From: Arthrobacter sp. V1I7
GTDB taxonomy: Bacteria; Actinomycetota; Actinomycetes; Actinomycetales; Micrococcaceae
Reading direction: 5' to 3'
Length of the DNA: 64,000 bases
NCBI RefSeq assembly: GCF_030817015.1
Contig: NZ_JAUSYS010000001.1
Coordinates: forward strand, 3,720,001 to 3,784,000
The position numbers and the translations under genes were made by a program. The notes beneath the pieces were generated by a model that saw only the letters and a program-made list of their open reading frames with translations, was not told the origin of the DNA and made no database searches. This document shows, piece by piece, positions 1 through 64,000 of this stretch (positions are counted from its first letter, which is position 1; the number at the start of each line of letters is the position of its first letter).

Positions 1-772
1 CGCCGGAGAGCGGCAGCGCGATGAGGGCGATCAGGGCCAGCTGCCAGGACACGATGAACATCATGATCACGATGCCGATCACCGTCAGCGCGGAGTTCAC
101 CAGCTGGGCGAAGGCCTGCTGGAGCGCCTGCTGGATGTTGTCCACATCGTTGGTGACCCGGGAGAGGATGTCGCCGCGCTGCCGGGTGTCGAAGTAGTTC
201 AGCGGCAGCTTGTTCAGCTTCTTTTCGGTGTCATCGCGCAATTGGCGGACCACGCGCATGACGAGGACGTTCAGGACGTAGCCCTGCAGCCAGAGGAAAA
301 TATTGGCCACGAAGTACATCACCAGGACCACGCTGATGAGGAAACCGAGTTTCTGGAAGTCGATGCCGACGCCGGGGATCAGGTCCATCTTGGCGAGCAT
401 GTCCGCGAAGTTATTCTCGCCCTGGTCCCGGAGGCCCTCGACGAACTCATCCTTGGTGACCCCCGCGGGCAGTTGTTTGCCCACCACTCCCCCGAAGATC
501 ACGTCCATCGCCTGGCCGAGGATCCGGGGCGCGATCACATTGAGGACGACGGCGACGGCGACCATGAAGAAGACCGCGATGATACCGGTCCGCTCGGGCT
601 TGAGCAGGCCCAGCAGCCGCTTCGCGGAGGGCCAGAAGTGCTCGGCTTTCTTGGATGCCACGGCGCCGAACATGCCGCCGTCGGCCTCGCCCGGGGTGTA
701 TTCCTCCTCGTAGAAATCATCGTCGGGGGCAGCGTCCGGAGTATTGGTAATGACCTTTTCGTTGGTGCTCAT
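1..772 (-). CDS. ABC exporter subunit, ATP-binding/permease (3' part outside window)
   Basis: Only the first 257 or so codons are present; the gene runs off the left edge. The visible part is an acidic N-terminal tail followed by the membrane domain of a type IV ABC exporter (motifs FDTRQRGDILSRVTND and SWQLALIALIALPLSG). The nucleotide-binding domain is not in view. The ATG (772-770) overlaps the TGA of the upstream ABC gene as ATGA, so the two are translationally coupled. Because that partner has a degenerate ATPase site, I infer that this subunit supplies the catalytic glutamate of a heterodimeric multidrug-type exporter (TM287/288 or YfiBC class). Substrate unknown. Confidence 0.88.
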   Translation of the reverse strand, partial: MSTNEKVITNTPDAAPDDDFYEEEYTPGEADGGMFGAVASKKAEHFWPSAKRLLGLLKPERTGIIAVFFMVAVAVVLNVIAPRILGQAMDVIFGGVVGKQLPAGVTKDEFVEGLRDQGENNFADMLAKMDLIPGVGIDFQKLGFLISVVLVMYFVANIFLWLQGYVLNVLVMRVVRQLRDDTEKKLNKLPLNYFDTRQRGDILSRVTNDVDNIQQALQQAFAQLVNSALTVIGIVIMMFIVSWQLALIALIALPLSG

Positions 773-2502
773 GCCACTGCCTCCGCGTTCAGCTGGGATT
801 CGACGATTTCCTGGTAGGTGCTGGAGCTGTCCAGGAGTTCCTCGTGGGTGCCGCGGTCCACGATCCGGCCGTTGTCGAGCACCAGTATCTGGTCGGCGTC
901 GGCGATGGTGGACACGCGCTGGCCGACGATGATGACTGTCGCGTCCGTGGTTTTTGCCTTCAGGGCGCGGCGGAGCCTGGCGTCGGTGGCGACGTCGAGG
1001 GCGGAGAACGAGTCATCAAACAGGAAGACCTTGGGTTCGGTGACGAGTGCCCGTGCGATACAGAGCCGTTGCCGCTGGCCGCCGGAGACGTTGGTGCCGC
1101 CCTGGGCGATGCGTGAACCGAGCCCGTTCTGCTTGTCCCGCACGAAGTCCGCGGCCTGGGCCACGGTCAGCGCCTCCCACAGGTCTTCGTCCGTGGCGTC
1201 GGGCTTGCCGAAGCGGAGGTTGTGCTCGATGGTCCCGGAGAACAGGTAGGGGCGTTGGGGCACCATGGCGACGCGCCGGGTGATGTCCGAGCGGTCAAGG
1301 TTGGTGACCGGGACGCCGTCGAGCAGTACTTCGCCCGAGGCGGCGTCGTAGAGGCGCGGCAGCAGGGCCAGCAGGCTGGTCTTGCCGGCGCCGGTGGAGC
1401 CGATGATGGCCACGGTCTGGCCGGGTTCGGCGGTGAAGCTGATGTCGCTCAGCACCGGCGCTTCGGCGCCGGGGTAGGCGAAGGACACGTTCCGGAACTC
1501 CACCCGGCCGGCCTTGTAGGCCGGGGCCACGGGGGTGAGCGGCTCGTGGATGGAGGGTTCGACGTCGAGCACCTCGCCGATGCGGTCCGCGCAAACCGAG
1601 GCGCGCGGAATCATCATCGCCATAAACGTGCCCATCATGACGGCCATCAGGATCTGCAGCAGGTACTGCAGGAACGCCGTCAAGGCTCCGACCTGCATGT
1701 CGCCGGCTTCGACCCGCTGGCCACCGAACCACAGCACGGCGGCGGTGGAGACGTGCAGGATCATCCCGATGGTGGGGAACATCAGCACGAACAAGGCGCC
1801 GATTTTCAGCGAAACATCGGTGAGTTCCTTGTTGGCCGCGCCGAAGCGTTCCGCTTCGTGCGGTTCGCGCACGAAGGCACGGACCACGCGGATGCCGATG
1901 ATCTGCTCGCGGAGGATCCCGTTGAGCCGGTCGATCTTCGTCTGCATGGAACGGAAGAGCGGCATCAGCCGGACCACGAGGTAACCCACGACCACCACCA
2001 GCACCGGCACCGAAACCCAGACCAGCCAGGACAGGTTCAAATCCTCGCGGAGGGCCATGAAGATGCCGCCGATGCACATGATGGGCGTGGCCACCATGAA
2101 GTTCAGGCCCAGCAGCATGAGCATCTGGACCTGCTGGACATCGTTGGTGCCGCGGGTGATGAGCGTGGGCGCGCCAAACACGTTGACGTCCTTGGCGGAG
2201 AAGCTGGTGACCTTGCGGAACACTCCCCGGCGGAGGTCGCGGCCGAACGCCATCGCGGCCTTGGACCCGTAGTAGACGCCGGCGATCGCGGTTGCGACCT
2301 GGATCAGGGCGACACCGAGCATGACCCCGCCGGTCCGCCAGATGTAGTCCGTGTCGCCGCGGGAGACGCCCTCGTCGATGATTTGCGCGTTGAGGCTGGG
2401 GAGGTAGAGGGCGGCGATGGTCGATGCCAACTGGAAGATGATGACTGCCGCGATATGCGGCAGATACGGCTTGGAATAGCGCCGTATGAGGGTGACAAGC
2501 AT
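769..2502 (-). CDS. ABC exporter subunit with degenerate ATPase site
   Basis: About 577 aa: six-helix ABC transmembrane domain, then a nucleotide-binding domain with Walker A GSTGAGKTS, signature VSGGQRQRL and Walker B KVFLFDDSFSALD. Two canonical catalytic residues are changed: the Walker B glutamate is Asp (FLFDD) and the switch histidine is Gln (VIIVGQRVSTI). In heterodimeric exporters such as TM287/288 or TAP this pattern marks the non-catalytic half. The ATG at 2502 is preferred over an in-frame GTG at 2508 because AAGGA lies about 9 nt before the ATG. First gene of a two-gene operon with ATGA overlap. Exported substrate not predictable. Confidence 0.9.
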   Translation of the reverse strand: MLVTLIRRYSKPYLPHIAAVIIFQLASTIAALYLPSLNAQIIDEGVSRGDTDYIWRTGGVMLGVALIQVATAIAGVYYGSKAAMAFGRDLRRGVFRKVTSFSAKDVNVFGAPTLITRGTNDVQQVQMLMLLGLNFMVATPIMCIGGIFMALREDLNLSWLVWVSVPVLVVVVGYLVVRLMPLFRSMQTKIDRLNGILREQIIGIRVVRAFVREPHEAERFGAANKELTDVSLKIGALFVLMFPTIGMILHVSTAAVLWFGGQRVEAGDMQVGALTAFLQYLLQILMAVMMGTFMAMMIPRASVCADRIGEVLDVEPSIHEPLTPVAPAYKAGRVEFRNVSFAYPGAEAPVLSDISFTAEPGQTVAIIGSTGAGKTSLLALLPRLYDAASGEVLLDGVPVTNLDRSDITRRVAMVPQRPYLFSGTIEHNLRFGKPDATDEDLWEALTVAQAADFVRDKQNGLGSRIAQGGTNVSGGQRQRLCIARALVTEPKVFLFDDSFSALDVATDARLRRALKAKTTDATVIIVGQRVSTIADADQILVLDNGRIVDRGTHEELLDSSSTYQEIVESQLNAEAVA

Positions 2503-2734
2503 GCCCACGCGTCCTTAGGAAGACCGAATAGATGAGGCTGGCGGGAAGACCGGAGAGGAACAATGAATCGTTGCTCCCAGTATTAGCAGAGGGGGCTGAC
2601 AGCCTTAGCCCTCCCCACTCTACGAAATCCGTTGCCGACCGGGGAACACCGACACCAAAAATCATCCCCAGGGGTTAAGCCGCAGCCCGGAACGCCGCCG
2701 GCCCCGCTGCGCGGACCGAGGCTGCGCTTAAATA

Positions 2735-2776
2735 CCGAGCGCGAACCGGCAGCGTGTGCTGCCGCTTCGCGCTCGG
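2735..2776 (-). terminator. Stem-loop downstream of the ThDP gene
   Basis: An 11-bp outer stem (CCGAGCGCGAA / TTCGCGCTCGG), a C-C mismatch, then a 7-bp inner stem (CGGCAGC / GCTGCCG) with a GTGT loop. It lies 20 nt past the stop of the ThDP enzyme and on the minus strand is followed by the T/A-rich GTATTTAAGC. The rest of 2509-2796 holds no gene that I can support. Confidence 0.65.
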
Positions 2777-2796
2777 GTGGGTTCCTCAGGAAGTAC

Positions 2797-4461
2797 TCAG
2801 ACGTCCAGGTGGGTCGGGGCGAACATCTTCAGCAGGGTCTCGACGACGACGACGTTCGGTCCGTCCGCGGCGAAGCCCGCCTTAAGCGCCTCCCCCACAT
2901 TCTCCGGCGCAACCCGGACGGCGGGGACGCCGAAGGCCTCGGCGAGTTTCACGAAATCGGGGCGGGCGAGCTCGGTCGCCGTGGCCTTGCCGAAGGCGCC
3001 CACCATGTATTCGCGCAGGATGCCGTAGCCGCCGTCGTCCACGATCAGCCAGGTGACCGGTACGTTGTGCTGCTTGGCGGTGGCCAGCTCCGCAATCGAG
3101 TACATCGCGGAGCCGTCACCGGAGACGGCCAGCACCCGGGCCGAACCGCCCGGCTTGCCCGTGGTCTCGAGGCCGACAGCACCGCCGATCGCGGCAGGGA
3201 AGCCGAAACCCAGCCCGCCGGCGCCCTGCGCGGAGTGGAATTGGCCCTCACGGGCATCCCAGCAGCTCCAGGCCCAGTAGGCGGAGATCGTCATGTCCCA
3301 GAACGTCTGCATGTCCGCGGGCACAGCCTCGCGGAGGTCCGCCATGAACTTCAGTTCCTTGGCCAGATCCTGGGATTCCAGCCGGGCCGTGACCTTGGCC
3401 AGGGTCTCCTTGACCAGGGCCTCGGGCACGGTGCCGTGCCAGTCGGCGCGTTCTCCGTGCGGTTCCACGAGCGCCTCATCGAGGGCCGCGAGCGCCTGAC
3501 CGGCGTCGGCCCGGATGCCCAGTCCGGGGCGGTTGGATTCGAGCACGCGCGGTTCGGCGTCGATCTGGATGATCCGCCCGCGCGGTTCGAAGGTGAAGTA
3601 ATTGGACGTGACTTCGCCGAGCGAGGATCCGATGACGATCAGCACGTCGGCGTCCTCGAGCAGCTCGGTCATGTACTGGTCCTCGATCCAGGACTGGAGC
3701 GAGAGCTCATGGTTCCAGGGGAACGCGCCGTTGCCGCCGGGGGTGCAGATCACCGGCGCCCGGAGCTTCTCCGCGATGGCGAGCAGCGACTTCTCCGCCC
3801 CGCCGCGGCGAGTGCCGCCGCCGGCGATGATCGCGGGACGTTTCGCCATCGAGAGCCATTTGACTGCTTCGCGCACCAGTTCCACACGGGGCGGGTTGTC
3901 CGCCGCTTCGGCGAGGGCGTCCTCCACCGGCGGCACCATGATGGGGTCCAGGAGCACGTTCTGCGGGATCTCGAGCCAGACCGGACCCTGCGGCGAGGAG
4001 ATCGCCTCGGTCCAGGCGTCCTGGATGGCCGAGGGGATGCCGGAGGCGTGCTGGATCAGCCGCTGGCTCTTGGTGACGTTGGCCGCCGAGGCCTTCTGGT
4101 CATCGAGCTGGTGCAGCATGCCTTTGCGGCGTGCGCCGAGCCCTTCGAGCGGAATCTGGCTGGCGACCACGACCATGGGCACTCCGGTGGCGTAGGCCTC
4201 CTGCAGTCCGGCCAGCGAGGTCAGGGCGCCCGGGCCGGTGGAGAGGAACAGCACGCCGACTTCACCGGTGGCGCGGGAGTACCCGTCTGCGGCAAAGGCC
4301 GAGTTGTTTTCCACGCGGGAGGAGACGAAGTGCAGGTTCCCGCGGCCCATGGCGTCGAAAAGTCCCAGCGCGTGCTGGCCGGGGATGCCGAAGACGGTCT
4401 TTGCGCCGAGCGCCTCGAGGGTTTCGACGACGAGGTCCCCGCCGTTGCGCACGTCGCTCAC
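2797..4461 (-). CDS. Thiamine-diphosphate-dependent enzyme (2-oxo acid decarboxylase/acetolactate synthase family)
   Basis: 554 aa with the three-domain layout of the acetolactate synthase/benzoylformate decarboxylase family. The N-terminal pyrimidine-binding domain carries the likely catalytic Glu in [17 protein letters not shown]; a central domain follows; the C-terminal pyrophosphate-binding domain has [14 protein letters not shown]. The metal-binding motif ends in VDDGGYG, so Asp stands where NN or DN is usual. The GTG start overlaps the stop of the ureohydrolase gene (GTGA), so the two are coupled. Known family precedent: AruI of Pseudomonas is a ThDP-dependent 2-ketoarginine decarboxylase acting before 4-guanidinobutyrate is hydrolysed. 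The partner ureohydrolase makes that role attractive here, but it is inference; acetolactate synthase paralogue is the alternative. Confidence 0.85.
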
Positions 4462-5528
4462 CGGATCACTGCCGACGGCGCCGCGAAGCCGGCCGGACGG
4501 CGGGATTCCTGGCCGAGGGCCTGGGCCGCGTAGCCGTTCGCTGCGCCGAGCCTGTCCCCCGGTACGGCGCGGTCCGCCATCAGGGTGACCAGTTCATAAG
4601 CGACGTGGCTGGCGGCCACACCCGTGATGTCGGCGTGGTCGTAAGCGGGGGCGACCTCGACGACGTCGGCGCCCACCAGGTTCATGCCGCGGAAGCCACG
4701 GATGATTTCAAGCAGCTCCCGGCTGGTGATGCCGCCGGCTTCCGGCGTTCCGGTGCCCGGTGCGTGCGCCGGGTCCAGGACGTCAATGTCCACCGAGATG
4801 TAGAGGGGGCGGTTGCCGATCCGGTCCCGGACCTTGGCGACGGTCTCCAGCACGCCCTGGTAGTAGACGTCGGCAGAGGTGACGATCCCGAAGCCGAAGC
4901 GGTGGTCGTCGTCGAGGTCCTTCTTGCCGTACAGCGGCCCGCGGGTGCCGATGTGGCTGATCGCCTCGGTGTCGAGGAGGCCTTCCTCGACGGCGCGGCG
5001 GAAGGGAGTTCCGTGGGTGTATTCGGCGCCGAAGTACGTGTCCCAGGTGTCCAGGTGCGCGTCGAAGTGGAGCATCGCCACCGGTTCACCGGCGCGTTCC
5101 GCAGCGGCGCGCAGCAGCGGCAGCGCAATCGTGTGGTCGCCACCAAGGGTCAGCAGCTTGCTGCCGGAAGCCGTCAGGTCCAGCGCGTTCTGCTGGATGG
5201 TCTCGATGGCATCGTTGATGTTGAACGGGTTGACCGCCATGTCACCGGCATCGGCAACCTGGATGTTCTCGAAGGGGCTGACGTCCCACGCCGGGTTGTA
5301 CGGGCGCAGCAGGCGGCTTGCCTCACGGATGTGGTTCGACCCGAAGCGGGCGCCGGGCCGGTAGGAGACGCCGGAGTCGAAGGGAACGCCGACCACCGTG
5401 ACGTCGGCCTTGGCCACCTGGTCCAGCCGCGGCAGGCGGGCGTAGGTGGCAGCTCCGGCGTAGCGCGGGATGCGGGATGAATCGATGGGGCCAAGGTTGC
5501 CATTGGCCTCGATGCGCAGCTCTTCCAA
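4458..5528 (-). CDS. Ureohydrolase: agmatinase or guanidinobutyrase
   Basis: 356 aa of the arginase/agmatinase family, which releases urea from a guanidino group using two Mn ions. All metal-ligand motifs are visible: GGDHT, FDAHLD, and [19 protein letters not shown], plus [12 protein letters not shown]. Start is TTG at 5528, with AAGGAGAGG about 8 nt upstream. Followed by the coupled ThDP gene and preceded by a lipoprotein and an XRE-cupin regulator. Sequence alone does not separate agmatinase (SpeB) from guanidinobutyrase (GbuA). The ThDP partner and the absence of a visible arginine decarboxylase favour guanidinobutyrate or a related compound. Confidence 0.9.
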
Positions 5529-5683
5529 AAGAAAGCCTCTCCTTCGAGGATTGACCGACGGGTGTGACAGCCATCATACACTCGAAGTTTCGCAATGCGC
5601 ACCCTTTGTTTACTCAAGCACTCTCGGCAGGCACTGGCGGAGGCGCCCCGGTCCCCGGCGGGTTCTCCATCCCATCGCCTGGC

Positions 5684-6469
5684 TCACTGGTATTTGACGC
5701 TGAGCAGCAGCTGTTTCAGGTCGCCGTACTGCTTCGTGGCCATCCAGGCCTTCGCTGCGTCGACCGAGGCGAAGGCAGGAGTGTCGAAGAGCACGTGCGT
5801 GTCCAGGAGCCCGTTGGCCAACGGCACGTGGGTCGATCCGGAGCTCTCCGGCGAGGGCTCGAATTCGCGGCTCTTGCGGATGCCCATGTGGAACGCCGGG
5901 TGGTCGGCGAAGGAGTCAAAGGCGAACCCGAAGTCCAGCTGCTCGCCGGACGTGTCCTTGAGCCCGGGCACCGGGGCGTTATCGAGCACGGTTCGGAGCA
6001 CCGGACCCGACGCGCCACTGCCGTAGGCATTACTCGTGATGGCGAGCAGTTCATTGCCCGTCTCGTCGGCCAGCACGGCCAGCACCGGATCGACCCCCGG
6101 GGGCTGGTTAGCCGACGGGGCGGTTTTCTCGACCCGGACGGTCCAGTTCTTGGGGTAGGAAAAGGACAGGTGGCCGTCGGGGAAAGTAAACGATGTCAGC
6201 CCGGCCGAGCCGTCCGGGCCAGGCGTCCCCGTTGACGTAGCCGCCGACGGAGTGGCCGCCGCCGACGGAGTGGCCGTCGCCGAGGGATTGGCCGTCGCCG
6301 AGGGAGAGCCCGTCGAGGGGGCCGCCGGTGACGGGGAGGACGCTGATGCGGCGGAGGACGCGTCCGACTCCTGTCCGGCCTGCCCGGTTTGCCCGGGCGC
6401 ACCGCACGAGCTGAGGCCGAGGCCCGCGGCGAGCGCCGCGGAGAGGAAGACGGTCTTGGACTGGTTCAT
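5684..6469 (-). CDS. Secreted lipoprotein of unknown function
   Basis: 261 aa. A type II signal peptide ends in lipobox LSSC (Cys at about residue 22), so the mature protein should be lipid-anchored outside the cytoplasmic membrane. Residues about 25-85 are a low-complexity Ala/Ser/Thr/Pro linker, reflecting short DNA repeats near 6240-6340. The C-terminal globular part (SFTFPDGHLSFSYPKNWTVR onward) resembles the LpqN/PsbP-like fold of actinobacterial lipoproteins, but I cannot assign a function. It lies on the same strand between the XRE-cupin gene and the ureohydrolase gene, with gaps of about 140 and 155 nt, so it may be separately transcribed. Confidence 0.8.
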   Translation of the reverse strand: MNQSKTVFLSAALAAGLGLSSCGAPGQTGQAGQESDASSAASASSPSPAAPSTGSPSATANPSATATPSAAATPSAATSTGTPGPDGSAGLTSFTFPDGHLSFSYPKNWTVRVEKTAPSANQPPGVDPVLAVLADETGNELLAITSNAYGSGASGPVLRTVLDNAPVPGLKDTSGEQLDFGFAFDSFADHPAFHMGIRKSREFEPSPESSGSTHVPLANGLLDTHVLFDTPAFASVDAAKAWMATKQYGDLKQLLLSVKYQ

Positions 6470-6607
6470 TTTGACCCCCGGTGGACTGGAAAGCGGACTG
6501 AAAAGTGGAAAAGGACAGGCTGCGGCAGAAGAGCCGACTGAGGCGGCCGGCCGGCGATTGAGGCGGCCTGCAGCTCGGCAGGCACGCCCGCGGCTTGCGG
6601 CGGGGCG

Positions 6608-7186
6608 CTAGCGGCTCGCAGCGGGGACCAGCACCCAGAGGACTTCGACGGCGTCGTCCGTGGGGTTCACCCAGGTGTGCGGCTCCCGGCCGGGGAACGT
6701 CACAGTGTCTCCGGCCGTGAGCTCAAACTCCTCATTGGCGAGGATCAGCCGGATGCTGCCCTTGATCACATGCAACACATCAACGTCGCAGTCCACGGCG
6801 TACAGCTCCGATTCGCCGCGGCCCCGCGGCTCGATCACGGCCTGGATGATCTGGACCCGGCGCTCCGAGCGGGCGGTCAGCAGCCGCTCCACGATCCCCT
6901 CACCGCCCAGGGAGATCCGCGGACCTTCATTCTGCTTGGTCAGGTGCGTTTCGGGGGCAGCAAAAAGGTCACCGATCGAAATGGAGAGCACCTGGCACAG
7001 CGTCACGAGCGAGGCAACGGAAGGCGAGGTCAGGTCGCGCTCGACCCGGCTGAGGAAGCCCTTGGTCAATCCCGTGGCGTCGGCGACCTGCTCGATGGTC
7101 AGCCGCTGCGACTGCCGGGCGGCACGGATCCGGGAACCTATAGCAACGGGAACATTGCTCGGTTCTACTGGTAAAGCCTTCATCAT
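6608..7186 (-). CDS. XRE-family regulator with cupin sensor domain
   Basis: About 192 aa. The N-terminal helix-turn-helix (IGSRIRAARQSQRLTIEQVADATG, continuing LTKGFLSRVERD) is followed by a C-terminal cupin barrel (about residues 105-190, with GDTVTFPGREPHTW). PuuR-like proteins with this layout regulate polyamine or amino-acid catabolism and sense a small ligand in the cupin. Consecutive ATGs at 7186 and 7183, with AAAGGT just upstream, are preferred over the GTG at 7198. It is divergent from the symporter gene, and a perfect palindrome in the shared region is its likely operator. Confidence 0.88.
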   Translation of the reverse strand: MMKALPVEPSNVPVAIGSRIRAARQSQRLTIEQVADATGLTKGFLSRVERDLTSPSVASLVTLCQVLSISIGDLFAAPETHLTKQNEGPRISLGGEGIVERLLTARSERRVQIIQAVIEPRGRGESELYAVDCDVDVLHVIKGSIRLILANEEFELTAGDTVTFPGREPHTWVNPTDDAVEVLWVLVPAASR

Positions 7187-7319
7187 GGAACCTTTCACGG
7201 CCGGCCGCTCGGCCCCATCATTGGAGCCATACTAGCGGGGCGGATGGCCGCCGGCGCCGGAAGTGACACCGGCAGCGCAATGAGTCTTGACTGTTACCCG
7301 GATCACAACCTATCCTTTT

Positions 7320-7335
7320 GGCAACAAGTGTTGCC
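7320..7335. promoter_or_regulatory. Palindromic operator candidate between XRE-cupin and symporter genes
   Basis: Perfect inverted repeat GGCAACA-AG-TGTTGCC in the 297-bp divergent intergenic region. A related half-site (TTGGGCAA) lies just downstream. Its position about 150 bp from each start codon and its symmetry suggest the binding site of the neighbouring XRE-cupin protein. Binding is inferred. Confidence 0.5.
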
Positions 7336-7483
7336 TATTGGGCAAATGGCGGTTTCCAGGGCAGTAACGTATCAGGAACCGCCCGGGACCGTCCCCACAA
7401 TCCGTTATGAAGCAGCGGGACCGCCGTTCGCGCTCGTGCAGCGAAGGTTCGGCACTGCTCCGAACAGCTCCAAGGAGCCCCTT

Positions 7484-9004
7484 ATGGAAGCAAATTTCGT
7501 CAATATCGCCATCGTGGTGGTGTACCTGGTCGCCATGCTGGCGTTCGGGTGGTGGGGTAAATCCCGCACCAAGAACAATAGCGACTTCCTCGTCGCCGGG
7601 CGCAGGCTCGGCCCGTTCCTCTACACCGGCACCATGGCCGCCGTCGTGCTCGGCGGTGCATCCACCGTCGGCGGCGTGGGCCTTGGCTACAGGTTCGGCA
7701 TCTCCGGCATGTGGCTCGTTGTCGCGATCGGCGCCGGCGTGCTGCTGCTGAGCCTGCTCTTCGCCAGCACCATCCAGAAACTGAAGATCTACACGGTCTC
7801 GCAGATGCTGAGCCTGCGTTACGGCAGCCACGCCACCCAGACCTCCGGCATCGTGATGCTGGCCTACACGCTGATGCTGTGCGCCACGTCCACCGGAGCC
7901 TACGCCACGATCTTCGTGGTGCTCTTCGGCTGGGACCGTGCCCTGGCCATCGCCATCGGCGGCGCGATCGTGCTGGTCTACTCGACCATCGGCGGCATGT
8001 GGTCCATCACACTCGCCGACCAGGTCCAGTTCGTGATCAAGACGGTCGGCATCTTCTTCCTGATGCTGCCCTTCACGCTCAACGCCGCCGGCGGGCTCGA
8101 CGGCATCCGTGCCCGTGTAGACGCCAGCTTCTTCCAGATCGACGGCATCGGCGTCCAGACGATCATCACCTACTTCGTGGTCTACACGCTGGGCCTGCTG
8201 ATCGGCCAGGACATCTGGCAGCGCGTCTTCACCGCCAAGACCCCCACCGTGGCCCGCTGGGGCGGCGCCACGGCCGGCGTCTACTGCATCCTCTACGGTG
8301 CCGCCGGCGCCCTGATCGGCCTTGGCGCCCGCGTCGCGCTGCCGGATATCGACGTCGCCAACCTCGGCAAGGACGTTGTCTACGCCGAGGTGGCCACCAA
8401 CCTCCTGCCGATCGGCATCGGCGGCCTCGTGCTGGCCGCTGCCGTCGCCGCCATGATGTCCACGGCGTCCGGGGCCCTGATCGCTGCCGCCACGGTGGCA
8501 CGCGCCGACGTCCTCCCGTTCGTCGCCAGCTGGTTCGGCAAGGACATCAACACGGACGACTCGGACAACCCGGAACATGACGTCAAGGCCAACCGGATGT
8601 GGGTCCTGGGCCTGGGGATCGTGGCAATCGTCATCGCCATCATCACCAAGGACGTCGTCGCGGCGCTCACCATCGCCTACGACATCCTCGTCGGCGGGCT
8701 CCTGGTCGCCATCCTCGGCGGGCTGGTCTGGAAGCGCGGGACTGGCGTGGCCGCAGCGGCCTCGATGGCCGTCGGTTCCGTGGTCACCCTCGGCACCATG
8801 ATCGTCCTCGAGATCAATGCCGCGGTTCCGCTCGACGGGATCTACGCCAACGAACCGATCTACTACGGCCTGGCTGCCTCAGCGGTTGTCTACGTCGCAC
8901 TGTCCCTGCTGACCAAGCCGACCGATCCTGCGGTGATGGCGAACTGGCGCCGACGGGTTGCCGGCAGTGCCGCCAAGGAAGAACTCCCGGTACCGTCCCG
9001 CTAA
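7484..9004 (+). CDS. Sodium:solute symporter (SSS family)
   Basis: 506 aa, about 13 membrane helices, typical of SSS transporters (N-terminal SDFLVAGRRLGPFLYTGT, central GQDIWQRVFTAKT, and the helix with AAVAAMMSTASGALIAAATV that carries family Na-site residues). The open frame extends upstream to 7244, but the real start is the ATG at 7484: it has AAGGAG 7 nt upstream and MEANFVNIAIVV begins the first helix. Divergent from the XRE-cupin/ureohydrolase/ThDP genes, so it probably imports the guanidino or amine substrate of that pathway. Substrate is inference. Confidence 0.92.
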   Translation: MEANFVNIAIVVVYLVAMLAFGWWGKSRTKNNSDFLVAGRRLGPFLYTGTMAAVVLGGASTVGGVGLGYRFGISGMWLVVAIGAGVLLLSLLFASTIQKLKIYTVSQMLSLRYGSHATQTSGIVMLAYTLMLCATSTGAYATIFVVLFGWDRALAIAIGGAIVLVYSTIGGMWSITLADQVQFVIKTVGIFFLMLPFTLNAAGGLDGIRARVDASFFQIDGIGVQTIITYFVVYTLGLLIGQDIWQRVFTAKTPTVARWGGATAGVYCILYGAAGALIGLGARVALPDIDVANLGKDVVYAEVATNLLPIGIGGLVLAAAVAAMMSTASGALIAAATVARADVLPFVASWFGKDINTDDSDNPEHDVKANRMWVLGLGIVAIVIAIITKDVVAALTIAYDILVGGLLVAILGGLVWKRGTGVAAAASMAVGSVVTLGTMIVLEINAAVPLDGIYANEPIYYGLAASAVVYVALSLLTKPTDPAVMANWRRRVAGSAAKEELPVPSR

Positions 9005-9089
9005 GGGCCTGCGTCGCTCAGGCGCGCTGCCCCGAACGTCTGCGCTCCTAACGGCGGCCCGCGCCGCCAAGGCACCAGGGCGTGAAGTC

Positions 9090-9129
9090 CGACGGCGGTG
9101 CCTTCCCACCCGGGGAGGCACCGCCGTCG
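9090..9129 (+). terminator. Hairpin terminator after the symporter gene
   Basis: GC-rich stem-loop with outer stem CGACGGCGGTGCCT / AGGCACCGCCGTCG. It lies 85 nt after the symporter stop and just before the convergent small acidic gene, so it may serve both. There is only a weak T-stretch (TTGTTC). It shares its outer stem with hairpins at 19498 and 25645. Confidence 0.7.
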
Positions 9130-9147
9130 TTGTTCACGAGGTGGTGA

Positions 9148-9384
9148 TCACTCCTCTTCGTCCGGCTCGAGGAATTCGTCGCCGTCCAGCGGCACTACCG
9201 TCTGCTCATCGCCGAGGAAGTCGTCCTCATCCAGCGGAACCCGGCGTTCGGCCTCGTCGAGCAGTTCCTCCTCCTCCGCGGGGACGGCAACGTCCACGGG
9301 GGCGTCGTCGGCATAGTCATATGCGGGATCCGACTCGAGGGAATCCCGGGCCGGCTGGATTGGAAGTGATCCGTTGCTGCCCAT
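9148..9384 (-). CDS. Small highly acidic protein, function unknown
   Basis: 78 aa starting at the ATG at 9384, with GGAGG 8 nt upstream; the longer in-frame extension to 9540 is not supported. The protein is very rich in Asp and Glu, especially the last 45 residues, and contains a twice-repeated motif (VPLDEDDFL and VPLDGDEFL). No signal peptide, membrane segment or cysteine. Acidic small proteins of this type are common and unassigned in Arthrobacter-like genomes. I do not recognise a domain. The strong ribosome binding site and the internal repeat argue that it is real. Confidence 0.65.
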   Translation of the reverse strand: MGSNGSLPIQPARDSLESDPAYDYADDAPVDVAVPAEEEELLDEAERRVPLDEDDFLGDEQTVVPLDGDEFLEPDEEE

Positions 9385-9590
9385 AGTGAAACCTCCATGC
9401 TCGGGCTGACGGCAAGGGTTCGAGTGAACCCGCCCTGGGTTTTCATTCGAACACCGGGAACCCTGACGGTCAAGGGTCCGCGCAGCTGCCGGAAGATCCC
9501 CGCCGGGCCGCACAGCGGAAGTGCGCGCTTTGCGGTCCACCTAAACTTTCCCCTGAGGATTGCCAGCCGGAAATCCGCGGAAAGACGCGG

Positions 9591-9596
9591 TAGGCT
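9591..9596 (+). promoter_or_regulatory. -10-like element upstream of the VIT1 gene
   Basis: TAGGCT fits the actinobacterial TANNNT -10 pattern. It would start a transcript near 9603-9606, giving a 40-nt leader before the GTG at 9645. Confidence 0.35.
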
Positions 9597-9644
9597 GGGT
9601 GAGCAATGGGGCCGGACCATGCCCTATCAAGCCCAGGAGTTTAC

Positions 9645-10820
9645 GTGTCCCAGCACGCCAAATCTGACCCGTTCAACCCGGACCGCCACGATTCCGAAGC
9701 CAGCGCCGAAGCGGCCGGCCGCGCCGGCCAGCCGGACTCGTCGCCGAGCCCCGCGGACATCAAGCGCTGGCGGCAGCATCTCGCGGACGAACGTGCCGAA
9801 GCCGCCGTCTACCGGGACCTGGCGCAGAACCGCACCGGCGAGGAACGGGCCATCCTGCTTGCCCTGGCCGAGGCCGAGGGTCGCCACGAGGCCCACTGGC
9901 TCAAGCTGCTGGGCGACCAGGCCGGCCGTCCCCGCCCCGCATCCCTCCGCAGCCAGTTGCTCGGGTTCTTGGCACGCCACTTCGGTTCGGTCTTCGTTCT
10001 GGCCCTGGCCCAGCGCGCCGAGAGCCGCTCGCCGTACGCCGCCGACCCGTCCGCGACCCCCGCCATGGTCGCGGACGAACAGATCCACGAAGAAGTTGTC
10101 CGCGGGCTCGCCACGCGAGGCCGCAACCGCCTCGCCGGCACGTTCCGCGCGGCCGTCTTCGGGGCCAACGACGGGCTGGTCAGCAACCTTTCCCTCGTGA
10201 TGGGTATGGCCGCCTCGGGGGTGGGAAGCTCCGTGGTCCTCCTCAGCGGCATTGCCGGACTGCTGGCCGGAGCACTGTCGATGGGCGCCGGAGAGTTCAT
10301 CTCCGTCCGGTCCCAGCGGGAACTGCTCGCCGCGACGCGCCCCACCCAGATCACCCTGGCCGCCGCGCCGTCGCTGGACATCGAGCACAATGAGCTCCTG
10401 CTCGTCTACCTTGCCCGCGGTATGTCCCGGGAGGCCGCCGAGCACCGCGTCGCCGAGCGGATGGGCCTGCTGGACTGTGACTGCGACCCCAGCCTCTCAC
10501 TGCATCCCGAGCTGCCCGGGGCCCAGGACCAGCACGAGGCCGTCGGCACGGCCTGGGGTGCGGCGTCGTCGAGCTTCTGTTTCTTCGCTTCCGGCGCCAT
10601 CGTGCCGATCATCCCCTTCCTCCTCGGCATGACCGGCCTCGCCGCCCTGGCGGTGTCCGCCGTGCTGGTAGGCGTGGCGCTGCTGCTCACCGGCGGCATC
10701 GTCGGACTGCTGTCCGGCACGTCACCGACCACCCGTGGAGTCCGGCAGCTGGCCATCGGCATGGGCGCTGCGGGCGTGACGTACCTGTTGGGGATGGCGT
10801 TCGGCGCGGTGATCGCTTAG
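9645..10820 (+). CDS. VIT1/CCC1-family metal transporter with N-terminal ferritin-like domain
   Basis: 391 aa from GTG 9645 (AGGAG 6 nt upstream); an in-frame ATG at 9606 lacks a ribosome site. Residues about 35-140 form a rubrerythrin-like helical domain with Glu/His-rich positions (DERAEAAVYRDLA, EAEGRHEAHW). Residues about 160-391 are the VIT1 membrane domain (FGANDGLVSNLSLVMGMA, SMGAGEFISVRSQREL), with about five helices. Such fusions occur in bacterial MbfA-like proteins, which export iron or manganese using the cytoplasmic ferritin-like domain. Role here: Fe/Mn efflux, inferred. Its stop overlaps the next gene's GTG by 1 nt. Confidence 0.88.
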   Translation: MSQHAKSDPFNPDRHDSEASAEAAGRAGQPDSSPSPADIKRWRQHLADERAEAAVYRDLAQNRTGEERAILLALAEAEGRHEAHWLKLLGDQAGRPRPASLRSQLLGFLARHFGSVFVLALAQRAESRSPYAADPSATPAMVADEQIHEEVVRGLATRGRNRLAGTFRAAVFGANDGLVSNLSLVMGMAASGVGSSVVLLSGIAGLLAGALSMGAGEFISVRSQRELLAATRPTQITLAAAPSLDIEHNELLLVYLARGMSREAAEHRVAERMGLLDCDCDPSLSLHPELPGAQDQHEAVGTAWGAASSSFCFFASGAIVPIIPFLLGMTGLAALAVSAVLVGVALLLTGGIVGLLSGTSPTTRGVRQLAIGMGAAGVTYLLGMAFGAVIA

Positions 10821-11761
10821 TGGACGGTCCTGAGTTCCGGGACCGGACGCCGCGGCACAGCCGCTCACGAACCACCTGGCGGATCTTCCGCGACCTGGCG
10901 GCGGCCGCTGTGATCGCCGGCGCCGCTTTCCTGGCCGCCGGGCTCATCTACGGCGACCCCCGCTTCATGGGACTTTTCGAGGTCAACCGCGGCGCCGGAG
11001 CGGACGCCCGGACGGCGGACCCGAACACCGCCCGGCCGGTCACCGGGCAGGCCGGCCACCCACCAGGGGTTCCCGCCGCTGCTCCGGGAATCGACGCTCC
11101 CCCGCCGGGGTTCGAGGAACAAGCCGAGCCGCTCGGCCGGCCGGAGACACCGGCTGGCGCCAGCGATTCGTATAACTTCCTTGCCACGAATGACGATGGC
11201 AGGCCGGTGGGCTATTCGCCATGCCGCCCGCTGCACTATGTGGTGAATTCCGAACTCGAGCCGGAAGGCGCAGAGCGCCTTGTCGAGGACGCCATCGACT
11301 CGATATCCCGCGCGACCGGCATCAAATTCATCAACGACGGCCCCACCACGGAGGCGCCCAGCCAGTCCCGCGCGCCGTATCAGAAGGACGCCTACGGCGA
11401 GCGGTGGGCCCCGCTGCTGATCGCGTGGACCACGCCGGAACAGGCGCCGCAGCTCAGGGGTCCCGTCATCGGCACCGGGGGCAGCACGCACTTCAGCTTT
11501 GGCGACGGCCCCAGGAGCTTCGTCACCGGCAGCCTCGAGCTCGACGCCCCGCAAATCACCGAGGACCTCCGCCGGGCGGCCGGCGCCGAGTATGCCACTG
11601 CCGTGATCCTGCACGAACTGGGCCATGTCATGGGGTTGGAGCATGTGGATGACCCGCTGCAGCTGATGTACCCGGAGATCGGGACCCCCGACGGCCTGGC
11701 CGACGGCGACCTGAACGGCCTGCACGAACTGGGCCGCGCGCAGTGCCGCAAGGATTTGTAG
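10820..11761 (+). CDS. Membrane-anchored matrixin-like zinc protease
   Basis: 313 aa. A positively charged N-terminus precedes one membrane helix (residues about 24-46), then a Pro/Ala-rich linker, then a catalytic domain ending in HELGHVMGLEH (residues about 271-281), the HExxHxxGxxH zinc motif of metzincins. A Met (LQLMYPEI) follows, as in the Met-turn. The catalytic domain should face outside. The GTG start shares its G with the TAG stop of the VIT1 gene (1-nt overlap), so translation is coupled. Why a surface protease is linked to a metal transporter is not evident from sequence. Confidence 0.85.
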   Translation: MDGPEFRDRTPRHSRSRTTWRIFRDLAAAAVIAGAAFLAAGLIYGDPRFMGLFEVNRGAGADARTADPNTARPVTGQAGHPPGVPAAAPGIDAPPPGFEEQAEPLGRPETPAGASDSYNFLATNDDGRPVGYSPCRPLHYVVNSELEPEGAERLVEDAIDSISRATGIKFINDGPTTEAPSQSRAPYQKDAYGERWAPLLIAWTTPEQAPQLRGPVIGTGGSTHFSFGDGPRSFVTGSLELDAPQITEDLRRAAGAEYATAVILHELGHVMGLEHVDDPLQLMYPEIGTPDGLADGDLNGLHELGRAQCRKDL

Positions 11762-11809
11762 CCTTGCCGTAGAGGAGCCCTGGATTCAGAGGGCCCGGCG
11801 TTAACAGGA

Positions 11810-11843
11810 GGGTGCCCCCGCCGGAAAACCGGCGGGGGCACCC
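11810..11843. terminator. Bidirectional terminator hairpin
   Basis: Perfect 15-bp stem (GGGTGCCCCCGCCGG and complement) with AAAA loop, lying between the convergent protease gene and the SDR gene. It is followed on the plus strand by GTTCCTGGTTC, without a long U-run. Confidence 0.8.
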
Positions 11844-11875
11844 GTTCCTGGTTCAGTCCCAGGTCCAGGTCCCGG

Positions 11876-12649
11876 TCAGGAAACCTGGAGGCCGCCGTTG
11901 ATGTCATAAGTGGCCGCGGTGATGTAGCCCGAATCCTGCCCGAGCAGGAAGGCGATCAGGGCCGCCACTTCCTCGCGGGTGCCGACCCGGCCCATCATGA
12001 TGCCCTCGGACAGTTGGGCCTTGCGCTCATCGGTGAGGGTTCCCCCCATGATGTCGGTGTCGATCGGGCCGGGGGCAATCGCATTGACCGTGATCCCGAA
12101 CTCGCCGACTTCGCGGGCCAGGGCACGGGTGAACCCGAGGATCCCGGCCTTGGTCGCGCTGTAGGCGACCTTCGAGAACGTGCCGCCGCCACGCTGGGCG
12201 GAAATGGACGAGATGCTGACGATGCGACCGAGCTTGCGCTCGATCATGCCCTTGAGGATCCGCTGGGAAACGATGAAGGTTCCGCGCATGTTGATGGCGA
12301 ACACCTTGTCCCACTCCTCCACCGTGGTCTCCATGAACGTCGTCGGCGAGCTGATCCCGGCGAGGTTGGCGAGGGCAACGATCGGCGGGAGTGAGGCTTC
12401 GATCTCGGTGATGGCCCGGTCAACGGACGCCTCATCGGACACGTCGGCTCCGACGCCGATCGCCTTGACGGCACGGTTGGAGCCGATCTCCGCGGCAGCC
12501 GCCTTGGCGTCCTCCGCGTTGATGTCCAGGATGGCGATGGACCATCCCTCGCTGGCCATACGGTCAGCGGCGGCGCGGCCGATGCCACGAACCGACGCCG
12601 CGCCGGTCAGGACAACGGTGCGTTCGGAGGGGAAAGTGGTTGAGGTCAT
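11876..12649 (-). CDS. Short-chain dehydrogenase/reductase
   Basis: 257 aa classical SDR acting on an unknown alcohol or ketone with NAD(P). Cofactor motif TGAASVRGIG near the N-terminus, LANLAG in place of the usual NNAG, catalytic Ser in SISSISAQ, and YSATK for the Tyr-Lys pair. C-terminal GQDSGYITAATYDINGG is the usual final strand. It follows the MFS gene on the same strand after 28 nt and lies in a set with a GntR regulator, so it is probably one step in the catabolism of the compound imported by that transporter (sugar acid or polyol; inference). Confidence 0.9.
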   Translation of the reverse strand: MTSTTFPSERTVVLTGAASVRGIGRAAADRMASEGWSIAILDINAEDAKAAAAEIGSNRAVKAIGVGADVSDEASVDRAITEIEASLPPIVALANLAGISSPTTFMETTVEEWDKVFAINMRGTFIVSQRILKGMIERKLGRIVSISSISAQRGGGTFSKVAYSATKAGILGFTRALAREVGEFGITVNAIAPGPIDTDIMGGTLTDERKAQLSEGIMMGRVGTREEVAALIAFLLGQDSGYITAATYDINGGLQVS

Positions 12650-12677
12650 TGCGTGTTTTCCTTCGGAATTTCGGGGA

Positions 12678-14054
12678 TTAGGAGACTTTGGCGGGGGCAG
12701 CGTCGGGGGCGACGGCGGCCGCTACAGCCGGATCCAGCGCCGCATCGCCTTCGGGGCGCTTGCGTGCATAGAGGTAGGTGGCCACCGCCGTGACGCAAAG
12801 GCAGAAGGACAGGAACAGCAGGCCGCTCTGGTTGTTGCCCGTGGCATCGTTCAGCAGGCCGACTGCGTACGGGGCCACGAATCCGCCGAGGTTACCCAGT
12901 GAGTTGACCAGGGCCAGGCCGGAAGCAGCGGCTGCTCCGGTGAGCGCCGCGGACGGCATGGACAGGAACGGGGCGATGGCGCCGTAGATACCCATGGCCG
13001 CGGCGGTCAGGGCGATCAGGGCGAGGATGGGATTGACCGGGAGCAGGTATCCTGCAGCAAGCAGGCCCATGCCGGCAAGAACCATGCTGACCGAGCTGTG
13101 CCAGGCACGCTTTCCGGTCTTGTCCGCACGCTTGCTCCAAAAGAATACGAAGACGGCAGCTATGGAGTAAGGAATGAGAACGATGAACCCGACCTGGGCG
13201 GTGGAGAACTTGCCCAAGGCGGCAACGATGGTCGGCATCCAAAGACCCAGGCCGTAGATGCCGCAGACCAGCCCGAAGTACAGGGCAGAGTAGGTCAGGG
13301 TGCGCTTGTCCTTGAGGCCGGCCAGGAAGTTGTGGCTGCCGCCCTTGGACTTGGCTGCCAGTTCGGCATCCATGGTGGTGGTGAGCCATTCGCGTTCGTC
13401 CGCGTTGAGCCACTTGGCGTCGCGGGGGCGGTCCGTCATGAGGATGGGGGTCAGTATGCCGAGGAGAATGGCCGGGATGCCTTCAATGATGTACAGCCAC
13501 TGCCAGCCGTGCAGGCCCATGATGCCGTCCATCTGGAGCAGGAGTCCGGAGACCGGGGCGCCGAGGGCGTTGGAGATGGGCTGGGCGAGGATGAAGATGC
13601 CCAGTACCGTGACGCGCTGGGCGGCGGGGAACCACAGCGTGAGGTAGAAGAGGATAGCCGGGAAGAAGCCTGCTTCAGCGGCTCCGAGCAGGAACCGGAT
13701 GACGTAGTAGGTGGTTTCGCCGTTCACCAGGGCCATGGCCGTGGCGAAGATGCCCCAGGTGATGAGGATGCGGGCCAGCCATTTGCGGGCGCCGAAGCGG
13801 TACATACCGGCGTTGCTGGGCACCTCGAGGAGCGCGTAGCCCAGGAAGAAGATACCGGCGCCAAGACCGTAGGCCGCGGCCGTCAGGCCGATGTCCTCGC
13901 TCATGGTCAGTTTGGCGAAGCCCACATTGTTGCGGTCAAGGTACGCAATGAAGTAGAGCAGGACAATCAGAGGCATAACGCGCCGGCGGACCTTGCGGAG
14001 CGTACGCTCGCCGAGCTCGCCGAGTCCGGCGGACTTTAAGGAGAGTGAAGTCAT
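12678..14054 (-). CDS. MFS transporter, anion:cation symporter type
   Basis: About 458 aa with 12 membrane helices. The N-terminal motif IAYLDRNNVGFAKLTMSEDIGLT and the loop GAAEAGFFPAILFYLTLWFP are hallmarks of the ACS subfamily (hexuronate, galactonate, tartrate, phthalate uptake). The second of two ATGs (14054) has GAAGG 6 nt upstream and is preferred; the frame stays open to 14129. Operon with the downstream SDR gene. A 21-bp palindrome lies about 105 bp upstream, between this gene and the gntR-type regulator, which suggests substrate-inducible expression. Confidence 0.9.
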   Translation of the reverse strand: MTSLSLKSAGLGELGERTLRKVRRRVMPLIVLLYFIAYLDRNNVGFAKLTMSEDIGLTAAAYGLGAGIFFLGYALLEVPSNAGMYRFGARKWLARILITWGIFATAMALVNGETTYYVIRFLLGAAEAGFFPAILFYLTLWFPAAQRVTVLGIFILAQPISNALGAPVSGLLLQMDGIMGLHGWQWLYIIEGIPAILLGILTPILMTDRPRDAKWLNADEREWLTTTMDAELAAKSKGGSHNFLAGLKDKRTLTYSALYFGLVCGIYGLGLWMPTIVAALGKFSTAQVGFIVLIPYSIAAVFVFFWSKRADKTGKRAWHSSVSMVLAGMGLLAAGYLLPVNPILALIALTAAAMGIYGAIAPFLSMPSAALTGAAAASGLALVNSLGNLGGFVAPYAVGLLNDATGNNQSGLLFLSFCLCVTAVATYLYARKRPEGDAALDPAVAAAVAPDAAPAKVS

Positions 14055-14159
14055 CATCGACCTTCTGTCTAACGGAAGCCGGCACCTGCGATGGTGACGG
14101 GAATCCGGAGGGATATTTGGGAGGTTCAATCCAGATGGAACTGAATCAGCTAGCGTTGA

Positions 14160-14180
14160 GTCAGATGTCAGACATCTGAC
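14160..14180. promoter_or_regulatory. Perfect 21-bp palindrome, GntR operator candidate
   Basis: GTCAGATGTC-A-GACATCTGAC: 10-bp arms around a single A. FadR-subfamily regulators commonly bind palindromes of this kind. It lies in the gap upstream of the MFS gene and downstream of the GntR gene (both minus strand), about 105 bp before the MFS start codon. Confidence 0.65.
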
Positions 14181-14251
14181 GAAAGGACATGAGAAAAAGC
14201 ATAAAGAGTGGCGTGGATTACGTCAAGCCTGTGCTGGTGTCAGTTGTTACG

Positions 14252-14971
14252 TCAGGATGCAGCGTTATGCACGTAGCGTTCGTAGTCCCGGTACGTCTGG
14301 TCCATGTGTTCGTCCATGGCGCGGCGGGCCAGTTCGGCGTCGCCGCTGAGGATGCTGTCCATCACCCTTTGGTGGTACTCAATGGCATGCAGTTGGATCT
14401 CTTCGACGGCTGACGTCTCGCGCCGCTTCACGTAAAGGAGCTGACCCAGCTGTGCGAACAGCGCCCGGATAAAAGGATTGCCGGAGGCCTTCAACACCGC
14501 GTCATGGAAGCCGATGTCCGCCATCACGAAGCCATCCAGGTTGCCGGAATCATGAAAGCGCTTCATATCCGCGATGCACTCACGCATCTGTTTGGCATGC
14601 TCGGAAGTATGGCGTTTTGCCGCCAGCGCGGCCGCCCCGGTTTCCACCATACGGCGCATTTCAATGAGCCCCACGGCCACCTGCTCCGCTCCGCTGCCGT
14701 ACGAGGCGGCTTTGAAGATCGCGTCCAGCCCGGTCCAGTTGTCGGTTGGATTGACGAAAGTTCCGCGGCCGGCTTTCACGTAGAGGATGTTCTGCGCCCG
14801 CAAGGCCTTCAGCGCTTCGCGCACCGTGAGACGGCTGACATCGTAGGCCTTGGCGATGTCGGCTTCGGGCGGAATGGCCTCGTGGGGCTGCAGTTTGCCG
14901 TCAAGGATGTCGGCGAGCAGGCCGTCGACGAGATCGTCAACGAGTGTCCTGCGGCCCATCGTGGTTCCCAC
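14252..14971 (-). CDS. GntR/FadR-family transcriptional regulator
   Basis: 239 aa. The N-terminal winged helix (IPPEADIAKAYDVSRLTVRE, continuing ALKALRAQNILYV) is followed by an all-helical FCD ligand domain with likely metal-ligand residues (Asp/His in ADIGFHDAVLKASGNP, His in AIEYHQRVMDSI, and DEHMDQT). FCD proteins sense organic acids or sugar acids. Start is the GTG at 14971 or the ATG at 14959 (GGTGGG 7 nt upstream); not decided. It is upstream of, and on the same strand as, the MFS-SDR pair, which it probably represses through the palindrome at 14160. Confidence 0.9.
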   Translation of the reverse strand: MGTTMGRRTLVDDLVDGLLADILDGKLQPHEAIPPEADIAKAYDVSRLTVREALKALRAQNILYVKAGRGTFVNPTDNWTGLDAIFKAASYGSGAEQVAVGLIEMRRMVETGAAALAAKRHTSEHAKQMRECIADMKRFHDSGNLDGFVMADIGFHDAVLKASGNPFIRALFAQLGQLLYVKRRETSAVEEIQLHAIEYHQRVMDSILSGDAELARRAMDEHMDQTYRDYERYVHNAAS

Positions 14972-14982
14972 CTTCAGTCTTG

Positions 14983-15012
14983 CTTTTTGCTCCCGGTCTT
15001 TTTGCTCCCGGT
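14983..15012. repeat. Perfect tandem 15-mer upstream of the GntR gene
   Basis: CTTTTTGCTCCCGGT occurs twice back to back, directly before the gntR-type gene's start. It could be a promoter-region duplication; no known site is recognised. Confidence 0.7.
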
Positions 15013-15089
15013 GCCATCCACATTACAGAAGCCACCGGACGGACCGGGACCCGGCAATGCCACGGCCCGTATCAGCGCGGCCCTTAGCG

Positions 15090-15575
15090 TCAGGAAACCG
15101 CCGCGTTGTCAGAATCGTGCCCGGCGGCCGAAAGGTATGCGTCGAGCTTGGCCAGGGTCTTTTCCAGGTTGGCCGGGTGGCGGCGCAGGTAACCCGCGAG
15201 CCGCAGAAGGAATTTCCCGCGGACCTGCCGGGCGTCCCACTGTTCGGTCACCAGGGTGCCGGGCCGGCCGGCGTCGTCGGTGGCGGGCTCGAGGAGGTAC
15301 CGCCAGACATGGCCGTAGAAGTGCCGCCACGCGATCCGGCGCCCTTCCTCGAACTCGCAGACGGTGTTGAGGATCTTATAGTCCACGCGGACGTTCATCT
15401 CCATGCCGAACCTGGTGCCGAGGGCCAGCCGTTCGGGGCCGCGGGGCTGGGCGCCCTTGACTGTGTCCGAGCCGTCGATCACGCTGTGCAGCGCAGGGCT
15501 GGCGAGTACCTCAAAGATGGCTTCCGGAGCGGCCGCGACCAAGCGGCTGCGGGACACGACGTATCTGTTGTTCAT
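15090..15575 (-). CDS. SRPBCC (START-like) family protein
   Basis: 161 aa with the helix-grip pattern of polyketide-cyclase/dehydrase-like proteins: N-terminal strand SRSRLVAAAPEAIFEVLASP, middle GTRFGMEMNV, C-terminal long helix LAGYLRRHPANLEKTLAKLD. These bind hydrophobic ligands; substrate unknown. TAGGAT lies 6 nt before the ATG and there is no Shine-Dalgarno, so the mRNA may be leaderless. Single gene divergent from the amidotransferase-family gene. Confidence 0.8.
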   Translation of the reverse strand: MNNRYVVSRSRLVAAAPEAIFEVLASPALHSVIDGSDTVKGAQPRGPERLALGTRFGMEMNVRVDYKILNTVCEFEEGRRIAWRHFYGHVWRYLLEPATDDAGRPGTLVTEQWDARQVRGKFLLRLAGYLRRHPANLEKTLAKLDAYLSAAGHDSDNAAVS

Positions 15576-15615
15576 CCGGCAATCCTAGTCCGGCCGATCT
15601 GTTGCAGAATGAACC

Positions 15616-16401
15616 ATGCAGATTCCGCCCCTCCCCCGCAGCAGCCGGCCCCGCATCGGTATTCCCGTCCGCCTGAGCGGCTCAACGGACCCGGACCCGG
15701 ACCCGAGGGTGGGTGAGGCCAATGCCTTGTTCGACTACATCGTGGAGCTGGTGCGCGACGGCGGCGGCGAACCGGTGCTGCTTGCCGCGGTACCGGCGCC
15801 CGGCGAACTGGCGGACCCGGATCACCAGGCGCTCGACGGCGTCGTCCTTCCCGGCGGCGGCGATCTGGACCCCCGGCTCTACGGCGAGCAACCCGGCGGA
15901 GCCTGTTATGACGTCAACCAGGCCCAGGACCAGCTGGACCTGGGCGTGGCACGGCAAGCGATCGACGCCGGGCTGCCGGTGCTCGGGATCTGCCGGGGAC
16001 ACCAGCTCCTCAATGTCCTCTACGGCGGAACGCTCATCCAGGACATGACGCCCGGCCCCGTGGTGCACCACGAGCCCGCCCCGGTGCACGGGGCCGGGCC
16101 CTGGGCCTGGCACGAGGTCGAGGTGCAGCCCGGCTCCAAAGTGGCCGCTCTGTATGGGAGCACGTCCGGCACCGTGACCGTGAAGATTGCCTCCGGCCAT
16201 CACCAGGCGGTAGCCCAGGTGGCCCGGGGACTCACGGTGACAGCGGTGGCCGAGGATGGCACGATCGAGGCGCTGGAGGATCCGGACCGCTGGGTGGCGT
16301 CCGTCCAGTGGCACCCCGAGGCGCTGGAGTTGCCCGCCGCGGAGCGGCTGGCGCCGTTCCGTGGCTTCGTGGAGGTGTGCCGCAACTCTCTGCCCCGGTG
16401 A
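15616..16401 (+). CDS. Peptidase C26 (gamma-glutamyl-GABA hydrolase-like)
   Basis: 261 aa, class I glutamine-amidotransferase fold. Nucleophile Cys in LGICRGHQLLNVLYGG, oxyanion region LPGGGDLDPRLYG, and the catalytic His-Glu pair in QWHPEALE. PuuD of this family hydrolyses gamma-glutamyl-GABA in putrescine degradation. Here there is no putrescine cluster beside it, though the guanidinobutyrate-type cluster 8 kb away would produce GABA. Start is the ATG at 15616. Its end abuts a convergent MFS gene (7-nt gap). Confidence 0.88.
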   Translation: MQIPPLPRSSRPRIGIPVRLSGSTDPDPDPRVGEANALFDYIVELVRDGGGEPVLLAAVPAPGELADPDHQALDGVVLPGGGDLDPRLYGEQPGGACYDVNQAQDQLDLGVARQAIDAGLPVLGICRGHQLLNVLYGGTLIQDMTPGPVVHHEPAPVHGAGPWAWHEVEVQPGSKVAALYGSTSGTVTVKIASGHHQAVAQVARGLTVTAVAEDGTIEALEDPDRWVASVQWHPEALELPAAERLAPFRGFVEVCRNSLPR

Positions 16402-16408
16402 GTCGTGG

Positions 16409-17626
16409 CTAGGTCCGCTGCAGCTCCTGGTCGGGGCTGCCCACGCCGACGGCGACTGAAGCGGCGTCGTTCCGCCTGGCCTTGGCTGCGGCGAACAGCA
16501 TCACGCCAAGGCCCAGCAGGGTGATGACGGCACCGGCCCAGATCGGCGAGGTGTAGCCAAGGCCGGCAGTGATGGTCACGCCGCCCATCCATGCTCCAAG
16601 GGCGTTGCCCACATTGAAGGCGCCGATGTTGGCGCCGGAAGCCAGGGTTGGGGCGCTGTTGGCGTACTTCATCACCCGCATCTGCAGGCCGGGGACCGTG
16701 GCGAAGCCGAAGCCGCCCAGCAGCACCATGGACGCGATGGTCATCGGCTGGCTGCCCGACGTCAGGGCGAAGACCGCCAGCACCCCGACCAGGACGGCGA
16801 GAACCACGATCAGGGTGCGGTCCACGTTCTTGTCTGCGGCCTTTCCGCCGACGGTGTTGCCGATAAAGAGGCCCACGCCGAACAGGATCAGCAGCCACGG
16901 CACGGTGGCGGCGGCGAAGCCCGTGACCTCGGTCAGCGTGAAGGCGATGTAGGTGAAGGCCCCGAACATGCCGCCGTAGCCCAGGATCGTGACCAGGATG
17001 GAGAGCCAGACCTGGCCGGAGCGGAAGGCGCGCAGTTCACCGCGCAGTCCGCCGGAGGCAGAAGAGTCGGTCGTGCCCGATCCCGTTTTGGGCACCAGGG
17101 CCAGAATGCCGACCAGCGCGAGCACGCCGATGCCCGTGATGGCCCAGAACGTGGACCGCCAGCCTGCGGCCTGGCCCAGCATCGTGCCGAACGGGACGCC
17201 CAGTACATTGGCCGCCGTCAGCCCGGTGAACATGATGGCGATGGCGCCGGCCTTCCTGGTCGGGGCAACCATGCTGGCCGCGACCACAGCTCCGATGCCG
17301 AAGAAGGCACCGTGGGACAGGGCGGCAATGATGCGGCCCGCCATCATGGTCCAGTAGTCGGGCGCGATCGCCGAGACCATGTTTCCTGCTACGAAGACCA
17401 CCATCAGTACGGCCAGGACCGGTTTTCGCTCGATACGGGTCACCGCGGCCGTCAGGAGCAGCGCTCCGACGACGACGGCGAGCGCGTAGCCGGAGATGAG
17501 CCAGCCTGCGGTAGCCTCGCTGACCCGGAAGTCGGCCGCTACTTCGGGCAGCAGGCCCATGATGACGAACTCGGTGAGTCCGATCCCGAACCCGCCGAGG
17601 GCGAGTGCAATCAGGCCAATAGGCAT
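16409..17626 (-). CDS. MFS efflux transporter (DHA1-type)
   Basis: 405 aa, 12 membrane helices. The N-terminus (GIGLTEFVIMGLLPEVAADF) and motif A-like loops place it with AraJ/YdhP-type drug or sugar efflux proteins. ATG at 17626 with GAAGGAG 7 nt upstream. Divergent from a MarR gene with a shared 158-bp region containing an inverted repeat, the classical arrangement of a MarR-regulated efflux pump. Substrate unknown. Confidence 0.88.
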   Translation of the reverse strand: MPIGLIALALGGFGIGLTEFVIMGLLPEVAADFRVSEATAGWLISGYALAVVVGALLLTAAVTRIERKPVLAVLMVVFVAGNMVSAIAPDYWTMMAGRIIAALSHGAFFGIGAVVAASMVAPTRKAGAIAIMFTGLTAANVLGVPFGTMLGQAAGWRSTFWAITGIGVLALVGILALVPKTGSGTTDSSASGGLRGELRAFRSGQVWLSILVTILGYGGMFGAFTYIAFTLTEVTGFAAATVPWLLILFGVGLFIGNTVGGKAADKNVDRTLIVVLAVLVGVLAVFALTSGSQPMTIASMVLLGGFGFATVPGLQMRVMKYANSAPTLASGANIGAFNVGNALGAWMGGVTITAGLGYTSPIWAGAVITLLGLGVMLFAAAKARRNDAASVAVGVGSPDQELQRT

Positions 17627-17674
17627 GGCTAAGCTCCTTCAAGACTGTACGGAAAGATTTGTCCGGCGTAAGCT

Positions 17675-17734
17675 AGTAGTTGCAGACGCGTTGTTTATCA
17701 TTGCACAAGCAGATACAGCGCGCAAGCAACTACT
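17675..17734. promoter_or_regulatory. Separated inverted repeat in the MarR/MFS intergenic region
   Basis: AGTAGTTGC (17675-17683) and its exact complement GCAACTACT (17726-17734) bracket the promoter region, with TTG-CAA half-sites in between (TTGTTTATCATTGCACAA). Consistent with MarR binding at two places; inferred. Confidence 0.45.
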
Positions 17735-17784
17735 TTGACTGCGCCGGCTCCGTTAGGAACTGGCCGATGGGAAGGGAAGAAACC

Positions 17785-18234
17785 ATGGGCATCAAGGACG
17801 ACGCCGTCGAGGTTCGGGCGCAAGGCTGGCGGACCCTGGCGGCCCTGCACGGGCTGATCGAGGCCGAGCTGGAGCGCTCGCTGCAGGCCGAAGCCCAGCT
17901 GTCCGTGGTCGAGTACACCGTACTGGACGCGCTGAGCCGGCAGGACGGCTGGCATATGCGGATGCAGCAGCTGGCCCGCGCCACGGCCCTGAGTGCCAGC
18001 GCCACGACCCGCCTGGTCAACCGGCTCGAGGACCGCGGCCTGCTCACCCGGATCCTGTGCGCCGATGACCGCCGCGGGATCTATACCGAGCTCACCCCGA
18101 GTGGCATTGCGCTGCTGGAGCAGGCCCGGCCCGCCCACGACGCCACCCTCGAGCGGGCACTGGCCCAGGCCCAGGAGATCCCGGAGCTGGCGCCGCTCGT
18201 CGACGCCCTCCCCCGGCTGCACGCCGGGGTCTGA
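17785..18234 (+). CDS. MarR-family transcriptional regulator
   Basis: 149 aa winged helix. QLARATALSASATTRLVNRLEDRG is the DNA-reading helix and ADDRRGIYTELTPSGIALLEQA forms the wing and dimer helix. The start is ATG 17785, preceded by GAAGGGAAG; an upstream ATG at 17767 is less well placed. Divergent from the MFS efflux gene, which it probably represses until a drug-like ligand binds. Confidence 0.9.
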   Translation: MGIKDDAVEVRAQGWRTLAALHGLIEAELERSLQAEAQLSVVEYTVLDALSRQDGWHMRMQQLARATALSASATTRLVNRLEDRGLLTRILCADDRRGIYTELTPSGIALLEQARPAHDATLERALAQAQEIPELAPLVDALPRLHAGV

Positions 18235-18280
18235 ATCCCGCGTCTGAACCCGGCGTCTCAACCCGGGGTCTGAAGCCGGA
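18229..18280. repeat. Four degenerate 13-nt repeats overlapping the MarR stop codon
   Basis: Four consecutive copies close to GTCTGAACCCGGC, beginning in the last codons of the MarR gene, so the stop TGA is inside the first copy. Confidence 0.6.
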
Positions 18281-18307
18281 GCCTGGAAGCCCCGGGCTTC
18301 CAGGCTC
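18279..18307. terminator. Perfect 29-nt palindrome, terminator-like
   Basis: 14-bp arms (GAGCCTGGAAGCCC and complement) around one C. It follows the MarR gene and has no U-run. It could form a cruciform or hairpin that ends both the MarR transcript and any minus-strand transcript of the pseudogene remnant. Confidence 0.55.
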
Positions 18308-18364
18308 GCACTGCCAGCCCGGGCTTCAGCTTCTGGCTGCCAGCCTGCGGCTCACCGCCCCGGG

Positions 18365-18512
18365 CTACGCGGCGGCGAGTTGCCTGAAGTGATGCTCCAG
18401 GTCCTCGAGGCTCTTGTCCTTGGTCTCCGGATGCACTTCGCGGCAAACAGGATCGCCCCGATACCCAGCAGGGCGAAGAGGAAGAAGGTAACAGTCCGAT
18501 CGGGCTACCCGC
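18365..18512 (-). pseudogene. C-terminal remnant of an MFS sugar porter
   Basis: The last about 48 codons of a sugar-porter-family transporter survive. One frame reads TVTFFLFALLGIGAILFAAK (last helix). After a one-base shift near 18448, the next frame reads VHPETKDKSLEDLEHHFRQL, matching the PETKGRSLE-type tail of sugar porters. The stop is at 18365-18367. No upstream part of the gene remains; the sequence beyond 18512 passes into the next gene's promoter. A decayed deletion remnant. Confidence 0.7.
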
Positions 18513-18613
18513 TTCTGCTTTTCAAGGATTTCACCCAAAAGGGCATTGCGGAGAAAAGCTGCCGGCAGTAGCCTTAAACAACCAAGAGGTTGATCAACGT
18601 AGCGGTTGACCAT

Positions 18614-19483
18614 ATGACGGACGGAGGTGCAATTCCGGTGCCAGTCCGCGACGACGAACACCTTGATTCGGCGTTCCTGGCCCTGGCCGATCCCATCCGT
18701 CGCAGCATCATCTCCCAGCTCAGCCGGGGCCCGGCCACCGTGAATGAACTGGCGGAACCTTTCGCGATCAGCAAGCAGGCGGTCTCGAAACACATCCAGG
18801 TCCTCGAGCAGGCGCAACTGGTCACGCGCACCCGTGATGCCCAGCGCCGGCCCGTCCACCTGAATCCCGCACGGCTGGAGGCGCTCACCGCATGGATCGA
18901 CCAGTACCGGCTGGTCCGCGAGGGGCAGTTCCGCAGCCTGGACGCCGTGCTCACATCCACCGCCGCGGGCACGCGGCACAGAGGCAAAGGACTTTTGATC
19001 ATGACCAACGCCCTGAAAGTCAACGTTCCGGAGGGCCTGCCCTTCATCGACTACGAGCGGGAGTTCGATTTTCCCGTTGCCGACGTCTTCCGCGCCCACA
19101 AGGAGGCCGAGCTGATCGCCCAATGGCTCGGTCCGCGGGGCTACAAGATGGACATCGACCACTACGACTTCCGGACCGGCGGCAGCTACCGCTACAGCCA
19201 CCTGGCACCGGATGGCAGCGCCTACGGATTCAGCGGCGTCTTCCACACTGTCAGGGAAAACGAGTTTGCCATCCAGACCTTCGAGTTCGACGGCTACCCG
19301 GACGTGGTGAGCATCGAGTTCCTGACCCTGGAAGACCTCGGGGGCGGACGCACCCGGCTCACCGGCCACTCGGTCTACCCCACAATAGAAGCCCGCGACG
19401 GCATGGCACAGTCCGGGATGGAGAGCGGTATGTCCCAAGGCTACGAGCGGCTCGATGAGCTGCTCAGTGGAGCGAAAGTTTAA
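18614..19483 (+). CDS. ArsR-type HTH fused to SRPBCC/AHSA1 domain
   Basis: About 289 aa in one frame. Residues about 10-95 are an ArsR-like winged helix (FLALADPIRRSIISQLSRG, ISKQAVSKHIQVLEQAQL). Residues about 135-289 are an activator-of-Hsp90-like SRPBCC domain (VADVFRAHKEAELIAQWLG, GYERLDELL). These are usually two adjacent genes; here no stop separates them. An AAAGGA sits before the internal ATG at 19001, so the second domain may also be made alone. Start uncertain: ATG 18614 or GTG 18638 (GGAGG 10 nt upstream). ArsR proteins of this kind lack the metal-binding ELCVCD motif, and I see none here. Confidence 0.85.
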   Translation: MTDGGAIPVPVRDDEHLDSAFLALADPIRRSIISQLSRGPATVNELAEPFAISKQAVSKHIQVLEQAQLVTRTRDAQRRPVHLNPARLEALTAWIDQYRLVREGQFRSLDAVLTSTAAGTRHRGKGLLIMTNALKVNVPEGLPFIDYEREFDFPVADVFRAHKEAELIAQWLGPRGYKMDIDHYDFRTGGSYRYSHLAPDGSAYGFSGVFHTVRENEFAIQTFEFDGYPDVVSIEFLTLEDLGGGRTRLTGHSVYPTIEARDGMAQSGMESGMSQGYERLDELLSGAKV

Positions 19484-19497
19484 GAACCCGGACGGTA

Positions 19498-19544
19498 CGA
19501 CGGCGGCCGGCCACCTTCCTTGAGAAGGTGGCCGGCCGCCGTCG
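19498..19544 (+). terminator. Long perfect hairpin terminator
   Basis: 21-bp perfect stem with a 5-nt CTTGA loop, 15 nt after the ArsR-SRPBCC stop. Outer stem CGACGGCGG / CCGCCGTCG is shared with hairpins at 9090 and 25645. Confidence 0.85.
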
Positions 19545-19574
19545 CTGTCCAGAACCCTCCCCTGCTCGTGACGC

Positions 19575-19604
19575 TTGACACAATCCACTGCTGAGTCCTA
19601 AACT
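19575..19604 (+). promoter_or_regulatory. Promoter of the ribose operon
   Basis: Consensus -35 TTGACA (19575-19580), 18-nt spacer, -10 TAAACT (19599-19604). Transcription would start inside the tandem operator immediately downstream, so repressor binding would block initiation. Confidence 0.65.
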
Positions 19605-19606
19605 CG

Positions 19607-19634
19607 TGGAATCCATTCCATGGAAACGATTCCA
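19607..19634 (+). promoter_or_regulatory. Tandem LacI-type operators of the ribose operon
   Basis: Two adjoining 14-bp inverted repeats, TGGAATCCATTCCA and TGGAAACGATTCCA, each with TGGAA/TTCCA arms and no spacer between them. They sit right after the -10 element and 57 bp before rbsR. Likely bound by RbsR; the second copy resembles LacI/CcpA-type sites. Confidence 0.7.
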
Positions 19635-19690
19635 AGGATGCCCGGCAAGAATTAGCAGCCCGGCACGGCCCACACGAAGGAGTGTCTGCG

Positions 19691-20722
19691 ATGAGCACTG
19701 TCACCATCAAGGATGTCGCAGCACTGGCCGGAGTCTCCCCTGCCACAGCATCACGAGTGCTGTCCGGACACCCCGCGACGTCCAGTGCTTCCAGGGCAAG
19801 GGTGACCGCCGCCGTCGAGCAGTTGGACTTCCGCCCCAACGCCCAGGCCCGTAGCCTCCGCTCCACAAGAACCAATGTTGTTGGTCTCCTCGTCTCGGAC
19901 GTGCGCAACCCGTTTTTCGCCGATCTGGCGCACGCAGTAGAGCAGGCGGCTCTTGAAGCGGGGTACGTAATCCTGCTCGGCAACGCCAATGAACTCGAAG
20001 ACCAGCAGAATCGCTTCCTCGATACGCTCATTGATCAGCGTGTGGACGGTGTGATTGTGGCGCCTCAAGGTGATGGCAGCGGTTCCATCCGTTCGCTTCT
20101 CACCCGGGGGATCCCGATGGTTTTTGTGGACCGAAGGGTGGACGGTGTTGATGTCCCCAGCGTCACGACGGACAGCCGCGATGGAATAAAGCAGGCCGTG
20201 GCGCACCTTGCGGACCAGGGGCACCGCCGGATCGGCTACATCGCCGGACCGCAATCCATTTCCACCGGCCGGGAGCGCCACAGCGCTTTCATTGCTGCGC
20301 TGGGTACGGCGGGACTCGACCACGACCCGGCGCTGACAGTATTCGGGGACTTCCAGATTGCGAGCGGCGCAGCCGCCACTGAGCGGCTGCTTCAGCTCGA
20401 CTACCCGCCCACGGCCATCCTCGCAGCCGACAGCCCCATGGCTGCTGGTTCCGTCTCCAAATTGCATGAGAGGGGCGTGCGGATCGGCCAGGACATTGCC
20501 CTCGTAGCGTTCGACAATATCGATTGGTTTTCTCTGCTCAATCCCCCGTTGAGCGTTATCTCGCACAGCGTTGAAGACATGGGCCGGATTGCCGTCGAAC
20601 TGTTGGTGAACGTCATCGGCGGCGAACAACCTGCGTCCGTCTCGCTGCCAAGTGAGCTCATCATCCGCGAGTCCTCCTCCCACCGCTTTCCGGCTCCGCT
20701 GAACCCCCAGAGGAATAATTGA
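19691..20722 (+). CDS. rbsR: Ribose operon repressor, LacI family
   Basis: 343 aa. HTH and hinge MSTVTIKDVAALAGVSPATA, continuing SRVLSGHPATSSASRARV, then a periplasmic-binding-protein-like sensor domain (LLVSDVRNPFFADLAHAVEQ, GHRRIGYIAG). ATG 19691 has GGAG about 8 nt upstream; an in-frame GTG at 19682 is less well placed. First gene of rbsRACBKD; rbsA starts 1 nt after its stop. Expected to release DNA on binding ribose or ribose-phosphate and to autoregulate through the tandem operator at 19607-19634. Confidence 0.92.
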   Translation: MSTVTIKDVAALAGVSPATASRVLSGHPATSSASRARVTAAVEQLDFRPNAQARSLRSTRTNVVGLLVSDVRNPFFADLAHAVEQAALEAGYVILLGNANELEDQQNRFLDTLIDQRVDGVIVAPQGDGSGSIRSLLTRGIPMVFVDRRVDGVDVPSVTTDSRDGIKQAVAHLADQGHRRIGYIAGPQSISTGRERHSAFIAALGTAGLDHDPALTVFGDFQIASGAAATERLLQLDYPPTAILAADSPMAAGSVSKLHERGVRIGQDIALVAFDNIDWFSLLNPPLSVISHSVEDMGRIAVELLVNVIGGEQPASVSLPSELIIRESSSHRFPAPLNPQRNN

Positions 20723-20723
20723 T

Positions 20724-22277
20724 ATGACTGATCCCTCCGCCAACCGCGACGTGGCGCAGAACCCCGGCCAGCCACTGGTCACGCTGAAAAACATCAGCAA
20801 GTCCTTCGGCCCCGTCGCCGTCATCAAAGGCGTCACCGTCAACGTCTACCCAGGCAAAGTACAGGTGCTCCTCGGCGAAAACGGGGCAGGTAAATCCACC
20901 CTGATCAAAATCATGGCCGGCGTTTACCAGCCGGATAACGGTCAGATTCTTATTGACGGTAAAGCTGTCACGCTCCCCAATACCCGTGCGGCAGAAGCTC
21001 ACGGCATTGCCACCATCCACCAGGAATTGAATCTGGTGCCCAGCATGAGTGTTGCTGAGAACATCATGCTGGGGCGCACACCGAAGAAGTACGGCTTGGT
21101 GGATCGGCGTGAATTGCGCCGCCAAGCGAAGGCTGCCCTGGACCGCATCGGTCTCAACGTTGACGTCGACACTTTGGTCGGTGAATTGGGAATCGCCCAG
21201 CAGCAGCTGGTGGAAATCGCCAAGGCGTTGAGCATTGACGCCAAAGTGCTGATTTTGGATGAGCCGACGGCGGCCCTTACCAAGCATGAAACAGAGAGCC
21301 TGTTTCGGGTCGTCGAGGAACTCCGGACGCACCAGGTGGGCATGCTGTTCATCAGCCATCACCTGGAGGAGATTGCCGAGATCGGCGATTCCGTCTGCAT
21401 ACTGCGCGACGGCGAGTTCATCGCCGAAGTGCCCGGCTCAACCCCCGAAGACGAACTGGTCCGGCTGATGGTTGGCCGCAGCATCGACGAGCAGTTTCCG
21501 CGACGCGCCGGGGAGGACGCCTCAGCCCAGAACGTCCTCAGCGTCGAAGGACTGAGCTCGAAGGGCCGGTTCAGCGATATCTCCTTCAGCGTCAAGGCCG
21601 GCGAAATCGTAGGAATCGCAGGCCTGGTCGGAGCAGGGCGAACGGAGGTCATCCGCGCTATCGCCGGCGTCGACCGCCACGACGCCGGGACCGTGAGCAT
21701 ACGCGGCACGAGGCTCCCCAAAGGCGACGTCGGAGCGGCGATTGCTGCCGGCGTCGGGCATGTTCCCGAGGACCGTAAGGTCCAGGGGCTGGTGTTGGAC
21801 GCCTCCGTGAACGAAAACCTTGGCTACGCCACGTTGAAATCCAGCTCGACGCTGGGCTTGGCGGACTTTGCCGGCCAGCGACGCAAGGCCGAGGAGATAG
21901 CCAAGACCCTGCGGATCAGGATGCACAGCATCGACCAACCCATCAGGTCCCTCTCCGGCGGCAACCAGCAGAAGGCTGTCTTCGGCCGCTGGATCATGGC
22001 CGGCTCCACGGTTCTGCTGCTCGATGAGCCCACCCGCGGCGTCGATGTGGGCGCCAAAGTGGAAATTTACGAACTGATGAACCAAATCACGGCTGCCGGC
22101 GGCGCGGTCGTGATGGTATCCAGCGAGCTTCCCGAGGTACTCGGAATGAGCGACCGCATTCTTGTGATGCGCGACGGCGAAATTGCCGGCGAACTCTCAG
22201 CCGCCGATGCCACGCAGGACGCCGTCATGACACTCGCCGCGCGGGATACCGACCCCCTAACGGAGGCAAAGCCTTGA
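20724..22277 (+). CDS. rbsA: Ribose ABC importer, ATP-binding protein
   Basis: 517 aa with two ABC domains, as in RbsA/XylG/MglA. The first half has Walker A GENGAGKST and Walker B VLILDEPTAALT. The second has GLVGAGRTE (degenerate Walker A, usual for RbsA), signature LSGGNQQKAV and VLLLDEPTRGVD. It is a peripheral inner-membrane ATPase powering RbsC. TGA overlaps the TTG start of rbsC (TTGA), so they are coupled. Confidence 0.94.
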   Translation: MTDPSANRDVAQNPGQPLVTLKNISKSFGPVAVIKGVTVNVYPGKVQVLLGENGAGKSTLIKIMAGVYQPDNGQILIDGKAVTLPNTRAAEAHGIATIHQELNLVPSMSVAENIMLGRTPKKYGLVDRRELRRQAKAALDRIGLNVDVDTLVGELGIAQQQLVEIAKALSIDAKVLILDEPTAALTKHETESLFRVVEELRTHQVGMLFISHHLEEIAEIGDSVCILRDGEFIAEVPGSTPEDELVRLMVGRSIDEQFPRRAGEDASAQNVLSVEGLSSKGRFSDISFSVKAGEIVGIAGLVGAGRTEVIRAIAGVDRHDAGTVSIRGTRLPKGDVGAAIAAGVGHVPEDRKVQGLVLDASVNENLGYATLKSSSTLGLADFAGQRRKAEEIAKTLRIRMHSIDQPIRSLSGGNQQKAVFGRWIMAGSTVLLLDEPTRGVDVGAKVEIYELMNQITAAGGAVVMVSSELPEVLGMSDRILVMRDGEIAGELSAADATQDAVMTLAARDTDPLTEAKP

Positions 22278-23311
22278 ACCAGTCCACAACAACCCCACTG
22301 AAGCCACAAGATGCGCCAAACCAGACAAGGAAAACCACAATGTCCATAGCCTCCCAGGCCCGGCCTAAGCCAGGCTTCGACATCAAGAAGTTCCTGGCCA
22401 ACAATGGCGCCCTGGTGGGCCTGTTGGTCCTGGCCCTCGCGCTGTTCATCATCACCCCGGATTTCCTCACCGGCCCGAACCTCCTGAATATCGGCATTCA
22501 GGTTTCCACCGTTGCCATCCTCGCGTTCGGCATGACCTTCGTCATTGTGGCCGGCGGGATTGACCTTTCAGTGGGCTCAGTAGCAGCCCTCAGCGCCATG
22601 GTCTCCGGATACATGTTCGTTTCCTCGGGACTCCCTGGCGGGCTCGCACTCTTGATCGGCCTGCTGACGGGCCTGGTGGTTGGCATGGTCAGCGGCCTTG
22701 CCAGTTCCTACGGAAAACTGCCATCGTTCATCGCCACTTTGGCCATGCTCAGCATCGCCCGCGGCCTGACGCTCGTCATCTCGGACGGAAAGCCGATCAG
22801 AACCGCTCCGGAAGTTTCCTTTCTCGGCGGAAGCATTGGCCCCGTCCCCACACCCATCATTGTGATGGTCATCGCTGCCGGAATCGCCTCCTTCATCCTG
22901 AACCGAATGGTCATTGGCCGCTCCATGTATGCCGTTGGCGGCAATGCCGAGGCTGCCAGGCTTTCCGGCCTGCCAGTCAAGCAAATCACGGTGACCGTGT
23001 TCGCTTTGGCCGGGCTGTTCGCTGCCTTGGCCGGCCTGCTGCTCGCCGGCCGCTTGGACTCAGCCCAGCCGCAGGCTGCTGCGGGCTATGAACTTGACGC
23101 CATTGCCGCCGTCGTCATCGGTGGAGCATCGCTGGCAGGTGGTCTCGGGAGAATCTCCGGAACCATCGTCGGAGCACTCGTGCTCGTGGTCATCCGCAAT
23201 GGCCTGAACCTGCTGAACGTCACATCGTTCTGGCAGCAGGTAGTGATCGGCCTGGTCATTGCCCTGGCCGTCGGCATCGACGTTCTTCGCCGTAAAACCC
23301 GCTCCAGTTAG
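22274..23311 (+). CDS. rbsC: Ribose ABC importer, permease
   Basis: 345 aa, about 8-10 membrane helices, with the family motif FVIVAGGIDLSVGSVAAL and AAVVIGGASLAGGLGRISG. Two starts are possible: TTG 22274 overlapping the rbsA stop with GGAGG 8 nt upstream, or ATG 22340 with AAGGAAA upstream. The 22 residues in between are polar and not membrane-like. Partner of RbsA and RbsB. Confidence 0.93.
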   Translation: MNQSTTTPLKPQDAPNQTRKTTMSIASQARPKPGFDIKKFLANNGALVGLLVLALALFIITPDFLTGPNLLNIGIQVSTVAILAFGMTFVIVAGGIDLSVGSVAALSAMVSGYMFVSSGLPGGLALLIGLLTGLVVGMVSGLASSYGKLPSFIATLAMLSIARGLTLVISDGKPIRTAPEVSFLGGSIGPVPTPIIVMVIAAGIASFILNRMVIGRSMYAVGGNAEAARLSGLPVKQITVTVFALAGLFAALAGLLLAGRLDSAQPQAAAGYELDAIAAVVIGGASLAGGLGRISGTIVGALVLVVIRNGLNLLNVTSFWQQVVIGLVIALAVGIDVLRRKTRSS

Positions 23312-23376
23312 CAACCTCCCACGACATTCATCCCCCCGCAGCAAACAACCTCCCCAAGAAAAAAGAGGAAAGAACA

Positions 23377-24321
23377 ATGAAGCTCTCACTCCCCCGCACT
23401 GTGGCCCTTGCAGCCACTGCCGCAATGCTCCTCACAGGAGCCACCGCCTGCAACCGAGGCGGCGATTCTGCCACCGGCAGCAATCCGAAAGCAGTTCTGG
23501 CCCTTTCCACCTTGAACAACCCGTTCTTTGTTGAGGTCCGCGATGGCGCCTTGGCCGCTGCTAAGACGGCCAACATCCAGCTGGATGTTGTTGATGCCCA
23601 GAACGATTCAGCCACCCAGGCCAATCAGCTGGCCAACGCCCAGACGGCCGGCGCGAAAGCCGTGATCGTCAACCCGGTCGATTCAGACGCGGCCTCGACA
23701 TCCGTATCGGCCCTGACCAAGGCAAGCATTCCAGTCGTGGCCGTGGACCGCACGGTTAACGGCGTGACCCTGAGCTCGCTCGTGGCCAGCGACAACGTCG
23801 CCGGCGGCAAGCAGGCTGCCATTGAACTCGCCACTGCATTGGGCGAGAAGGGCAGCATCATCGTCCTCCAGGGTGTTGCCGGAACCTCCGCCAGCCGCGA
23901 CCGCGGCGCCGGTTTCACTGAGGGCATGAAGGCATTCCCGGACATCAAGATCGTGGCTCAGCAGACCGCCAACTTTGACCGGACTGCGGCCCTGGATGTC
24001 ACCACCAACCTGTTGCAGGCCAACCCCGGCGTCACCGGTGTTTTCGCCGAGAATGACGAAATGGCTTTGGGCGCAGTCCAGGCTCTCGGCGCCAAAGCAG
24101 GTGCCGACGTCAAGGTCGTAGGCTTTGACGGAACCACGGATGGGCTTGCAGCCATCAAGAAGGGCACCCTGGTCGCCAGTATTGCCCAGCAGCCGGCGAA
24201 ATTGGGGCAGCTGGCAGTCGAGCAGATCGCCAAGATCGTCAAGGGTGAAAACGTTGAAGCGACCGTACCGGTAAGCGTTGTCACCGTGAACAAAGCCAAC
24301 GTTGGCGAATTCAGCAAGTGA
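23377..24321 (+). CDS. rbsB: Ribose-binding lipoprotein
   Basis: 314 aa. Lipoprotein signal with lipobox ending ATAC (Cys at about residue 25), then the type I periplasmic-binding fold (LALSTLNNPFFVEVRDGALA, NPVDSDAASTSVSALTKA, FAENDEMALGAVQAL). AGGAAAG lies about 8 nt before the ATG. In this Gram-positive the protein is tethered outside the membrane and delivers ribose to RbsAC. Its last codon overlaps the GTG of rbsK. Confidence 0.93.
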   Translation: MKLSLPRTVALAATAAMLLTGATACNRGGDSATGSNPKAVLALSTLNNPFFVEVRDGALAAAKTANIQLDVVDAQNDSATQANQLANAQTAGAKAVIVNPVDSDAASTSVSALTKASIPVVAVDRTVNGVTLSSLVASDNVAGGKQAAIELATALGEKGSIIVLQGVAGTSASRDRGAGFTEGMKAFPDIKIVAQQTANFDRTAALDVTTNLLQANPGVTGVFAENDEMALGAVQALGAKAGADVKVVGFDGTTDGLAAIKKGTLVASIAQQPAKLGQLAVEQIAKIVKGENVEATVPVSVVTVNKANVGEFSK

Positions 24322-25244
24322 CAGAACAGCAGGCCGGGAAAGTCACCGTAGTCGGTTCCATCAACATTGATCAGGTGGTCCGGGTTGAGCGTCATCCACT
24401 CCCGGGCGAGACCCTGCTGGGCAGCTCCATTATGCTGCTGCCCGGCGGCAAGGGCGCCAACCAGGCCGTGGCCGCCGCTCAGTTAGGGGCCACGGTGCGC
24501 CTCGTCGGAGCGGTGGGAAACGATTCAGGCGCCGCCCTTGCCACAAGCCTGCTGAGCAAGGCGGGCGTGGATCTCGGTGCCCTCAGGACTGTGGACGGGC
24601 CAACCGGACTGGCGCTCATCTGTGTAGCGGACGGCGGCGAAAACACCATCGTGGTCATCCCCGGGGCCAACGCCTCGATGGACGCTCAAGCCGTTCAGGC
24701 TGCTGCGGCGCAGATAGCGGAAGCCGCCGTCGTGGTTCTGCAAGGTGAAATCCCGGCCGCCGGAATCGCGGCGGCGGCCGCGCTGGCGTCGGGCCGGGTG
24801 CTCTTGAATCTGGCTCCGGTTGTGTCCATTGACGCTGCCGTCATCCGCTCGGCAAATCCCCTGGTGGTCAATGAACACGAGGGCGCATTGGTACTTGCAC
24901 AGTTGACTCCCGGTGCCGTGGCACCGGCTGACGACGAGGAACTCGTCGGTGCGCTCCGGTCGCAGGGCATCGCTTCAGTCGTGCTGACCAGAGGCCCCCT
25001 CGGCGCGATTTGTTCGGACGACGCCGGCACCTTCCTCGTGCCTGCCCCGCGGGTCAGCGCTGTGGACAGCTCCGGCGCAGGCGATGCATTTGTCGGCGCG
25101 CTCAGCGTCCGCCTGGCTGCCGGAGAGTCGCTGCTGGACGCTTCGGCCTTTGCGGCCAAAGTCGGCGCCTTCGCGGTGCAGGGCCACGGAACCCAGCCTT
25201 CGTACCCGAAGCTGTCCGATCTCCTTCCGGAGCCGGCGCAGTGA
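24318..25244 (+). CDS. rbsK: Ribokinase
   Basis: 308 aa PfkB-family sugar kinase that makes ribose-5-phosphate. N-terminal signature GGKGANQAVAAAQLGATVRL and C-terminal DSSGAGDAFVGALSVRLA with the catalytic Asp in GAGD. GTG start inside the rbsB stop (GTGA) and stop overlapping rbsD in the same way, so the last three genes are coupled. Confidence 0.93.
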   Translation: MTEQQAGKVTVVGSINIDQVVRVERHPLPGETLLGSSIMLLPGGKGANQAVAAAQLGATVRLVGAVGNDSGAALATSLLSKAGVDLGALRTVDGPTGLALICVADGGENTIVVIPGANASMDAQAVQAAAAQIAEAAVVVLQGEIPAAGIAAAAALASGRVLLNLAPVVSIDAAVIRSANPLVVNEHEGALVLAQLTPGAVAPADDEELVGALRSQGIASVVLTRGPLGAICSDDAGTFLVPAPRVSAVDSSGAGDAFVGALSVRLAAGESLLDASAFAAKVGAFAVQGHGTQPSYPKLSDLLPEPAQ

Positions 25245-25624
25245 AGCGCGGCGGAATTCTGCATGCCGAGCTCAACGCGGCCTTGAGCCGCCTGGGGCAC
25301 GGAGATCTGGTGCTGTTGGCGGACTGCGGCATGCCGGCGCCCGCCGGTGTTCCGGTGGTGGATCTGGCACTGGTCCATGGTGTGCCCCGCTTCGAACAAG
25401 TACTGACTGCTCTCCTTGACGATCTCGTCTTTGAAGACAGCGTCATGGCCCAGGAGGTCCGCGGCACCGAGGCGGAAGGGTGGGTCAGCAGCCGCTTTGA
25501 GCAGGTGAGCCACGTCAGCCACCAGGAGCTCAAGGAGCTGTCCGGCTCTGCCAAACTGTTCATCCGGACGGGCGAGGCAACCCCGTATGCCAACGTTCTG
25601 CTTAAATGCGGCGTCCCCTTCTAA
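25241..25624 (+). CDS. rbsD: D-ribose pyranase
   Basis: 127 aa starting at GTG 25241, overlapping the rbsK stop. Motifs MKRGGILHAELNAALSRLGH (His for ring opening) and ADCGMPAP, and the C-terminal RTGEATPYANVLLKCGV, are those of RbsD, which interconverts pyranose and furanose forms of ribose before RbsK. Last gene of the operon. Confidence 0.92.
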   Translation: MKRGGILHAELNAALSRLGHGDLVLLADCGMPAPAGVPVVDLALVHGVPRFEQVLTALLDDLVFEDSVMAQEVRGTEAEGWVSSRFEQVSHVSHQELKELSGSAKLFIRTGEATPYANVLLKCGVPF

Positions 25625-25644
25625 ATTGATTTGCGCTTAAAGTT

Positions 25645-25691
25645 CGACGGCGGCTGCTCACCTTCCCGGGGAAGGCGAGCAGCCGCCGTCG
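25645..25691 (+). terminator. Ribose operon terminator hairpin
   Basis: 22-bp stem with a single A-C mismatch and a short CGG loop, outer stem CGACGGCGG, inner CCTTCC/GGAAGG. It lies 20 nt past rbsD and ends the operon before the convergent sucD. Confidence 0.85.
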
Positions 25692-25788
25692 TGCTTAAAC
25701 AAACAACGCGGGGTCACTTGCGCCCATCCTCGTTGTGGAGTGGGCAGTCAGTGACCCCGCGCTGCGGTGCTGCTTTGGTGCTGCGGAC

Positions 25789-26691
25789 CTAGAGGGTGGC
25801 GAAGACTTCGCGCAGGAGCTTGGCGGTCTCGGACGGCGTCTTGCCGACCTTGACGCCGGCAGCCTCGAGGGCTTCCTTCTTGGCCTGCGCGGTGCCCGCG
25901 GAACCCGAGACGATGGCGCCTGCGTGGCCCATGGTCTTGCCTTCCGGAGCGGTGAAGCCTGCCACGTAGCCGACGACCGGCTTGGTGACATGTGCCTTGA
26001 TGTAGTCGGCGGCACGTTCCTCGGCGTCGCCGCCGATTTCGCCGATCATGACGATCGCCTTGGTCTCCGGGTCGGCTTCGAACGCCTCGAGGGCATCGAT
26101 GTGGGTGGTGCCGATGACCGGGTCGCCGCCGATGCCGATGGCGGTGGAGAAGCCGAGGTCGCGCAGTTCGTACATCATCTGGTAGGTCAGGGTGCCCGAT
26201 TTGGAGACGAGGCCGATGGGGCCCTTGCCCGTGATGTTCGCCGGGGTGATGCCGACGAGGGCCTCCCCCGGGGTGATGATGCCGGGGCAGTTCGGTCCGA
26301 TGATGCGGGTGACCTGCTTGCCGTTGGCGTCGACCTTGGACTGGGCCAGTGCCCAGAACTCGGCAGAGTCCTGGACCGGCACGCCTTCGGTGATGACGAC
26401 GACCAGGCCGATGCCGGCCTCGATGGCCTCGACGACGGCGTCCTTGGTGAACGCCGGCGGGACGAAGACGATGGAAACGTCAGCGCCGGTCTCGGCCATG
26501 GCTTCCTTGACGGTGCCGAAGACTGTGATCTCGGTGTCGCCGTGCAGGACCGTGGTGCCGGCCTTACGGGCGTTGACGCCGCCAACAACGTTGGTGCCGG
26601 CCTTCAGCATCAGGGCGGTGTGCTTGGTGCCTTCGCCGCCGGTGATGCCCTGGACGATGACCTTGGAGTCCTTGTTCAGATAAATAGACAT
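25789..26691 (-). CDS. sucD: Succinyl-CoA synthetase (ligase) alpha subunit
   Basis: 300 aa TCA-cycle enzyme subunit. CoA-binding Rossmann N-terminus ([18 protein letters not shown]), and the phosphorylated His in [23 protein letters not shown] 26691, 26 nt after the sucC stop, so the two are co-transcribed as sucCD. Confidence 0.96.
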
Positions 26692-26717
26692 GATTAAGTC
26701 GCCTTACTTCCCGGTGC

Positions 26718-27884
26718 TTACTTCGAGTTGGCGAGCTCGGCAGCCTTGTCGGCGCCCTCGTCCATGGTGGCGGCCAGAGTGACCAGCGGGTGGTTGGCCT
26801 CGGCCAGGATGCGGCGGCCTTCCTCAACGTTGTTGCCGTCGAGGCGGACTACCAGCGGCTTGTTCGCGGAGTGGCCCAGCTCGGCCAGTGCACCGACGAT
26901 GCCCTTGGCGACGGCGTCGCAGGCGGTGATGCCGCCGAAGACGTTGACGAAGACGGACTTGACCTGCGGGTCACCCAGGATGACGTCGAGGCCTGCTGCC
27001 ATGACCTCGGCGGAAGCTCCACCGCCGATGTCCAGGAAGTTGGCGGGCTTGACGTTGCCGTGGTTCTCGCCGGCGTAAGCGACGACGTCGAGCGTGGACA
27101 TGACCAGGCCGGCGCCGTTACCGATGATGCCGACTTCGCCGTCCAGCTTGACGTAATTGAGGTCCTGCGCCTTGGCCTTGGCCTCCAGCGGGTCAGCAGC
27201 GTCCTTGTCTTCAAGGTGGGCGTGCTTGGGGTGGCGGAAGTCGGCGTTCTCGTCGAGGGAGACCTTGCCGTCGAGCGCAACGATGTCGCCCGCCCCGGTC
27301 AGGACCAGCGGGTTGACCTCCACGAGGGTGGCGTCTTCCTTCTTGAAAACGTCCCAGAGCTTCAGGATTACGCCGGCGACCTGGCCGCGCAGTTCCGCCG
27401 CGAAGCCTGCAGCGGCGACGATTTCGTCGGCCTTGGCCTGGTCGATGCCGACGGCCGGGTCGATCGCGATCTTGGCCAGGGCTTCGGGCCGCTCAACGGC
27501 GAGCTGCTCGATTTCCATGCCGCCTTCAACCGAGCACATGGCCAGGTAGTTGCGGTTTGCCCGGTCCAGCAGGACGGAGAAGTAGTATTCCTCGGCGATG
27601 TCCGCACCCTGGGCAACCATGACACGGTGGACGGTGTGGCCCTTGATGTCCATGCCGAGGATGTTGGTGGAGTGTTCAAATGCCTCGTCGGCGGTCTTGA
27701 CGACCTTGACGCCGCCGGCTTTGCCGCGGCCTCCGGCCTTGACCTGGGCCTTTACGACAGTTACGCCGCCGATTTTCTCGGCAGCTGCCTTTGCTTCTTC
27801 AGGGGTGTGCGCCACGATGCCAGCAAGCACGGGTACACCGTGCGCCTCGAACATATCGCGCGCCTGATATTCAAACAGGTCCAC
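26718..27884 (-). CDS. sucC: Succinyl-CoA synthetase (ligase) beta subunit
   Basis: 388 aa, ATP-grasp fold: N-terminal [36 protein letters not shown] for nucleotide binding, and C-terminal [20 protein letters not shown]. Forms a complex with SucD, converting succinyl-CoA to succinate with ATP/GTP formation. GTG start with AAGGAC 9 nt upstream. Confidence 0.96.
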
Positions 27885-28265
27885 GGTTTAGTGTCCTTCT
27901 ACGTCGAAGTAGTTTCTGTACAGCCGGACCCCACGTTCTCGCGGTTACCGGGCTGCGGAATAAACGCACCCTGCGACAGGCTTGGAAACGAGCCACACGG
28001 CGCAATGCTCCTCTTTCGAACTCTAGCCCTTTCTTTCGAGGAGCCCGTTCCAGAGTACCGGTTATGTGAGTAACGACACTATTCTATGGAGCGTAGAAAA
28101 ACAGCTAGATTACGGGGTTTTTGAGGCCTCCGGCGGCGCCGGGGACGTTCGTTTCCCGGCGTCGCAGATTGATTCGTAACCGTCTCGTCCGGGGACGAAA
28201 ACACTGCCCCCAGACGTTTCCGCAGGCGGCGCCGCCCTGGCGAGCGAAGCGCATCGGTTAGGTGG
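27885..28265 (-). promoter_or_regulatory. Leader region of sucCD; no gene seen
   Basis: 381 bp between pcrA and sucC (both minus strand). A TAGAAT hexamer on the minus strand (28086-28081) is a plausible -10, giving a leader of about 190 nt. Several GC-rich small inverted repeats lie near 28120-28190 (for example CCGGC-GGC-GCCGG), but none with a clear U-run. I see no coding potential. Confidence 0.35.
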
Positions 28266-30785
28266 TTACACGTCGATTTTGGTGAGCGGGGCGTAGCGCA
28301 GCAGGAGCCGCTTCTCGCCGACGTCGAACTTCACCTTGGCCACCGTCTTGTCGCCGGCGCCTTCGACGGCCAGGACGGTGCCGTTGCCGAAGCTCGTGTG
28401 GTTGACCTTGTCCCCCACGCTGACGGCAACGACTTCCTTCTGCGGCTGCACCCGGTTCTTGGCGATGGCGGCCGGGACGTCGGCGTTGAAGCCCGCTGAC
28501 GGGCTGGCCTCCGCGCCGCGGGCAGTGCCGGCGCCCCAGAACGATCCGCCGTAGCGGCTGGAACCGACGGCGGCACCGCTCCCCCAGCCGCCGCTCTGCC
28601 GGGAGGAGCCTTCCCGCTTCCACTCCACAAGCTCGGCCGGGATCTCCTCGATGAACTGGCTGGCCGGGTTGTACTGGCTTTGGCCCCACATGCTGCGCAC
28701 CTCGGAACGGGTCAGGTACAGGCGCTTCCGGGCCCGGGTCAGGCCGACGTAGGCCAGCCGGCGTTCCTCCGCCAGTTCCTTCGGGTCGGTGGCGGAGCGC
28801 TGGTGCGGGAACAGCCCGTGCTCCATGCCGGTCAGGAACACCACCGGGAATTCCAGGCCCTTGGCCGTGTGCAGGGTCATCAGGGTCACGACGCCGAGCC
28901 GCTTGGCTTCGGCGACGGCGGCAGCCAGCTCGTCGGCGGTCCCCGCCGGCGCATCCGGGATCTGGTCGGCGTCGGCCACGAGGGAGACCCCTTCCAGGAA
29001 GGCCCCGAGCGACCCTTCCGGGTTATCGCGCTCGTATTCGCGTACGACGGCGACGAGCTCGGCGAGGTTCTCCACCCGGGACTCGTCCTGCGGGTCGGTG
29101 CTGGACCGCAGCGTTGCGAGATAGCCGGTTTGTTCGAGGACTGCTTCCAGGGCTGCGGCCGCCCCCGACCCGGTGGCCACCTCGGCGAGGTCGTCAAGCA
29201 GCTTTATGAAGCCCTGTACTGCGTTGACGGAACGGGTCGCCATGCCGGGAGCCTTGTCGGCGCGGCGGGCGGCTGCCATAAAGGAGATCCGGTCGCGCTG
29301 CGCGAGGGAGGCCACTGCCCCTTCGGCCCGGTCGCCGATGCCGCGTTTGGGCTCATTGAGGATGCGGCGCAGGTTGACGTCGTCGTCCGGGTTGACCAGC
29401 ACCCGGAGGTAGGCGAGCGCGTCCTTGATTTCCTTGCGCTCGTAGAAGCGGGTTCCGCCGACCACCTTGTACGGGAGCCCGACCCGCACCAGCACGTCCT
29501 CGATCGAGCGGGACTGGGCGTTGGTGCGGTAGAAGATGGCGACGTCGCCGGGGCGCAGCTCGCCCTCGTCCTGCAGCCGGTCGATTTCCTTGGCGATGAA
29601 CTGGGCTTCGTCGTGTTCGTTCTCGCCGACATAGCCGACGATCTTCTCGCCGTCGCCCTCCGCCGTCCAGAGGCGCTTCTCCGGCCGATTGGGGTTGCGG
29701 GAGATGACCGAGTTGGCGGCGCTGAGGATGGTCTGGGTGGAGCGGTAGTTCTGTTCCAGCTTGATGGTCCGGGCGTCCGGGTAGTCCTTTTCGAACTCCA
29801 CTATGTTGCGGATGTCCGCACCGCGGAAGGCGTAGATGGACTGATCGGAATCGCCGACGACCGTCAGTTCGGCGGCGCCGGGGCCTTCGCCGACGATCTC
29901 GCGGACCAGGGCGTACTGGGCGTGGTTGGTGTCCTGGTATTCGTCGACCAGGACGTGCCGGAAGCGGCGCCGGTAGGAGTCGGCGAGCGCCGGGAAGGCC
30001 CGGAACATGTAGACGGTCTCGGCGATCAGGTCATCGAAGTCCATGGCGTTGGCCTGGCGCAGTCGCTGCGTGTAGCCCTCGAAGACCTCGGCGACAGCCC
30101 GCTCGAAGGGGTCGTTGTAGTTGGCGCTGGAGGAGTAGCTGTCGGCGTCGATCAGCTCGTTCTTGAGTGCCGAAATCTTGTGCCGGATCGCCTTGGGGGC
30201 GAAGCGCTTCGGGTCAATGTCCAGGTTCTTGGCCACGAGCGTGATCAGGCGCAGTGAGTCAGCAGAATCGTAGATCGAGAAGTTGGAGTTCAGGCCGACA
30301 TTCTTGGCTTCGCGGCGCAGGATCCGGACACAGGAGGAGTGGAACGTGGAGATCCACATCGTCTTGGCCCGGCCGCCAACCAGGGCCTCGACCCGCTCCC
30401 GCATTTCGGCCGCGGCCTTGTTGGTGAAGGTGATCGCGAGGATCTCGCCGTGGTGCGCCCGCCGGGTGGCGATGAGGTAGGCGATGCGGTTACTCAGAAC
30501 GCGGGTCTTGCCCGAGCCGGCGCCGGCGACGATCAGCAGGGCACCGCCGGCGTGCTTGACCGCTTCTTCCTGCTGCGGGTTCAGGCCCACCAGGAGCTCG
30601 TCGGCGCCGGGGAGCTGGGGCCGGTCCGGGTCCCCTGCGTGCCCGCGGTCGGAGCCCTTGGGCATCCATCCGGCACCGGAACCCACGGCTGCCGTGCCTG
30701 TTCCGGCGGAGGATTTGGTGGCCATCGCCGTCCTGGAGGCAGCTTGGAAGGGTCCGTCGGCGAAAGGGGCAAACAACATATCCAT
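28266..30785 (-). CDS. pcrA: ATP-dependent DNA helicase UvrD/PcrA
   Basis: 839 aa superfamily 1A helicase. Motif I GAGSGKTRVLSNRIAYLIAT, motif II VLVDEYQDTNHAQYALV, motif III GDSDQSIYAFRGAD, motif IV LEQNYRSTQTIL, motif V TLMTLHTAKGLEFPVVFLTG and motif VI YVGLTRARKRLYLT. The Gly/Ser-rich tail ends in a Tudor-like segment (VGDKVNHTSFGNGTVLAVEG), as in actinobacterial and firmicute PcrA. Acts in nucleotide-excision repair and clearing of replication conflicts. The frame is open far upstream through the repeat region, but MDMLFAPFADGPFQ at 30785 is the natural start, with TAGACT 10 nt before it. Confidence 0.95.
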   Translation of the reverse strand: MDMLFAPFADGPFQAASRTAMATKSSAGTGTAAVGSGAGWMPKGSDRGHAGDPDRPQLPGADELLVGLNPQQEEAVKHAGGALLIVAGAGSGKTRVLSNRIAYLIATRRAHHGEILAITFTNKAAAEMRERVEALVGGRAKTMWISTFHSSCVRILRREAKNVGLNSNFSIYDSADSLRLITLVAKNLDIDPKRFAPKAIRHKISALKNELIDADSYSSSANYNDPFERAVAEVFEGYTQRLRQANAMDFDDLIAETVYMFRAFPALADSYRRRFRHVLVDEYQDTNHAQYALVREIVGEGPGAAELTVVGDSDQSIYAFRGADIRNIVEFEKDYPDARTIKLEQNYRSTQTILSAANSVISRNPNRPEKRLWTAEGDGEKIVGYVGENEHDEAQFIAKEIDRLQDEGELRPGDVAIFYRTNAQSRSIEDVLVRVGLPYKVVGGTRFYERKEIKDALAYLRVLVNPDDDVNLRRILNEPKRGIGDRAEGAVASLAQRDRISFMAAARRADKAPGMATRSVNAVQGFIKLLDDLAEVATGSGAAAALEAVLEQTGYLATLRSSTDPQDESRVENLAELVAVVREYERDNPEGSLGAFLEGVSLVADADQIPDAPAGTADELAAAVAEAKRLGVVTLMTLHTAKGLEFPVVFLTGMEHGLFPHQRSATDPKELAEERRLAYVGLTRARKRLYLTRSEVRSMWGQSQYNPASQFIEEIPAELVEWKREGSSRQSGGWGSGAAVGSSRYGGSFWGAGTARGAEASPSAGFNADVPAAIAKNRVQPQKEVVAVSVGDKVNHTSFGNGTVLAVEGAGDKTVAKVKFDVGEKRLLLRYAPLTKIDV

Positions 30786-30795
30786 GGTGTTAACA

Positions 30796-30801
30796 AGTCT
30801 A
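30796..30801 (-). promoter_or_regulatory. -10-like element of pcrA (leaderless or short leader)
   Basis: TAGACT on the minus strand ends 10 nt before the pcrA ATG, and no Shine-Dalgarno is visible. This is the spacing seen for leaderless actinobacterial mRNAs. Confidence 0.45.
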
Positions 30802-30830
30802 GGCGGTGCCGCTGACAGCGGCGTCCGCCC

Positions 30831-31412
30831 CTCGGGACATGCCCTCCCCTGCCTGCAGCCAGTGGACATGTGCCCACTATGTCCAGTCCTCGCAGCCAAG
30901 AATGCGCATGTCCCACGGCGGTGGTGCCGAGGAATGAGCATGTCCCGTGGCGGGAGGTGGCGGTGGAGGTGGCGGTGGCGCCGAGGAATGAGCATGTCCC
31001 GTGGCGGGAGGTGGCGGTGGAGGTGGCGGTGGCGCCGAGGAATGAGCATGTCCCGTGGCGGTGGCGGTGGCGGTGGCGAGGAATGAGCATGTCCCGTGGC
31101 GGTGGCGGTGGCGGTGGCGCCGAGGAATGAGCATGTCCCGTGGCGGTGGCGGTGGCGAGGAATGAGCATGTCCCGTGGGGACGTGGCGCCGAGGAATGAA
31201 GCATGTCCAGCGCACACCGAGACTTTGCATGCATGCCGGGCTTGCAGGACTCGGGCGCAGGTTTGGGCATGTCCCCTTCTGGCCCGCTGCATGGGACATG
31301 CCCATGGCGCGACCGGCCCCGGATGAACATGCCCGCCCCTGTCTGCGACCACTGGACATAGCGGCACCATGTCCATGCCCCGTGGCCAAGAATGGGCATG
31401 TCCCACGGGCAG
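30831..31412. repeat. GGACAT/ATGTCC repeat island
   Basis: About 580 bp without a credible gene. The centre has seven direct copies of GAGGAATGAGCATGTCCCG (starting 30929, 30983, 31037, 31078, 31122, 31157 and, diverged, 31191), separated by variable GGCGGT/GGAGGT tracts, so that spacing falls 54, 54, 41, 44, 35, 34. It is flanked by two related longer units (about 30835-30920 and 31294-31410). Each of these contains GGACATGCCC, a palindrome TGGACAT-N9-ATGTCCA (30863-30885; 31353-31375) and GCCAAGAATGNGCATGTCCC. All reading frames through it are low-complexity. Confidence 0.85.
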
Positions 31413-31449
31413 GGTGCGTGTTCACGGGCGGCGTGTGTAACGGCAGGTG

Positions 31450-32307
31450 CTAGCCGACGGAGCCTGATTCGAGGGCGGCACGGAGCTCCTGCACCGCCGT
31501 CGTTCCTCCCGCGAGGAACCATTCGAGTCCGTTGACCCGGACGACGTCGGCCGCACCCCCGGCGGCGAGGACGATCGCCTTCCCGGGTAGCCAGTCCCAT
31601 TCCGGACAGCTGTGCTGGAACCAGCAGCCCAGCTCTCCGTCGGCCACGCGGCTGAGGTCGCACGAGCCCGAGCCGAACATCCGCAGCGCCGCGGCGGACG
31701 TTGCAGCGGCATGCCACGGCATCGCGCACATCGGATCCGCGAGCCAGCTGGGATGGATGTAGGTGGCGGCTCCGAGTTCCGCGAGCGGGATGTTCGAGCG
31801 GCCCGAACCGTCGGCTCCACGGGGTGCGAAGCTGGTCAGCCGTTCCCCATTGAGCGTCGCGGCCCGGGCGGTCCCGCCCAGCCAAAGCTTGTCCTCCTCC
31901 GGCTGGAAGACCGCGCCCAGCAGCACCCCGGAGGAGTCTTTCAACGCGATCGCCGAGCACCAGTATGTCGATCCGTGCAGGAAGTTATAGGTTCCATCTA
32001 CCGGGTCGATAACCCAGGTGCGGCCGCTGGTGCCCGCCACGGAGGCGCCCTCCTCACCGAGGATGCCGTCGTCTGGACGGCAGCGCCGGAGCTGTTCCAG
32101 GACATAGGCCTCAGCGGCGTGGTCAGCGGCGGTGACAACATCCGAGATGGAGGTCTTCTGCTGGCTTTCCAGCCCGGCCTGCCTCATCAGCAGTGCCAGC
32201 TGCCCGGCTTCCCGCACGAGAGCTTCGGCGAGTTGGTAGTCATCCACTCCGGGGTCCAGATCTGCAGTGCTGTGCCGGCCGAGCCGGTGTTTTCCTAGTT
32301 CGGTCAC
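31450..32307 (-). CDS. Inositol-monophosphatase-family phosphatase
   Basis: 285 aa from GTG 32307. Metal-binding motifs of the family are present: GEEGAS (residue about 80), WVIDPVDGTYNFLHG (DPxDGTxNF) and a C-terminal WDWLPGKAIVLAAGG (WD motif). These Mg-dependent, lithium-sensitive phosphatases act on inositol-1-phosphate, histidinol phosphate (HisN) or 3'-phosphoadenosine phosphate; the substrate is not decidable here, and there are no his genes nearby. It is downstream (minus strand) of a repeat-free gap, and its 3' end abuts the repeat island. The frame remains open to 33027 but without family similarity. Confidence 0.88.
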   Translation of the reverse strand: MTELGKHRLGRHSTADLDPGVDDYQLAEALVREAGQLALLMRQAGLESQQKTSISDVVTAADHAAEAYVLEQLRRCRPDDGILGEEGASVAGTSGRTWVIDPVDGTYNFLHGSTYWCSAIALKDSSGVLLGAVFQPEEDKLWLGGTARAATLNGERLTSFAPRGADGSGRSNIPLAELGAATYIHPSWLADPMCAMPWHAAATSAAALRMFGSGSCDLSRVADGELGCWFQHSCPEWDWLPGKAIVLAAGGAADVVRVNGLEWFLAGGTTAVQELRAALESGSVG

Positions 32308-32385
32308 GCGTTCCAGCCTATCGGCGGCTGGTGGCGGTGAACAGGCAGCGCCGGCCTGGCCGCTGGGCCGGGAGATAATGGAGCC

Positions 32386-33039
32386 ATGGCCAAGACTCCC
32401 GCACAGCGAATCAAGAAGCACGGCGCCAAAGCAGTCGTGCCACAGCATGAGCTGCCGCCGGTGATCAATCCCAGCACCAGCCGGACGCCGCAGAAAGCGC
32501 AAAGCAACAGCAATTTGATCCTGATCGCCGGCGTCGTCGCCAGCCTGTTCCTGTTCTGGTACCTCCACCTGCTCACCCTGAACCAGCTCACCCAGCTCTC
32601 CGGCGGCCTGGCCATGCCGGACTCTCTGATCGGAGGCTTCGACCAGGGCTTCGTGGAGCGGCTGCGAACCGCAATGGATCAGGACGCCCGTGGGCAGCTC
32701 AACTACATTCATAAGACGGCGGGCACGCTCTTCCCCCTGATCTTCGGCTTCAGCTGGCTGCTGCTGATCGGAACGAACGTGGCGCGAAAGCCCTTGCGCT
32801 GGGCGCTCTGGGCCGTTCCGCTGCTCTTTGCCGCCGTGCGGCTGTGGGGCAATGCGGCCATTGACGCCGTGATGTCCGCCGAGACGGTCGACGCCGGCCA
32901 GGTTGCTCTCGCGTCCGGGCTCACGGTAGCCGGTTGGGTGCTGCTGGTGCTCAGCCTCCTGACCGGTGCCGCAGCGGTGTTCCTGGGCCGGAAGTCCTCC
33001 TCGCCCGCGGCCCAAACCACCGAACATGCCCAGCCCTAA
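32386..33039 (+). CDS. Membrane protein, function unknown
   Basis: 217 aa. A basic N-terminus, then four membrane helices (about residues 45-68, 110-130, 138-158 and 172-195). I recognise no domain. GATAAT lies 6 nt before the ATG, with no separate Shine-Dalgarno beyond GGAG overlapping it, so it may be leaderless. The last codons and the TAA stop lie inside the first copy of the downstream GACATGCCCAGCCCTAA repeat, so the repeat has replaced or formed the gene's 3' end. Confidence 0.75.
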   Translation: MAKTPAQRIKKHGAKAVVPQHELPPVINPSTSRTPQKAQSNSNLILIAGVVASLFLFWYLHLLTLNQLTQLSGGLAMPDSLIGGFDQGFVERLRTAMDQDARGQLNYIHKTAGTLFPLIFGFSWLLLIGTNVARKPLRWALWAVPLLFAAVRLWGNAAIDAVMSAETVDAGQVALASGLTVAGWVLLVLSLLTGAAAVFLGRKSSSPAAQTTEHAQP

Positions 33040-33167
33040 TCCCGAGCACCACAGGACATGCCAGCCCTAATCCCGACCACCACGGGACATGCCCAGCCCT
33101 CGTCGCTACCACTGGACATAGTCCCACTATGTCCATCCGTGGCGGGACCCGGAGGGCATGTCCCCCG
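33022..33167. repeat. Second GGACAT/ATGTCC repeat cluster
   Basis: Four head-to-tail units beginning GAACATG or GGACAT at 33022, 33054, 33085 and 33114 (periods 32, 31, 29). The first two share ACATGCCCAGCCCTAATCCC apart from a one-base deletion in the second. The last unit is a perfect 23-bp palindrome TGGACATAGT-CCC-ACTATGTCCA (33113-33135), followed by GGCATGTCCCCCGGAATGAG, matching the core of the island at 30929. Confidence 0.85.
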
Positions 33168-33210
33168 GAATGAGCACGCTCGGGCCGCCAGGCACGCTCG
33201 GGCGTCACGC

Positions 33211-34233
33211 TCAGGCTTCGGTTGCGAGGAACCCCCGGGCCAGGTCGGCACGCTGCTGGGCGCCTGCCCTGTCGAAGTGCTGCGCGGCCTCCAACAGGTG
33301 TCGCTCAGCTGCAGGGGCATTCCCCAGGGCCTTGTACGCCCGCCCAAGCAGGAGGCATGATTCCCCCATCGTCTGCGGTGGGAGGACGTCATCATTGCTG
33401 CACAAACCTTCCAGCAGCTCGACCGCCGCTGCCGGGTCCCCGGCCAGATAATTCCAGTGTCCTCGGTTCAGCTTGAGCAGCAGGAGGATTTCTTCGCTTC
33501 CACCAATGACATCCGTTGCCAGTTCAGCCCGTTCGATGCAGCGGAGGGTGGCCGCGTCGGCCACATCCGCAGCGAGCCGCATGGCAGCCGAGGCGTTGTT
33601 GAATTTAGCCCACACATTCAGGTTTCGTGCGGGGGAAAACGTAGCTGCGGCCAGCTCGTGGTATTCAAGGCCGGCGTCGACTCTGCTGTTCAGGAATGCG
33701 GCGTTTCCGATGGCCCAATATGCCTTGCCCAGCAACTGATCATCGACTTCAACCGAGATGATCTGCGCGAGATGAAGGCTCTCCGCCCACGCCTCGTCAA
33801 GCCGGCCACTCTCGCCCAGTGCTGCGATCAAAGCCAAGCGGGCCGTCACATTGATTTCGATGTCGGCCTCGTCTGTCATCAGCTCGGCGCCCGCCCGCGC
33901 CTCGTCCGCAGCCCTTTCGAGAAGACCGGCCCCTTGCCACGCCTTGGACAGGAGAATGCGTACCCTCGCCTGCAGTTGCAAGCCGGTGGGGAGCGGTTCG
34001 CGGATCAGCGCTTCGGCGACCTCCGCGCATGCCTCGAACTGTCCGGCCGCCAGAAGGCTTTCGGCCCGAAAGAACGTCATATTCCACCACGAGTCGGCGT
34101 CGCCGTCATTTAGGGCAAGCTCCGCAGCGCTGCCAGCGCTGGTGGCGGCGTCGCCATAATCGTGGCTGGCCCACTGGTCGCGGGCGCGCAGTTCTGCGGC
34201 GACGTAGGAGGGCGAGACAGAGTTTTGTTGCAT
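33211..34233 (-). CDS. TPR-repeat protein, candidate peptide receptor
   Basis: 340 aa, almost entirely helical, with about seven to eight TPR-like helix pairs (examples: AESLLAAGQFEACAEVAEAL; AKAYWAIGNAAFLNSRVDAG; LLGRAYKALGNAPAAERHLL). No helix-turn-helix, signal peptide or membrane segment is visible, so it should be a cytoplasmic protein-protein or peptide-binding scaffold. Start ATG 34233 with only a weak ribosome site. Divergent from a 62-aa secreted peptide gene 208 bp away, an arrangement reminiscent of RRNPP (Rap/NprR/PlcR-type) receptors and their propeptides. Receptor function is inference. Confidence 0.75.
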   Translation of the reverse strand: MQQNSVSPSYVAAELRARDQWASHDYGDAATSAGSAAELALNDGDADSWWNMTFFRAESLLAAGQFEACAEVAEALIREPLPTGLQLQARVRILLSKAWQGAGLLERAADEARAGAELMTDEADIEINVTARLALIAALGESGRLDEAWAESLHLAQIISVEVDDQLLGKAYWAIGNAAFLNSRVDAGLEYHELAAATFSPARNLNVWAKFNNASAAMRLAADVADAATLRCIERAELATDVIGGSEEILLLLKLNRGHWNYLAGDPAAAVELLEGLCSNDDVLPPQTMGESCLLLGRAYKALGNAPAAERHLLEAAQHFDRAGAQQRADLARGFLATEA

Positions 34234-34441
34234 GATTCATTATCCGTTGCCCCGGAAGTGAAATTGAACAGAGCGCACAAGCAGTACCGGCACAGGGTTG
34301 GCGCAGGATTGGCGCAGTTCACCCGCGTTAGCGCAGGCTTCCGAATTCGCCCACTAACTCTTAACCGCTGGCGCCTTTGAGCTTCTATACTGATCTCGCA
34401 TCATGGGTCACATCAGCCACGTAAGTATCAGGAGTTATTTT
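34234..34441. promoter_or_regulatory. Divergent promoter region with TTGGCGCAG direct repeats
   Basis: Between the TPR and peptide genes. TTGGCGCAG occurs at 34298-34306 and 34309-34317 (11-bp period, one helical turn), with a variant TTAGCGCAG at 34328-34336. A good -10, TATACT (34386-34391), precedes the peptide gene; the -35 is weak (TTAACC at 34361, 19-nt spacer). Confidence 0.5.
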
Positions 34442-34630
34442 ATGAAGAAATCTCTCGCGATCCTCCTAGTCGCCGGCGCGCTGGCTGTTACAGGCGTTTC
34501 AGCCACAGCAGCCGTTTCGGCATCCGGCGGCACCGCCGACAACACTTCCGTGGCAGGTCCGGGCTGGTGGCCGGACGCCAAGCCGCAGGCAGGTCCGGGC
34601 TGGTGGCCGGACGCCAAGCCGAGCGTCTAG
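34442..34630 (+). CDS. Secreted peptide precursor with duplicated WW motif
   Basis: 62 aa. Strong Sec signal peptide (MKKSLAILLVAGALAVTGVS, with an Ala-rich cleavage region), a short Ser/Gly/Thr spacer, then two perfect copies of AGPGWWPDAKP (residues about 38-48 and 50-60) joined by Q and ending in SV. At DNA level a 33-bp unit is repeated exactly (34553-34585 and 34589-34621). GGAG lies 7 nt before the ATG and a strong intrinsic terminator follows, so this is a dedicated single-gene transcript. The layout (signal, spacer, repeated short C-terminal motif with double Trp) is that of a processed peptide pheromone or antimicrobial; function not known. Confidence 0.8.
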   Translation: MKKSLAILLVAGALAVTGVSATAAVSASGGTADNTSVAGPGWWPDAKPQAGPGWWPDAKPSV

Positions 34631-34650
34631 TCTCGGGGGCAACAAGCCTG

Positions 34651-34691
34651 GCGGTGGGTGTCGGATTCACGTCCGATACCCACCGCTTTTT
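34651..34691 (+). terminator. Intrinsic terminator of the peptide gene
   Basis: 15-bp stem (GCGGTGGGTGTCGGA and near-complement, one G-T pair) with a 6-nt loop, followed by TTTTT. The most canonical Rho-independent terminator in the window. Confidence 0.9.
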
Positions 34692-34701
34692 GTGCCTGGC
34701 G

Positions 34702-36225
34702 CTATTTCCCTTGGCCGATCATCTCGGCGAGTTTGGCGGCAGGGGCGGGTCGGCCAAAGTAGTAGCCCTGGCCGCTGGCACAGCCCAGCCGTACCAGCTC
34801 TGCGGCCTGCTCCGCCGTCTCGATGCCTTCGGCGACTGCCTTGAGGCCGCACGCATGGATAAGGTGCAGCACCGCTTCGACGACGTTCCCCTGTTGTTCG
34901 TCGGCGCCCAGCCCGTCGATCAGGCTGCGGTCGATTTTAACGACGTTGACGGGCAGTTTGCGGAGGTAGCTGATGGAGGAATAGCCGGTGCCGAAGTCGT
35001 CGATTTCCAGCTGCACGCCGAGCCGCCGCAGCCCGCTCAGGGAGTATTTGTCCACGTCTCCGCCGTTGACAGCCATCGATTCGGTCAGCTCGACAACGAG
35101 GTTCGCCGCGTCAACGCCGGTTTCACGGAGGATGTCGCGGACGTGTTCGATCAGGTCCAGGTTTTGCAGTTCGGTGGTCGAGATGTTGACCCGGACGTTG
35201 AAACTGGGGTCCAGATTCAGCTCTAGCTGCCAGTCCCGCAGCTGACGCACCGCAGTCCTGAGGACCCAGTGGCCAAGATCCACGATCATGCCGGTCTCTT
35301 CGGCCAGCGGAATGAACTGGTCCGGCATGAGCAGGCCTCGGCTTGGGTGGTTCCACCGCACGAGCGCCTCGACGCCTTCGATCCTGCCGCTCGCGAGCTC
35401 CACTACCGGCTGGTAGTGCAGGGTGAGCTGGTCCTGGCGGATTGCTTCGCGCATTTCCGTGATCATCACGCTCTGGAGCCGGCGAGCGTACAGCAGGGCG
35501 GGTTCGAACACCTTGATGCTGCCGTGTAGCTGGGCCTTGGCCGCATACATGGCGGTATCGGCTTCCATGACCAGTTCGTCGACCGACTGCCCGGGCTCGG
35601 CAACCCGCAGGCCGATGCTCGTGCCACAGGTGACCCGCAGGTCCCCGACGTCGAGGCTCTCGCTGAGGGCCCTAAGGATCCTGTTGGCCACCCGCCGCGC
35701 CCGGACGAGTGTCGATTTGGGCAGCATGACGGCGAACTCGTCGCCGCCGAGGCGGGCGACGGTATCCGTCTCGCGCACCGAGTCCTGCAGCCGCCGGGCG
35801 ATCATCCGGAGGACGTCGTCGCCCGCGCTGTGTCCCAGCGTGTCGTTGATGCCCTTGAACGAGTCCAGATCGAGGATCAGCAGCGCCGGAGGCATCTCAC
35901 CCCTCGAGGTCTCTGCAAGGGCATGGCTCAACACGGAATTGAGGGCCGTTCGGTTGGCCAGTTGCGTCAACGGGTCCGTCAGTGCCATCCGCTCAAGCTC
36001 AACCTGGGCATCACGCAGCATCGCCGTGCGGCTCTCAACGCGCTGTTCGAGCTCCTGGTAGATGGTCTGCAGGTCGTCCGCCATGAGGTTGATACCGGTA
36101 ATGACGGCAGCGACGTCGTCCCGGGCACCCGAGTGCGGGATCCTGGTGCTCAGGTCACCGCTGGCTATCCGGACTATGCCCTCTACAAGGGCATGCAGTC
36201 TGGGGTCCGGAGGATCAGTGCTCAC
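34702..36225 (-). CDS. HAMP-GGDEF-EAL cyclic-di-GMP enzyme
   Basis: 507 aa from GTG 36225. A HAMP-like N-terminus (VEGIVRIASGDLSTRIPHSG, residues about 13-65) and a coiled coil lead to a GGDEF domain with an intact ARLGGDEFAV and an inhibitory-site RxxD (RETD) five residues before it. The EAL domain has EGVEALVRW, the loop EIDDFGTGYSS and AEGIET. Both catalytic signatures are complete, so it may make and degrade c-di-GMP. No membrane helix precedes the HAMP, which is unusual. The start overlaps the upstream partner gene by 11 nt, suggesting that the partner delivers the signal. Confidence 0.92.
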   Translation of the reverse strand: MSTDPPDPRLHALVEGIVRIASGDLSTRIPHSGARDDVAAVITGINLMADDLQTIYQELEQRVESRTAMLRDAQVELERMALTDPLTQLANRTALNSVLSHALAETSRGEMPPALLILDLDSFKGINDTLGHSAGDDVLRMIARRLQDSVRETDTVARLGGDEFAVMLPKSTLVRARRVANRILRALSESLDVGDLRVTCGTSIGLRVAEPGQSVDELVMEADTAMYAAKAQLHGSIKVFEPALLYARRLQSVMITEMREAIRQDQLTLHYQPVVELASGRIEGVEALVRWNHPSRGLLMPDQFIPLAEETGMIVDLGHWVLRTAVRQLRDWQLELNLDPSFNVRVNISTTELQNLDLIEHVRDILRETGVDAANLVVELTESMAVNGGDVDKYSLSGLRRLGVQLEIDDFGTGYSSISYLRKLPVNVVKIDRSLIDGLGADEQQGNVVEAVLHLIHACGLKAVAEGIETAEQAAELVRLGCASGQGYYFGRPAPAAKLAEMIGQGK

Positions 36226-36838
36226 TAGCGTATTGCCCCAACCACTCGAGTGCTTCGGCCTCGGACGTGAAGAACTGCGCTGGAATCGTCTCGGTTTTCG
36301 AGCGCAGCAGATAGTGCGCGATGACGCGGTCCACCGGACTTTCTCCGACCAGGGCGAAGGCGGAGGCAGCAATGGATGACACGTAAACCTTCCTTGCCTC
36401 GACGCTGACTCCGACTACTCCGGTAATGACAAGCATCACCGGCACTCGCCTGCCGTTGGCAAGGGCACGGACCGCCGCCCCGGCAACCCGTGCTTCGGCA
36501 CCCGCGATTTCCTCGTTGGGGGGAAGTGTGACTAGAATCATGCCGCGCTCAAGGGCGCGCACCCCGATAGGGGCCGCCACGCCGGCGTTCCCCGCCACGA
36601 CCCCGACAAGGGCCGCCACGCCGGCCATCGCCTTGCCAATTCCCGCCGCGCCAATCATCGCCGCGCCAATCCCTGACGCGACAGGCCCCGCCGCGCCGGC
36701 CACCACGGCGCCGGCGGTGGCGTCAGGGCCGGGAGCCGGGGAAAGTGCGGGTGCGGTGGCCGCCGTCGGGCCTTCGGGGAGCCGCTCATCGGGCGCGGCG
36801 AGGGCTTCAACTGTCATCGGACTGCAGTCCCCCGGCAT
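36215..36838 (-). CDS. Partner of the GGDEF-EAL gene; low-complexity N-terminus plus SpoIIAA/STAS-like domain
   Basis: About 200-207 aa (ATG 36838 or 36817). Residues about 20-90 are a Gly/Ala/Val/Ile-rich segment (for example GAAMIGAAGIGKAMAG) encoded by degenerate GCCGCGCCAATC-like repeats. Residues about 95-207 form a small alpha/beta domain (MILVTLPPNEEIAGAEARVA, VARKVY-like VSVEARKVY, IAHYLLRSKTETIPAQFFTS, EALEWLGQY) resembling the SpoIIAA-like/DUF7793 domains of Arthrobacter. Overlaps the GGDEF-EAL start by 11 nt, so they are translationally coupled. I infer a sensory or scaffolding role in c-di-GMP signalling. Confidence 0.7.
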   Translation of the reverse strand: MPGDCSPMTVEALAAPDERLPEGPTAATAPALSPAPGPDATAGAVVAGAAGPVASGIGAAMIGAAGIGKAMAGVAALVGVVAGNAGVAAPIGVRALERGMILVTLPPNEEIAGAEARVAGAAVRALANGRRVPVMLVITGVVGVSVEARKVYVSSIAASAFALVGESPVDRVIAHYLLRSKTETIPAQFFTSEAEALEWLGQYASEH

Positions 36839-37154
36839 CGGTCCCCGAAGGCAGTCGCTGCATCCAGACGCGGCGAGACTCGCTGATCAAACATCCGTCC
36901 CCCTAGACTACGAAATCGGCAACCCGGCACACTAGAGACTGCTCGCGCACGAACTGCCGGAACATTCCGGTGAGTGCCCTCATGATAATGCAAGCCACCG
37001 CACTTATGAGACATAAGACACCAAACGTTGCCCATGGTCATCCGGAGGGCAGCGCCCGGACACCCAAGGCGGCCAATGGCACAATGCCGCGGACGCCTGC
37101 CGCTGCGCTCCGATGGCGCTCCGGACTGGCTCCGACCGCGCTCCGACCGCCGCC
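36839..37154. other. Intergenic region, no gene seen
   Basis: 316 bp between the DUF998-like gene and the c-di-GMP partner gene, both minus strand. It contains a 15-bp inverted repeat CTTATG-AGA-CATAAG (37003-37017), possibly an operator, and four degenerate GCTCCGA repeats near 37107-37152. No convincing ORF. Confidence 0.5.
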
Positions 37155-37934
37155 CTAACGCTGCGCGGTGGCCCCGCTGCGCGCCCGCTGCCGCGCAACT
37201 GCCGAGCTCCGGACCCGCTGGGCGACCACCAGGCCCTCTGCAGCCATGCCGACGGTGATGGGGTATCCCATCAGCCGCTCCAGGGTTCCCGGCTCCGGTA
37301 CGGCCAACCCGGTCACTCCAGCCGTGATGACCGCGCCCAGGGACACGCCACCGCAGACCAGAATGAACCAGCCCAGCGCCGTCTGCCGGACCCAGAGCCA
37401 GCCCAGGAGCAGTAGGGCCAACGCTCCGGCCACGAAGTACATCACCGCCCCGGCGTCGTGCCAGCCGGAGCCGACATCCTCCGGCACCAGTCCCACAATG
37501 ACGGTTCCGGCCCCGGCGGTGAAACTGAGCAGCCGTGCGGCCAGCGCTGTGCGCGACGGCGAGCGACGGCCCGGGCGCCGCTGGATCCGGACGCCTGTCC
37601 GCGCCGCGACGCACAGCAGGGCCGAGCTCAACAGCCAAGCCCCAACCATCATGCCGACGCCCTGCACCACGAACGAGGCGTTCATCAGCAGGTGGGCCGG
37701 GGAGCACACGTTCCGGCCGTCGAACACGCCGCAGCCCACGGCGCCGAGATCGCTGATGTAGCCCGTCCGGCGGCTGTAGGGTTCCGGCCCGGCCCACGCG
37801 CCGATGACGGCCGCCTCGGCCACGAAATACTGCAGCACGCTGAGCAGGGCCAGGGCTCCGAGGTAGAACCTTGTGGATGCCACATCCGGGATGTAGAGAA
37901 CGTCTTCCGGGGCGTCTGAGGCTGGGGCTGTCAT
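37155..37934 (-). CDS. DUF998-type membrane protein
   Basis: 259 aa, six predicted helices. Motifs YISDLGAVGCGVFDGRNVCS, LLMNASFVVQGVGM and LVPEDVGSGWHDAGAVMYFV are typical of DUF998, a six-helix actinobacterial family of unknown function. ATG 37934. The C-terminus is basic and cytoplasmic. Divergent from the tRNA gene; the AT-rich TTGTATGCTTATAT near 37961-37976 probably holds promoters for both. Confidence 0.82.
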   Translation of the reverse strand: MTAPASDAPEDVLYIPDVASTRFYLGALALLSVLQYFVAEAAVIGAWAGPEPYSRRTGYISDLGAVGCGVFDGRNVCSPAHLLMNASFVVQGVGMMVGAWLLSSALLCVAARTGVRIQRRPGRRSPSRTALAARLLSFTAGAGTVIVGLVPEDVGSGWHDAGAVMYFVAGALALLLLGWLWVRQTALGWFILVCGGVSLGAVITAGVTGLAVPEPGTLERLMGYPITVGMAAEGLVVAQRVRSSAVARQRARSGATAQR

Positions 37935-38020
37935 GCCAAGAGCGTAGTACGGGCCCTCACCTTGTATGCTTATATCCGTGTCCGAACGGGCCGGCCAGCG
38001 GCCGGCCAGCGAAGACGCCC

Positions 38021-38093
38021 GCCCTCGTAGCTCAGTGGATAGAGCACGGCTCTCCTAAAGCCGGTGTCGTTGGTTCGATTCCAATCGAGGGCA
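38021..38093 (+). tRNA. tRNA-Arg (anticodon CCT)
   Basis: 73 nt cloverleaf: acceptor GCCCTCG/CGAGGGC, D stem GCTC/GAGC, anticodon stem CGGCT/AGCCG with loop CTCCTAA (anticodon CCT, reads AGG), T arm GTTGG-TTCGATT-CCAAT, discriminator A. CCA is not encoded. No integrase or att duplication is seen beside it. Confidence 0.96.
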
Positions 38094-38094
38094 C

Positions 38095-38592
38095 TTGAAT
38101 TCGCCAGCATCGGGCACCGCTCCGGACTTCGACCTCCGCGCCTATCTGCAGGGCAGCTGGAGCGTGGAACGCACGCTGCTGGACCGGTCCACCGGCACCC
38201 GCGGAACCTTCACCGGCGTCGCGCGCTTCACTCCCGTCACCGGCCCCGACGACGACGACGGCGCCCTCCACTTCCGTGAGGAAGGCACCTTCGTCTGGAC
38301 TTCCACCAGCGGCGCTCCCTTCACCGCACCGGCCAGCCGGGAGTATTTGCTGCGCCCTTCCGGTTCCCGCGGCACGATGGACATGTTCTTTGCCGACGGC
38401 CGCCCCTTCCACCGCATGGGGTTCGGCACTGACAGCAGCCACGCGCAGCACTGGTGCGATCCGGACAGCTACCGGGTGGGCTACACCCTGATCGGGCCCG
38501 ACGAATTCCGCTACCGCTGGGACGTCACCGGCCCGGCCAAGGACCAACTGCTCGAATCCGTGTTGCGCCGAGCCCCAGGCCCGGACGCGTGA
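38095..38592 (+). CDS. DUF6314-like protein
   Basis: 165 aa. Contains FDLRAYLQGSWSVERTLLDR, YLLRPSGSRGTMDMFFADGR and HWCDPDSYRVGYTLIGPDEF, matching the lipocalin-like DUF6314 family; function unknown. The only start that keeps the N-terminus is the TTG at 38095, 2 nt after the tRNA's last base, with no room for a ribosome site; the mRNA may be released by tRNA 3' processing. The stop overlaps the NUDIX gene (GTGA). Confidence 0.75.
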   Translation: MNSPASGTAPDFDLRAYLQGSWSVERTLLDRSTGTRGTFTGVARFTPVTGPDDDDGALHFREEGTFVWTSTSGAPFTAPASREYLLRPSGSRGTMDMFFADGRPFHRMGFGTDSSHAQHWCDPDSYRVGYTLIGPDEFRYRWDVTGPAKDQLLESVLRRAPGPDA

Positions 38593-38993
38593 ACGCACTC
38601 ATTGTGGTCTCCGCCGTCTGCGTCTTCGACGACGCCGGACGCCTCCTGACCGTCCGTAAACGCGGCACCGACAAGTTCATGCATCCCGGCGGCAAGCCCG
38701 AGGCGGGCGAGAGCCCTGCCCAGACCGCGTCCCGCGAGCTCGAAGAAGAGGTCGGGATCGTGCTGGCGCCGGAGGCGTTGGCGCTGCTGGGCACCTGGCT
38801 CGCGGACGCCGCCAACGAGGCGGCCACCCAGATCGAGGCCACGGTCTTCACCGCGCCCGGCGTCTGGAGTGCCCGGCCCTCAGCGGAGATCGCCGAGATC
38901 CGGTGGCTGGACCTGGCCGCCGAACTGCCGGATGATCTCGCCCCGCTGCTCACCGACCACGTGCTGCCCGCCCTGACAGCCGGCGGCCGGTAA
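38589..38993 (+). CDS. NUDIX hydrolase
   Basis: 134 aa. Complete Nudix box GGKPEAGESPAQTASRELEE followed by EVGI (GX5EX7REUXEEXGU), which binds Mg and cleaves a nucleoside-diphosphate-linked substrate. GTG start inside the stop of the DUF6314-like gene, so the pair is coupled. MutT-like sanitation is possible but the substrate cannot be told. Confidence 0.9.
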   Translation: MNALIVVSAVCVFDDAGRLLTVRKRGTDKFMHPGGKPEAGESPAQTASRELEEEVGIVLAPEALALLGTWLADAANEAATQIEATVFTAPGVWSARPSAEIAEIRWLDLAAELPDDLAPLLTDHVLPALTAGGR

Positions 38994-39042
38994 ACCTCCG
39001 GACACCGGGCCTCCGACCCCTGGCCCGGCCGGAGCTCCAGGA

Positions 39043-40956
39043 CTAGTGCTCCGGCACGGCCTCTTCGGCCACCGCCGTCGCCTCGGCGAACTGGGTCCGG
39101 TACAGCTCCGCGTAGCGGCCGTCCGCGGCGAGCAGCTCGGTGTGGGTTCCCCGCTCCACGATGGCACCGTCCTCCACCACCAGAATCGCGTCCGCGGCGC
39201 GGATCGTGGAGAGCCGGTGCGCGATCACGACGGCGGTGCGGCCCTCCAGCGCGGCCCCGAGGGCCTCCTGCACCGCGGCTTCGTTGGTGGAGTCCAGCGC
39301 GGCCGTGGCCTCGTCCAGGATCACCACGCGCGGCTGCGCAATCAGCAGGCGCGCGATCGTCAGGCGCTGCCGTTCGCCGCCGGAGAGCCGGTAACCGCGC
39401 TCCCCCACCACGGTGTCCAGGCCATCGGGAAGGGACCGGATCATGTATTCGAGCCGGGCGCGGCGCAGCACGTCCCACATCTGCTCCTCGGTGGCGTCCG
39501 GGCGGGCCAGGCGCAGGTTTGAGGCGATGCTTTCGTGGAACAGGTGTCCGTCCTGCGTCACCATGCCGAGGGTCTGGCGCATTGAATCGAAGGTGAGGTC
39601 GCGGACATCAACGCCGCTGCCGGGCCCGGTGCCGCCGAAGCGGACGGCGCCGGAATCGACGTCGTACAGCCGCGAAAGCAGCTGCGCGATGGTGGACTTG
39701 CCGGCGCCCGAGGAGCCCACCAGGGCGACGGTCTGGCCGGGTTCGACCCGGAAGCTGATTCCGTGCAGCACCTCTTCGCCGCCGCGGGTGTCCAGCGTGG
39801 ACACGTCCTCCAGCGAGGCGAGCGACACCTTGTCCGCCGCGGGGTACGCGAAGCGGACGTCGTCGAACTCGACCGAGAGCGGGCCAGCAGGCGAAGGAAC
39901 CGCGTCCGGCTTCTGCTGGATGAGCGGCTTGAGGTCCAGGATCTCAAAGACCCGCTCGAAGCTGACCAGCGCGCTCATGATCTCCACCCGGGCGTTGGAG
40001 AGCGCGGTGAGCGGCGCGTAAAGGCGCGTCAGGAGCAGGGCCAGCACGACGACGTCGCCGGCGGCCAGCTGCCCCTGCAGCGCCAGGAAGCCGCCGAGGC
40101 CGTAGACCAGCGCAAGGGCCAGGGCCGAGACGAGCGTCAGGGCGGTCACGAAGGTGAACTGCAGCATCGCAGTCCGGACGCCGATGTCCCGCACCCGTCC
40201 CGCCCGGACGGCGAACTCGCGGGACTCCTCGTCGGGACGGCCGAAGAGCTTCACCAGGGTGGCGCCGGGGGCGGAGAACCGCTCGGTCATCTGGGTGCCC
40301 ATCGCGGCGTTGTGCTCCGCGGCTTCGCGGCGCAGGTCGGCCAGCTTGGAGCCCATCCGGCGGGCCGGGATCAGGAAGATCGGCAGCAGGATCATGGCGA
40401 GCACGGTCACGAGCCAGGACTTGCCCAGCATCACCACCAGCGTCAGGGCGAGGGCCACGACGTTGCTGACGACGCCGGACAGGGTTCCGGCGAAGGCCGA
40501 CTGCGCCCCGATCACGTCGTTGTTCAGCCGGCTGACCAGGGCCCCGGTGCGGGTGCGGGTAAAGAAGGCGATCGGCATCTTCTGCACGTGGTCGAAGACC
40601 TTAGTGCGGAGGTCCACAATCACGCCTTCGCCGATCGTGGAAGACAGCCAGCGGGTGACGAGTCCCAGCCCGGCCTCGGCGACCGCCACGATGGCGATCA
40701 GGACGGCCAGCCAGACCACGACGTCGGTGCCGGCGCCGGCGATGATCGCGTCCACGACCTGGCCGGCGAGGACCGGGGTGGCGACGGCCAGCACGGCCAT
40801 CAGGATCGACAGCAGGACGAAGGCGATCAGCTTGCCCTTATGCGGACGGGCAAAGCCGAGAACGCGCTTGAGCGTCTCCTTCGAGAACGGCTTGGAGCCG
40901 CTCGAGGCGCGCGTGATGTTGTAGAGGGAGCTCCAGGCCACCCGGTCCATGCTCAT
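39043..40956 (-). CDS. ABC exporter, ATP-binding/permease
   Basis: 637 aa half-transporter with a six-helix domain, then an NBD with Walker A GSSGAGKST, signature LSGGERQRLTIARLL, Walker B RVVILDEATAALD (canonical Glu) and switch His in VVIAHRLSTI. All catalytic residues are intact, so it can act as a homodimer. Start ATG 40956 overlaps the ABC-F stop (ATGA); an internal ATG at 40950 is possible. Linkage to an ABC-F protein suggests drug export or resistance. Confidence 0.92.
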   Translation of the reverse strand: MSMDRVAWSSLYNITRASSGSKPFSKETLKRVLGFARPHKGKLIAFVLLSILMAVLAVATPVLAGQVVDAIIAGAGTDVVVWLAVLIAIVAVAEAGLGLVTRWLSSTIGEGVIVDLRTKVFDHVQKMPIAFFTRTRTGALVSRLNNDVIGAQSAFAGTLSGVVSNVVALALTLVVMLGKSWLVTVLAMILLPIFLIPARRMGSKLADLRREAAEHNAAMGTQMTERFSAPGATLVKLFGRPDEESREFAVRAGRVRDIGVRTAMLQFTFVTALTLVSALALALVYGLGGFLALQGQLAAGDVVVLALLLTRLYAPLTALSNARVEIMSALVSFERVFEILDLKPLIQQKPDAVPSPAGPLSVEFDDVRFAYPAADKVSLASLEDVSTLDTRGGEEVLHGISFRVEPGQTVALVGSSGAGKSTIAQLLSRLYDVDSGAVRFGGTGPGSGVDVRDLTFDSMRQTLGMVTQDGHLFHESIASNLRLARPDATEEQMWDVLRRARLEYMIRSLPDGLDTVVGERGYRLSGGERQRLTIARLLIAQPRVVILDEATAALDSTNEAAVQEALGAALEGRTAVVIAHRLSTIRAADAILVVEDGAIVERGTHTELLAADGRYAELYRTQFAEATAVAEEAVPEH

Positions 40957-42671
40957 GGGTTGTTGCCTTTCGGGGCGGTGCCTCGTCCGCTGGGTGCGCC
41001 AGTCCGGGAGCCGGGTGCGGGGTCGGCAGCAGTCAGCAGCTCGGTGACGACGCCGTTTTCCACGTCCCAGCGCGCGTCCAGGCGCACGTTCTCCAGCAGC
41101 CGGCGGTCGTGGGTGACCAGCAGCAGCGCGCCGTCGTAGCTTTCGAGGGCTTCCTCGAGCTGTTCGATCGCGGGCAGGTCAAGGTGGTTGGTGGGTTCGT
41201 CGAGGACGAGCAGGTTCACGCCGCGGGCCTGCAGCAGCGCCAGGGCGGCCCGGGTGCGTTCTCCCGGCGAGAGCGAGTCGACCGGGCGGGACGTGTGGTC
41301 CGCCTTGAGCCCGAACTTGGCCAGCAGGGTGCGGACTTCGGCCGACGTCAGGTCCGTGAGCACGGCTTCGACGGCATCGCCCAGCTTCAGCGCACCGGCC
41401 AGCAGCCCGCGGGCCTGGTCGATCTCGCCCACGGCCACCGAGGCGCCCATGGAGGCCTCGCCGGAATCGGGCCGCTGCACGCCGAGCAGAAGGCGCAGCA
41501 GGGTGGACTTGCCGGCCCCGTTGGGCCCCGTGATGCCGATCCGTTCACCCGCGTTCAGCTGCAGGTTCACCGGTCCCAGGCTGAAGTCCCCCTGGCGGGC
41601 CACGGCGTCGCGCAGTGTCGATACGACGGCGCTGGACCGCGGGGCCTGGCCGATGCTGAATTGCAGCTGCCACTCCTTGCGGGGCTCTTCGACTTCTTCG
41701 AGGCGGGCGATGCGGGATTCCATCTGCCGGACCTTCTGGCCCTGTTTCTCCGAGGATTCGGTGCTGGCCGCGCGCCGGATCTTGTCATTGTCCGGGTTTT
41801 TCTTCATGGCGTTCCGGACGCCCTGGGAGCTCCATTCACGTTGGGTCCGGGCCCGGGAAACGAGGTCCGCCTTGGTGTTCGCATACTCCTCGTAGCGTTC
41901 CCGGGCGTGCCGGCGGGCGACGGCGCGCTCCTCCAGGTACGCCTCGTAGCCGCCGTCGTAGACGGCCACCGAGTTCTGCGCCAGGTCCAGTTCCACGATG
42001 GTGGTCACGCAGCGGGCGAGGAATTCGCGGTCGTGCGAGACCAGGACCACGCCGCCGCGCAGGCCCTGCACGAAGGCTTCGAGTTTGGCGAGGCCGTTCA
42101 GGTCCAGGTCATTGGTGGGTTCATCCAGGAGCACGACATCGAAGCGGCTCAGCAGCAGGGCCGCCAGTGCCACCCTGGCGGCCTGGCCGCCGGAGAGCCC
42201 GGTCATCCCGGCATCGGGTCCCACGTCGAGGCCAAGGTCGGCGAGCACCGGCGGGATGCGGTCCTCCAGGTCGGCGGCGCCGGACGCCATCCAGCGGTCG
42301 AAGGCAAGGGAGTAGGCGTCGTCGGCGCCCGGGGCCCCCGAGCCGAGGGCCTCCGCGGTGGACTCCATCTCGAGGGTCGCCCGGGCGCACCCGGTGCGGC
42401 GGGCAATATATCCGCCCACTGTTTCGCCGGCGAGGCGTTCGTGTTCCTGCGGCAGCCAGCCCACGAAGGCGTCCGCGGGGGCCAGGCTGACGGTGCCCTC
42501 CTGCGGCGCGTCGACGCCGGCCAGCAGCCGGAGCAGGGTGGATTTGCCCGCCCCGTTGGCGCCCACGACGCCAACCACGTCGCCCGGCGCGACAGTCAGG
42601 GAAAGTTTTGAGAAGAGGGTGCGGTGGTCGTGACCACCGGAAAGGTCTTTGGCAACAAGGGTTGCAGTCAT
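40953..42671 (-). CDS. ABC-F ATPase (ribosome protection type)
   Basis: 572 aa, two ABC domains without membrane helices. NBD1: GANGAGKSTLL, LSGGQAARVALAALLL, LLDEPTNDLDLNG. NBD2: GPNGAGKSTLL, LSPGERTRAALALLQA, LDEPTNHLDLPAIEQ. The linker (about residues 235-340) is long and charged (REWSSQGVRNAMKKNPDNDK), as in antibiotic-resistance ABC-F proteins that displace drugs from the ribosome. Upstream lies a leader with a 15-bp hairpin and a 22-codon ORF, as in attenuation-controlled ABC-F genes. Coupled to the downstream exporter by ATGA. Confidence 0.9.
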   Translation of the reverse strand: MTATLVAKDLSGGHDHRTLFSKLSLTVAPGDVVGVVGANGAGKSTLLRLLAGVDAPQEGTVSLAPADAFVGWLPQEHERLAGETVGGYIARRTGCARATLEMESTAEALGSGAPGADDAYSLAFDRWMASGAADLEDRIPPVLADLGLDVGPDAGMTGLSGGQAARVALAALLLSRFDVVLLDEPTNDLDLNGLAKLEAFVQGLRGGVVLVSHDREFLARCVTTIVELDLAQNSVAVYDGGYEAYLEERAVARRHARERYEEYANTKADLVSRARTQREWSSQGVRNAMKKNPDNDKIRRAASTESSEKQGQKVRQMESRIARLEEVEEPRKEWQLQFSIGQAPRSSAVVSTLRDAVARQGDFSLGPVNLQLNAGERIGITGPNGAGKSTLLRLLLGVQRPDSGEASMGASVAVGEIDQARGLLAGALKLGDAVEAVLTDLTSAEVRTLLAKFGLKADHTSRPVDSLSPGERTRAALALLQARGVNLLVLDEPTNHLDLPAIEQLEEALESYDGALLLVTHDRRLLENVRLDARWDVENGVVTELLTAADPAPGSRTGAPSGRGTAPKGNNP

Positions 42672-42731
42672 TAGTCCATCCTCTCACCGTGGCCCAAACC
42701 GGGCCCCCGCAGGCGTATCCCCTAACGGCAG

Positions 42732-42800
42732 TCAACACCGGGCAGAAAGGAACCCGCTGGTCCGGACTTGGGGGGTGTACGGACCAGCGGGTTCGACCAT
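42732..42800 (-). CDS. Possible leader peptide of the ABC-F gene
   Basis: 22 codons, ATG 42800 to TGA 42734-42732, MVEPAGPYTPQVRTSGFLSA then RC. It spans the whole hairpin at 42750-42794. A -10-like TATGCT (42808-42803) lies just before it, so it would be near-leaderless. An overlapping longer frame from an ATG at 42809 also exists. Very short, so the call is tentative. Confidence 0.3.
   Translation of the reverse strand: MVEPAGPYTPQVRTSGFLSARC
42750..42794 (-). promoter_or_regulatory. Attenuator-like hairpin in the ABC-F leader
   Basis: Perfect 15-bp stem (GAACCCGCTGGTCCG and complement) with a 15-nt loop, ending about 80 nt before the ABC-F ATG. On the minus strand it is followed by CTTTCTGCC, a weak U-run. 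Stalled translation of the leader ORF could prevent folding and allow read-through. Confidence 0.6.
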
Positions 42801-42906
42801 TTAGCATAGTTGAATCAGGTCCTCCCGTAAAATCCGCCCCGGAAGATCCCCTGCGCCAGCGCACGACCATTGCCGCCCGCCCCACCGAGCCCGCAGGAAG
42901 CCGTAG

Positions 42907-43680
42907 ATGCCCTTACCAGCCAAAGCGTTTCAACTCTGGCTTCTTAGTGTTGCTCCGACGGCAAGCACCGCGGATATCTGCAGGATCTCCGGCATCAAGC
43001 GCACCACCCTTGCCCAGCAACTGGTGCGCGGAAAGGTGGCGGAAACCACCCTCGTCAGCATCAGCCGGGCCTTGGGGCTCAGTCCCTTGGCGGCTTTGGG
43101 CTCCTTTGCGAACTACTCGGAACTTGCGGGGGAACCGCAGCCGCCCACCGCCTCCGAGCTCGTCAGCCAGATCGCCACGCTGGACCTGCTGCGAGCCGTC
43201 ATCGAGCGCTCCTCCCTTGCGCACGGGGGCCTCGGGGACGGGGCCGCCGGGGAAGGACACCCCGGGGAGGGGCATGCCGCCCCGCCTGCCCTCAGCCCCG
43301 CCCCGCATGCGACCTCGGTGCGGAACTGGGTGGACGCGATCGACGACGGCGAGCTGCGGCACCGGGTGTCGGCAGCCACCGGCGTTGCACCCCAAAACTT
43401 CTCGGCGCAGTTGACGGCGAACCGGCTCTCCCCGGAGCTAGCCGTCGCCACCGCGCGCGCGGCAGGGGTAGGATTCACGGGCGGACTCGTCGCTACCGGT
43501 CTTATCACCGAGGAAGAGGCCGGCTGGGCGCCGGGGGCGAAGCAATCAGCCCTGGACGCGCTCTCGGACGGTGAGCTGACAGCGCTGGCCGGCGAGCGCC
43601 TGCAAATACTGGGAAAGACCCTCCGCCGCCAGGAGCATGAACAAGCACAAACAGAAAAGATTTGGGAGAACCTCGGATGA
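42907..43680 (+). CDS. HTH-like regulatory protein paired with a membrane protein
   Basis: 257 aa. Residues about 1-70 look like a lambda-repressor/XRE-type HTH (TADICRISGIKRTTLAQQLV, then SISRALGLSPLAALGSFA). Residues about 100-135 are a Gly/Pro/Ala-rich linker. A second related unit follows (residues about 140-200: DDGELRHRVSAATGVAPQNF, ELAVATARAAGVGFTGGLVA), so the protein seems to be two diverged HTH-like modules. Ends in a charged helix. ATGA overlap with the seven-helix membrane gene. Divergent from the ABC-F leader. Function unknown. Confidence 0.7.
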   Translation: MPLPAKAFQLWLLSVAPTASTADICRISGIKRTTLAQQLVRGKVAETTLVSISRALGLSPLAALGSFANYSELAGEPQPPTASELVSQIATLDLLRAVIERSSLAHGGLGDGAAGEGHPGEGHAAPPALSPAPHATSVRNWVDAIDDGELRHRVSAATGVAPQNFSAQLTANRLSPELAVATARAAGVGFTGGLVATGLITEEEAGWAPGAKQSALDALSDGELTALAGERLQILGKTLRRQEHEQAQTEKIWENLG

Positions 43681-44408
43681 TCGCAATCCTGCAATGGACC
43701 ACGCTGGCGGTCTGCGCCATTATGGCCATCGCCCGGGCCCCCAGCGCACTGCGGGGTGAGAACAGATCGCTGTTCTTCATCTACGCCCTTATGACGGTGG
43801 CGATCCTGCTGAGCCTGACAGGCCCGTACGTCGCCGTCGACCAGGCCCTGGGCGGCACCAACCTGGCCAACCTCATCCTCCGCTTCATCATCTTCGGCGC
43901 CATTCTGGCCCTCGGCCTCCGGGTGGCACGGGGCTTCGGTGCCGACGACGCTCTGCGGCTCATCACCGGGCGGCCGGGAATCGCAGTACTGGGAGCAGCC
44001 TCGGTGACAGTGCTGGTGGTCTTTCTGCTGATGGACACAGAAGGGTCCTCCGCCGGGATGGCGGCGGTGTCCGCCAAAGACGACCACCATGCCGCATTGG
44101 TGGAGTACTACGGGGCAGCGGGCCGACTCTACCCCGCGTACGTGACCCTCGCCCTGCTGCCGGCCATGCTTCGGACTCTCGCCAGCAGGCTGCCGCCCCT
44201 GGTGCGGCTCAGCGCGGGTTTCCTTGCCGTTGGATCGGTTGCCATCACCCTGAGCCTGCTGTCCCCGATAATCCCGCCCGAGCTGGGATACCTGCGCTTC
44301 CTGTTCAACTACTCCGCCATCCTCAGCCTCGTCCTAGGCCTTGCCCTGATCTGGCTCGGGAAGATAGTGGCGAAGCGGGCTCCGAAGAAGCAGACTAGCC
44401 GCAATTGA
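43677..44408 (+). CDS. Seven-helix membrane protein of unknown function
   Basis: 243 aa with about seven membrane helices and an N-out start (MIAILQWTTLAVCAIMAIAR). A polar cytoplasmic loop contains SAKDDHHAALVEYYGAAGRL. The layout is like MAB_1171c-type putative transporters found beside small HTH proteins in Actinobacteria; similarity judged by eye. ATG overlaps the HTH gene's stop, so the two are made together, suggesting a membrane-linked regulatory pair. Confidence 0.75.
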   Translation: MIAILQWTTLAVCAIMAIARAPSALRGENRSLFFIYALMTVAILLSLTGPYVAVDQALGGTNLANLILRFIIFGAILALGLRVARGFGADDALRLITGRPGIAVLGAASVTVLVVFLLMDTEGSSAGMAAVSAKDDHHAALVEYYGAAGRLYPAYVTLALLPAMLRTLASRLPPLVRLSAGFLAVGSVAITLSLLSPIIPPELGYLRFLFNYSAILSLVLGLALIWLGKIVAKRAPKKQTSRN

Positions 44409-44686
44409 TAGGGGTCAGCGTTCCGGGGTCCTTGGCCCCGCCGGCCTGGGCGCTCGGACAGCATCTGGCCAACTATTCGGCGGTCCTGGGCTACGTGCTG
44501 GTTCGCCGGGCTGATTGCCCAGCCGCGCGGCACCGCCGACGCAACAATTCGCAAGAAGACCGGGTAGCCATTCACAAAATCATTAGACCATGAGAGAATC
44601 ATGAATGTGTGAAAGCGACGATCGCTTCGCGAACGGAAGTCAGCCGTGCGGAGCCGAGTCAGTCGCCCAAGCGCCATTGGGGGGGA
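44409..44686. other. Intergenic region, no gene seen
   Basis: 278 bp of mixed composition after the membrane gene. A short open frame (44405-44593, plus) and an overlapping minus frame show no recognisable protein features. The section around 44565-44600 is unusually AT-rich (CATTCACAAAATCATTAG). Confidence 0.4.
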
Positions 44687-44722
44687 TGAGTGGTAGCGGT
44701 CCGATAGGACCGCTACCACTCA
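44687..44722. terminator. Perfect hairpin terminator between convergent genes
   Basis: 16-bp perfect stem (TGAGTGGTAGCGGTCC and complement) with GATA loop, then CAGCCTGTTTAA on the plus strand. It would end both the HTH/membrane operon and the convergent mannosidase transcript. Confidence 0.85.
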
Positions 44723-44807
44723 GCCTGTTTAACGCTTCCGTTGCGGAGCCGATGGACGCTTCCGCTGTGGAGCGGATGGACCGCTCGCCCGCCTCAGCAA
44801 AAACCCC

Positions 44808-47800
44808 TCAGCGCACAAAGCGCAGGGTCACCAGCTGGAAGGGCCGGAGCACCAGCTCGGCCGAATCCCGTCCCGCGGTCACGCCGGGGGCGGCCACGGG
44901 CCGCTCCAACAGGTCGACCGTGTGCACGCCCGTGACCCCGAAGTTGGCCCTCAGCAGTCCGCTGGAACGCTCCCCCAGGGATTCGTACAGGCGCACGATC
45001 ACGTCGCCCGAACCGTCCTCTGCCAACTTGACGGCCTCGATGACGAGACCCTGGTTGAACACCGTGAACAACGGTTGGACGCCGTGGGCACCCTGAACGA
45101 TCCGGGGTGCAAGATTGGTGCGGTAGCCCTCTTCGACGGCGTCGGCGATGCTGGCGCCGGGCCTGATCGTCGCCGTCAGTTCATGCCGGCCGCGGTCTGC
45201 TGCGGGGTCCGGGAACTTCGGCGCCCGCAGCAGCGACAGGCGCACCGTGGTGGTGGTCCCGCCGTCGTCCTCCCGGACATTCCGGGTGACGTCGTGGCCG
45301 TAGGTGGAGGCATTCGATATCGCGACGCCGTAGCCGGCTTCGGCAACGTGGATCCAGCGGTGCGCGCAGATCTCGAACTTTGCCGCTTGCCAGGAGGTGT
45401 TGAGGTGGGTATCGCGGAAAACGTGCCCAAACTGGGTCTCGGCCGCTGACCGGTCCGCACGGACGTCGAGCGCAAAGCCGAGCTTGAGCAGCTTCTCCCG
45501 CTCCTGCCAGTCCACCAGCGTCGTAATCGACAGGGAATCGGCACCTGCTGCCAGCGAAATCCGCTGGGTCACCGGGGAGGACCCGGCCACCCGCTCCACC
45601 ACCACGACGGCGGCTTCCTGGTCCGGGGGGTTTTCCCCTCGGGGCTCGCGTTCGAGCGTCACCGATCGCGCCGCGGTCAGCGCGAGGGCGTTGCGGCGGT
45701 AGAAGGCATCGATGTCCCAGGCGTCCCATTCGTTGGGGGTGTCCCGGTGGAGTTCCAGGAGGTTTCCGAACTGCCCCGGCGCGATCGCCTCCCGCCCGCT
45801 GGCGTAGTCCATCAGGGACGCCAGCAGCCCGTCGGGGTTGATCACGGCCCGGATCACCCCGTTGTCCAGGATGTAGCCGCCCTCGGCTTGGGTCACGCGC
45901 ACCGGCTGCTCCGCGCGGACCGGTTCGGCTGCAGCCAGGGCAGGCACGCCGTGCCGCTCGTGCGGGGCCGCGTTGAGCAGGAAGTCCCGTCCGCCCGTGC
46001 CGAGCACTGCCTTGGCAGCACCAGCGATGATCGCTTCGAGCTGCTTTCCGACGGCGGCGTAGTTGCGTTCGGCGTCCTGATGGACCCAGGCAATGGCGCT
46101 GCCCGGAAGGATGTCATGGAATTGCTGCAGCAGGACCAGCCGCCAGAGGCGTTTGAGCTCCGAGGCCGGGTAGCTGTAGCCGGTCCGGACCGCGGCGGTG
46201 GCACACCAGAGTTCCGCCTCCCGCAACAGGTGTTCGCTGCGTCGGTTGCCGAGTTTGGTGTTGGCCTGGCTCGTGTACGTTCCGCGGTGGAGTTCCAGGT
46301 ACAGTTCCCCCACCCAGACGGGGAGGGAATCGTACTCGGCCTGGGCCCGGGCGAAGAAGCTGGCCGCCGAGCCGAGCTGCACCTTGGGGGATCCCTCCAG
46401 GTCCGCCGTGCGGTGCGCGGCCGCCAGCATCTCCCGCGTGGGTCCGCCGCCGCCGTCCCCGTAGCCGAACGGGACCAGCGACATGCCTGCCGCGGCCGTG
46501 GTCGCGGTAGTTCCGTTCGGCATGGGCCAGCTCGCGGCCGCTGAGCTCGGAGCTGTAGCTGTCCACCGGCGGGAAGTGGGTGAACAGCCGGGTGCCGTCG
46601 ATGCCCTCCCAGTTGAAGGTGTGGTGGGGCATCCGGTTGACCTGGTTCCAGGAGATCTTCTGGGTCAGGAACCATTTGCTGCCGGCGGCCTTGACGATCT
46701 GCGGGAGGGCTGCAGAGTAGCCGAACGTGTCCGGAAGCCACGCTTCCAGGCACTCCACGCCGAACTCGTCCAGGAAGAAGCTCTTGCCTTCCAGGAACTG
46801 GCGGGCCATCGCCTCACCGCCCGGCATGTTGGTGTCCGACTCGACCCACATGCCACCCACGGGAACGAACTGGCCGGACTTGACCTTTTCCCGGATGCGC
46901 CCGAACAGCTCCGGGTAATATTCCTTGATCCAGGCCAGTTGCTGGGCCGAGGAGCAGGAAAACACGAACCCGGGATTCTCGTCAATGAGCGCGACCACGT
47001 TGGAGAACGTCCGGGCGCACTTGCGGATGGTCTCCCGCACCGGCCACAGCCAGGCGGAGTCGAGATGCGCATGTCCGGTGGCGAGCAGCCGGTGCGCCGA
47101 GGCGTAGGCCGGCCGGGCCAGGACCCCGGCGAGCGCGGCGCGGCCGGCGGCGGCGGTTCCCGGGACGTCGTCGGGATCCATCAGGTCCAGCATGCGCTCC
47201 AGCGCCCGCAGGATTTCGTGCCGGCGCGGCAGTTCCATCGGCAGTTCGTGCATGAGTCCGCTGAGCGTCCAGATGTCCTGCTGCAGCTCCCAGACGGTCT
47301 GGTTGAGCTCGGCAATGAAGATCTGCCCCAGCCGGTATTTCGGCTCGTTGCCCGACGTCGCCTTGTCTCCGTAGGGGGTGGCCGCGAAGGTCCATCTCTG
47401 CGAGAGGTCCGGGTTCGCCGCGGCTTCGACGTAGAAATCCACGGACATTCCGCCGCCGAGGAGCTTCAGCGGGATGTACTGGTTCCGCGGGGAGATAGCT
47501 TTGACGATGGTCCCGTCGGGCCGCCAGGCGATGCCTTCGCACTGGAATCCCGGAAGGTCGCGGCTGAACCCCAGGTCCACGACGATTTCCACCGCGGTGT
47601 CCGGTTGTGTTCCCCAGGAGGCCGGCACTTCACCCTGGAGCCGAAGCCAGGTGGTGCTCCAGGGCCGGCCCCAGGCCGCAAAGTGTTCCTGCGGTGCGAA
47701 GTCCTGCCGGAGGGCCTCCAGAACCGGGACCGGTTCATCGGGGACCTGCCAGCTGCTCAACGCGAGCGGGATACTGCGTGGGTAAACCGCGGGGACGATG

Positions 47801-47856
47801 CGTTCGCGCAGAAAGCGGTCCAGCCGGACTTCCGTGAGACGGCGGTCGTCGTGCAA
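44808..47856 (-). pseudogene. Alpha-mannosidase (GH38), interrupted by a one-base frameshift
   Basis: The two halves together make a full GH38 enzyme of about 1,015 aa. N-terminal half (47856 to about 46488) has HAHLDSAWLWPVRETIRK and the nucleophile-region WVESDTNMPGGEAMARQFL. It ends in-frame at ELAHAERNYRDHGRG and then loses similarity. The C-terminal half resumes one frame over at MSLVPFGYGDGGGGPTREML and continues through LRPFQLVTLRFVR to the stop at 44808. Total length is 3n+1, consistent with one extra base in GGCAGGCATG (minus strand, about 46485-46490). It is either a recent inactivation, a sequencing error or, less likely, programmed. The enzyme would release mannose from mannosides in the cytoplasm. 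Confidence 0.88.
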
Positions 47857-47951
47857 TGTGTTCCTCTTAGCGCCGGAATGGATAAAGCCCGATTGAATCC
47901 AGTCGATGGCTAAAACTTACTTCGCGCGTCGGCGTTCAGCCAAGGCGCCGC

Positions 47952-48821
47952 CTAAGTCACGGCCGTCGGGACGGAGATCCGGTCGCGGCCCGCATACACA
48001 TTCAGGGTGGTGCCGCGGCTGAACCCGGCGAGCGTCATTCCGCTGGCCTCGGCCAGCTCGACGGCAAGGCTGGAGGGTGCGCTCACGGCCGCGAGCACAG
48101 GGATGCCGGCCAGCGATGCCTTCTGGACAAGTTCAAAGGAGGCCCTGCCGGAGACCTGGAGCACGGTGCCGCTCAGTGGCAGCAGTCCCTCCCGCAGTGC
48201 CCAGCCGACAACCTTATCCACGGCGTTGTGGCGGCCGACGTCCTCGCGCAGGCACAGCAGCTCTGCGGAGCCGTCGTCGGCAATCCGGAACAGCCCCGCC
48301 GCGTGCACCCCGCCGGTGACATCGAACACGGCCTGGGCTTCCCGGAGCGCGTCGGGCAACGACGCGAGGACCCCCACCGGGACGGTGAGCGGGTCAGCAG
48401 CCGGGCTGAAGTGCGAGGACTTGTGGACGGCCTCGATGGAATCCGTGCCGCAGATGCCGCAGGAACTGGAGGTGTAGACGTTCCGTCCGGTGTCGGGCCG
48501 TGCCACGTCGGGCCGCAGCTGCGCCTCCACGACGTTGAAGGTCTGGACCCCGTTTTCGTCCTCCCCCGCACAGAACCGGAGGGAGACAAGCTGGTCAGGG
48601 CTCCAGATCACACCCTCGGAGACGAGGAAGCCGGCAACCAGGTCGAAGTCGTTTCCGGGCGTCCGCATGGTGACGGAGTAGGAGAGCTGGCCGAGCCGGA
48701 TCTCCAGCGGTTCCTCCACGGCGAGCACGTCCTCCCGGAACCGGACCGGGAACTCGAGGGCCTGCGGAGAACCGTCCAGGACAAACTTGTGCACCTTGCG
48801 GCGCTGCGTCACGCGACCCAT
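47952..48821 (-). CDS. fdhD: Formate dehydrogenase accessory sulfurtransferase FdhD
   Basis: 289 aa. Sulfur-carrying Cys pair in SSSCGICGTDSIEAV, plus REDVGRHNAVDKVVGWAL and SGRASFELVQKA, all hallmarks of FdhD. It passes sulfur to the bis-MGD cofactor of formate dehydrogenase. Last gene of a molybdenum-cofactor run (mobA, DUF6457, moeA, fdhD), 90 nt after moeA. No formate dehydrogenase structural gene is in the window. Confidence 0.94.
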   Translation of the reverse strand: MGRVTQRRKVHKFVLDGSPQALEFPVRFREDVLAVEEPLEIRLGQLSYSVTMRTPGNDFDLVAGFLVSEGVIWSPDQLVSLRFCAGEDENGVQTFNVVEAQLRPDVARPDTGRNVYTSSSCGICGTDSIEAVHKSSHFSPAADPLTVPVGVLASLPDALREAQAVFDVTGGVHAAGLFRIADDGSAELLCLREDVGRHNAVDKVVGWALREGLLPLSGTVLQVSGRASFELVQKASLAGIPVLAAVSAPSSLAVELAEASGMTLAGFSRGTTLNVYAGRDRISVPTAVT

Positions 48822-48911
48822 CAGAAACTCCTTAGCAACATGTAATCATTTTCGCTTGCACCGGCCGCGGTGGCCAGCGCAAGCCACAGCGGCGGCTCCC
48901 GGCTCCCGGCA

Positions 48912-50372
48912 TCACTCAAACAGGGCGCTCCAGTCAACGGGACCGGCGGCGCCGGCCGGCTTCCGGACCGGACGCTTCGGAGAGGTCTTGGCCGTCGACG
49001 CGGCGGCGCCCGGTTCCGGGATCGGAGGGCCCCACGGCAGGGCGAAGGCGGGGACGAGCTCCCCCAGCTGGACGCCATGCGGCGGCATGACCAGCACGCC
49101 GTCGGCCGCTGCCAGGCCCCGCATCATGCCCGGTCCGGTGTGTTGGGCCGGCGATGCCATCCCGTAGAGCAGCCGGAAGGGCATCAACCTGGTCCGGCCC
49201 GGGTCGGGTTCAATCGTCGAACCGCACGGAACCTCCACGATCGGCGGGATTGTCCCGTGACCGAGGGCGGCCAGAAGCGGTCCCGCCAGGGTCGACAGAG
49301 CCATCATGGCCGCCAGCGGATTACCGGGCAGGCCGATGATGAAGCGGCCATCGGGCAGTTCGGCCAGCACGGCGGGGTGGCCCGGCCGCATCGCGATGCC
49401 GTCGATCAGCAGCCGCCCGCCGAGTTCGGCCACGGCGCGGCGCAAGTGGTCGGTGCCGGAGCGGCCGGTGCCCCCGGTGGTGATGACGACGTCGGCGGGC
49501 AGGTTCTCCAGTCCGGCATCCCCTGCGGGCCCGGCCTCCGGATCGGCCGGTTCCTGATCCTCGAGGGCGGAGAGCCATTCGCTGTAGCTGTCGCCGATCT
49601 TGGCCTCGCCGCTGCAGATCCCGCCGAGCATCTCAACCACACCGGCGAGTTGCGGGCCGAAGGTGTCACGGACCTCCCCCGGTTGCGGGACTCCCGCCGG
49701 AACGACTTCGGAGCCGGTAAGCACGAGCCGGACGACCGGCTTGCCCAGGACGGACAGCGTGTCGTGGCCGGCCAGGGCCGCCAGGGCCAGATGGGCCGGG
49801 TTGAGCACGGTGCCGGTCTTGACCAGCAGCTCCCCGGCGGCAGCCTCCTCCCCGGCTTTACGGATGTGCTCGCCGTTGCGCGGTTCGCCGGGCTTGGCGG
49901 CACCGCTGGTCTTGAGGGCCGGCAGGCCGTCCTCATCCGGCGAAATGAGGCCGCTCTCGCTGCGGAGAACGGCTTTGGCCCCGGGCGGGATCAAGCCGCC
50001 GGTGACGATCGGGCTCGCCTGGTGCGGTGCCAGCCGCTGGCCGGGTTCGGCCAGGATCCAGGGTCCGCTGCCGTTGACGGCCCAGCCGTCCATCGCCGAG
50101 GAGGCGTAGTGCGGGATGTCCTGCAGCGCTTCGAGGTCGGCGGCGAGGATCCGCCGCAGGGCGTTCCTGAGCGGCACGGGAGCGGCGGGAATGGGTGCGG
50201 CGCAATCGAAGGCGAGTTGCCGGGCCTCCTGCCAGGTGTGGGCCAGGTGGTGGTGCGGCTCCTGCGGTTCACCCGCCGCGCCCTCTTCCTCCCCTGCTGC
50301 TGCCTGGATCCCGCCGGGTGCGGAGTTCTCTCCGGCGGCAGCCGCGCTGCCGGAAGGGGGTGCAGGCGTCAT
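48912..50372 (-). CDS. moeA: Molybdopterin molybdenumtransferase MoeA
   Basis: 486 aa, longer than the usual roughly 400 aa because of an N-terminal Ala/Gly-rich extension and insertions. Family motifs: SAMDGWAVNG, VTGGLIPPGAKAVL, KTGTVLNPAHLALAALAGHD, VVITTGGTGRSGTDHL, GRFIIGLPGNPLAAMM. It inserts molybdate into adenylylated molybdopterin. ATG overlaps the DUF6457 stop (ATGA). Confidence 0.93.
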   Translation of the reverse strand: MTPAPPSGSAAAAGENSAPGGIQAAAGEEEGAAGEPQEPHHHLAHTWQEARQLAFDCAAPIPAAPVPLRNALRRILAADLEALQDIPHYASSAMDGWAVNGSGPWILAEPGQRLAPHQASPIVTGGLIPPGAKAVLRSESGLISPDEDGLPALKTSGAAKPGEPRNGEHIRKAGEEAAAGELLVKTGTVLNPAHLALAALAGHDTLSVLGKPVVRLVLTGSEVVPAGVPQPGEVRDTFGPQLAGVVEMLGGICSGEAKIGDSYSEWLSALEDQEPADPEAGPAGDAGLENLPADVVITTGGTGRSGTDHLRRAVAELGGRLLIDGIAMRPGHPAVLAELPDGRFIIGLPGNPLAAMMALSTLAGPLLAALGHGTIPPIVEVPCGSTIEPDPGRTRLMPFRLLYGMASPAQHTGPGMMRGLAAADGVLVMPPHGVQLGELVPAFALPWGPPIPEPGAAASTAKTSPKRPVRKPAGAAGPVDWSALFE

Positions 50373-50656
50373 GCCCCGGAGGCTTCGGCGGACGCGTAGT
50401 CCTGGGCAAGTTTCCGGGCCACTCCGATTGCGGACTGCATCGACACGGCGTCCGGGGCCTGCCCGGACCCCGAGGCCAGGCCCGCGGCGAAGCCCGCGAT
50501 GAAAGTGGTCAGCGGGGCCGCGGGGCGGACTATGGAGTGTGCGGCTACTCCGGCAAGGGCCAGGACTTCGTTGACATCAATCTCGACGTCCTCCAGTTCG
50601 AGGGCCTGGAGCAGGGCACGGCACCAGTCTTCCAGCGTTTCATCCTGGCTCTTCAC
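50369..50656 (-). CDS. DUF6457-type small protein in the molybdenum-cofactor operon
   Basis: 95 aa, helical, no signal or membrane helix. LEDWCRALLQALELEDVEID and AAPLTTFIAGFAAGLASG match the DUF6457 family, which in Actinobacteria sits beside mobA and moeA. It overlaps mobA by 17 nt and moeA by 4 nt, so the three are tightly coupled. Probably a small accessory factor for cofactor synthesis; mechanism unknown. Confidence 0.85.
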   Translation of the reverse strand: MKSQDETLEDWCRALLQALELEDVEIDVNEVLALAGVAAHSIVRPAAPLTTFIAGFAAGLASGSGQAPDAVSMQSAIGVARKLAQDYASAEASGA

Positions 50657-51335
50657 CGTTTTCCTCCAAAGTCGGGTTCAGTCCCGGAGCACCGGACCGT
50701 TCGTCCGGTTCATGGACCGGAGTGTGGCCGGACACCCCCAGGGCGGCGGCATCGTCCCAGGTGTCCACGTCGTCCGTGGAACCGGGAGGAACGCGAAGTC
50801 CCCGCACGTCAAGACTAGCAAGAAGGGCGAACACGGAGGCGTTCGCCAGTGCGCCCCGCCGCGCGGCTTCCGCAACTGAACGTTCTAGCGCCCCCGTGCC
50901 ATAAAAACCGGCGAGGGGCTGCCGGCGCCCGTCCGCGGAGACGGCCAGAACGCCGTCGCCCTCCAGTCCAGCCACCAGCGCCTCGCGCATTGCCGTCACG
51001 GCGGCGGTGACCCGGGGCATGTCGCAGGCCAGCACGAGGGTCACCGCCGGCACCGGCAGTGCGGTGCCGGCCGCCGAGTGGTGGGCCGCCAGGGCCGCGA
51101 GACCGGCGGCGATGGCGGCGGCCGGGCCGGCGAAGGGCGGTTCTTCGCGGCATGTCAGCACGCCCGCCGGAAGCGGTCCGGGGTCCGGGCCGACGACGAC
51201 GATCGTGCCCGCGCCGTGCGCGGCCTCCAGCGAGTGATCGAGGAGGGTCCGGCCGCCGGAGACCAGGCGGGACTTGGGCGAGCCGCCCAAACGTGAGGAC
51301 CGCCCGCCGGCGAGGATGACAGCATCGAATTCCAC
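50640..51335 (-). CDS. mobA: Molybdenum cofactor guanylyltransferase-like NTP transferase
   Basis: 231 aa nucleotidyltransferase. N-terminal GTP loop VILAGGRSSRLGGSPKSRLV, LVLACDMPRV with the Mg-binding Asp, and REEPPFAGPAAAIAAGL. MobA joins GMP to molybdopterin; the operon context with moeA and fdhD supports this over MocA or general NTP transfer. First gene of the operon. Confidence 0.88.
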   Translation of the reverse strand: MEFDAVILAGGRSSRLGGSPKSRLVSGGRTLLDHSLEAAHGAGTIVVVGPDPGPLPAGVLTCREEPPFAGPAAAIAAGLAALAAHHSAAGTALPVPAVTLVLACDMPRVTAAVTAMREALVAGLEGDGVLAVSADGRRQPLAGFYGTGALERSVAEAARRGALANASVFALLASLDVRGLRVPPGSTDDVDTWDDAAALGVSGHTPVHEPDERSGAPGLNPTLEENGEEPG

Positions 51336-51409
51336 CGGCCCAGCCTAGCGCGGCGTTGGCTCGATCCGGTCCTGGCCGTAGGGTCCCGCATCGGAAAATG
51401 GCGCTCGCG

Positions 51410-51910
51410 TCAGGCGGCGGATTCCGGGAGCAGGAACGGATCCCAGTCCGGCGCCGGCTTTTCGAGTTCCTTGATCTGCCAGACGGTGCCCTTGGGCGGT
51501 CCCGGGGCAAAGCCGAGCTTCCACCCCATCTCGGCGGGCGTATGGTCTCCCTTGGCGTTGTTGCACCGCAGGCAGGCGGCCACCAGGTTTTCCCACGAAT
51601 CGGCGCCGCCCCTGGACTTGGGCTGGACATGGTCAATGGTGTGGGCGGCCTTACCGCAGTAGGCGCAGCGCTGCCCGTCCCGGCGAAGCACACCCCGCCG
51701 GCTGACCGCCGTGATGGTGTTGTACCGGGGCCGGATGTAACGGTGCAGCAGAATCACCGACGGCCGGCCCAGTATGTCTTGTGGCCCGACGACCGGGTCG
51801 TCGCCCTCGGCCACCACACTGGCCTTTCCGGTAAGCACAAGAACGAGCGCCCGGCGGAAGGTGACTACCGCGAGCGGTTCATATCCAGCATTCAGAACGA
51901 GAGTGCGCAT
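51410..51910 (-). CDS. HNH endonuclease
   Basis: 166 aa. The zinc-binding and catalytic HNH core is QRCAYCGKAAHTIDHVQPKS followed by NLVAACLRCNNAKGD: two CxxC pairs, catalytic His in TIDHV and Asn in CNNAK. The N-terminus MRTLVLNAGYEPLAVVTFRR is typical of a widespread stand-alone actinobacterial HNH family, without known toxin or restriction partners. Second ATG (51910), with GAGG 7 nt upstream, chosen over 51916. Confidence 0.88.
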   Translation of the reverse strand: MRTLVLNAGYEPLAVVTFRRALVLVLTGKASVVAEGDDPVVGPQDILGRPSVILLHRYIRPRYNTITAVSRRGVLRRDGQRCAYCGKAAHTIDHVQPKSRGGADSWENLVAACLRCNNAKGDHTPAEMGWKLGFAPGPPKGTVWQIKELEKPAPDWDPFLLPESAA

Positions 51911-52080
51911 CCGCATACCTCTTCACGGCCGCACCCGCCAGGGGCACGAGGGCCGGCTGCCCTCTGCATGGTCGGGCTATGGATCGACACCACAAGAGTA
52001 AACACCCAAGGGCCGGATCACCGAATTTTTATCCCCCGGCAGTGCGCGTGTCTGCCGGACGACCACGGCCGCAACCGCAA

Positions 52081-52112
52081 AGAGGACCCCCGCCACAAGG
52101 CGGAGGTCCTCT
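52081..52112 (-). terminator. Terminator of the NlpC/P60 gene
   Basis: 14-bp stem with one C-A mismatch (AGAGGACC / GGTCCTCT outer, CCGCC / GGCGG inner) and ACAA loop, 31 nt past the hydrolase stop. The stretch 51917-52080 holds only the upstream region of the HNH gene. Confidence 0.75.
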
Positions 52113-52142
52113 CAATGCTGGAGACCGGTGGTATCTCGGTGC

Positions 52143-52892
52143 TTAGCCGCCGACGCGGATGAAGACCGGGCCGGAACCCACGTTGGCGCTGTACAGCGCG
52201 GTTGTTCCGCCGTTCCAGCCGCCGTGGACGGCCATGCCGTTGCCCACGTACACAGCGATGTGGGGCATGCCGACGCCACCGTTCTTGTAGTACGCGAGGT
52301 CGCCCGGGCGAGCCTCAGCCGCGCCCACGGTGCGGCCAAGGGACAGGTAGCCGGCCGGCCAGCCGTGGAAGTTGACGCCCGCGGCAGCCAGGGCGTTCGA
52401 GGCCAGGCGCGTGCAGTCCTGCGACACGCCGATCTGGGCGTAGGCGGCGGCAGCGATCGCTGCGCCGCTGCCGCTGGCAACGGACAGTCCCTGCGTGGTG
52501 GCCGAGGCGCCGGAGGCAGCCTGGGTGCCGGCTGCAGAATTGGAATCCTGGACCTTGAGGACCGGCTTCGCAGCCTCGACGGCCGGAGCCGGCGAGGTGG
52601 AAACGGCCGGCTTCTCGTACGAGATGGCAATGGTTGATGCTGCCGAAATCGTTGCCGGAGTGGCGGACTGGATTTCGAGGGCGGAAGCCGAGGTGGATTC
52701 GCGCTGAACGTTGGTCTCGGCAGCGTTGGCTGCGATACCGCTGGTCAGGACGAGGCCGGAAGCGGCTGCTACGACTGCAGCCTGGCGGCCCATGGTGCCA
52801 GCGTTCTCGCCGACAGCCTTGGCAATGACAGCAAGCGAGCCGGTCTTGGTGACCTCGGCGCGGTGCCGTGCAGAGTTCGCACGAGTAGTCAT
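52143..52892 (-). CDS. NlpC/P60 (C40) peptidoglycan hydrolase
   Basis: 249 aa. Long N-terminus with a hydrophobic secretion segment (AAVVAAASGLVLTSGIAANA, residues about 37-57), an Ala/Ser/Thr-rich linker, then a C40 cysteine peptidase domain. Catalytic Cys in IGVSQDCTRLASNALAAAG, His in GMPHIAVYVGNGMAVHGG. Cleaves peptide stems of the cell wall. It lies downstream of a c-di-AMP riboswitch (53216-53383), as is usual for such hydrolases in Actinobacteria. Short in-frame ORF between riboswitch and gene noted separately. Confidence 0.92.
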   Translation of the reverse strand: MTTRANSARHRAEVTKTGSLAVIAKAVGENAGTMGRQAAVVAAASGLVLTSGIAANAAETNVQRESTSASALEIQSATPATISAASTIAISYEKPAVSTSPAPAVEAAKPVLKVQDSNSAAGTQAASGASATTQGLSVASGSGAAIAAAAYAQIGVSQDCTRLASNALAAAGVNFHGWPAGYLSLGRTVGAAEARPGDLAYYKNGGVGMPHIAVYVGNGMAVHGGWNGGTTALYSANVGSGPVFIRVGG

Positions 52893-52992
52893 TAAGTTCT
52901 CTCTTTCGTGATCCTTGGACCGCGCTTTCAGGCGCGGAGTAAGGACGCTCCGGCATCTTGGGGGTACGCCGGATCGCCCCGAAATGGGTTAC

Positions 52993-53196
52993 TTAGCGAA
53001 GGGTGTACTGCGAAGACGCGCCAAAAGCGGGAACTGCGTGCAGGTGCGTGGCCTGCGGGCCGGACTCAGTAGAGATCGAGTCGGCGGAGTGAGATCCGTT
53101 CCGGGCGCCGGCAAGGGCAGCACGGGACTTGGATTTCAGCGGGCTCAACAGAGCCGCGCCAGCGCGCAGGCGCGCAGCATTGTGGCGTGAAGACAC
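52993..53196 (-). CDS. Small ORF between riboswitch and NlpC/P60 gene
   Basis: 67 aa from GTG 53196, with GGGAGAGG 8 nt upstream. Ser/Ala/Arg-rich N-terminus (MSSRHNAARLRAGAALLSPL), then a His/Ser-rich tail; no signal peptide and no family recognised. Its ribosome site begins about 4 nt after the riboswitch's last helix, so it would be the first gene to respond to c-di-AMP. May be a real small protein or an upstream ORF controlling the hydrolase. Confidence 0.4.
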   Translation of the reverse strand: MSSRHNAARLRAGAALLSPLKSKSRAALAGARNGSHSADSISTESGPQATHLHAVPAFGASSQYTLR

Positions 53197-53215
53197 GAAA
53201 GTAGCCTCTCCCAAT

Positions 53216-53383
53216 GCCTACGAGGTGAGCTGTCGGATTCGGATGGGAGTCACCCGGCCGCGCTGCTTCCTGGGAAGCTTTGCGACTTAACCCCAAGGTC
53301 TTCTTGCGAAGACCAAAATTGGTTCCCCCGCCCCTGCCAGACGATGTCATGCGAAAGGACCTTGAGCGGTGGCAGAGTTAGGC
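53216..53383 (-). ncRNA. ydaO/yuaA-type c-di-AMP riboswitch (upstream of NlpC/P60)
   Basis: Conserved blocks read on the minus strand in the right order: GGGGGAACC (53329-53321), GGGGTTAAGTCGCA (53294-53281), and the 3' element CCGAATCCGACAGCT (53243-53229) followed by CTCGTAGGCA. This matches the actinobacterial form found before rpf and NlpC genes, where high c-di-AMP switches expression off. Spans about 168 nt and starts about 490 nt before the hydrolase ATG. Confidence 0.9.
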
Positions 53384-53397
53384 AATCCACTCAAGAG

Positions 53398-53420
53398 CGC
53401 CAACTTCGGAGAAGTTGGCG
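53398..53420 (-). terminator. Hairpin between M23 gene and first riboswitch
   Basis: Perfect 10-bp stem CGCCAACTTC / GAAGTTGGCG with GGA loop, 83 nt past the M23 stop. It separates the two riboswitch-hydrolase units; no strong U-run. Confidence 0.6.
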
Positions 53421-53502
53421 TGGTTCAAACGTTACCGCAATAGGGATGCAATGTCACATTCAGATCACGGCGTGTCGCAATAATGTGAGAGTCATCACTC
53501 GG

Positions 53503-54324
53503 CTAGAGCCAGCCGGTGGGGTCGACGACGTCGCCGTTGACCATCACTTCAAAGTGCAGGTGGCAGCCCGTGGACGCGCCGGTAGTGCCACTCATCGCCA
53601 CAACGTCACCGCGGGAGACCTGCTGGCCAACGCGCACGCTGGATGAGGACAAGTGGTTGTACGTGGTCTCCAGGCCGTTGCCGTGGTCGATCACCACGCG
53701 GTTGCCGCCGCCGAAGGGGTGCCAGCCGGTGAACGTGACGCTGCCGCTGGCAGCGGCCAGGACTGCCGTTCCGCATTGCGCGGCGTAGTCCTGGCCCCGG
53801 TGGAACTCGCCGGAGCCGCCGGTGATGGGACTGACCCGGTAACCGAAAGGCGATGCTGTCACCATCTTGTCCATGGGCGCGCCGAGGCTCCCGGAGGAGG
53901 CGGCGCGGGTGATGCTTCCCGCTGACTGGGCGCTCAGCAGCTGCTTGAGTTTTCCGTCGGGGTCGCCCTTGGTGGTCACGGCGGTGCGGCTGAAGTCGAT
54001 CTTTGCGGCGGAAGCGGCGGTCACGTCAGGCTGCGAGGCGGCGGCGATCGCACTCGAGGCGCCTCCGTCGGTGGCCATGACCGGGCCGGTGGCGGGAACT
54101 GTAACCGTCAAGACCAGACCGGTAGCGGCCAGGGCGATGCCGGCCCGCTGCCCCACGCCACTGGCGGCGGCAAAGTCCGTTACCTGCCGGAACGGGCTCC
54201 GGCGGCCGCGGCGTTCATCGCGGTGCGCATCACGCGGGCGGTCCGTCAAAACGACGACGGCCGGGCGCGGCTCCGGAGCGGGGCCGGTCGCACGACGACG
54301 GCCCCGGGTGGTCTGGGTGGTCAA
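53503..54324 (-). CDS. M23 metallopeptidase (peptidoglycan hydrolase)
   Basis: 273 aa from TTG 54324, with GAGGAA 7 nt upstream. Basic cytoplasmic N-terminus, hydrophobic segment (RAGIALAATGLVLTVTVPAT, residues about 60-80), linker, then a LytM domain. Zinc ligands His and Asp in EFHRGQDYA, the second His pair in CHLHFEV, and the usual GNGLETTYNHLSS. Secreted or membrane-tethered endopeptidase cutting cross-bridges. Directly behind its own c-di-AMP riboswitch. Confidence 0.92.
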   Translation of the reverse strand: MTTQTTRGRRRATGPAPEPRPAVVVLTDRPRDAHRDERRGRRSPFRQVTDFAAASGVGQRAGIALAATGLVLTVTVPATGPVMATDGGASSAIAAASQPDVTAASAAKIDFSRTAVTTKGDPDGKLKQLLSAQSAGSITRAASSGSLGAPMDKMVTASPFGYRVSPITGGSGEFHRGQDYAAQCGTAVLAAASGSVTFTGWHPFGGGNRVVIDHGNGLETTYNHLSSSSVRVGQQVSRGDVVAMSGTTGASTGCHLHFEVMVNGDVVDPTGWL

Positions 54325-54344
54325 GAACGGTTCCTCTCTGGATA

Positions 54345-54559
54345 GCCTGCGGAGTTAGCTGTCGGATTCGGGTCAGAGAGATCAAAGACCCGGTCCGCCG
54401 TGAACAAGCATCCAGACACAGGGGAATTCAGAAGAGTCCCTCGGTGGAGTGTGCTTGCCGCTGACGGACTTCACCCCAAGGCTGTTCGGAAACAGCCGGA
54501 AGTGGTTCCCCCGCCTCTGCCAGAAGGTGATTCGGCGACTGATCCGCTGGCAGAGCTCG
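54345..54559 (-). ncRNA. ydaO/yuaA-type c-di-AMP riboswitch (upstream of M23 gene)
   Basis: Second copy of the same element: GGGGGAACC (54512-54504), GGGGTGAAGTCCGTCAGC (54477-54460) and CCGAATCCGACAGCTAAC (54370-54353) on the minus strand. A longer internal arm makes it about 215 nt. It ends about 20 nt before the M23 TTG, so it may control translation or termination right at the start. Upstream, TATAGT near 54608 on the minus strand is a possible -10. Confidence 0.9.
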
Positions 54560-54692
54560 GCTTCGGATCAGATAACGCTTTGGTATCGGTACTGGTCATT
54601 AACTATAGGCGATTAAGGCACCTAGTAATAATCCCGTTATCTTCCATGTGCACAACTCATGGGTGGTCCCACGAGCAACGAGTCACGGCTGG

Positions 54693-55394
54693 TTAACCGA
54701 CGGTAACAAAGACGTGGGCGGCGACCTCTGGGGGCAGTTCGAGGGCGCCCTCGATATCCGGCACCCGGACCGAAATGTACTCCCCGACGCGCTCCAGGGA
54801 CACGAGTGCACCGGGACGAATGCCGCCTTCGTCCAGCTGGACGAGCAGTTCGGGTTCCACCTGGATGGGCTCGGCGAGCCGGTTCACCGTAATCCGGGAA
54901 CCGGCGCCGTAGCCGGTCATCGCCTCGAGCAGGTTCACGACGCCGACGCCGACTGCGTACGGCTGGGACGGCAGGCCGCCGAGCTCCGCGAGCCCGGGGA
55001 TCGGGTTTCCGTAGGGAGAAACGGTCGGGTGGTTGAGCATCTCGAAGATCCGCCGCTCCACCCGCTCACTCATCACGTGCTCCCAGCGGCAGGCTTCCTC
55101 GTGGACGTAGGCCCAGTCGAGGCCGATGACGTCGGCCAGAAGCCGCTCGGCCAGGCGGTGCTTGCGCATGACCCCGATGGCCCGTTTCCGGCCCGTTTCG
55201 GTCAGTTCAAGGTGCCGGTCCCCGGAAACAACCACCAGGCCGTCCCGTTCCATCCGGCCGACGGTCTGCGAGACCGTGGGTCCGGAGTGGCGCAGCCGTT
55301 CGGCGATGCGGGCGCGGAGGGCGACAATGTTCTCTTCTTCAAGTTCCAGAATGGTCCGCAGATACATCTCGGTTGTATCGATCAGATCCGTCAT
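54693..55394 (-). CDS. DtxR/IdeR-family metal-dependent repressor
   Basis: 233 aa. N-terminal winged helix (DTTEMYLRTILELEEENIVA, GPTVSQTVGRMERDGLVVVS), metal-binding dimer domain (MRKHRLAERLLADVIGLDWA, with EEACRWEHVMSERVE carrying Cys/Glu/His ligands), and a C-terminal SH3-like FeoA domain (GALVSLERVGEYISVRVPDI). Cys in EEACRWEH fits the Fe-type (IdeR/DtxR) rather than the Mn-type (MntR). Likely the master iron regulator. ATG 55394. Confidence 0.93.
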   Translation of the reverse strand: MTDLIDTTEMYLRTILELEEENIVALRARIAERLRHSGPTVSQTVGRMERDGLVVVSGDRHLELTETGRKRAIGVMRKHRLAERLLADVIGLDWAYVHEEACRWEHVMSERVERRIFEMLNHPTVSPYGNPIPGLAELGGLPSQPYAVGVGVVNLLEAMTGYGAGSRITVNRLAEPIQVEPELLVQLDEGGIRPGALVSLERVGEYISVRVPDIEGALELPPEVAAHVFVTVG

Positions 55395-56837
<1,443 letters not shown>

Positions 56838-56879
56838 CTCAGCGCTCAACTCAATGCTTCAGCGTTCCAACTCAGCGCT

Positions 56880-58211
56880 TCAGCGTTCGACGGCGTCGTC
56901 CGGGTTTGACTCCCGGCCGACGCCGTCCGCGTCGGTACGGGCGCGCGGAGCGCCGGATTCGAGGCGGAAATGGTGCATCGCCGGGGCCCGGCGGTCGAAC
57001 CGGATCCTCAGCTGGCGGGCGCGGACGATCCAGACCAGGCCGATCACGGCGGCGAGGACGCCGGCTGCTGCCGCGACGCCCATCGACCAGCGGGGACCGG
57101 CGACGTTCGCCACCCAGCCCACCAGCGGGGCGCCGATCGGCGTGCCACCCATGAAGATCGCCATGTAAAGTGCCATCACCCGCCCCCGCATAACGGGGTC
57201 CGTCGTCGTCTGGACGTAGCCGTTGGCGCTCGTCATCATGGTGATCGCGAAGAGCCCCACCGGCACCAGCGCCACCCCGAACCAGAAATAGTCGGGGGCG
57301 AGCGCGGCGATGCCGGAGGCCACGCCGAACGCGCCGGCTGCCCCGAAAATGATCCGCAGCCTGGGCTTGCCCCGTCCGGCCGAGAGCAGCGCGCCGGCAA
57401 CCGAGCCGATCGCCATGATCGAATTCATCAGCCCGAAGGCGCTGGCATCGAGGCCGAACTCGGTGCCGACCATCGCCGCGATGAACAGCACGAAGTTCAG
57501 CCCCAGGGTCCCCACGATGAAGACCGCGACCAGCACCACGACGATGTCGGGGCGGAAGCGGACATAGCGCAGGCCCTCACGGATGCGGCCCTTGCCCGCT
57601 GCGGCCCGCGGCAGCTGGCGCAGCGAGGCGGCGGGAATCCTCCACAGGCTCAGCAGCAGCGCCACGAACGTGGCGGTGTTGATCAGGAAGACCCAGCCCG
57701 GGCCGACGGCGACCGTCAGGATGCCGGCCACAGCGGGTCCGATCATCCTGGCCACGTTGAAGGAGGCACTGTTGAGCGCCACCGCATTGGGCAGGTAGTC
57801 GTCCCGGACCAGCTCGGAGACGAAGGTCTGGCGCACGGGTGCGTCCAGGGCGGACACCACGCCGAGCAGCAGGGCAAAGCCATAGACGTGCATGAGCTGC
57901 GCGGTGCCGGAGAGCACGAGGATCCCGAGGCCCGCGCTCAGCAGGGCCATGGCGGACTGTGTGAGCACCAGCAGCTGTCTGCGGTTGAAGCGGTCGGCCA
58001 CCAGCCCGGCTACGGGCGCAAGGAAGAGTTGCGGGCCCAGCTGCAGCGCCATCGTGAGGCCCATGGCTCCGGCGTCGTGCTCGGTGAGATGGTCAAAGAC
58101 CAGCCAGTCCTGCGCCGTGCGCTGCATCCAGGTCCCGATGTTGGAGATCAGTGCCCCGATGAACCAGATCCGGTAGTTCAGGATGTGCAGGGACTTGAAG
58201 GTGGACGTCAT
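56880..58211 (-). CDS. MFS transporter, EntS-like
   Basis: 443 aa, 12 helices. N-terminus SLHILNYRIWFIGALISNIG with TWMQRTAQDWLVF and loop ADRFNRRQLLVLTQ are typical of the EntS/drug-efflux MFS subfamily (DUF894-like). C-terminal basic tail. Might export a siderophore given the nearby iron regulator, but no biosynthesis genes are present; drug or metabolite efflux equally possible. It is transcribed convergently with serC. Confidence 0.88.
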   Translation of the reverse strand: MTSTFKSLHILNYRIWFIGALISNIGTWMQRTAQDWLVFDHLTEHDAGAMGLTMALQLGPQLFLAPVAGLVADRFNRRQLLVLTQSAMALLSAGLGILVLSGTAQLMHVYGFALLLGVVSALDAPVRQTFVSELVRDDYLPNAVALNSASFNVARMIGPAVAGILTVAVGPGWVFLINTATFVALLLSLWRIPAASLRQLPRAAAGKGRIREGLRYVRFRPDIVVVLVAVFIVGTLGLNFVLFIAAMVGTEFGLDASAFGLMNSIMAIGSVAGALLSAGRGKPRLRIIFGAAGAFGVASGIAALAPDYFWFGVALVPVGLFAITMMTSANGYVQTTTDPVMRGRVMALYMAIFMGGTPIGAPLVGWVANVAGPRWSMGVAAAAGVLAAVIGLVWIVRARQLRIRFDRRAPAMHHFRLESGAPRARTDADGVGRESNPDDAVER

Positions 58212-58252
58212 GCCCGGCCCTCACCCCGCGTTCTCCCGAAGCGTTCCAACCC

Positions 58253-58906
58253 CTAGTCAGCCTCTTCGGCCGGCCGCACCGGCTCGGCATCGCGGTCGGT
58301 ATTACCCTCGTCGTCGTCGTACTCTTCGTCGTCGTCATACTCGTCGGCGGCATCGCCGACGACTGCGGCGTCGTCGACAACAGCGGCCTCGTCGTCGTCC
58401 GGGGCGCTGGCGTGCGGCTCCGCAGCCGCGGCCGCGGCCGAAGGCTCAGCGGATTCCTCGTCCTGGGCGTCTTCCGGGCGGACCCGCTCGGCCCAGGGGA
58501 CCCACTCGGGCGCCAGGATCGAACCTTCGGAGGGCAGCAGGCCCAGCTCGTCGACCGTGACCACCTTGGACCGTGAATTGCGCGTCAGCACGGCGTACCA
58601 CTGCCAGCCACCGTAGCCGGCCAGCTTCGATTCAAAGAGGTGCGTGACCAGGCGGTCGCCCTCGGTGCGGGCGCCCAGGTGCCGGCCGATCTGCTCGGCA
58701 GGGGCAATGCCTTCCACTGCGGCGCGGGCGACGTCGACGGCGGCGGCGAGGACGGCGTCGGGCTTGCCCGTGCGCCAGACCGGAACGCCGGTGCGCGGCT
58801 TGGACGCGGATCCCGGTGCTTTGGATCCCGGTGCTTTGGATCCGGCTGTGCTTGATCCGGCTGCGCCGGGGGCATTCTGTGCGTTCTGCTCACGTTCCAC
58901 TGACAT
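58253..58906 (-). CDS. DUF3027-type protein
   Basis: 217 aa. Residues 1-40 contain short GSKAPGSKAPGS repeats (with matching DNA repeats at about 58805-58850). Residues about 45-140 form the conserved part (AAAVDVARAAVEGIAPAEQI, HLFESKLAGYGGWQWYAVLT, LLPSEGSILAPEWVPWAERV), which matches DUF3027 of Actinobacteria. The C-terminal 75 residues are very acidic (DEYDDDEEYDDDEG). Unknown function; DUF3027 genes commonly lie beside the cold-shock gene, as here (8-nt gap). Confidence 0.82.
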   Translation of the reverse strand: MSVEREQNAQNAPGAAGSSTAGSKAPGSKAPGSASKPRTGVPVWRTGKPDAVLAAAVDVARAAVEGIAPAEQIGRHLGARTEGDRLVTHLFESKLAGYGGWQWYAVLTRNSRSKVVTVDELGLLPSEGSILAPEWVPWAERVRPEDAQDEESAEPSAAAAAAEPHASAPDDDEAAVVDDAAVVGDAADEYDDDEEYDDDEGNTDRDAEPVRPAEEAD

Positions 58907-58914
58907 CAGGAGCC

Positions 58915-59298
58915 TTACGCGTCCAGCTCGTCGGCGACTTTACGGAGGGCGGCCGCGATCGCCTTGGCCTTGTTGCCTTCCGGGTACTTGCCCGCGGAGA
59001 GCGTGCCGGAGAGGTTGTCCAGTACCGTGACCAGGTCCTGGACCAGCGGGGCGAGGTCCTTGGCGCTGGGGCGCTTGGCCTTGGCGATGGACGGCGTTTT
59101 GTCCAGCACCCGCAGGCCCAGTGCCTGTGCACCCTTGCGGCCGTCTGCCACGCCGAACTCCACCCGGGTCCCGGCCTTGAGTTCCGTTACACCCTCGGGC
59201 AGTGCCGATTTAGGCAGGAAGACCTCCTGGCCGTCCTCCGCAGCGAGGAATCCGAAGCCCTTTTCCTTGTCATACCACTTGACCTTGCCGGTAGGCAC
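58915..59298 (-). CDS. Cold-shock-domain protein with C-terminal extension
   Basis: 127 aa from GTG 59298 (GAAGAAGG 8 nt upstream; the frame opens at 59370). Residues 1-65 are a cold-shock domain with RNA-binding motifs GKVKWYDKEKGFGFL (RNP1-like) and EVFLPKSAL. The 60-residue C-terminal helical extension (DLAPLVQDLVTVLDNLSGTL, AKAIAAALRKVADELDA) is typical of the longer actinobacterial type. Probable RNA chaperone. Co-directional with the DUF3027-type gene. Confidence 0.9.
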   Translation of the reverse strand: MPTGKVKWYDKEKGFGFLAAEDGQEVFLPKSALPEGVTELKAGTRVEFGVADGRKGAQALGLRVLDKTPSIAKAKRPSAKDLAPLVQDLVTVLDNLSGTLSAGKYPEGNKAKAIAAALRKVADELDA

Positions 59299-59463
59299 GT
59301 AATCAACCTTCTTCGTTCCGCTGGTGACACGGCCGACGGCCACCGCATCCGCATTGAGATGCGGGTTCAAGGGATGACTGCCCGGACCGTGTTGGTCTGT
59401 TCCTTCAAGGTTATCCTGCCACGCCCACTATGACAGTGTGAGGCACGGAGGAAGCGGGACTGT

Positions 59464-59469
59464 TAGCGT
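59464..59469 (+). promoter_or_regulatory. -10 element of a leaderless gene
   Basis: TAGCGT, 7 nt before ATG 59477, no Shine-Dalgarno. Confidence 0.5.
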
Positions 59470-59476
59470 TGGCCAC

Positions 59477-59710
59477 ATGACACCATTGCGCTTCCGGCGG
59501 CCCCTGCAGATCATTGCGGCAGCGGTCGCCGTTTTGTCACTGCTGGCGGTAGGAGCAGTGATGGCCTTGGCGTTCGGCAATCTGGTTGCCCCGGCCTGGA
59601 TCACCTCCACGGCGCTCTACGGGTTGCCCTTTGCCTTCCTGCTGATGCTGGTGCTGGTGGTCGACGGCGTTGCGGCCCGCCGCCGGACGCGAGAGCCGGG
59701 TGAAAGGTAA
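59477..59710 (+). CDS. Small two-helix membrane protein
   Basis: 77 aa. Two hydrophobic helices (LQIIAAAVAVLSLLAVGAVM; ALYGLPFAFLLMLVLVVDGV) between basic ends (MTPLRFRRP, AARRRTREPGER). Leaderless by spacing. It precedes the helicase-associated gene, whose -10 (TAACGT) contains this gene's TAA stop. No family recognised. Confidence 0.75.
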   Translation: MTPLRFRRPLQIIAAAVAVLSLLAVGAVMALAFGNLVAPAWITSTALYGLPFAFLLMLVLVVDGVAARRRTREPGER

Positions 59711-59713
59711 CGT
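59708..59713 (+). promoter_or_regulatory. -10 element overlapping the previous stop codon
   Basis: TAACGT, then TGGACTG, then ATG 59721. It is near-identical in layout to the element at 59464 (TANCGTTGG motif), so both genes are likely leaderless and coregulated. Confidence 0.5.
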
Positions 59714-59720
59714 TGGACTG

Positions 59721-62208
59721 ATGTCCCTTATTCGCGCGCTCAGCAAGGAACTGGAGGCACGCAGCGACGACTCGCTGCGGGCCTTGTTCTCCGCGCGGCC
59801 GGACCTCATCTCGCCCGGCGTTCCGGACTTCGCAGCCCTCGCCGCCCGTGCGAGCGGCCGGGTAAGCGTGCAACGTGCCTTGGAGCGGCTCAACCGCCCC
59901 GAAATGCAGGTGCTGGAAACGCTGCACCTGTGCACCAACACGGACACCGGACACAGCGCCTCATCAGCGATGCTGAAGAAGCTGATCAACGGCGCTTCGC
60001 TGACCTCGATCGACCGCTTGCTGCACTCCTTGCAGGAACTGGCGCTGGTGCACCGGGCCGAGCCACCGCATGGGATCGCTCCGGCACCCGCGCGGCAGCG
60101 GTACTACCTTCCGGTGGGCAGCCTCAAGGACGTCATCGGCATCTACCCCGCCGGTCTGGGACGCAGCTACACCGAGCTGGTCCGGCTGCAGCCTGCGTTT
60201 GCGCAACGCGTGGTCCAGCTCGTAGGGGAACTGCACCGCAGCGGCGCGGCCGTCGCCCCCGCCACGACGCCGATGGAGGCAGCCCTGTCGCTGCAGCACT
60301 GGACGGCCTCGCCCGCGTCGCTCCAGGAAATCCTCGCCGACGCCCCGGAACGCACCACCGCGCTGCTCGCCCGGTTCGGGAACTGGGCCATGGGGGCCGT
60401 CCCCCAAGCGCAGCGCCGCGCTTCCGTGATCCACGAAAGCTCCGACCTCGGTCCGGTGGACTGGCTGCTGGCCCGCGGCCTGCTGGTGCCGCTGGACGCC
60501 GCGCATGTCGAGCTACCCCACAGCGTCGGCGTCTCGCTGCGCGGTGGCTTCGTCATTGAGAACTTCGCGTTGACTCCCCCGGTACCCCGGCTGGGTTCCA
60601 CGAGTGCTGCACTTCGGCGCAACGCCGCCCTGGGTGCGATCGCCGAAACCCTGCGGCTCGTCGGCGAGCTGCTCCACCTCGTCCGTGAACAGCCGCTGCT
60701 CACGCTGCGCAGCGGCGGCGTCGGGGTGCGCGAGATGAAGCGGCTGGCCGATTCGCTGCGGATCGAACTGCACGAGGCCGGCGTCCTCGCCGAGCTCTGC
60801 GCCCTCGCCGGCCTGCTGCGCCTCGACGTCGACAGTTCCGCCTGGGTCCAGCCCCCGCAACTGGAGTGGCTCACGCTGCCGCGCCAGGAGCAGTGGCTCT
60901 GGCTGGTCAACGCCTGGCTCGCGAGCGAGCGTGCCCCGTCTCTTGTGGGCCAGCCCGTCAACGGCGGAGGCCCCGGGCCGTCCGCGCACCGGGGACCGGC
61001 AGGCACCACCATCAACGCGCTCTCGGCAGAGGCGCAGCGGCCGGACGCCCCCGTGGTCCGCAAACGGATCCTGGAAATCCTCAATGAACTCACCCGGGAA
61101 GCCTCGGCACTGGACGGGCAGGCACCCGTGCTCGACGCCGCCGCCGTGCTGGAACGGGCAGACTGGTCACAGCCCCGGATGGCCCGGCGCTTCAGCTCGC
61201 TGATCCGTGGTGTCCTGGCGGAAGCCGAAATGCTGGGGCTTATCGGCTCCGGCGCCCTAAGTCAGATCGGCGCCGCGATCGCAGCCGGGCAGCCCGACGA
61301 GGCACTCGGGACCCTGGGCGAACACCTGCCCGCCGCGCTGAACCATGTCCTGCTGCAGGCGGACCTGACCGCTGTGGCCCCGGGCTACCTCGCCCCGGAA
61401 CTGAGCGAGAAGCTCCTGACCATGGCCGATGCCGAGGGCCAGGGACCGGCCACCATCTACCGGTTCTCCGTCTCGTCGGTCCGCCGGGCGCTCGACGCCG
61501 GACAGGACGCCCAGACCCTGTTGGACTTCCTGCGCCAGCACTCCGCCACTGCCATCCCGCAGCCGCTCAGCTACCTGATCGAAGACACCGCTGCCCGGCA
61601 TGCCAGGCTCCGCGTCGGCGCCGCGGCCAGCTTCATCCAGAGCGACGACGAAACTGCGCTGCTGGAACTGCTCCACGCCTCCGCGGCGTCCGGGCTGGGC
61701 CTGGCCCGCATCGCCCCCACCGTACTCATCTCCTCCGCCCCGCCACGGGAAACCGCCCAGCTGCTCCGGAACCTGGGCCTGTCACCGGCCGTCGAGGACG
61801 AGTCCGCGCTCGTCCGGCTGCGCCGCAGCAGCACCGCCGTGCCCGGCAGCGCGCGGCCGGTGTACACCGCGCCGCGGACCGCCCCGCCGGAAGCCGACGT
61901 CGACGCGCAGCTGGCGGTGCTGCGCGGCGGGCGCCCGGCAGCCGACGGTCCGGGCGGGCACCCCGCGCAGGGCAGCGAAGAGGCCACACCAGCTGGGGCT
62001 GGAGACATTGCTCAAGGCGATCAGGCTCAAACAGCGGGTGGTGATGAACGTCGTGGACAGCATGGGGAATGCCGTCCGCGAAACGGTTGTTCCGGTAGCT
62101 GTGAACGGTGGACGGGTGCGGGTCTTCGATCCGGAAAAGGAAACCGAACGCGTCCTGTCCATCCACCGGATTATTGATGTAGAAGCCGCTGAGGAATTGC
62201 TCCAGTGA
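59721..62208 (+). pseudogene. Helicase-associated protein upstream of XPB, interrupted by a one-base frameshift
   Basis: About 828 aa if restored. Conserved frame from MSLIRALSKELEARSDDSLR through helicase C-terminal-like (Helicase_C_3/WYL-like) segments to about residue 755 (GGHPAQGSEEAT). Then the frame continues nonsensically to 62177, while the expected end (LGLETLLKAIRLKQRVVMNV, continuing VDSMGNAVRETVVPVAVNGG to EAAEELLQ) lies one frame over. Length is 3n+1; one extra C in GCCACACCAGCTGG (about 61989) explains it. The end of the true frame overlaps the XPB GTG, so the pair is an operon. In archaea XPB works with the Bax1 nuclease; this protein sits in the same position in Actinobacteria. 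Confidence 0.85.
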
Positions 62209-63851
62209 ATGACGGACCCCTGATCGTCCAGAGTGACAAGACCATCCTGCTCGAAGTCGACCACGAACTGGCCACCGAAGCGCGCCACGCCATCGCCGCC
62301 TTTGCCGAGCTGGAGCGCGCCCCGGAGCACGTGCACAGTTACCGGCTGACGCCGCTGGGCCTCTGGAATGCCCGGGCCGCCGGTCTCGACGCCGAAAAGG
62401 TTCTGGACACGCTGCTGAAATACTCCCGGTTCCCGGTGCCGCACTCGCTGCTGATCGACGTGGAAGAGACCATGTCCCGTTACGGCCGGCTGCGGCTCGA
62501 AAAGGATCCGCAGCACGGCCTGGTGATGCGCACCTCCGACTATCCGGTGTTGGAGGAGGTCAGCCGCGCCAGGAAGATCGCTCCCTTGCTGGGTCCGCGG
62601 ATCGACGGTGAGACCGTGGTAGTGCATTCCTCCCAGCGCGGGCAGCTCAAGCAGCTGCTGCTCAAGCTCGGTTGGCCCGCCGAGGACCTGGCGGGCTACG
62701 TCGACGGGACGCCCCATCCGATCATGCTGGACGAGTCCGGCTGGAAGCTCCGCCCCTACCAGCAGCTGGCGATGGAAAACTTCTGGGCCGGCGGCAGCGG
62801 CGTCGTCGTGCTCCCCTGCGGAGCCGGCAAGACGCTGGTAGGCGCCGCGGCGATGGCCACGAGCTCCACCACTACCCTGATCCTGGTGACCAACACGGTG
62901 TCCGCGCGTCAGTGGAAGGATGAGCTGCTCAAGCGGACCTCGTTGACCGAAGAAGAGATCGGCGAATATTCGGGCTCCGTCAAGGAGGTCCGTCCGGTCA
63001 CAATCGCCACGTACCAGGTCTTGACCACGAAGCGGGGCGGGTTGTATCCCCATCTGGAGCTCGTGGACGGCAATGACTGGGGACTCATTATCTACGACGA
63101 GGTCCATCTGCTGCCCGCCCCGATTTTCCGGATGACGGCCGACCTGCAGGCGCGCCGCCGGCTGGGCCTCACCGCCACCCTGGTCCGCGAGGACGGGCGT
63201 GAGGGCGAGGTCTTCAGCCTGATCGGGCCCAAGCGCTATGACGCGCCGTGGAAGGACATCGAGGCGCAGGGGTACATTGCACCGGCGGACTGCGTGGAGG
63301 TCCGGATCGACTTGCCGCGTGACGAGCGCGTCGCCTACGCCATGGCCGAGGATGCGGACAAGTACCGGCTGTGCTCCACCTCGGAGTCCAAAACCCTCGT
63401 GGTGGAGCAGCTCGTCGCCGAGCACGCCGGTGAGCAGCTCCTCGTGATCGGGCAGTACATCGACCAGCTGGACGAGATCGGCGAGCGCCTGAAGGCGCCT
63501 GTGATCAAGGGCGAGACCTCCGTGAAGGAGCGCCAGAAGCTCTTCAACGCTTTCAGAGCCGGCGAGGTCCAGACCCTGGTGGTGTCCAAGGTTGCCAATT
63601 TCTCGATCGACCTGCCCGAGGCCTCGGTGGCAATCCAGGTCTCCGGGTCCTTCGGCTCCCGCCAGGAGGAAGCCCAGCGGCTCGGGCGGCTGCTGCGGCC
63701 GAAGAAGGACGGCCGCGCCGCCCGCTTTTACTCGCTCGTGGCCCGCGACACCCTGGACCAGGATTTCGCCGCCAAGCGCCAGCGCTTCCTCGCCGAGCAG
63801 GGCTACGCGTACCGGATCATGGACGCCAAGGACGTGGGCGCCGCAGGCTAG
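62205..63851 (+). CDS. DNA repair helicase XPB
   Basis: 548 aa superfamily 2 helicase. N-terminal damage-recognition-like part, then Walker A VLPCGAGKTLVGAAAM, DEVH box (YDEVHLLPAPIFRMTADLQA), RED loop-like TLVREDGREGEVF, motif VI GSFGSRQEEAQRLGRLLRPK. Bacterial XPB, typical of Actinobacteria, unwinds DNA in a 3'-5' direction for repair. GTG start overlaps the stop of the helicase-associated gene (GTGA), so the frameshift there may reduce coupling. Confidence 0.94.
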   Translation: MNDGPLIVQSDKTILLEVDHELATEARHAIAAFAELERAPEHVHSYRLTPLGLWNARAAGLDAEKVLDTLLKYSRFPVPHSLLIDVEETMSRYGRLRLEKDPQHGLVMRTSDYPVLEEVSRARKIAPLLGPRIDGETVVVHSSQRGQLKQLLLKLGWPAEDLAGYVDGTPHPIMLDESGWKLRPYQQLAMENFWAGGSGVVVLPCGAGKTLVGAAAMATSSTTTLILVTNTVSARQWKDELLKRTSLTEEEIGEYSGSVKEVRPVTIATYQVLTTKRGGLYPHLELVDGNDWGLIIYDEVHLLPAPIFRMTADLQARRRLGLTATLVREDGREGEVFSLIGPKRYDAPWKDIEAQGYIAPADCVEVRIDLPRDERVAYAMAEDADKYRLCSTSESKTLVVEQLVAEHAGEQLLVIGQYIDQLDEIGERLKAPVIKGETSVKERQKLFNAFRAGEVQTLVVSKVANFSIDLPEASVAIQVSGSFGSRQEEAQRLGRLLRPKKDGRAARFYSLVARDTLDQDFAAKRQRFLAEQGYAYRIMDAKDVGAAG

Positions 63852-63886
63852 CTCGCCCAGAAAACGCACATCCGCCATTCAGAAAA

Positions 63887-63903
63887 CTCCCAGAGTCTGG
63901 GAG
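63887..63903. promoter_or_regulatory. Palindrome before the response regulator gene
   Basis: CTCCCAGA-G-TCTGGGAG, perfect 8-bp arms, ending 4 nt before ATG 63908. Position fits an autoregulatory operator or a ribosome-site-masking hairpin (it contains the GGGAG Shine-Dalgarno-like sequence). Confidence 0.45.
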
Positions 63904-63907
63904 CATC

Positions 63908-64000
63908 ATGGGAATTATGAAAAAGACCGGTCCCGAAGCCAAGCTCCTCGTCGTCGATGATGAACCGAACATCCGCGAGCTGCTCTCCACCTCCCTCCGC
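63908..64000 (+). CDS. Response regulator, N-terminal part (cut by window edge)
   Basis: 31 codons visible: MGIMKKTGPEAKLLVVDDEP then NIRELLSTSLR. The LLVVDDEPNIRELL motif (acidic pair DDE, and the first helix) is the start of a receiver domain, OmpR/PhoB type most likely. Start ATG 63908 or ATG 63917. The phosphorylated Asp and the output domain are outside the window. Confidence 0.85.
   Translation, partial: MGIMKKTGPEAKLLVVDDEPNIRELLSTSLR

Follow-up and report, generated by a model that had tools for sequence, protein, structure and literature searches.

A divergent gene pair for a TPR protein and a Trp-Pro repeat peptide in Arthrobacter and its relatives: a candidate peptide-signalling module

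The window analyzed here is a stretch of 64,000 nucleotides from Arthrobacter sp. V1I7. It contains the two open reading frames on which an earlier sequence-only reading had centred, a 340-residue TPR gene and, divergent from it, the gene of a 62-residue precursor; both are present as that reading described them (Table 1). The precursor starts with MKKSLAILLVAGALAVTGVSATAA, which by eye and by hydropathy is a Sec-type leader, in agreement with the Sec signal proposed earlier, and its C-terminal part consists of two exact AGPGWWPDAKP repeats. The repetition is equally exact in the DNA, as had been claimed, but over 34 bp and not the 33 bp given. A good Shine-Dalgarno sequence (AGGAG, 7 nt ahead of the ATG) and a terminator of the gene's own had also been noted, and both are found: the stem downstream resembles an intrinsic terminator with a T run, one such site being present behind the peptide gene versus 0.4 expected in shuffles. 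An alternative in-frame ATG at 34403 would make a precursor of 75 residues; the start at 34442 is preferred because of the AGGAG at 34430-34434 and the MKK/MKR start common to the relatives. The HAMP-GGDEF-EAL protein encoded beyond the peptide gene holds an RxxD inhibitory site and the motifs GGDEF, EALVRW, and DDFGTG, with no membrane segment by eye. Its start was taken at GTG 36225, in which case it is overlapped by the end of the DUF7793 gene.

Table 1. Features of the peptide-receptor locus, in window positions
Feature	Position	Strand	Basis
HTH-less TPR protein, proposed cytoplasmic peptide receptor, 340 aa	33211-34233	-	ORF list, AlphaFold2, fold comparison
Shine-Dalgarno AGGAG, 7 nt 5' of ATG	34430-34434	+	read by eye
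Peptide precursor, 62 aa: hydrophobic leader, then two AGPGWWPDAKP units	34442-34630	+	ORF list, relatives
Exact 34-bp direct repeat, copy 1	34552-34585	+	sequence comparison
Exact 34-bp direct repeat, copy 2	34588-34621	+	sequence comparison
Intrinsic-terminator-like stem-loop 3' of peptide gene	34650-34687	+	17 pairs, then TTTTTG
HAMP-GGDEF-EAL protein, proposed receptor output	34702-36225	-	Pfam, motifs
DUF7793 (PF25056) protein, conserved neighbour	36215-36838	-	Pfam

The AlphaFold2 model of the 340-residue protein is all-helical, with 17 helices (pLDDT 94.9) arranged in a superhelix. The all-TPR description given earlier is borne out by this model, whereas no Pfam TPR model reaches its cut-off on the sequence. 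Neither Pfam nor our own HTH profile finds an HTH in the protein, just as the sequence-only reading had it. In a fold comparison the model lies near the Rap and NprR structures; however, LGN and other eukaryotic TPR proteins outscore Rap in the same comparison, so the bound ligand cannot be told from the fold alone. The predicted superhelix would be fit to hold a peptide, as in RRNPP/RRNPPA receptors. When solved structures were searched by sequence, the window protein matched PPR proteins only. The conserved core of the window receptor comprises W173-x-x-G176-N177-x-A179-F180, H192, W208-x-x-F211-N212, and A216, and conservation is centred on repeats 5-6. An origin from a mobile element was considered and rejected: no relatives were found in 50,697 phage records or in plasmid records, and none of 35 pattern matches in viral contigs was confirmed.

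A scan of named genomes with the window receptor yielded 18 Arthrobacter/Paenarthrobacter loci, 43-76% identical. In 17 of them a small, divergent, leader-bearing ORF with GWWP[ND] begins 108-212 bp away from where the TPR gene starts and carries one to six units of APGWWPD, ATGWWPN, AVGWWPN, AIGWWPN, or SIGWWPN; L017, the 18th, has an intact peptide about 1.6 kb off (L017 4378-6001), with other sequence between. Across the family of the window, the Micrococcaceae, 88 of 197 genomes hold a receptor relative at E <= 1e-5. A first detector, looking within 700 bp of each of 111 receptor ORFs (some duplicate loci among them), found a GxWP or NWWP peptide at 82 and gave seven matches in 643 kb of more distant flank, six unlike repeat precursors and the seventh the displaced L017 peptide. 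A stricter detector was applied to 111 of the 144 receptors, chosen for having 700 bp or more upstream and a locus number no higher than L129, and found a divergent Trp-Pro peptide at 87 of these 111 non-identical Micrococcaceae receptors. On control long ORFs of the receptor loci the same detector fired in 21 of 311 cases, and on upstream regions shuffled in two-base blocks in 1.3%. Four of the control matches (L052, L056, L057, L095) are receptor peptides reached via a second start or copy, which leaves 17/307.

Receptors were also sorted by HTH state, assigned by our own sequence profile. The strict detector found a peptide, at distances of 19-254 bp, for 61 of the 63 receptors without an HTH and for 26 of the 48 with one. 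The two HTH-less receptors missed are that of L017, with the displaced peptide, and that of L067, whose gene has an internal stop. Seven of the 22 HTH-bearing misses (L053, L069, L076, L078, L095, L096, L097) show a peptide or a short core-bearing frame on looser inspection; the peptides matched at L091 and L093 have an unusual core. The sequence-only reading had staked its pair on the peptide not being widespread without the TPR gene. In 120 genomes, comparison of coordinates puts 14 of the 15 multi-copy GNWPDP arrays beside a receptor. Single GWWP[ND] codon patterns are equally frequent genome-wide in a reversed control; being too unspecific, they were replaced by clusters of two or more. 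The receptor-peptide pairing is conserved.

Two side observations concern the arrangement of these genes. The array lying apart from any receptor (G009:C12, near 297.5 kb; L184, minus frame from near 5995) has four IGNWPDPM units and, by eye, no hydrophobic leader; the HTH-type receptor gene of the same genome is about 120 kb away. L056 4945-7523 and L057 4909-7518 both contain two HTH-less receptor genes in tandem, every one of them divergent from a separate peptide (IDDWPH and VGNWPG in L056, IDNWPN and VGNWPD in L057).

Among nine close relatives (L018-L023, L038-L040), 19 of 56 codon columns in the peptide ORF vary by synonymous changes only and 6 by amino acid changes, and summed over pairs there are 261 synonymous versus 61 other codon differences; this computation shows the ORF to be under selection in these relatives. 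The leader is less constrained, with 11 synonymous versus 10 other differences over 33 codons between the window and L007. When a protein database of 5.8 billion entries was searched with the peptide sequence, by a method that misses distant relatives, one relative turned up among seven word-sharing candidates, which suggests that few ORFs of these peptides are predicted in databases.

The constant element of the peptides is Trp-Pro, mostly after Gly-x or Asn-x, and the cores include GWWPD, GWWPN, GNWPD(PM), GDWPH, GEWPH, GIWPN, GMWPH, GGLWPY, VNNWPY, and GNNNWPL. Precursors carry one to eight unit copies (up to 6 in the HTH-less type), and in several the last unit is flush with the C terminus (SIGWWPN, VGNWPN, GGLWPY, GGNWPY), suggesting that these last copies mark the C terminus of the mature peptide. 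On the tree of 111 receptors (85 labelled rows), 13 changes are counted at the residue before WP, against at least 30 and on average 36 in 200 shuffles; the residue after WP shows 21 changes, against at least 41 in shuffles, and agreement with the tree is weak for the residue two positions ahead of WP (8 changes, versus a minimum of 10 and a mean of 12.5 when shuffled). The peptide core, as this computation shows, tracks the receptor clade. Of the 30 receptors with WWP peptides, 28 belong to a single 29-row group (support 86, not starred), those of L041 and L089 lying outside; no receptor residue was found whose changes coincide with an independent switch to WW.

The genome of the window also encodes an XRE-TPR paralogue (L055 4017-5357; G000:C1, about 568-570 kb) with an HTH confirmed by Pfam, and its divergent precursor, from position 5363 of that locus onward, holds three [AD]IGNWPDPM units. 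In the sequence search of solved structures, this paralogue matched designed repeat proteins and, more weakly, PlcR and ComR through the HTH. Beyond the Micrococcaceae, a further family of the same order (f17) has strong matches to the receptor, and the L130 peptide there has three GGSWPT units. Class and phylum scans found XRE-TPR proteins in the Streptomyces-like genus g132 of family f37 and in f53, f54, and f97, and within g132 they reach E <= 1e-50 in 22 of 101 genomes. Divergent precursors with two or three units of DIEWP (L145, L156), DIGWP (L148, L178), or IDWP (L161, L163, L166) accompany some of the Streptomyces-like receptors; at many other such loci the peptide detector found none. 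XRE-TPR genes with repeated precursors of these kinds in Streptomyces-like genomes also include those of L217-L223. In three of five sampled loci (L218, L219, L221; neighbours picked by eye), NRPS-type domains lie about 1.6-5.5 kb from the receptor, comprising condensation, adenylation, thioesterase, and carrier domains, together with a P450 in L219, and the remaining two (L217, L220) have amine oxidase, MATE, and MFS transporter genes. XRE regulators are reported in Streptomyces terpene clusters in passages of a paper that do not bring up peptides (PMC12224297). The Streptomyces-like extension of the peptide-receptor pairs is a lead, not a result.

The neighbourhood of the HTH-less receptors is itself conserved. 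At WWP-type loci other than the window, a GGDEF-EAL homologue is present in 27 of 27 and DUF7793 in 26 of 27. A wider count took receptors from loci 8 kb or longer, with identical copies removed and near-identical ones kept. Of the 61 HTH-less receptors, 54 have GGDEF-EAL at a distance of 6.5 kb or less, as do none of the 45 relatives in which our profile finds an HTH (Fisher p 7e-23, a value that overstates independence because HTH state changes just twice on the receptor tree). For the same reason the link between GGDEF-EAL and HTH-less receptors represents very few independent events, and an independent-pairs test of HTH state against GGDEF-EAL had too few events for any power. The enzyme is on the receptor's strand in all 54 loci, downstream in 38 (within 100 bp in 12) and upstream in 16, including the window; DUF7793 and GGDEF-EAL both follow the receptor in 19. 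Seven HTH-less receptors are without GGDEF-EAL within 6.5 kb: two in L057, whose enzyme gene is found in the wider locus L205 at distances of about 4.7 and 6.2 kb, the interrupted one of L067, and those of L100, L102, L103, and L104, where no GGDEF-EAL match was found. The enzyme is matched at E <= 1e-125 in 58 of 194 genomes and also occurs without an HTH-less receptor, as in G039 and G177, where by eye it stands beside a response-regulator-like gene. The distribution strongly hints, at the genomic level, that the receptor-peptide module has a c-di-GMP output. As a separate observation, L100, L103, and L104 combine HTH-less receptors with GNNNWPL or GGNWPY peptides; Pfam places a GT2 glycosyltransferase near the receptor in L103 and L104, with look-alikes by eye in L100, and in L103 also a protein that matches CBM5_12 and, below the cut-off, GH18.

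We consider it probable that the locus is a peptide-signalling module, in which an exported GWWPD peptide is re-imported, bound by the TPR protein, and acts on the GGDEF-EAL enzyme. The precursor would leave the cell through Sec and be cleaved extracellularly, between its units, into short peptides with G-W-W-P-D that an oligopeptide permease would take back; the genome has 13 SBP_bac_5 (oligopeptide-type binding) matches, whose use by a Trp-Pro peptide is predicted at most. Once inside, the peptide may bind in the central groove of the TPR protein, which, having no HTH, would act by protein contact in analogy to Rap. Its most likely partner would be the adjacent HAMP-GGDEF-EAL enzyme encoded on the same strand, with DUF7793, and a changed contact between TPR protein and enzyme would let peptide level set c-di-GMP, the direction of control being presumed. 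The interpretation offered by the sequence-only reading, Rap-like peptide signalling, is partly supported.

The pair could be a cognate peptide and receptor with another output, namely DUF7793, a transcription factor, or the XRE-TPR paralogue, the enzyme being just a conserved neighbour. This we regard as unlikely, if a serious alternative: DUF7793 is equally a conserved neighbour at the other WWP-type loci, the genome has the paralogue with an IGNWPDPM peptide of its own, and in 16 of 54 loci, the window included, the enzyme gene is on the far side of the peptide gene instead of following the receptor; the enzyme also exists without the receptor in some genomes. However, it is downstream on the receptor's strand in the 38 others and absent from all 45 HTH-bearing relatives within the flank examined, a pattern that speaks for the GGDEF-EAL output.

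Small secreted Trp-rich peptides can be bioactive. The peptide might be a secreted effector, antimicrobial or acting at the surface, with a TPR protein that regulates it or protects from it and senses no pheromone, a reading that dispenses with the re-import we infer. It appears improbable, as the core varies with the receptor clade, paralogous receptors carry a DNA-binding domain, and the recurrent neighbours seen are GGDEF-EAL and DUF7793. That a small ORF came to lie next to a TPR gene by chance has next to no probability left and is ruled out by the counts: the strict detector does fire upstream of 17 of 307 true control genes, but a peptide accompanies 87 of 111 receptors and nearly all HTH-less ones, synonymous changes are in excess in close relatives, and the GNWPDP arrays adjoin receptors.

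The signalling module that we favour has likenesses to known systems. Rap partners are response regulators, and Rap-Phr belongs to Bacillus, in another phylum; sequence kinship of Rap to the window receptor was not detected, and the module here differs in its GGDEF-EAL neighbour, its divergent gene order, and its up to 6 Trp-Pro copies. The window receptor resembles Rap in being without the N-terminal XRE-type HTH that all other RRNPPA receptors have. Part of an RRNPPA survey describes Rap as the sole branch without HTH, a derived state (PMC9765709). PlcR-PapR, NprR-NprX, and AimR-AimP stand apart from the systems here, in which the peptide is divergent, often multi-copy, and built on an x-W-P core, and in which RNPP_C scores just 11.8 bits on the XRE-TPR paralogue (cut-off 26.5); the phage carriage of AimR/AimP likewise has no counterpart in the phage records searched with the window receptor. 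A small propeptide gene beside the receptor is shared with RRNPP/RRNPPA systems, its export being judged by hydropathy only. By sequence, the window protein falls outside them, RNPP_C being absent from its Pfam matches and NCBIfam giving nothing. The module would work like RRNPP while lying outside its sequence definition.

Passages in two papers on RRNPPA propeptides record several pheromone units per propeptide, needing extra proteolysis, identical and pseudo-repeated units in some, repeats in 6.7% of atypically large propeptides, and pseudo-repeats in Phr3T/Phr105 (PMC11343458, PMC9765709). The likeness lies in having more than one unit; here repeats reach up to eight units, are common, and are often identical. 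ComRS/XIP has a short Trp-containing peptide beside a TPR regulator, and the arrangement is similar, but WW is not constant here. The WW motif, which the earlier reading had pointed out in ComS-type pheromones, varies among the cores and, because Trp-Pro is the constant element, amounts to a superficial likeness. The NCBIfam model of the DWW pheromone (NF038244) does not list the window peptide and reaches 12.7 bits against a cut-off of 29 on the paralogue's peptide, in the leader region only.

We lean toward the view that Actinomycetota own a large pheromone class of Trp-Pro peptides, often multi-copy, with divergent TPR receptors, in which an HTH branch extends to Streptomyces-like bacteria near natural-product genes and an HTH-less branch controls a neighbouring c-di-GMP enzyme. 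Actinomycetota signals are typically enzyme-made small molecules, compared with the oligopeptides of Bacillota, according to part of a 2023 paper (PMC10075063), and RRNPPA genes are placed in several Firmicutes genera, all but one within Bacilli, in passages of a survey that was aimed at Firmicutes (PMC9765709). Among the papers listed by searches of open-licence PubMed Central literature, none dealt with these peptides or with actinobacterial systems resembling RRNPP, and GNWPD and GNWPN occur there in unrelated contexts (influenza neuraminidase, piezoelectric films). The findings point to an undescribed peptide communication system outside the bacterial group where such systems are known. 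If the proposal is true, a peptide quorum signal feeds straight into the second messenger c-di-GMP, and a conserved, sequence-defined peptide code would make communication among soil actinobacteria accessible to simple experiments with added peptide; should the Streptomyces-like branch function alike, cheap inducers for silent natural-product clusters may be possible.

In addition, the intergenic region at window positions 33016-33144 contains tandem and inverted repeats around GGACATGCC and GGACATAGT, which are perhaps REP-like elements.
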